A DNA stretch of 20,310 nt from an uncultured Mycoplasmatota bacterium (GTDB lineage: Bacteria > Bacillota_I > Bacilli_A > RF39 > UBA660). A program made the position numbers and the translations under genes. Position 1 is the first letter of the stretch. Each line of letters begins with the position of its first letter. Below, piece after piece: positions 1-20,310 of the stretch. The stretch lies in contig CAMMKE010000016.1 in the NCBI GenBank assembly GCA_946497375.1, forward strand, positions 1 to 20,310, read 5' to 3'. The notes under the pieces are model-generated. The model made no database searches, was not told the DNA's origin, and saw nothing but the letters and a program-made list of their open reading frames with translations.

Positions 1-1803
1 ATCACCATTTACAATTTGCACGTTTGATTTTAGATTTATTGACGGCCGGACACCGATCTCCGTGGGCGAAGTATTGCCGTTCGCGTTACCATAGTTGTTC
101 ACAAAACGCACGCCAGACGTACTATTATATGGTGTTAAAGTCCAATAAGATGTATTATTACCATATCTATCAAATTGTCCGGACATTAATTCTCCTGATC
201 TTAATAAGCCTACCTTTGCTGTAGTCGTACTTGATGTCAGAATATTATCCGTAGTATTTGTATATTTGGCAAGTTTATATGAGTCACCATCTCCTACTGT
301 TCCAAGATACCATGTAGTACTATCTTCTATCATATCACTATAACTACTATCTACATAACTTGTTAAATATTCTTCATTTAAGAATGTACCTATTGTATTT
401 GTACTTGAAAATGTTTTATTGCTGCCAAAGGCACTTGTTATAAAGGTTCCAGAACTCTTTAATGGTTCGGCACTGGTTATCTTCGTTAATCCTTTTGTTT
501 CATGGCTTACTATTCTATATAGATTATTTTCATCATTTCCAAATCTTATATATTCCCCACTATACCTGCTTGACAACAATGTTCCTGAAAGATTAGTATC
601 ATTATCTCCTTCTAAGCGATATGGGTTAGCTTCTGTTCCATCACCGCCTACTATTTTGATGCTAGATTTTAGATTTATTGATGGCCGGACACCGATCGCG
701 CTCGAAGGACTATTGTTGTTCGCGCTACCATCGTTGTAGACGCGACGCACGCGGGACGAACTATATGGTGTTAAAGTCCACCAGTAAAGTCCATTATTTA
801 AATAACCATTACTATAAGTTGTTCCATAATAACTAGACTGATACTCATACATATTAAGTAAACCTACTACATCTGTTACAGTTGTTGTTCCATTAGGTCT
901 TGTGATACTTTCCAAATCTGTATCATCCATTGTCGCATCCCACACTGCATCTGTTACAATGAACTTCTCATAATCTCTTAAATTACCTAAGAATCCATCC
1001 ACACTTGTATCATTCAACCACATTTCCATATGACTACCTTCAAAAGCTGTATTACCACTTGCATTATAAGGTATTGCACTTATATTCCATTGCGTTACTA
1101 ACTTTGTTGTCTTTGCTTTTTTATTAACACTTACCGCTCTCCATAACTTTCCACTATACCAAATATAGTTATTAGGATTTTCTCCCGTAATAAAGGTATC
1201 TACTCCATCATTATAAGTACCACCATCTGGTCCCACATTTGCTGGTATAACATCAGAAACAGGTCCTGTTAACTTAATTTCTTCAAATAAATGTCCATTA
1301 CTAGGAAGACTTAAATCATTATAATCAAGTCCTACTCCAACTCCTAAAGTTATTGTTACACTACTATTAGAATTATTTGATACTTTTATTGTATAAGTAT
1401 TACTAGAACCACTAGAACCACTTTTTTCTAAGTTTGTTCCTGCTGCTACTGGAGGAATGTTTAATCCCTCATCTACAACATACCCCGCTGTTACATCACT
1501 AGGTAAACTCCCTACGTAATAAAAATTAAATCTTGCAGCTCTATTATTTGGATTACTTAAAGTTATACTAAACTCCTTTGTTGTATTTGCCGGTACAGAT
1601 AAAATATTGCTTTCTGTACTATCTACTTGTAAAGTATAATCTAAGTTACCTGTAATTATACTTATAGCATTGCTCTTTTCTTTTGATACTGTAAACATAG
1701 CATATGAAAAGTAACTTCCTAATAATAATAAACAGATAAGTCCAACTCCTAAAATATAAAACTTAGATATATCTATTTTCATAATCTCTTTAATTCTATG
1801 CAT
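1..1803 (-). CDS. Membrane-anchored surface protein with tandem DUF6273/C-type-lectin-like repeats, 3' end cut by window
   Basis: An open frame of 601 codons without a stop runs off the left edge, so the C-terminus is missing. The start ATG at 1803 follows AGGGTGAG at good spacing. Residues about 15-37 form a hydrophobic anchor ending in SYFSYAMFT. Residues 38-130 (NAISIITGNLDYTLQV, then VPANTTKEFSITLSN) resemble the beta-rich TasA/camelysin type of surface subunit; this is inference. Two long repeats follow, each ending in W-T-L-T-P-Y ... G-V-R-P-S-I-N-L-K-S (from W342 and W554), the ending of DUF6273-like domains that I infer to have a C-type-lectin-like fold. The rest of the two repeats is very different in sequence. 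Each repeat end is encoded by a GC-rich patch unlike the rest of the gene: all 6 Arg codons there are CGN, while 10 of 12 elsewhere are AGA. Likely a displayed, diversifiable binding protein; the ligand is unknown. Confidence 0.85.
   Translation of the reverse strand, partial: MHRIKEIMKIDISKFYILGVGLICLLLLGSYFSYAMFTVSKEKSNAISIITGNLDYTLQVDSTESNILSVPANTTKEFSITLSNPNNRAARFNFYYVGSLPSDVTAGYVVDEGLNIPPVAAGTNLEKSGSSGSSNTYTIKVSNNSNSSVTITLGVGVGLDYNDLSLPSNGHLFEEIKLTGPVSDVIPANVGPDGGTYNDGVDTFITGENPNNYIWYSGKLWRAVSVNKKAKTTKLVTQWNISAIPYNASGNTAFEGSHMEMWLNDTSVDGFLGNLRDYEKFIVTDAVWDATMDDTDLESITRPNGTTTVTDVVGLLNMYEYQSSYYGTTYSNGYLNNGLYWWTLTPYSSSRVRRVYNDGSANNNSPSSAIGVRPSINLKSSIKIVGGDGTEANPYRLEGDNDTNLSGTLLSSRYSGEYIRFGNDENNLYRIVSHETKGLTKITSAEPLKSSGTFITSAFGSNKTFSSTNTIGTFLNEEYLTSYVDSSYSDMIEDSTTWYLGTVGDGDSYKLAKYTNTTDNILTSSTTTAKVGLLRSGELMSGQFDRYGNNTSYWTLTPYNSTSGVRFVNNYGNANGNTSPTEIGVRPSINLKSNVQIVNGD
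26..144 (-). repeat. DGR-like variable repeat, copy B
   Basis: This is the second copy of the patch described at 665-780, ending the second lectin-like repeat. It is about 55% GC and 23% adenine in the core (43-126). Aligned with copy A it has one 3-base indel and about 21 substitutions confined to the core. At 7 of these one copy carries adenine; the other 14 would need an altered template adenine in both copies. The flanks of 19, 14 and 17 bases are identical. The frame stays open and codes on to position 1, where the protein reads IVNGD, matching the start of the inter-repeat segment after copy A (IVGGD). A further repeat may therefore lie beyond the left edge. Confidence 0.6.
665..780 (-). 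repeat. DGR-like variable repeat, copy A (internal)
   Basis: On the coding strand it begins TGGACTTTAACACCATATA and ends ATCGGTGTCCGGCC-A-TCAATAAATCTAAAATC, both nearly identical to copy B at 26-144. The 27 codons between Tyr347 and Ser375 are about 60% GC and only about 20% adenine, in a gene that is otherwise strongly AT-rich. Variable codons are mostly of the form NNC/NNT/NNG (CGC, TCG, TAC, GAT, AGC, GCG), as expected if AAC/AAT-type template codons were changed at adenines. The encoded segment is Ser/Arg/Asn-rich and sits at the end of a lectin-like domain, the usual place for DGR variable residues. No template repeat or reverse transcriptase is visible, so the assignment is inferred. 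Confidence 0.6.
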
Positions 1804-1867
1804 TACACTCACCCTATCCTCATATAAATAGTATCATTAAATAACTTATTAGTAAAGCCCTATTTTT

Positions 1868-2914
1868 TTACTCATCAAAATAATCTATCAACATAGCTTT
1901 CTTTACTTTCTTTAAAGTAGCTTCTGCTTTTTCTTTAGCTTTCATACTACCTTCTTTTAAAATATCATATACAAGATCAATATTTTCTTCATAATACTTT
2001 CTCTTTTCTCTTATAGGTCTTAGTATATCTTCTATAACATCATATAAAAATCTCTTTACTTTAACATCTCCTACCCCACCTTTCTCATAATGAGCTTTCA
2101 ATTCATCTAGATTTTTATAAAGAGGTAAATATTTCTTAAAGTGTTCTTCAGTTGATAAAGCCTCTAAATATATAAACACAGTATTATTCTTAGTATCTCC
2201 AGGATCTTCTACTCTTATATGATTAGGATCTGTATACATACTCATTACTTTTTTCTTAACCGTATCACTATCATCTTTTAAATATATACAATTACCTAAT
2301 GATTTACTCATCTTAGCTTTACCATCTGTACCTGGTAATCTTCTACATATTTTATTATCAGGTATAACAGCCTTAGGCTCAACAAGAGTTTCCCCATATA
2401 TGTTATTAAAACTTCTAACTATTTCTCTTGCTTGTTCAATCATTGGTAGTTGATCATCACCTACAGGAATAATAGTAGATTCAAATGCTGTTATATCTGC
2501 TGTTTGACTAATAGGATAATTTAAAAATCCTACAGGAATACTATTACCAAAATCTTTTTGTTTTAGCTCTTGCTTTACAGTAGGATTTCTCTCTAATCTT
2601 GATAACGTTACAAGATTCATATAATACATAGTAAGCTCACACAAAGGTGGAATCATACTTTGAATAAATATTGTAACTTTAGAAGGGTCTAAGCCTACTG
2701 ATAAATAATCTAATGCTACTTCTATAATATTATCTCTAACTTTCTTAGGATTATTAAAGTTATCTGTTAAAGCTTGAGTATCAGCGATAAATACATACAT
2801 CTCATCATAGTCACCCTTATTTTGTAGTTCAACTCTATTCTTTAAGGAACCTACATAATGACCCAAATGTAAATTACCAGTAGGTCTATCACCTGTCAAA
2901 ATTATTTTTTTCAT
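1868..2914 (-). CDS. trpS: Tryptophanyl-tRNA synthetase
   Basis: This cytosolic class I synthetase charges tRNA-Trp with tryptophan using ATP. The 348-residue length is normal for bacterial TrpRS. The HIGH signature is HLGH at residues 16-19, inside GDRPTGNLHLGHYVGSL, which is characteristic of TrpRS. The KMSKS loop is exact at residues 201-205. The stretch around residues 137-160 (ISQTADI ... VGDDQLPMIEQAREI) also matches the family core. The gene lies 13 bases after the WG-repeat gene. Its ribosome-binding site AAGGAT overlaps that gene's stop codon, so the two are probably co-transcribed from the promoter at 6299-6327. No T-box leader is present directly upstream. I see no clear intrinsic terminator between it and the surface gene starting at 1803. 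Confidence 0.97.
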   Translation of the reverse strand: MKKIILTGDRPTGNLHLGHYVGSLKNRVELQNKGDYDEMYVFIADTQALTDNFNNPKKVRDNIIEVALDYLSVGLDPSKVTIFIQSMIPPLCELTMYYMNLVTLSRLERNPTVKQELKQKDFGNSIPVGFLNYPISQTADITAFESTIIPVGDDQLPMIEQAREIVRSFNNIYGETLVEPKAVIPDNKICRRLPGTDGKAKMSKSLGNCIYLKDDSDTVKKKVMSMYTDPNHIRVEDPGDTKNNTVFIYLEALSTEEHFKKYLPLYKNLDELKAHYEKGGVGDVKVKRFLYDVIEDILRPIREKRKYYEENIDLVYDILKEGSMKAKEKAEATLKKVKKAMLIDYFDE

Positions 2915-2927
2915 CTAATTCACATCC

Positions 2928-4247
2928 TTATCTTTTTTCTAAGTAGAATTCATCATTCTTCCTTTTAAGTACAAAATAATCATCACTTATTTTAATATCT
3001 TCATACTCTACAGGTATAATTTCTTCTCCATCAGAATTAATTATACCATAAAGTGTTTTATTATTAGAAACTTTACTTACAATAAATATATTAGAATAGT
3101 CTGTTAATTCAATATTATCATAATCATATGCTGTTACTCTATTTCCATTAGCGTCTATTATATATTTATTATTATCCTGATCTAATACTAAGAATCTATT
3201 ATTATTTATAATACTAATATTTAAATAATTAAACTCTAATATCTGTTCATTATTAGTATTTATAACTCCAACTAAACTATCTTTACCAACAACCGCTAGA
3301 CCAAAAGTAGTAAAGCTTTCAGTATTATTATAATCATATTGAAAGTCAATAATAGTCTCTTCTTTTTCATTTATATAGCCAACTTCATTATTACTATTTA
3401 TAGCGAAAGCTAGAGAATTAACAAAAGGTCCTATAGCAGTATAAGTATTATTTAAAGTTATTATATTATTAGTATTTATATTATATATACTATAAAATCC
3501 AGTTGGACTAACAAAATAGATATTATTATTGTTAAAGATGGTAGGAGTATAATTATTAAAGCTATCTAATTTAGTAAAAGATAAATTCTCACTATTATAT
3601 AAATAAACATCAGTATTATCATCATACATAGCACAAAAAACATAATTATTACTAGAAGAATCAGTAAGTCCATAAATTGAATCATATTTATATTCTGTTA
3701 AAATTTCTCCTTTATTATTAATTAAAGCCTGTTTTCCTTCATTAGATACTATAAATATACTATCTAATCCTTCAATACTAGTAATCATTTCAAACTCTTG
3801 ATCAAATATTTTTTCATTATTTTTATTTATAAAATAGAACTTATTATCTGATACTATTATTAAATCTTTATTAATTACTTCTATACTACTATAATTTGCA
3901 TCTATTACTTCCTTACCATGTTCATTTAAAAGACCATAGTTAGTACCATCAGTATATTGAGCTAAGCCATCCACAAACTTAAAGTCATCTAAATTTATGG
4001 TATTATCATCAAGTCGCATGCTATCTACAATGTCATACTTTAACGATGTAACCTCTTTTCCATCTTCTTTTATATATCCATACTTTTTTCCATCACTAAC
4101 AGCAACATAATGATTAGAGGGAATACCAACATATTTATAATTTAAGGCATTACTATTTAAGTTTGTAACAGTATAAATAATTACAGCTATTAAAAGTAGA
4201 GCAATGCCTAAAGATGCCAATATAAGTACTATTTTTTTACTTTTCAT
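2928..4247 (-). CDS. Membrane-anchored WG-repeat (KWG) protein
   Basis: The 439-residue protein has an N-terminal membrane anchor (residues about 5-28) and no other hydrophobic segment, so the rest is probably extracytoplasmic. The body is a chain of degenerate WG repeats of about 40-45 residues. Typical starts are YGYIKEDGKEV, YGLLNEHGKEV, ALINNKGEIL, VGYINEKEETI, VGVINTNNEQI and YGIINSDGEEI, each followed by a short acidic/aromatic strand with Y-D-x-I. The usual Trp of the repeat is replaced by Tyr, Val or Ala. WG-repeat proteins are thought to form beta-propeller-like scaffolds for protein binding; no enzymatic function is known for the repeat alone. The gene sits 8 bases after the pilin-like gene and 13 before trpS. 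The neighbourhood suggests a surface-complex partner of the pilin-like protein, which is inference. Confidence 0.85.
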   Translation of the reverse strand: MKSKKIVLILASLGIALLLIAVIIYTVTNLNSNALNYKYVGIPSNHYVAVSDGKKYGYIKEDGKEVTSLKYDIVDSMRLDDNTINLDDFKFVDGLAQYTDGTNYGLLNEHGKEVIDANYSSIEVINKDLIIVSDNKFYFINKNNEKIFDQEFEMITSIEGLDSIFIVSNEGKQALINNKGEILTEYKYDSIYGLTDSSSNNYVFCAMYDDNTDVYLYNSENLSFTKLDSFNNYTPTIFNNNNIYFVSPTGFYSIYNINTNNIITLNNTYTAIGPFVNSLAFAINSNNEVGYINEKEETIIDFQYDYNNTESFTTFGLAVVGKDSLVGVINTNNEQILEFNYLNISIINNNRFLVLDQDNNKYIIDANGNRVTAYDYDNIELTDYSNIFIVSKVSNNKTLYGIINSDGEEIIPVEYEDIKISDDYFVLKRKNDEFYLEKR

Positions 4248-4255
4248 AACTTAAA

Positions 4256-6277
4256 TCACCCCGTTACTCTAAAGGTATTTTTCATTCCAGAACTATTCTT
4301 AAATCTAAATTTTTGACTTGCTCCATCAATAATAATTTTATAATCTCCTGCTGCAAATGAAGAAACATTTACTGTATAGGACCCAAGAGTTCTGGTTTCT
4401 CCCGTTCCTAGCCATCCTGGACTTGCTATACTGAATGTATCGAGATTTTTTACACACTTATTATTAGTATTAGCAATACAAAGCGTCCTTGATTGATTAT
4501 CTTCCCAAGTATTACTCCAATTATTCATATGTACCCTTACTCGAAAACTAACAGTTGTATTATTAGAAACTTTTACATTGTCTACATACATAGTATTATA
4601 TTCTCCAGATTTGCACTGTTCTTTAGTAGGAATTTCTCTATCTTCTGGACATACATAGTAATTATTATTTAAAACTTTAGCTGACTTTGGACTTTTAAGC
4701 GTATATTTCTGATAATAATAATTATAAGAATTTTCTGGTGATTTATTTTGAAGGTTATTAGCATAATCAGTTACCTTTGTATATACTGTATATGTTCCAT
4801 AACCTGATAAGGTATAACAAAACTTTCTACTTGTTTTATTTACTTGAGCAGTATTATCTTTTATTAATGTACCATTAGGATGAGATGGGCTCCATACTTG
4901 CATACGTACAGATGATACTCCTGTATTATCTTTGGCAGTAGCACATATTTCTAGAGATTTAGTATTATAAGTACCTCTTGATTTATTATAACTGACAGTA
5001 GGTCTTGTTCTATCTAATTTAATTGTATATTTTTTTGTTACTGTATTACCTGCTTGATCAGTAGCTTTGTATACTACAGTAGATGTTCCACTCGCATTAA
5101 TATTACAAGTAGTACCATTAACATAATTATCAGTATTAGTAGATGCTCCAGTTACTTTGTAGGAAACTGTACAATTACTTTCCGAATCACTACAAGCACC
5201 TCTTAATACTACATAACCACTATACCACGTATTATTAGTATAATTTGATAATGAATTTATATTAGATGTATCTTTTAAATTAGTACTATTTTTCTTTTTC
5301 TTTAAAACAACACTTAAATCAGGTTTCGTTTTATCTATATTATAACTATCAGTAGTAGCTGTACAACTATTTCCATTACTATCATAAAGTACAACTTTTA
5401 TCTTATTAGATCCTTCTGTATTTAAAGTTATACTTTGCTTCCCACTACCTATATAACTATTTAATAATTCTTCTTTTTCATTAGTTATTTTACTCAGATC
5501 CATTCTATAAGTATTATCTGGTACATTAATATCTACAGTAATATTTTTATTTGTCCACGTCCCTTCTTTGACACTACTATCAAATTCCACAGCACTACAG
5601 TCTATTCCATTATATATTGAATACTGTCCTGATTCTCTCGTCGCTCTATTACCATTTTGATCTATGGCATATCCTGTTATTTCATATAAACCTATTTCTG
5701 TTAAATTTATTGTTACTTCTTTATTATAGGTCTGATATTCACTATCATAATATTTTTCTTTATCTTTAGTAATTACATATCTATATGATGCTACTCCTAC
5801 ATTATCTGTTATATTCATCTTAACAGTTATACTATCATCTGATGAAGCTTTATTAGGAGTAAACGTAATAGTAGGACTACTTTCATCTTTGTCAGTTTCA
5901 TATTTATTATCACATTTTAACAAACCATAGTATTGATAATCTTTATCTGTTACTTTTTGACTAGTTACATTGCTCTCTTTAAAATTACAATCATTATCAT
6001 CTTCATCTTTAATAGGATCAATATAATTTTCATTTATTAAAGTTTCTAAAGTAACACTTGACGTACCACCTATTTTTTTCGGCAACTCACTCCTATGATC
6101 GGCAAAATATTCTCTACCTGCTAATATTAACATGTCCTCTTGACTTTGATAATAACTTTCATCCCCTCTTTTTAAAATACTTCTTACACTTATATAACCT
6201 AAAGTAACTAATAGTGATAATATTATTATCGTTGCTAGTAACTCTAGCATTGTAAATCCCTTATTCTCTTTATTCAT
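4256..6277 (-). CDS. Type IV pilin-like protein with large Ig-like repeat ectodomain
   Basis: The N-terminus NKGFTMLELLATIIILSLL is a textbook class III (type IV) prepilin signal. Cleavage is expected between G7 and F8, with the conserved Glu at +5 (E12) and a hydrophobic helix to about residue 29. Residues 40-130 form a small pilin-head-like domain (LPKKIGG ... VTLETLINENYI ... NDCNF ... LLKCD). About four Ig-like units follow (roughly 135-225, 226-315, 316-424, 425-513), marked by DKTKPDLSV, DRTRPTVSY and ATDQAGNTVTKKY. A C-terminal domain (515-673) contains several Cys. At 673 residues it is several times longer than ordinary pilins, suggesting a tip adhesin or structural minor pilin. It is first in an operon with the WG-repeat gene and trpS. 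It ends in TGA. No pilus ATPase, platform or prepilin peptidase gene is in the window. Confidence 0.85.
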   Translation of the reverse strand: MNKENKGFTMLELLATIIILSLLVTLGYISVRSILKRGDESYYQSQEDMLILAGREYFADHRSELPKKIGGTSSVTLETLINENYIDPIKDEDDNDCNFKESNVTSQKVTDKDYQYYGLLKCDNKYETDKDESSPTITFTPNKASSDDSITVKMNITDNVGVASYRYVITKDKEKYYDSEYQTYNKEVTINLTEIGLYEITGYAIDQNGNRATRESGQYSIYNGIDCSAVEFDSSVKEGTWTNKNITVDINVPDNTYRMDLSKITNEKEELLNSYIGSGKQSITLNTEGSNKIKVVLYDSNGNSCTATTDSYNIDKTKPDLSVVLKKKKNSTNLKDTSNINSLSNYTNNTWYSGYVVLRGACSDSESNCTVSYKVTGASTNTDNYVNGTTCNINASGTSTVVYKATDQAGNTVTKKYTIKLDRTRPTVSYNKSRGTYNTKSLEICATAKDNTGVSSVRMQVWSPSHPNGTLIKDNTAQVNKTSRKFCYTLSGYGTYTVYTKVTDYANNLQNKSPENSYNYYYQKYTLKSPKSAKVLNNNYYVCPEDREIPTKEQCKSGEYNTMYVDNVKVSNNTTVSFRVRVHMNNWSNTWEDNQSRTLCIANTNNKCVKNLDTFSIASPGWLGTGETRTLGSYTVNVSSFAAGDYKIIIDGASQKFRFKNSSGMKNTFRVTG

Positions 6278-6298
6278 TATCCCACATCCCTATTATAA

Positions 6299-6327
6299 AT
6301 TATAAAGTAAAATATAGAAAATTGCAA
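6299..6327 (-). promoter_or_regulatory. Promoter of pilin-like/WG-repeat/trpS operon
   Basis: On the minus strand TTGCAA (6327-6322), a 17-base spacer and a perfect TATAAT (6304-6299). The predicted start would leave a leader of about 15 bases before the ATG at 6277, with GGGATGTGGG as ribosome-binding region. A second TATAAT lies at 6297-6292 but lacks a good -35. Confidence 0.7.
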
Positions 6328-6382
6328 AGTAATAATAACATATATTTATTTTTTTTACATATTATTTATTAGGTGAATCTAA

Positions 6383-6748
6383 ATGAATTATTTAAAAAAA
6401 ATAGGAAAATTTTTATTAACTACTATTGTTAGTATAGTTATTTTAGGATTATTATTAAATATTTTATATTATTTTGATATTATAAATAACAATATTTATA
6501 ATATCATGAAAATGGCTGTGGTTTTAATTGTTCTATTTATCAATACATTTTTCTTAGGTAAGACATCTATAAAATATGGAATGATTGAAGGCTTAAAACT
6601 AGGAGCAATTTTTCTATTTGTAATGATTATCTTAAAGTTAATAACTAATAGTACTTTTGATATTAGAACTTTTATTTATAGTTTAATTATTTTACTAACA
6701 ACTAGTGTAGGGGCAATTATTGGTATTAATAGAAAAGAAAAGAAATAA
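6383..6748 (+). CDS. Small four-helix membrane protein, TIGR04086/DUF3792-like
   Basis: The 121-residue protein has four hydrophobic segments (about 9-30, 40-59, 66-87, 96-115) joined by short loops, and a lysine-rich C-terminus (NRKEKK). Length, topology and the G-x-x-E-G-L-K-L-G segment in the third helix fit the TIGR04086 (DUF3792, YrzE-like) family of small Bacillota membrane proteins, whose function is not established. The start ATG follows AGGTGA at 6 bases. It is one of only three plus-strand genes here. It is divergent from the pilin-like operon and convergent with trmK, with only two bases between the stop codons. The weakest part of the call is the family name; that it is an integral membrane protein is clear. 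Confidence 0.7.
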   Translation: MNYLKKIGKFLLTTIVSIVILGLLLNILYYFDIINNNIYNIMKMAVVLIVLFINTFFLGKTSIKYGMIEGLKLGAIFLFVMIILKLITNSTFDIRTFIYSLIILLTTSVGAIIGINRKEKK

Positions 6749-6763
6749 AGTTAAGAGCTTAAC
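6729..6763 (-). terminator. Weak terminator candidate after trmK
   Basis: The near-palindrome GTTAAGAGCTTAAC (6750-6763) covers the trmK stop codon. On the minus strand it is followed by a T-rich run (TTTATTTCTTTTCTTTTC). The stem can hold only about five AT-rich pairs around a four-base loop, so strength is doubtful. Confidence 0.3.
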
Positions 6764-7419
6764 ATCTCTTCTAAATACTTTATTTCTTTTTTAGTTACTA
6801 TTATCTTATTTCTAAATGATTTAGGTAAAACTTTAAGTAAAGACTTCTTTGTAGTTAAGATACTTTGATAATATTCTTTAGTAAGACTATCATTTTTAAG
6901 ACTTAATATAGGGCCTAAAAATAGTTTTTTATATGAATAATACTTTCTTCCTTTCTTAAAGACCAATATCTCATAAATTATCTTATTGTCATTAACTAAA
7001 ACTTCATTATCGATATGATATCCTAGTTTTATCATTTTTCTTTTAACAGCAAGAGAATAATTATTAGGTGATAATATTAAAGTATCTACATTTTTTAAAC
7101 ATTTTCTATTATCATCTAATATTTTATTTATAGTAAGTCCCCCCATACCTGATATAGTAACTGTATCTATTCCTTCAGTATAAGAATCTAATCCTTCAGC
7201 TTTTACTAACTTTACTTTATCAGATACATTATAATACTTAACATTCTCTCTAGCTTTCTTTAAAGGTCCACTTTTATTATCACTAGCAATTGCTTTACTA
7301 AAGTCTCTTTCTTTAACCAAATATATGGACAAAAGAGCATGATCACATCCAATATCTAGTGGATATGTTGAAAGGGGCACTAAGTCCCCTATAGTTTTTA
7401 ATCGATTATTTATTTTCAT
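6751..7419 (-). CDS. trmK: tRNA (adenine(22)-N1)-methyltransferase
   Basis: The enzyme transfers a methyl group from S-adenosylmethionine to N1 of adenine 22 in the D-loop of certain tRNAs. Family features seen: the SAM-binding motif YPLDIGCDHALLSIYLV (residues 19-35), an acidic SDN loop near residue 47, ISGMGGLTI (89-97) and LILSPNN, close to the family's LILQP motif. At 222 residues the length matches B. subtilis TrmK (YqfN). Its ATG directly follows the rpoD stop (TAG-ATG), and the nearest purine-rich stretch (AAAGGAT) is about 15 bases away, so translation is probably coupled to rpoD. Location behind rpoD is the conserved Bacillota arrangement. The NIF3-like gene that often follows is absent; the next gene is convergent. 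Confidence 0.92.
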   Translation of the reverse strand: MKINNRLKTIGDLVPLSTYPLDIGCDHALLSIYLVKERDFSKAIASDNKSGPLKKARENVKYYNVSDKVKLVKAEGLDSYTEGIDTVTISGMGGLTINKILDDNRKCLKNVDTLILSPNNYSLAVKRKMIKLGYHIDNEVLVNDNKIIYEILVFKKGRKYYSYKKLFLGPILSLKNDSLTKEYYQSILTTKKSLLKVLPKSFRNKIIVTKKEIKYLEEMLSS

Positions 7420-8511
7420 CTAATCTGTTAGAAAATCCTTTAGTTTACGAGATCTAGATGGATGTCTTAGTTTTCTTAAAGCTTTCGCCTCTATTTGTCT
7501 AATACGCTCTCTTGTAACACCAAAGATTTGTCCAACTTCTTCTAGAGTCCTACATTGTCCATCATCAAGGCCAAATCTAAGTCTTAATACTTTTGCTTCC
7601 CTATCTGTTAGTGTTGCAAGAACACTACTAAGTTCTTCTTTAAGCATTTCTTCAGTAGTATATTCTTCAGGACCTATCATTCTATCATCTTTAATAAAGT
7701 CTCCTAAATGAGAATCATCTTCTTCCCCAATAGGTGTTTCAAGAGCAACAGGATCCTGACTAATCTTATAGACTTCACGCACTTTTTCTACTGGCATCTC
7801 AAGTTTAGCAGCAATCTCATCATCAGTTGGTTCTCTATTTAATTCCTGAGTAAGTTGTCTTTGAATTCTTGCTAGTTTATTAATTGTTTCTACCATATGA
7901 ACAGGTACCCTAATAGTTCTCGCTTGATCTGCTATCGCTCTAGTTATCGCTTGTCTTATCCACCAAGTAGCATATGTTGAAAATTTATATCCTTTAGTAG
8001 GATCAAACTTCTCTACCGCTTTCATTAAACCTATATTTCCTTCTTGAATTAAGTCAAGGAAAAGCATTCCTCTACCAACATAACGTTTAGCGATAGAAAC
8101 AACTAAACGAAGATTAGACTCCGCAAGTATTCTTTTCGCTTCTTCATCCCCATCAACTGCACGCTCTGCATATTCGAATTCTTCATCACTAGTTAAAAGA
8201 GGAATTCTACCTATTTCTTTTAGATACATCCTAACTGGATCATTTATTTTAATATCTTTAGACATTGTCAAGTCTTCCGATTTAGTATGTTCAGTAATTT
8301 CTTCTCCACTAGCATCATCACTACCATCTTCTGAAACAATATCAATACCCGCTGCAACTAAAGCATTATATAAATCATCAAGACTATCACTATCTACTTC
8401 AAGGCCTTTTAATTCATTAGCAAGTTGTTCATAAGTAATATAGCCTTGCTTTTTACCTAATTTTATAAGTTTCTCTTTTCTTTGTTCCATTGTTTTTATT
8501 TCTTCTACCAT
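7420..8511 (-). CDS. rpoD: Primary sigma factor RpoD/SigA
   Basis: This housekeeping sigma-70 factor directs RNA polymerase to promoters such as the TTGACA/TATAAT sites elsewhere in this window. Of its 363 residues, region 1.1 is about 1-80 with an acidic Ser-rich linker. Region 1.2 begins at [16 protein letters not shown] (91-106). Region 2 (about 130-200) has the -10-reading helix [14 protein letters not shown]. Region 3 is about 205-280. Region 4 (about 295-363) has the helix-turn-helix [20 protein letters not shown] that reads the -35. Length and all regions are normal for Bacillota. The start follows GGGGAG at 7 bases and lies one base after the dnaG stop. It is the middle gene of the dnaG-rpoD-trmK operon, so primase, sigma factor and tRNA modification are co-expressed. 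Confidence 0.98.
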
Positions 8512-8512
8512 T

Positions 8513-10246
8513 TTAACTCTCCCCTATTCTTAGCTTTCTAATCTCTTCCGCGTATTTTACTTGTCTTAATGGATCTGTTTCATTCTTAATTTTCTCTTCT
8601 AAATTAGCAATTGTTCTTTTCAAGTTATATTCTCTTATTACTTTAAAGTAATCAAATAATTCTTCTTTAGTAACAACAGTCTTTAAATCCATTTCCAATA
8701 CTTCATTTAAGAGATTAAGTAACTCCCCTTTAGGTGTTAAGTAAGTATAAAAGTCTGCTTCATTAATAAACCCATACTTATGATAAAAATAAACAATTTC
8801 ACTTTCTAATGCTCTTAAAGCTTCGGTAGGAAACACTAAATGTTCATCTTCTACCATATCGATAATATCTTGCTTATTTAACATATAATATATAATATTG
8901 AGGCTTGCTTTTTGATACTTATCTTTATTCTTAGGTTGTATAGTTTTTGGAGTAGTAATAACTTCTTTTTTTATCTCTTGATTATTAACTAACTCCTTAA
9001 AACTTTTTTCTAGGGTATTATACCCTATTTCAAACTTTTTTGCAAGGTCTTTTAGTATAATTTCTGTTCTAATAGAATCATTTATCTTAGATGCTTCTTC
9101 TAATACTTCATGAATATAATTAGCTTTCTCTTCACTACTTGCAAAATTACGGTTACGGGATAAGTTCTTAATTTTAAAATCACTATAGTAAATTGCATTA
9201 TTTATTAAAGCTTCAAAAGCATCTCTTCCATTTTTTAGAATATAGGTATCAGGATCATCTTCTCCTGGTAAAGAGATTACTTTAACTTCTATCCCTTCAC
9301 TTTTAAATAACTCCCCAGAGGCGATAGTTGCTTTAACTCCAGCTTCATCACCATCAAAACAAAGGATAATGTTATTAGAAAGTCTTTTAATCTCTTTAAT
9401 ATGGTCACGTGTTAAGGCCGTACCCATAGTAGCGACCGTATTTTTAATCCCTACAGTACTAGCACGAATTATATCCATAAAACCTTCCATTATTATAACA
9501 GACTTTTTAACCCGCGCTTCTTCTCTTGCAATATGGTAATGGTATAATAGTTTACCTTTTTTAAAAAGTTCTGTTTCTTTAGTATTAAGATATTTATTTT
9601 GTTTACCACTATTTATAATACGACCACTAAACCCTATTACTTTACCATTTAAATCGTGTAAAGGAAACATAAGTCTTGAGTTATATATATCATGTTCTTC
9701 ATTACTAAGCCCTACTTTATTAAGCAAATCAATAGAGTGTCCTTTTGCAGTTAATAATTTAGTAAGATCATCTCTATTTTTTAAAGAGTATCCTATCTCA
9801 AATTCTTTAACTGTCTCATCATCAATACTTCTATTCTTTAAATATTCTCTTGCCCCTTCTCCTTCTTTAGTAAGCAAATTATTTTGATAATATTTATTAG
9901 CAAGATCATATATCTTATACCATTCATCATATTTAGTAGATATTTTTTTAGTTTTAAAGCCATTTAAAGTAATACCAATACGACTAGCCAAATCACTTAA
10001 GACTTGATTAAACTCTTTATGTTCATAGTTCATTAAAAAGGTAAAGACATTCCCAGTCGCATGACAAGAGAAACAAGTATAGATTTGTTTTTCCCTTGAT
10101 ACACTCATAGAAGGATTAGTATCATCATGAAAAGGACATACTCCAAAGTAGTTTTTACCACGTTTTTCAAGAGGAATCTTTTCACCAATAACATCAACAA
10201 TATCATTTTTTCTTCTAACTTCATTAATAATATCTTGATTATTCAT
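8513..10246 (-). CDS. dnaG: DNA primase
   Basis: The enzyme synthesises RNA primers at the replication fork with the replicative helicase. The CHC2 zinc-binding site is C37, H40, C58 and C61 (CPFH ... CFSC). The RNA polymerase core domain spans about 110-330. Its Toprim part holds [11 protein letters not shown] with catalytic Glu254, the metal-binding DGDEAG (298-303) and DPDTY (331-335). The remaining C-terminal segment is the helicase-interaction region. I chose the ATG at 10246, giving 577 residues, because AAGGAGGG lies 5 bases upstream; the in-frame TTG at 10264 is upstream of that Shine-Dalgarno and is unlikely. First gene of the macromolecular synthesis operon, with rpoD one base downstream. 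Confidence 0.97.
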
Positions 10247-10274
10247 GATATCCCTCCTTACCAATCTATCAATT

Positions 10275-10283
10275 ATTTTATCA
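10275..10283 (-). promoter_or_regulatory. Extended -10 promoter candidate for dnaG operon
   Basis: TGATAAAAT on the minus strand provides a TGN extension plus TAAAAT, about 30 bases before the dnaG ATG. The expected -35 position (about 10298-10303) shows only TAGAAT and falls on the 18-bp palindrome at 10299-10316. Confidence 0.4.
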
Positions 10284-10298
10284 CAACGATAAAGAAAA

Positions 10299-10316
10299 TT
10301 CTATCAATTGATAGAA
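10299..10316. promoter_or_regulatory. 18-bp perfect palindrome upstream of dnaG, possible operator or attenuator
   Basis: TTCTATCAATTGATAGAA is a perfect inverted repeat. The half-motif CTATCAATT recurs at 10265-10273, just before the dnaG ribosome-binding site. On the minus strand the palindrome is followed by TTTTCTTT, so it could alternatively act as a small intrinsic terminator or attenuator ahead of dnaG. Confidence 0.45.
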
Positions 10317-10380
10317 CTTTCCAAAACATTTTCATCCGGAATAATTTATTACTCACTAGCCACCCAGAAGCGAGAAACAT

Positions 10381-10425
10381 TTTCATATATGTAAGTTATA
10401 TAACTTACTTTTATATTATATGAAA
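10381..10425. repeat. Nested inverted repeat in dnaG/10540 divergent intergenic region
   Basis: The inner perfect palindrome GTAAGTTATATAACTTAC (10391-10408) is enclosed by outer arms TTTCATATA (10381-10389) and TATATGAAA (10417-10425). It can fold as one long hairpin on either strand. A 12-base direct repeat AAACATTTTCAT lies at 10324-10335 and 10375-10386. The whole 10247-10539 stretch holds no convincing gene; apart from these repeats and the two promoters I see nothing else in it. Confidence 0.5.
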
Positions 10426-10483
10426 TCTCTTTCATTTAATACATCTTTATTGTATAACAACAAGCTCTCTTAGTAAATACTTT

Positions 10484-10511
10484 TTGACTTCAAATTATTA
10501 CGTGGTATAAT
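10484..10511 (+). promoter_or_regulatory. Promoter of the 10540 gene
   Basis: TTGACT, a 16-base spacer, and TATAAT preceded by TGG (extended -10). The predicted transcript starts about 20 bases before the ATG at 10540 and includes the GGGGA ribosome-binding site. Confidence 0.8.
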
Positions 10512-10539
10512 AGTTTCTATCAGAAATGGGGAATTATTT

Positions 10540-10998
10540 ATGTTAGAACTTATTAAAGAAAGAAAAGTATTAAAAGATAATAGTACATTCTTTAAACTAT
10601 TAAGGGTATCACTTGAAAGAGATTTAAATGAAAAGGAACAAGGCAAATTCTTAGAATCTTCTTATAGAAATATAACTTATTTAGAAGAAGAGTTTAAAAA
10701 TGCTAAAGATAATGTTATTGGTAACTTAATTATTTATAATTCTCTTATCAATAATGGTATTACTTTAGTTAATGATTTAAGAAATGGTCTTAATATAACT
10801 AAAGATAACTTTATTAAAGAAAATATTAATCAATTTAGTGCCCATTATCAAACAGTTAAAGAATATGAAGAAGCTTTCTTAGAATATAGAGAAAGCAGTA
10901 CCAATGAAAGTTATGATAAAACAATAGAAAAGTTTGAAGAAGCGATAGATTATAGCGAAGGATATACCCAAAAAAAGACTTTAACTAAAAAGAGTTAA
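10540..10998 (+). CDS. Hypothetical soluble alpha-helical protein
   Basis: A 152-residue protein I do not recognise. It has no signal peptide or membrane segment. It is rich in Lys, Glu, Asn and Leu, and its charge pattern suggests mostly helices, possibly a helical bundle (EEEFKNAKDNVIGN ... TVKEYEEAFLEYRES ... YDKTIEKFEEAIDY). The C-terminus is basic (KKTLTKKS). A strong promoter (10484-10511), a GGGGA ribosome-binding site 7 bases before the ATG and a shared terminator at its end show that it is a real single-gene unit. It is divergent from dnaG and convergent with the anchored protein at 11005. No function is proposed. Confidence 0.75.
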   Translation: MLELIKERKVLKDNSTFFKLLRVSLERDLNEKEQGKFLESSYRNITYLEEEFKNAKDNVIGNLIIYNSLINNGITLVNDLRNGLNITKDNFIKENINQFSAHYQTVKEYEEAFLEYRESSTNESYDKTIEKFEEAIDYSEGYTQKKTLTKKS

Positions 10999-11006
10999 GG
11001 TCTTTT
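10973..11006. terminator. Shared terminator between convergent genes
   Basis: Arms 10973-10986 (AAAAGACTTTAACT) and 10993-11006 (AGTTAAGGTCTTTT) pair over 14 positions with one T/G mismatch (a wobble in the plus-strand RNA) around a 6-base loop. The minus-strand RNA is followed by seven Us; the plus strand has a shorter U run. The hairpin overlaps both stop codons. Confidence 0.8.
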
Positions 11007-11814
11007 AAAATTCGCTCCCCCTATTAAGTTTTGCAAGTTCTATTAAATAACTATTTTCTATACTATCTTTTGTTTCAAAGATATAAGTGTAACTAGTTAA
11101 CTTATCTTTATATGGCTCTATTAAGTTATTAATATCACTAGATTCATAATCATTATCTTCTTCATATAAATCTACTACTAAGTTTTTATTATTTACTAAA
11201 TCAGTATAACTACCAAAATAAGATGAGGTATTAGGATAAGCGAAAGCTTTCTTTAAAGTTATAGAATAGATTAATTTATCTCCATCGACAATTCTTTTTC
11301 CTTCTACATAATAGTTTTCTATAGATAAAGGCGTATAAGCACTATGGGCATGATAATCATTATCTGCTTTATACATATTAGTATTATTATCATAGATTAG
11401 ATAGTCTCCATCATCTAGAAAGCATGTAGAATTAACAGGATTAAAGGTTGTTTTAGGACCAAAATACTTCTTTAAGACTCTTTTTACTTTATCTAGACTA
11501 ACTCCAGCATCAAAATCTAAATTAAGGTCATTTTTTACATCAATAGGTAATCTATCTATAAAGTTAATCTTTTCTTTATCTGTTAAAGTACTTAAATCTT
11601 TAGTACCATCAAAAGTAACTATATAACTGTCATAAATATTAACTAATTCTAATAAAGATGCCACTTCTTTAGTAGAAAGACTACTACTATCTTCATTAAA
11701 TGTTTCCCTACTTTCTCCTTTTAGATTAATATTAACTATAAATATGATGGATGCTACTATTATAAGGGTTATTAAGGCAATAAATAACATCCCTACTCTT
11801 CTTGCATTTTCCAT
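11005..11814 (-). CDS. Hypothetical membrane-anchored protein
   Basis: A 269-residue protein of unrecognised family. Residues about 8-28 (GMLFIALITLIIVASIIFIV) form a single N-terminal membrane anchor after a positively charged NARR, so the remaining 240 residues are probably outside the cell. The ectodomain has one cysteine (in NSTCFLDDGDYLIYD), many Asp, Asn and Tyr, and a helical stretch with KVKRVLKKYFGP. The start follows AAAGGAAG. It lies directly downstream of the aspS terminator, so it needs its own promoter; TATACT at 11845-11840 is a possible -10 without a good -35. It ends in the terminator shared with the plus-strand gene. Confidence 0.75.
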   Translation of the reverse strand: MENARRVGMLFIALITLIIVASIIFIVNINLKGESRETFNEDSSSLSTKEVASLLELVNIYDSYIVTFDGTKDLSTLTDKEKINFIDRLPIDVKNDLNLDFDAGVSLDKVKRVLKKYFGPKTTFNPVNSTCFLDDGDYLIYDNNTNMYKADNDYHAHSAYTPLSIENYYVEGKRIVDGDKLIYSITLKKAFAYPNTSSYFGSYTDLVNNKNLVVDLYEEDNDYESSDINNLIEPYKDKLTSYTYIFETKDSIENSYLIELAKLNRGSEF

Positions 11815-11869
11815 AAACCTAGCTTCCTTTCTTACTTAGAGTATAAGGGAATATGGGAAAATATTCTAT

Positions 11870-11905
11870 AAAAAAAGAAAAAAGACATGTAAATTTACAC
11901 GTCTT
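11870..11905 (-). terminator. Intrinsic terminator after aspS
   Basis: Near-perfect inverted repeat 11882-11905 (AAGACGUGUAAA / UUUACAUGUCUU in the RNA, one G-U pair) followed on the minus strand by UUUUCUUUUUU. The stem begins at the aspS stop codon. Confidence 0.85.
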
Positions 11906-13220
11906 ATGGATTTAATCTATTAGGTCCTCTAAATATCAACATAGACTCTTTAACACTAGGTAATCCTAATACTAACATAGTAAGTCTATCTACTCCTAGT
12001 CCAAAACCACCATGAGGAGGGCATCCATATTTAAAGAACTCTAGATAGAACTCTACATCTTTATCAAGACCTTTTTCTTTGGCTTGTTTAACTAAAACAT
12101 CATATCTATGCTCACGTTCTGCTCCTGTAGTTATTTCAACACCACGATAAATTAAATCATAGCCTTCAGGAATACCATCTTTACGCATATGATAGAAAGC
12201 ACGTTTTTCTTTAGGATAATCTGTAACAAAGATAAACTCTGAGTTAAACTCATCCATTGCATAACGATAACTTAGTCTCTCTGCTTCAGTAGTTAAATCA
12301 TTTTTTTCACTTTCATCTACTTTATAGTCATATCTTTTTTCAAGTTCATCATATAAATCTGCTAATTTTACTCTTGGAAACTTCTCTTTAGGAACAACTA
12401 TTTCTTTTCCATAAAGATTTTTAACTAATTCGCCATACTTTTCATTTAACTTTTCTAAAGTATAAGTTAATAATTCTTCTTCAAAATCCATAACATCGCG
12501 ATAAGAGTCAATATAGGCAAACTCTACGTCGAAACCAGTAAACTCTGTTGTGTGTCTTGAAGTATTAGAGTTTTCAGCACGGAAAACAGGGGCAACTTCA
12601 AATACTCTATCATAACCACTAGCAATAGCCATTTGTTTATAAAATTGTGGGGACTGGGCAAGATATGCTTTTCTATCAAAGTATTTTACTTCAAAGACAT
12701 CTGCCCCGCTCTCACTGGCTGCTCCTATTAGTTTAGGTGTATGGATTTCTGTAAAGTCATGAGAATACATAAACTCTCTCATAAATTTAACCATATCACT
12801 TTGAATCTTAAAGATATTAAAGTTATATTCATTTCTAAGGTCTAACCAACGATAATCTAGTCTTTGGTCAAGTAATTGAGCATCCTTATCATGAATATTA
12901 ATAGGAAGTTCAGCATCACTTTTACTTGTAACTTCTATTTTCGTAGGAATAAACTCCATTCCTCTTAATCTAACATTTTCATTTTTCTTTAGAGTACCTG
13001 TTACTTTAATAGTAGATTCAACTGTTAAATTATTAACTAACTCTACCATCTCAGCATTATTTTCATCACTCTTTTCAATAGTTACTTGTACTTTATCAGT
13101 AGAGTCTCTAAGTACTAAGAACTGTACCCATTTAATATTTCTAATATTTTCAACAAAACCACTAAATTCTATTTCTTTATCAAAATAATTTTCTAAGTCT
13201 TTAAAAAATATCTTATTCAT
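11904..13220 (-). CDS. aspS: Aspartyl-tRNA synthetase, archaeal/eukaryal-like short form (probably non-discriminating)
   Basis: This class II synthetase charges tRNA-Asp and, if non-discriminating, also tRNA-Asn. The protein is 438 residues, well below the roughly 590 of ordinary bacterial AspRS, and lacks the inserted GAD domain. Seen in order: N-terminal OB-fold anticodon domain (about 1-105), the flipping-loop region IGAASESGADVFEVKYF (165-181), QSPQFYKQMAIASGYDRVFEVAPVFRAE (motif 2 region, 189-216), RHTTEFTGFDVEFAY and motif 3 GGFGLGVDRLTML (404-416). These match AspS2 enzymes of archaea, eukaryotes and some Bacillota. The TEFTGFD segment argues for AspRS rather than AsnRS. The chosen ATG at 13220 follows GAAGGA and overlaps the last 8 bases of hisS; an upstream in-frame ATG at 13241 lacks a site. 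Residue 24, in the anticodon loop linked to discrimination, is Glu, so specificity is uncertain. Confidence 0.9.
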   Translation of the reverse strand: MNKIFFKDLENYFDKEIEFSGFVENIRNIKWVQFLVLRDSTDKVQVTIEKSDENNAEMVELVNNLTVESTIKVTGTLKKNENVRLRGMEFIPTKIEVTSKSDAELPINIHDKDAQLLDQRLDYRWLDLRNEYNFNIFKIQSDMVKFMREFMYSHDFTEIHTPKLIGAASESGADVFEVKYFDRKAYLAQSPQFYKQMAIASGYDRVFEVAPVFRAENSNTSRHTTEFTGFDVEFAYIDSYRDVMDFEEELLTYTLEKLNEKYGELVKNLYGKEIVVPKEKFPRVKLADLYDELEKRYDYKVDESEKNDLTTEAERLSYRYAMDEFNSEFIFVTDYPKEKRAFYHMRKDGIPEGYDLIYRGVEITTGAEREHRYDVLVKQAKEKGLDKDVEFYLEFFKYGCPPHGGFGLGVDRLTMLVLGLPSVKESMLIFRGPNRLNP

Positions 13221-14529
13221 CACAGTCACATCCTTCTTCATGATTATGAAAATCTGCTTCTATAGGCAAGTTATCATCACTTATATGTTCATCAAAGTAA
13301 TAGATAATATATTCCATCATAATCTTTTCTTCTTCTTTAGTCTTATTATTCTTAATAGTAATTAAGCCTTCGTTTAAATCATCACTGTTAAGTAGTATTA
13401 AATATTTACTATTAAAGTAATCTGCTCTTTTAAACTGACTCTTTAAGCTTCTTCCTGTATACTCTGTTTCTACTACAAAGCCTGACATTCTAAGTTCATT
13501 TGCAAGGTAGATAGCGTTTTTCTTTTCATCTTCATTAACATACATAATGAAAGCATCTATATCATCTCTAACGTTTTCTATATCTCTTTCTATTATCTCT
13601 TCAACTAATCTATCAAGTCCAACAGCATAACCTACACATGGTGTTTCTGGTCCACCTAGCATACTAACTAAGTTATCATATCTTCCTCCACCACCTAAAG
13701 CAAGATTATTGTTTTCCGTCATTAGTTCAAAAACAGTATGATTATAATAGTCAAGTCCTCTAACTATCTTAGGGTCTATTTCATATTTAACTTCTAATAA
13801 ATCAAGATACTCGCACACCTTATCAAAGTGTTCCTTACTTTCAACACTAAGATAATCTAATATATTAGGAGCATCTTTAAAGTAGTCTTTATTACTATCT
13901 ACTTTACAGTCTATAATCCTTAAAGGATTCTTATCAAATCTTTCCTTACAATCATCACATAAGTCGTCTAAATGAGGCTTAAAATAGTTTTTTAAGGCTT
14001 CTCTATATTTATCACGAGACTCTTTATCTCCTATACTATTAATATGTACTATAGTATCTGTTAATCCTAACATTTTATTAATATTGTAAGCAAGAGAAAT
14101 AACTTCAGCATCCATCATAGGGTCACTACTACCTAGAACCTCTACTCCATATTGACTAAGCTCTCTATATCTTCCCTTTTGTGGCCTTTCATAACGATAC
14201 ATTGTTCCATTATAATATACTTTAACAGGTAAGTTATGAGTCCCATACATTTTATTTTCTATATAACTTCTAACTACTCCTGCCGTTCCTTCTGGTCTTA
14301 AGGTAATAGATCTATCTCCTCTATCTTTAAAGTCATATGTTTCTTTAGTAACTATATCAGTAGAGTCCCCTATTCCTCTTTTGAATAATTCAGTAGATTC
14401 AAATATAGGAGTTCTAATATAATTATAGTTATATTTTTCCATTACAGAATCAATTACTTCTTCTACATATTTCCAAGTTCTTGCTCTCTTATCAGTTAAA
14501 TCAACTGTTCCTTTTGGTTTACTAATCAT
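13213..14529 (-). CDS. hisS: Histidyl-tRNA synthetase
   Basis: This class II synthetase charges tRNA-His. Its 438 residues include the N-terminal PKGTVDL motif, motif 2 YRYERPQKGRYRELSQYGVE (111-130), the histidine-specific VRGLDYYNHTVFEL (256-269), LGGGGRYDNL (278-287) and GYAVGLDRL of motif 3 (300-308). A HisRS-type anticodon domain follows (about 325-410). CDDC (191-194) and a further Cys208 form the cysteine cluster common in Bacillota HisRS. The enzyme carries an extra acidic C-terminal tail ending in HNHEEGCDCDE. The tail codons also contain the ribosome-binding site of the overlapping aspS. The start is set by AAAGGG 6 bases upstream. First gene of a two-gene operon; no T-box leader fits in the short upstream region. 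Confidence 0.96.
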   Translation of the reverse strand: MISKPKGTVDLTDKRARTWKYVEEVIDSVMEKYNYNYIRTPIFESTELFKRGIGDSTDIVTKETYDFKDRGDRSITLRPEGTAGVVRSYIENKMYGTHNLPVKVYYNGTMYRYERPQKGRYRELSQYGVEVLGSSDPMMDAEVISLAYNINKMLGLTDTIVHINSIGDKESRDKYREALKNYFKPHLDDLCDDCKERFDKNPLRIIDCKVDSNKDYFKDAPNILDYLSVESKEHFDKVCEYLDLLEVKYEIDPKIVRGLDYYNHTVFELMTENNNLALGGGGRYDNLVSMLGGPETPCVGYAVGLDRLVEEIIERDIENVRDDIDAFIMYVNEDEKKNAIYLANELRMSGFVVETEYTGRSLKSQFKRADYFNSKYLILLNSDDLNEGLITIKNNKTKEEEKIMMEYIIYYFDEHISDDNLPIEADFHNHEEGCDCDE

Positions 14530-14554
14530 ATTAATCCCTTTCTTTCTAAGCTTT

Positions 14555-14583
14555 ATTATACAGTAAAATTCTCCTTAAGGAAA
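14555..14583 (-). promoter_or_regulatory. Promoter of hisS-aspS operon
   Basis: A perfect TATAAT on the minus strand at 14560-14555, about 25 bases before the hisS ATG. The -35 region 17 bases away reads TTTCCT, a poor match, so activity may rest on the -10. Confidence 0.5.
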
Positions 14584-14591
14584 GCATAACC

Positions 14592-14620
14592 TTGATTTTT
14601 CTTTAATTTTGTGGTATTTT
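14592..14620 (+). promoter_or_regulatory. Promoter of the kinase-like gene
   Basis: TTGATT, a 17-base spacer, and TATTTT preceded by TGG (extended -10). It covers the GTG at 14611, which supports the later ATG at 14650 as the true start. Confidence 0.65.
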
Positions 14621-14649
14621 ATATATTACTTTTAGAAAGGGGCTATACT

Positions 14650-15435
14650 ATGAATATAAGTTTTAGAGAAGCTTGTTTTATTAAGAAGCTCCCTAATATG
14701 GAAGGTTCATTTGGTTATCTTGCCACTCATAAGACTCTTCCTAATGGGACAGTTATTAAAGTTATAAATAATTTAACAAAAGAAAAAGAATCTACTATAA
14801 GAGAATTATTAGGCGAAAAGAAAATTGAAGGTAGTGGTTATCCTATTGATGAATATAGCGTTGATAATAAATTACAAGGTTTTATCATGCCTTACTATTC
14901 TCATTCTCATACTTTTGATTATATTGTTAATAGAGATATGTTTACACATAAGGAAAGATTAAAAACTTCAATTGATTGTACTAGACAGTTGAAAGAGTTA
15001 CATAATAAAGGTTTCTTTTTAAATGATATCGCTTTATCTAATAGTCTTATTGATAAAGATGGAGGTCACTTAATAGACTTTGATTCTGCTACTAAAAGAA
15101 GTCCTAAGAAAACAGAAAGTCATTATGAATTAACCTTAAACGGTAAAATGCTAAGACCAAATTATAATACTGATAAATTAAAACAAGCTTTAACAAATCT
15201 CTCAATTATTTATGGAATTAATTTTGAAAAAGTAATAAAAGATAGAACTACTGATGTTAATAGTTTATTTAGTCTATTTAAAGATAACAAAAAGATTTTT
15301 AATCTTTTATACAGTTACCTTAGTTGTGATAGTTCTAAGCCTTATTTCGATGTATTAATAGATACTTTAGAAGATAAAGAAAAAATTATGTATGAAAGTG
15401 ATAAGATATATAGAAAAACTAATAATTTAGTTTAA
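14650..15435 (+). CDS. Protein-kinase-like protein with atypical catalytic loop
   Basis: A 261-residue protein that shows the order of protein-kinase landmarks: a glycine-rich loop NMEGSFG (16-22), a beta-3 lysine in TVIKVIN (K37), a possible alpha-C Glu (E52), then the catalytic loop LHNKGFFLNDIALSNSLID (117-135) with D126 and N131, and the metal motif LIDFD (141-145). The canonical HRD is LND and DFG is DFD, so it could be a diverged active kinase or a pseudokinase. Residues after about 160 are helical and not recognisable. There is no membrane segment. The start ATG follows AAAGGGG at 7 bases. The gene is alone, with its own promoter and terminator, divergent from hisS; its substrate cannot be inferred. 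Confidence 0.7.
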   Translation: MNISFREACFIKKLPNMEGSFGYLATHKTLPNGTVIKVINNLTKEKESTIRELLGEKKIEGSGYPIDEYSVDNKLQGFIMPYYSHSHTFDYIVNRDMFTHKERLKTSIDCTRQLKELHNKGFFLNDIALSNSLIDKDGGHLIDFDSATKRSPKKTESHYELTLNGKMLRPNYNTDKLKQALTNLSIIYGINFEKVIKDRTTDVNSLFSLFKDNKKIFNLLYSYLSCDSSKPYFDVLIDTLEDKEKIMYESDKIYRKTNNLV

Positions 15436-15445
15436 GACAAAATAA

Positions 15446-15472
15446 AAGAGTCATCTAAACTCTTCTTTTTTG
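15446..15472 (+). terminator. Intrinsic terminator after kinase-like gene
   Basis: Six-pair stem AAGAGT (15446-15451) / ACTCTT (15459-15464), seven-base loop, then CTTTTTTGTTT. Confidence 0.75.
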
Positions 15473-15638
15473 TTTATTTGGGCGACTATAAAACAAAATA
15501 AGATGGTAAAGAGAGTCAGATGACTAGGAAAATTTATTCCCAATAACAATATATAATAAAAGTTGAAAAGTTACAAGTACGAGTTTTCGTAAATGCGTTC
15601 AAACTCTTTAATATCAACAAAAATTTATAATATTTTTT
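15473..15638. other. Intergenic stretch with small inverted repeats
   Basis: No gene is evident. AGTCAGATGACT near 15514-15525 is a short inverted repeat. Arms GAGTTT (15581-15586) and AAACTC (15601-15606) could form a hairpin with an inner CG/CG pair. A TATAAT at 15552-15557 on the plus strand lacks a matching -35. There is no clear U-tailed terminator for the minus-strand gene ending at 15639. Confidence 0.35.
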
Positions 15639-17537
15639 TTAATAAGACTCTAATATTATTTTTTCAGTTCTTTTAATTTCTTCTAAAATCTTATTAATCT
15701 TTACTATCATTAAATCTTCTTTATTATTTAATATCTCCTCTACTCTTATAAATTTATTACTAGTATTATCTAAATAATCATAATCAAAATTAGTAATAGA
15801 CGTAATTAATAAATTATTATCTGCAAGTAAAGAATTTACTATATCTTCAATACTTATAGAATCTTTAGATAATATAGATTCTATAAAGTTATTGTTATCT
15901 TTATTATATAAAAATCTCTTAATAATATTTTCCAGTAACAATTTCAAATAATTATCCCTATTAACACTGCTCGCTAATTCTCTAGCCTTATATTTAGAAG
16001 TAAATTTTAAAGTGTTACCTGTCTTTAAATAATCTATAACAGCATATTCTCCTTGACCACACTTATAAACTTTATTACAAATTACAAGCGCTGTATTAAG
16101 ATCTAATACTGTATTTATATCTTTAAACAATGAATTATCATCTTTAGTGATAGTTACATTTATTTCAGGACTACTTTCTAATAGTTTTAATTCTTCTACA
16201 CGTATATTTAGATAGTCTTTAACTTTATCATAATTAGTCTTAATATTGTTAGTAACTTCTAAACTATTACTGATATTATCACTTGTATTAACAATAGGCC
16301 TATTATTTTCTTTAAGATAATTACTAGATACAAGAGAATCTAAAATAGAACTTTCATATAATGTCTTTAAAATGCTATTAGTATCAAATTCACTTTTAAT
16401 ATTAGGGTTTAATAACACTTCTACAATAAGTCGTTCTATTTCTTTTTCTTTTGAATCAGTCTCTTTATCATGATCAGGAAAATAATCTTCTAAATTTAAA
16501 TCATTATAAGTAATATTAGGATATTTAGGACATGGTTTATGATTTACTAATAAAGCGATAGTATCAATAAAAGCTAACTGAGCATTTATATTGTTTTCTA
16601 AATTTTTTAGTCTATTTTTATATTTTAATATTACTTCATCAATTTCTTTAGTTATTTTATTTTTATAGCTTTTCTCAATATATCGCATATATTCGTTTAT
16701 ATCATAATAAATACCTGCATTTCTAATAATAATTCTACATGTATTTATAATATTATCCTTAGTCAAAACCAAATTTGGTAGATTACTAAAACTCTGATCT
16801 AATATTTCTATTTCTTTAGTATCTTTTATAATTGCATAATATTTACTGTTATCTTCAAGTACATATAAAGCATAAACTAAATTATCACTTTTATTATAAT
16901 TTGACTCTATTATCTGATCATTTATTTTAGCAAAAAGAGAAAATACTCGTTCTGTTTCTTTACCCTTCTTATCATTAACATTAGTTTTAATATTGTTTAT
17001 TAACATATTATTAGTTATATTTAAAAAACTATTTAGTTTAAAAATGTCTTTAGTCATCTTTATGTCATTATAAAGTGGTAATAAATTATCTATATTACTT
17101 TTAGAAAGTTCTAAATTATTTAATTTTACAATATTCTCATTAATTTTTCTAATTAAATTATTATATTCTATAGAACTATTATCATTTTTTAAAAGAAATA
17201 GACTCTTAGTCGTTAAATTATTGTAATTATTAATTAAATTATTAGAGATTACTGTCAAAGCATCTATTTTTTTTCTAATATCCATTTCTTTCTCTAAAGA
17301 TTCTATTTTATTACTGAAATCTTTTTGAATAGTAATGTGAGCATTTAACTCTTCCTTCGGAAAAATATCTTGAACTCTAAGTATTATTTGATTATAATAA
17401 CCTAATAATTGTTTGATAAAGGTTGTCTTAGTTTTAATCTCTTCTAAATTTATAGAATTATTGGTAGTTTTAATAAACTCCTCTATTTCGTGGCTATTAT
17501 CATCGAGTTCTCTTAATAATTCGAAACTATAATTCAT
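15639..17537 (-). CDS. Large hypothetical soluble helical protein
   Basis: A 632-residue protein that I do not recognise. It lacks a signal peptide and membrane segments, so it is probably cytoplasmic. It is very rich in Asn, Ile, Leu, Lys and Asp. The first 170 residues look like long helices or coiled coil (IQKDFSNKIESLEKEMDIRKK). The central part contains beta-like stretches (NLVYALYVLEDNSKYYAIIKD, 225-245 approx.). Another helical stretch follows at about 295-330. The C-terminal part includes EYAVIDYLKTGNTLKFTSKY near residue 515. It is expressed from its own strong promoter (17564-17592) and has AGGAAGTGG as ribosome-binding site. The gene is downstream of, but separated by a terminator from, the anchored-protein operon. 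A scaffold role is possible but unsupported. Confidence 0.75.
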   Translation of the reverse strand: MNYSFELLRELDDNSHEIEEFIKTTNNSINLEEIKTKTTFIKQLLGYYNQIILRVQDIFPKEELNAHITIQKDFSNKIESLEKEMDIRKKIDALTVISNNLINNYNNLTTKSLFLLKNDNSSIEYNNLIRKINENIVKLNNLELSKSNIDNLLPLYNDIKMTKDIFKLNSFLNITNNMLINNIKTNVNDKKGKETERVFSLFAKINDQIIESNYNKSDNLVYALYVLEDNSKYYAIIKDTKEIEILDQSFSNLPNLVLTKDNIINTCRIIIRNAGIYYDINEYMRYIEKSYKNKITKEIDEVILKYKNRLKNLENNINAQLAFIDTIALLVNHKPCPKYPNITYNDLNLEDYFPDHDKETDSKEKEIERLIVEVLLNPNIKSEFDTNSILKTLYESSILDSLVSSNYLKENNRPIVNTSDNISNSLEVTNNIKTNYDKVKDYLNIRVEELKLLESSPEINVTITKDDNSLFKDINTVLDLNTALVICNKVYKCGQGEYAVIDYLKTGNTLKFTSKYKARELASSVNRDNYLKLLLENIIKRFLYNKDNNNFIESILSKDSISIEDIVNSLLADNNLLITSITNFDYDYLDNTSNKFIRVEEILNNKEDLMIVKINKILEEIKRTEKIILESY

Positions 17538-17563
17538 AAAACCACTTCCTATTCTTTAATAAA

Positions 17564-17592
17564 ATTATACCAAAGAAAAAACAAATAGTAAA
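17564..17592 (-). promoter_or_regulatory. Promoter of the 15639-17537 gene
   Basis: TTTACT (17592-17587), 17-base spacer and perfect TATAAT (17569-17564) on the minus strand, about 27 bases before the ATG. The -35 lies within the terminator hairpin of the preceding gene. Confidence 0.7.
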
Positions 17593-17616
17593 ACTATTTT
17601 GTCATACTATTTGTTT
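17575..17616 (-). terminator. Intrinsic terminator of the 17594-20142 operon
   Basis: Twelve-pair perfect stem: arms 17605-17616 and 17579-17590 (AAACAAATAGTA / TACTATTTGTTT in the RNA), 14-base loop, then UUUC on the minus strand after a UUU already in the stem. The upstream arm lies inside the last codons of the preceding gene. Confidence 0.8.
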
Positions 17617-19135
17617 CTGTATTTTCAGCTGTTTCAAAACTTATACTTCCATCAGTATTAACGATGACATTTCCTTCTTCCCCATTAGCCATCGCTTCAA
17701 CTGCTCTTTCTACTTCCTGTTCATTAATAGTTGGGCTTTGCTCAACTGGTACAGTTTCTACAGTTCCTGGTTCTGTATAAGTTGTATCAACAGAAACTGT
17801 ATATTCATCAGTATTAGTATCTTGAACAGGCGTTTGTTCTACTGGAACAACATCACTATTTTGACTTTCATCTTCTAAAGAAGTATCTTGTTTTAGTTCT
17901 TCGTCTGTAGTTACATAATCTTTATCACCTGCTTCTGCTGTTTTATTAGGATCAGGTAATTCTTCAACATAAACATTATCATACTCACCATTATTATCAT
18001 CTAAATTTATATCGTAACTTACATCATCATCAATTGCACCTTCACTGCCTTCAAGTTCTGAATCTAATATAGCGTCTTCTTTAGCAGGAACTTCAATTTC
18101 CTCACTATAATCCTCATCTGTAATTGGTGTTTCTTCTTCAGTAACATTTTGATATGAATCATCTGCATCAGGTTTACTATCATTTCCATTTGATGAGTTG
18201 TTTTTAGAATCATCTAAACTAGCGCTAGGATCTTGAACTGCAAGATATCCTTTATTAATACTGCCAGATTCTTTCTTAGGCTTAGTACTTGTAGAACTAG
18301 ATCCGCCTGAAGTTGATGTAGTACCATTAGAATGTGAAGAACTAGTACTTTTACTATTATCATAACTTGTATCATTAGATTTATTATTAGATGTATTATC
18401 TATTTGTGATATTTTTTTATCCTCTTCTTCATCTTTAATCTTAGCTTCTGCATCTTCTAAAGCTTTATTTGCAATAGTAGCAGCTTCTTTCGCAGCAACT
18501 GATATTTTTACAGCAGAGCTATCTATGTCATTTTTAATATCATTATCGTTATTATTATCATCATCTAGACCAGTTGTTGAACTTAACCCACTGTTAGTAG
18601 GACTTTTACCTCTATTAAGAATTGCCGAACAACCATTTACAAATAGAGCAACAGCTGCAACGGTTGCGACTATTCTAGCAGCTTTTCCTTTTTTAGAAGC
18701 ATTTTTAAAACCTGCTATTCTATCTTTAGCAAAGTTTGCTAACCAACTACATGCCCTAGTTACTTTACCTTTCTTTTCTTCTACATCTTCAAAATCATTT
18801 TCATAAAACTTTTCTTGAGCTTTAATGAAGTTTTTCATTTCTTTCTTTTCATCTACACTAGTCTCTTGCACTTTTTCACTTACATCATCAAGACTAGAAC
18901 AATTAAGATTAAATATTGATGTTTTTTCAGCTATTCTTCTCCTATAATCAACTCTAGAATAATTATCATTTAAGTATTGTAAACAAATTTTTATTGCTTT
19001 GTCATCATCTTTAGTAAAATGATAAGTAACCTTTCCTTTCTCATCTTCTAAGCCATAACAATATAACCAAATTTCACGACCATTCTCATCTTTTTCTTTA
19101 TAACGATAAAATTTTATAACTTTTCTTTCTTCCAT
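17594..19135 (-). CDS. Single-pass membrane protein with cytoplasmic N-domain and acidic disordered tail
   Basis: This protein is about 513 residues from the ATG at 19135, chosen because AGGGG lies 7-8 bases upstream; the in-frame GTG at 19144 sits on that site. Residues 1-60 form a small domain (KVIKFYRYKEKDENGREIWL ... YHFTKDDDKAIKICLQYLND). A charged helical segment follows to about 145, then a membrane segment at 153-172 (ARIVATVAAVALFVNGCSAI) preceded by KKGKAAR, consistent with the N-terminus inside. Residues 173-513 are low complexity: Asp/Glu/Ser/Thr/Asn-rich, with a small repeat VVPVEQTP / TVPVEQSP. The VNGC cysteine is internal and not a normal lipobox. Second gene of the operon, 11 bases after the 19147 gene. 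I do not recognise a family; a surface or wall-spanning role is inferred. Confidence 0.75.
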   Translation of the reverse strand: MEERKVIKFYRYKEKDENGREIWLYCYGLEDEKGKVTYHFTKDDDKAIKICLQYLNDNYSRVDYRRRIAEKTSIFNLNCSSLDDVSEKVQETSVDEKKEMKNFIKAQEKFYENDFEDVEEKKGKVTRACSWLANFAKDRIAGFKNASKKGKAARIVATVAAVALFVNGCSAILNRGKSPTNSGLSSTTGLDDDNNNDNDIKNDIDSSAVKISVAAKEAATIANKALEDAEAKIKDEEEDKKISQIDNTSNNKSNDTSYDNSKSTSSSHSNGTTSTSGGSSSTSTKPKKESGSINKGYLAVQDPSASLDDSKNNSSNGNDSKPDADDSYQNVTEEETPITDEDYSEEIEVPAKEDAILDSELEGSEGAIDDDVSYDINLDDNNGEYDNVYVEELPDPNKTAEAGDKDYVTTDEELKQDTSLEDESQNSDVVPVEQTPVQDTNTDEYTVSVDTTYTEPGTVETVPVEQSPTINEQEVERAVEAMANGEEGNVIVNTDGSISFETAENTETNSMTK

Positions 19136-19146
19136 TGTTAACACCC

Positions 19147-20142
19147 CTATCTCATATTACCTGTATAGGTATATCCTTGATTTATTAAATTAGTATCATT
19201 GTAAGTACTCCATTTAGTATCAGTAGTACCACTGCTAATTAAATTTCTAGTTCTATAACTATAATAGTGAACAGTAGCATACAATACCTTACCAGAAGAA
19301 TCAACTCCTATTCTTTGTCTTCTTGAATATAGTTGAACTTCTCTTAAACAATTAGCATCATTATCACTACATTTAACAGCAGTATATCTATTATTATTAA
19401 GTTGCCAACTACTCCATGAGCTCCAACCCGATAAAACTGGATTAGTAACCTTTTTATATTCATACATTGTTGATACTTGTGATGAACCACTAGAAGTATT
19501 TGTATTTTGATCATTAGCTGGATTGCTTGTACTGTTATTAGTTATATTAGAATTAGTACCAGCATTAGTATTTGTATTAGTATTATTAGAAGTATCACTA
19601 GATTCAGTAATATCTACTTTACTAGTTTCTTCCTTCTTTTCTTCTTTAGTACTATTTTTTTCTTTACTTGTATCTCTTTTACAAATATCATGCTCACAAT
19701 AATCATATCCCCCTACTTTCATAAGTGAATAATCTTCTTTTTTATTACATTTAAGGTTTACTCTTAAAGTATAATCATCTTCATTTTTTGTTAATCTAAT
19801 ATAACTGTTATTAACATCACATGAATTACCATCAGCATCTGTAAAGGCTTCTAATAAATTAGAATTTATCATTTCTCTTAATGTCAACTCATTATTCTCA
19901 CCAACTTCATTTGGTAATCTATCTTTTGTATAATACTTAAAAGCAGCATCTTCCATAGCTTCCAAATTCTCACTAAAAGTTTTATCATAATTAGAAGTTG
20001 CACTACTATTTGTAGAAGTATCTTTTGTAGTTAATTTTGTAACTATAAATATAATTAATATCAAGAAAATTATAACTACTATAGCTTTTAGCAGAATATC
20101 ACGAAGTGGAAATCTTCCTCTTTCATTCTCCTCTGTATACAT
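19147..20142 (-). CDS. Membrane-anchored protein with pilin-head-like module and WSSWSSW C-domain
   Basis: A 331-residue protein with an N-terminal anchor at residues 15-36 (LLKAIVVIIFLILIIFIV) preceded by a charged tail; it has no prepilin GFTxxE motif. Residues about 50-140 resemble the head region of the pilin-like protein at 4256-6277: KYYTKDRLPNEVG, LTLREMINSNLLE, DADGNSCDVNNS, DDYTLRVNLKCNKK. A Ser/Thr/Asn linker (about 155-225) follows. The C-terminal domain has GWSSWSSWQLNNN, a Cys pair and ends KWSTYNDTNLINQGYTYTGN. AGGGGG lies 9 bases before the ATG, behind a perfect consensus promoter, so it should be highly expressed. First gene of an operon with the acidic-tail protein. Function unknown; a cell-surface role is inferred from the anchor. 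Confidence 0.75.
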   Translation of the reverse strand: MYTEENERGRFPLRDILLKAIVVIIFLILIIFIVTKLTTKDTSTNSSATSNYDKTFSENLEAMEDAAFKYYTKDRLPNEVGENNELTLREMINSNLLEAFTDADGNSCDVNNSYIRLTKNEDDYTLRVNLKCNKKEDYSLMKVGGYDYCEHDICKRDTSKEKNSTKEEKKEETSKVDITESSDTSNNTNTNTNAGTNSNITNNSTSNPANDQNTNTSSGSSQVSTMYEYKKVTNPVLSGWSSWSSWQLNNNRYTAVKCSDNDANCLREVQLYSRRQRIGVDSSGKVLYATVHYYSYRTRNLISSGTTDTKWSTYNDTNLINQGYTYTGNMR

Positions 20143-20175
20143 AACTTAATTCCCCCTTTTCCTTAAGTTGGACAT

Positions 20176-20204
20176 ATTATAACATAAAATCTAGCAATTG
20201 TCAA
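20176..20204 (-). promoter_or_regulatory. Perfect consensus promoter of the 20142-17594 operon
   Basis: On the minus strand TTGACA (20204-20199), exactly 17 bases, TATAAT (20181-20176), with a TGT extension before the -10. This is the best sigma-A promoter in the window; the leader is about 27 bases. Confidence 0.9.
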
Positions 20205-20234
20205 CTTTTAAAACTACTAGTGTGACTTTTTTTT

Positions 20235-20278
20235 CAAAATGTCCGCTTTTGCACTTTCGTTTACAAAACAAAATGTCC
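20235..20278. repeat. Direct repeat CAAAATGTCC upstream of consensus promoter
   Basis: CAAAATGTCC occurs at 20235-20244 and 20269-20278, in the same orientation, 34 bases start to start. Both lie upstream of the -35 at 20204-20199. The spacing of about three helical turns would suit a regulator binding one face of the DNA. Confidence 0.5.
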
Positions 20279-20287
20279 TATTATAAA
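20260..20287 (+). promoter_or_regulatory. Possible divergent promoter at right edge
   Basis: TTTACA, a 16-base spacer and TATAAA on the plus strand, overlapping one CAAAATGTCC repeat. It could drive a gene beyond the window. Confidence 0.3.
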
Positions 20288-20310
20288 AATTAGTAAAAAA
20301 AATTGATTTA

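Follow-up and report, generated by a model that had tools for sequence, protein, structure and literature searches.

Diversity-generating retroelements (DGRs) with DUF6273 targets are known from gut phages (PMC10743442, PMC11792537), and Thiohalocapsa PB-PSB1 is described with nine DGR loci, 15 targets and 21 variable repeats (VRs) (PMC10907252). Multiple VRs were counted in 271 of 948 DGRs, some of them with several templates (PMC6642488), and a hairpin after the VR is also known in DGRs (PMC3240598). The survey of Roux et al. would miss remote targets, as its authors state (PMC8144416). RIT elements carry three adjacent tyrosine recombinases in about 3,500 bp, with an inverted repeat and a palindrome near the ends (PMC3414803). 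All these statements follow the cited parts of the sources. Among the literature matches listed (few subscription papers, no preprints), no title concerned DGRs in Onthousia or RIT elements in DGR templates.

The window, i.e., the whole 20,310-nucleotide stretch of DNA analysed here, starts with a gene carrying two GC-rich, adenine-poor patches, which the first-pass annotation had read as DGR variable repeats. Relatives in the genus supported this reading, as they carry template repeats (TRs), Avd and a reverse transcriptase (RT) beside Avd, with TR-VR differences enriched at template adenines. Judged from these relatives and from a foreign template, the two patches are very probably the VRs of one DGR target gene in a gut Bacilli lineage. 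On sequence comparison, the DGR reading is secure at the level of the gene family, and VR1 and the protein columns extend it to the window gene. Its odds are unaffected by missing adjacent templates, because neither the VR1 match nor the protein columns need one. The features of the gene were as follows:

1..1812, minus strand: putative DGR target gene, an ORF of which 604 residues were read, with its 3' end beyond the window.
1669..1803, minus strand: N-terminal helix (residues 4-48), a possible membrane anchor according to the sequence and a low-confidence whole-protein model.
664..1074, minus strand: Pfam-aligned part of DUF6273 domain 1 (residues 247-383).
683..765, minus strand: template-matching core of VR1, at the end of DUF6273 domain 1.
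683..693, minus strand: GGTGTCCGGCC, the G+C-rich 3' end of VR1, at the position of the putative initiation-of-mutagenic-homing (IMH) element, read in the sequence.
1..600, minus strand: linker and DUF6273 domain 2 (residues 405-604), cut by the window; second PF19789 stretch, with the conserved pattern in alignment A1.
44..126, minus strand: template-matching core of VR2, at the end of DUF6273 domain 2.
44..54, minus strand: GGTGTCCGGCC, the same element at the 3' end of VR2, read in the sequence.

The target protein comprises the N-terminal helix, a beta-rich part and two DUF6273 (C-type-lectin-like) domains, each closed by one VR; PF19789 (DUF6273) matched two stretches of it (E 2.2e-11). 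Residues 190-405 (domain 1) were modelled as a C-type-lectin-like fold (AF2 pLDDT 95.0, pTM 0.91), and structural matches backed the predicted fold, the match to Treponema denticola variable protein 1 (PDB 2y3c) lying, as the search tool itself notes, within the range that sharing a common fold can produce by itself. The whole-protein model was poor (pLDDT 41.7). Against PDB sequences, the N-terminal part reached a best E of 0.4 and the A3 profile found none up to E 1. Both window VRs terminate in GGTGTCCGGCC, whose position is presumably that of the IMH element, and template 3' ends in relatives are similarly C/G-rich; the flank of VR2 falls outside the window. The protein would probably expose on the cell two domains of C-type-lectin-like fold whose binding faces vary. 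Beyond trpS, window positions 2928-6277 encode two proteins that may likewise be surface proteins, one with WG repeats and one with an N_methyl (pilin-type) start.

The composition of the patches differed from that of the gene around them. Aligning 665-780 with 26-144 gave exactly 21 mismatches and one 3-base gap, in agreement with the first description, 7 of the mismatches having A in one copy on the coding strand. The arginine codons also followed the first description, all six inside the patches being CGN (2 CGC, 2 CGT, 2 CGG) and 10 of 12 outside being AGA. GC3 was 0.494 in the patches (77 codons; 0.50 for VR1 and 0.49 for VR2) versus 0.169 in the remaining gene (527 codons). It was 0.143 in the 15 other window genes, where the highest of 5416 sliding 28-codon stretches reached 0.357. 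Whole patches had 46% and 50% GC, and the VR1 core (683-765) had 59% GC and 19% A. Patches of foreign GC-rich DNA, or a compositional accident, would be in line with the GC3 contrast inside the gene, yet the probability of this explanation is practically negligible and it is refuted for VR1, where 46 of 49 non-A positions match a template of the same genus (L077).

Templates were sought as pairs of copies whose differences lie mainly at positions where one of the two has A. The scan covered 49 loci and window positions 1-2500, and it found no such pair in this part of the window. Among 18 templates parsed from 24 named loci (21 distinct ones came from a wider locus set), the best two for VR1 were those of L077, from which it differs at 12 of 26 A and 3 of 49 non-A positions (p 8.4e-5, uncorrected for this choice), and L089 (13 of 26 A and 3 of 49 non-A). 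For VR2 the best foreign template, again L077, gave a weak fit (11 of 26 A, 9 of 49 others; p 0.026). Read by eye against L077, the proposed origin of patch codons from AAC/AAT held for CGC, TAC, GAT and AGC and failed for one TCG of VR1, where L077 has TCT. Comparing VR1 directly with VR2 cannot test adenine bias, because both copies would be rewritten and the reference template is missing. Placed on L077, the 21 differences between them fell 11 times at template A, 9 times at non-A and once outside. The initial worry that only 7 of 21 differences involve adenine is no counter-evidence, both copies being products. The 9 non-A differences suggest different templates, or template versions of different age; the two templates invoked by the first-pass annotation are a reasonable explanation here, and two or three template-RNA matches, some partial, were found in 5 of the 35 genus genomes.

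Template repeats were recovered beside target genes in relatives. TR/VR pairs were obtained in four of the 49 scanned loci (L009, L045, L060, L065), the other 45 giving no pair; in L006 and L039, among the latter, a template split by a transposon was recognised later. The four templates had common surroundings, with an inverted repeat after the target stop (seen by eye), the template, then about 200 conserved bases. The TR began 259-264 bases past the start of the last VR, a distance that the window stops short of. Differences between TR and VR within a locus, counted as A/other, were 12/0 and 14/0 (L009), 13/0 and 20/1 (L065), 9/1 and 11/0 (L060), and 13/1 and 11/3 (L045). Pooling the 20 of 28 pairs that passed the score limit, differences affected 235 of 483 template A (119 to G, 85 to T, 31 to C) versus 65 of 1071 other bases, with p-values that overstate independence because loci share ancestry. 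A symmetric score treating all bases alike again gave 20 pairs and the same counts. Eight misfitting pairs were left out (two each in L068, L080 and L085, one in L084, and L071); including them, all 28 pairs gave 330 of 637 A and 233 of 1427 others. As parsed, TRs were mostly 83-87 bases long; those of L068, L071 and L080 had 65-71 bases and fitted the neighbouring VRs poorly. An alignment of the DNA after the TR (19 of 22 parsed sequences, three short ones being omitted) had 56 consensus pairs, 5 with compensatory change, and a covariation term of -0.68, suggesting, short of proof, an RNA structure. Rfam at gathering score matched nothing in the window, L009, L073, L076, L089 and L087.

Variation among homologous proteins (3542 at E<=1e-10, among 7994 scored candidates) followed the template asparagines. 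In 74 aligned proteins, 22 template-Asn columns held almost only AAY-reachable residues; their mean entropy was 2.90 versus 0.62, and neighbouring columns were nearly invariant. The residues K, E, Q, M and W accounted for 17 of 1626 residues in these columns versus 341 of 1769 in 24 other high-entropy columns, and 11 columns of VR2 were hypervariable among homologues. The VR ends a domain with a predicted C-type-lectin fold, and its variation is almost confined to AAY-derived residues. DUF6273 domain matches occurred in all 35 genus genomes, with up to 25 per genome (domain matches, not genes), which would provide material for gene conversion if paralogues recombined under diversifying selection and no reverse transcription took place; the non-A differences that separate VR1 from VR2 might then be mosaics. 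We consider this very improbable, as it leaves unexplained the concentration of differences on template A, the AAY-reachable residues at 22 columns beside near-invariant neighbours, and the TR RNA with its Avd and RT.

In complete loci of the relatives, the conserved bases after the template were followed by a small ORF, Avd and RT. The 24 template-RNA loci (L074 and L082 beginning 3' of the template) showed various states of this set. An RT match of at least 300 residues was present in seven (L072, L073, L076, L079, L081, L083, L089), and a partial or broken RT in five (L069, L080, L082, L085, L090), some of which a contig end may explain. L088 ended in Avd, seven loci were without small ORF, Avd and RT in 880-7953 downstream bases (L068, L071, L074, L075, L084, L086, L087), and four ended too soon to judge (L070, L077, L078, L091). 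The small ORF (about 117 aa) was conserved between template RNA and Avd (L072 440-784, L083 2116-2466 and others); its L002 copy, from genome G001, had no match among Pfam and NCBIfam families, its PHROG matches were weak and of unknown function, and NCBIfam at E 0.01 gave no family for target, Avd and small ORF. At L083 (about 529-1850), the template ahead of a complete Avd-RT set is broken by other DNA, in which a transposase-like ORF was seen by eye, and only the template 3' end remains.

The RT at L002 matched phrog_1423 'Reverse transcriptase', and its best PDB match was 8ub7 (E 2.9e-19), which we take to be a DGR RT. Avd beside it matched phrog_3206 'Avd protein of DGR' (E 3.4e-7) and Pfam bAvd under the cut-off (E 0.0021). 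No library labelled this RT as DGR, NCBIfam placing it with group II RTs at 90.5 bits, under the cut-off of 300; it was classed as DGR-type because, in relatives, Avd and template adjoin and 8ub7 is the best PDB match. No template was found on the L002 contig. Among the RTs of G001, that of L002 fits the DUF6273 DGR. The L001 RT was rejected because TIGR04416 matched it above cut-off and identified it as a protein of a group II intron; the L003 RT resembles such a protein by eye, and the L005 RT is part of another DGR-like locus, whose template-like repeats are of a different type. This second locus (L001/L005, G001:C1 at about 24.2-29.1 kb) encodes an Avd that matches phrog_3206 (E 2.8e-27) and contains two template-like repeats of the RGGN...FRLVM type; a group II intron with its own RT interrupts the L005 RT after YMD, and both RT pieces match phrog_1423.

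The genome nearest to the window was G001, with 29% of sampled 31-letter words in common. The window gene was matched in 34 of 35 genomes of the nearest genus, one of two others of the family and one of 23 others of the class. A 30-mer taken from the DNA 3' of the template had exact matches in 24 stretches of named genomes, four of them with the genus label Candidatus Onthousia, which is presumably the name of this genus of gut Bacilli; the others carried the labels uncultured Bacilli, Tenericutes or bacterium. Template-RNA matches were obtained in 24 of the 35 genomes (1-3 each, some weak or partial), and RTs at E<=1e-20 in 31, more distant RTs included; in 17 genomes the match to the L002 RT covered 200 residues or more with an identity of 74% or higher. 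The target protein had no match among 50,697 phage records and one exact TR-RNA 30-mer none among viral contigs; as the latter scan used a single exact 30-mer, diverged viral copies may exist. In G001, a cassette lacking the RT (C20) coexists with a contig that carries Avd and RT (C78), which makes action in trans plausible. As most of the targets found have no adjacent template in the DNA analysed and some cassettes no nearby RT, the RT, and often the template, would act from elsewhere in the genome.

The same sequence interrupted four templates, in G001, G013, L087/G035 and L091/G022; interrupted templates were found at four of the 24 template-RNA loci (L075, L083, L087, L091), and in G013. 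The whole element, 3399 bp in each case, lay at 3104-6503 of L087 and 3508-6907 of L091 (template orientation), and it was also seen at L006, L125, L142, L170 and L173. Like RIT elements, it has defined ends and three tyrosine recombinases in a row, and one of its ends carries a 20-base palindrome; the three recombinase ORFs of L087 match PHROG integrases. Its terminal 16-mer occurred 11 times in 7 of 35 genomes, and all nine ends with readable flanks abutted a template half (by eye), the other two being at contig ends; sister elements elsewhere could be missed because the 16-mer came from template-borne copies. A search with the first recombinase gave four close copies (85-100% identity), in templates in G001, G022 and G035 and on a contig cut at both ends in G024; a 38% relative in G020 had flanks without template by simple motifs. 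If the element is truly specific for templates, it occupies a site that keeps its sequence while the copies made from it are scrambled. Switching of templates by excision of the element is a conjecture. Doubtful as a whole, and offered as speculation, is a single dispersed DGR network in the genus, with many paralogous lectin-like surface proteins, sometimes several templates in a genome and RT-less cassettes served in trans, in which a RIT-type transposon uses the TR as attachment site and its recombinase switches templates off and, by excision, on.

Targets beside trpS were read 3' of the gene in four relatives, and a template was found only in G013, being absent in G019, G009 and G004 (the G019 contig stops 214 bases past the VR end mark). 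A pattern search in 18 stretches around trpS detected no intact template; target/template loci may be under-reported, because four of the 18 stop at a contig end. These four (G013, G014, G019, G028; L122, L123, L125, L126) end within the target/template region, and window base 1 likewise falls inside the last domain of the target. The window gene may have an adjacent template or none. G013 has two tandem targets beside trpS, the inner VR end being AT-rich and the outer VRs GC-rich, and 3' of the outer target the left half of a template runs into the transposon at the contig end; the right half is probably that on contig C82. The left half differs from VR1 of its own outer gene at 10 of 14 A and 0 of 28 other positions. 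Compared with window VR1, the left half differs at 7 of 14 A and 2 of 28 others, and the right half, a poor fit, at 3 of 10 A and 6 of 24 others; compared with VR2 neither half fits well (left 5 of 14 and 4 of 28, right 5 of 10 and 8 of 24).

As in known DGRs, the TR RNA would be copied by the RT with Avd, placing random bases at A, and the cDNA would replace the VR, turning AAC/AAT codons into codons for many residues and keeping other positions. Freshly written VRs would be GC-rich in an AT-rich genome because A is lost and the TR has its own C/G content, and copies no longer rewritten may drift back to AT, as G001 suggests. The 29 VR-end cores of that genome ranged from 62% down to 28% GC; two cores (59% and 56% GC) match the C20 template at every non-A site, differing at 13 and 11 of 24 A and at none of 56 other positions. 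This range is consistent with decay of unused copies, and thus with a special case of the DGR reading that we hold possible though somewhat unlikely, in which the window patches would be VRs no longer in use, their rewriting by a DGR having ended with the loss or interruption of template or RT. Interrupted templates are frequent, as counted above, as are broken, partial or undetected RTs (five and seven of the 24 template-RNA loci). Both window VRs are nevertheless still GC-rich, as the VR1 core and the GC3 of either patch indicate, so any loss of rewriting would be recent.

The system thus belongs to a known kind, the DGR, serving here a large gene family in one genus, with a transposon inside templates. 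In the cited parts of the sources, gut phage DGRs share with it a VR in a C-type-lectin-resembling DUF6273 domain, the TR, Avd and RT, and cases with two targets; their targets are phage or prophage proteins, whereas the present ones have an N-terminal helix, a beta-rich part and chromosomal neighbours (trpS) (PMC10743442, PMC11792537). The DGRs of PMC6642488 serve, as cited, other target families (DUF1566 and others). The present genus resembles Thiohalocapsa PB-PSB1 in having some incomplete loci, best explained by trans-acting parts, but differs from that account, in its cited parts, in some RT-less target-template cassettes and the transposon in the template; the Thiohalocapsa targets are putative conflict-system sensors, whereas one genus-wide paralogue family is found here (PMC10907252). 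Targets are dispersed away from the RT as in cyanobacterial remote variable proteins, although, going by the cited parts, a few of the present ones differ in having their own adjacent template (PMC7517822). The element resembles RIT elements in its recombinases and in its length in both complete copies, and differs in inserting in a DGR template repeat, a site not named in the cited parts of the RIT description (PMC3414803). In AT-rich genomes, islands rich in GC and in CGN codons at the ends of lectin domains may be a sign of recent rewriting by a DGR, and a gut Bacilli lineage with assembled genomes of 0.9-1.7 Mb and many candidate targets joins the keepers of targeted protein diversification.
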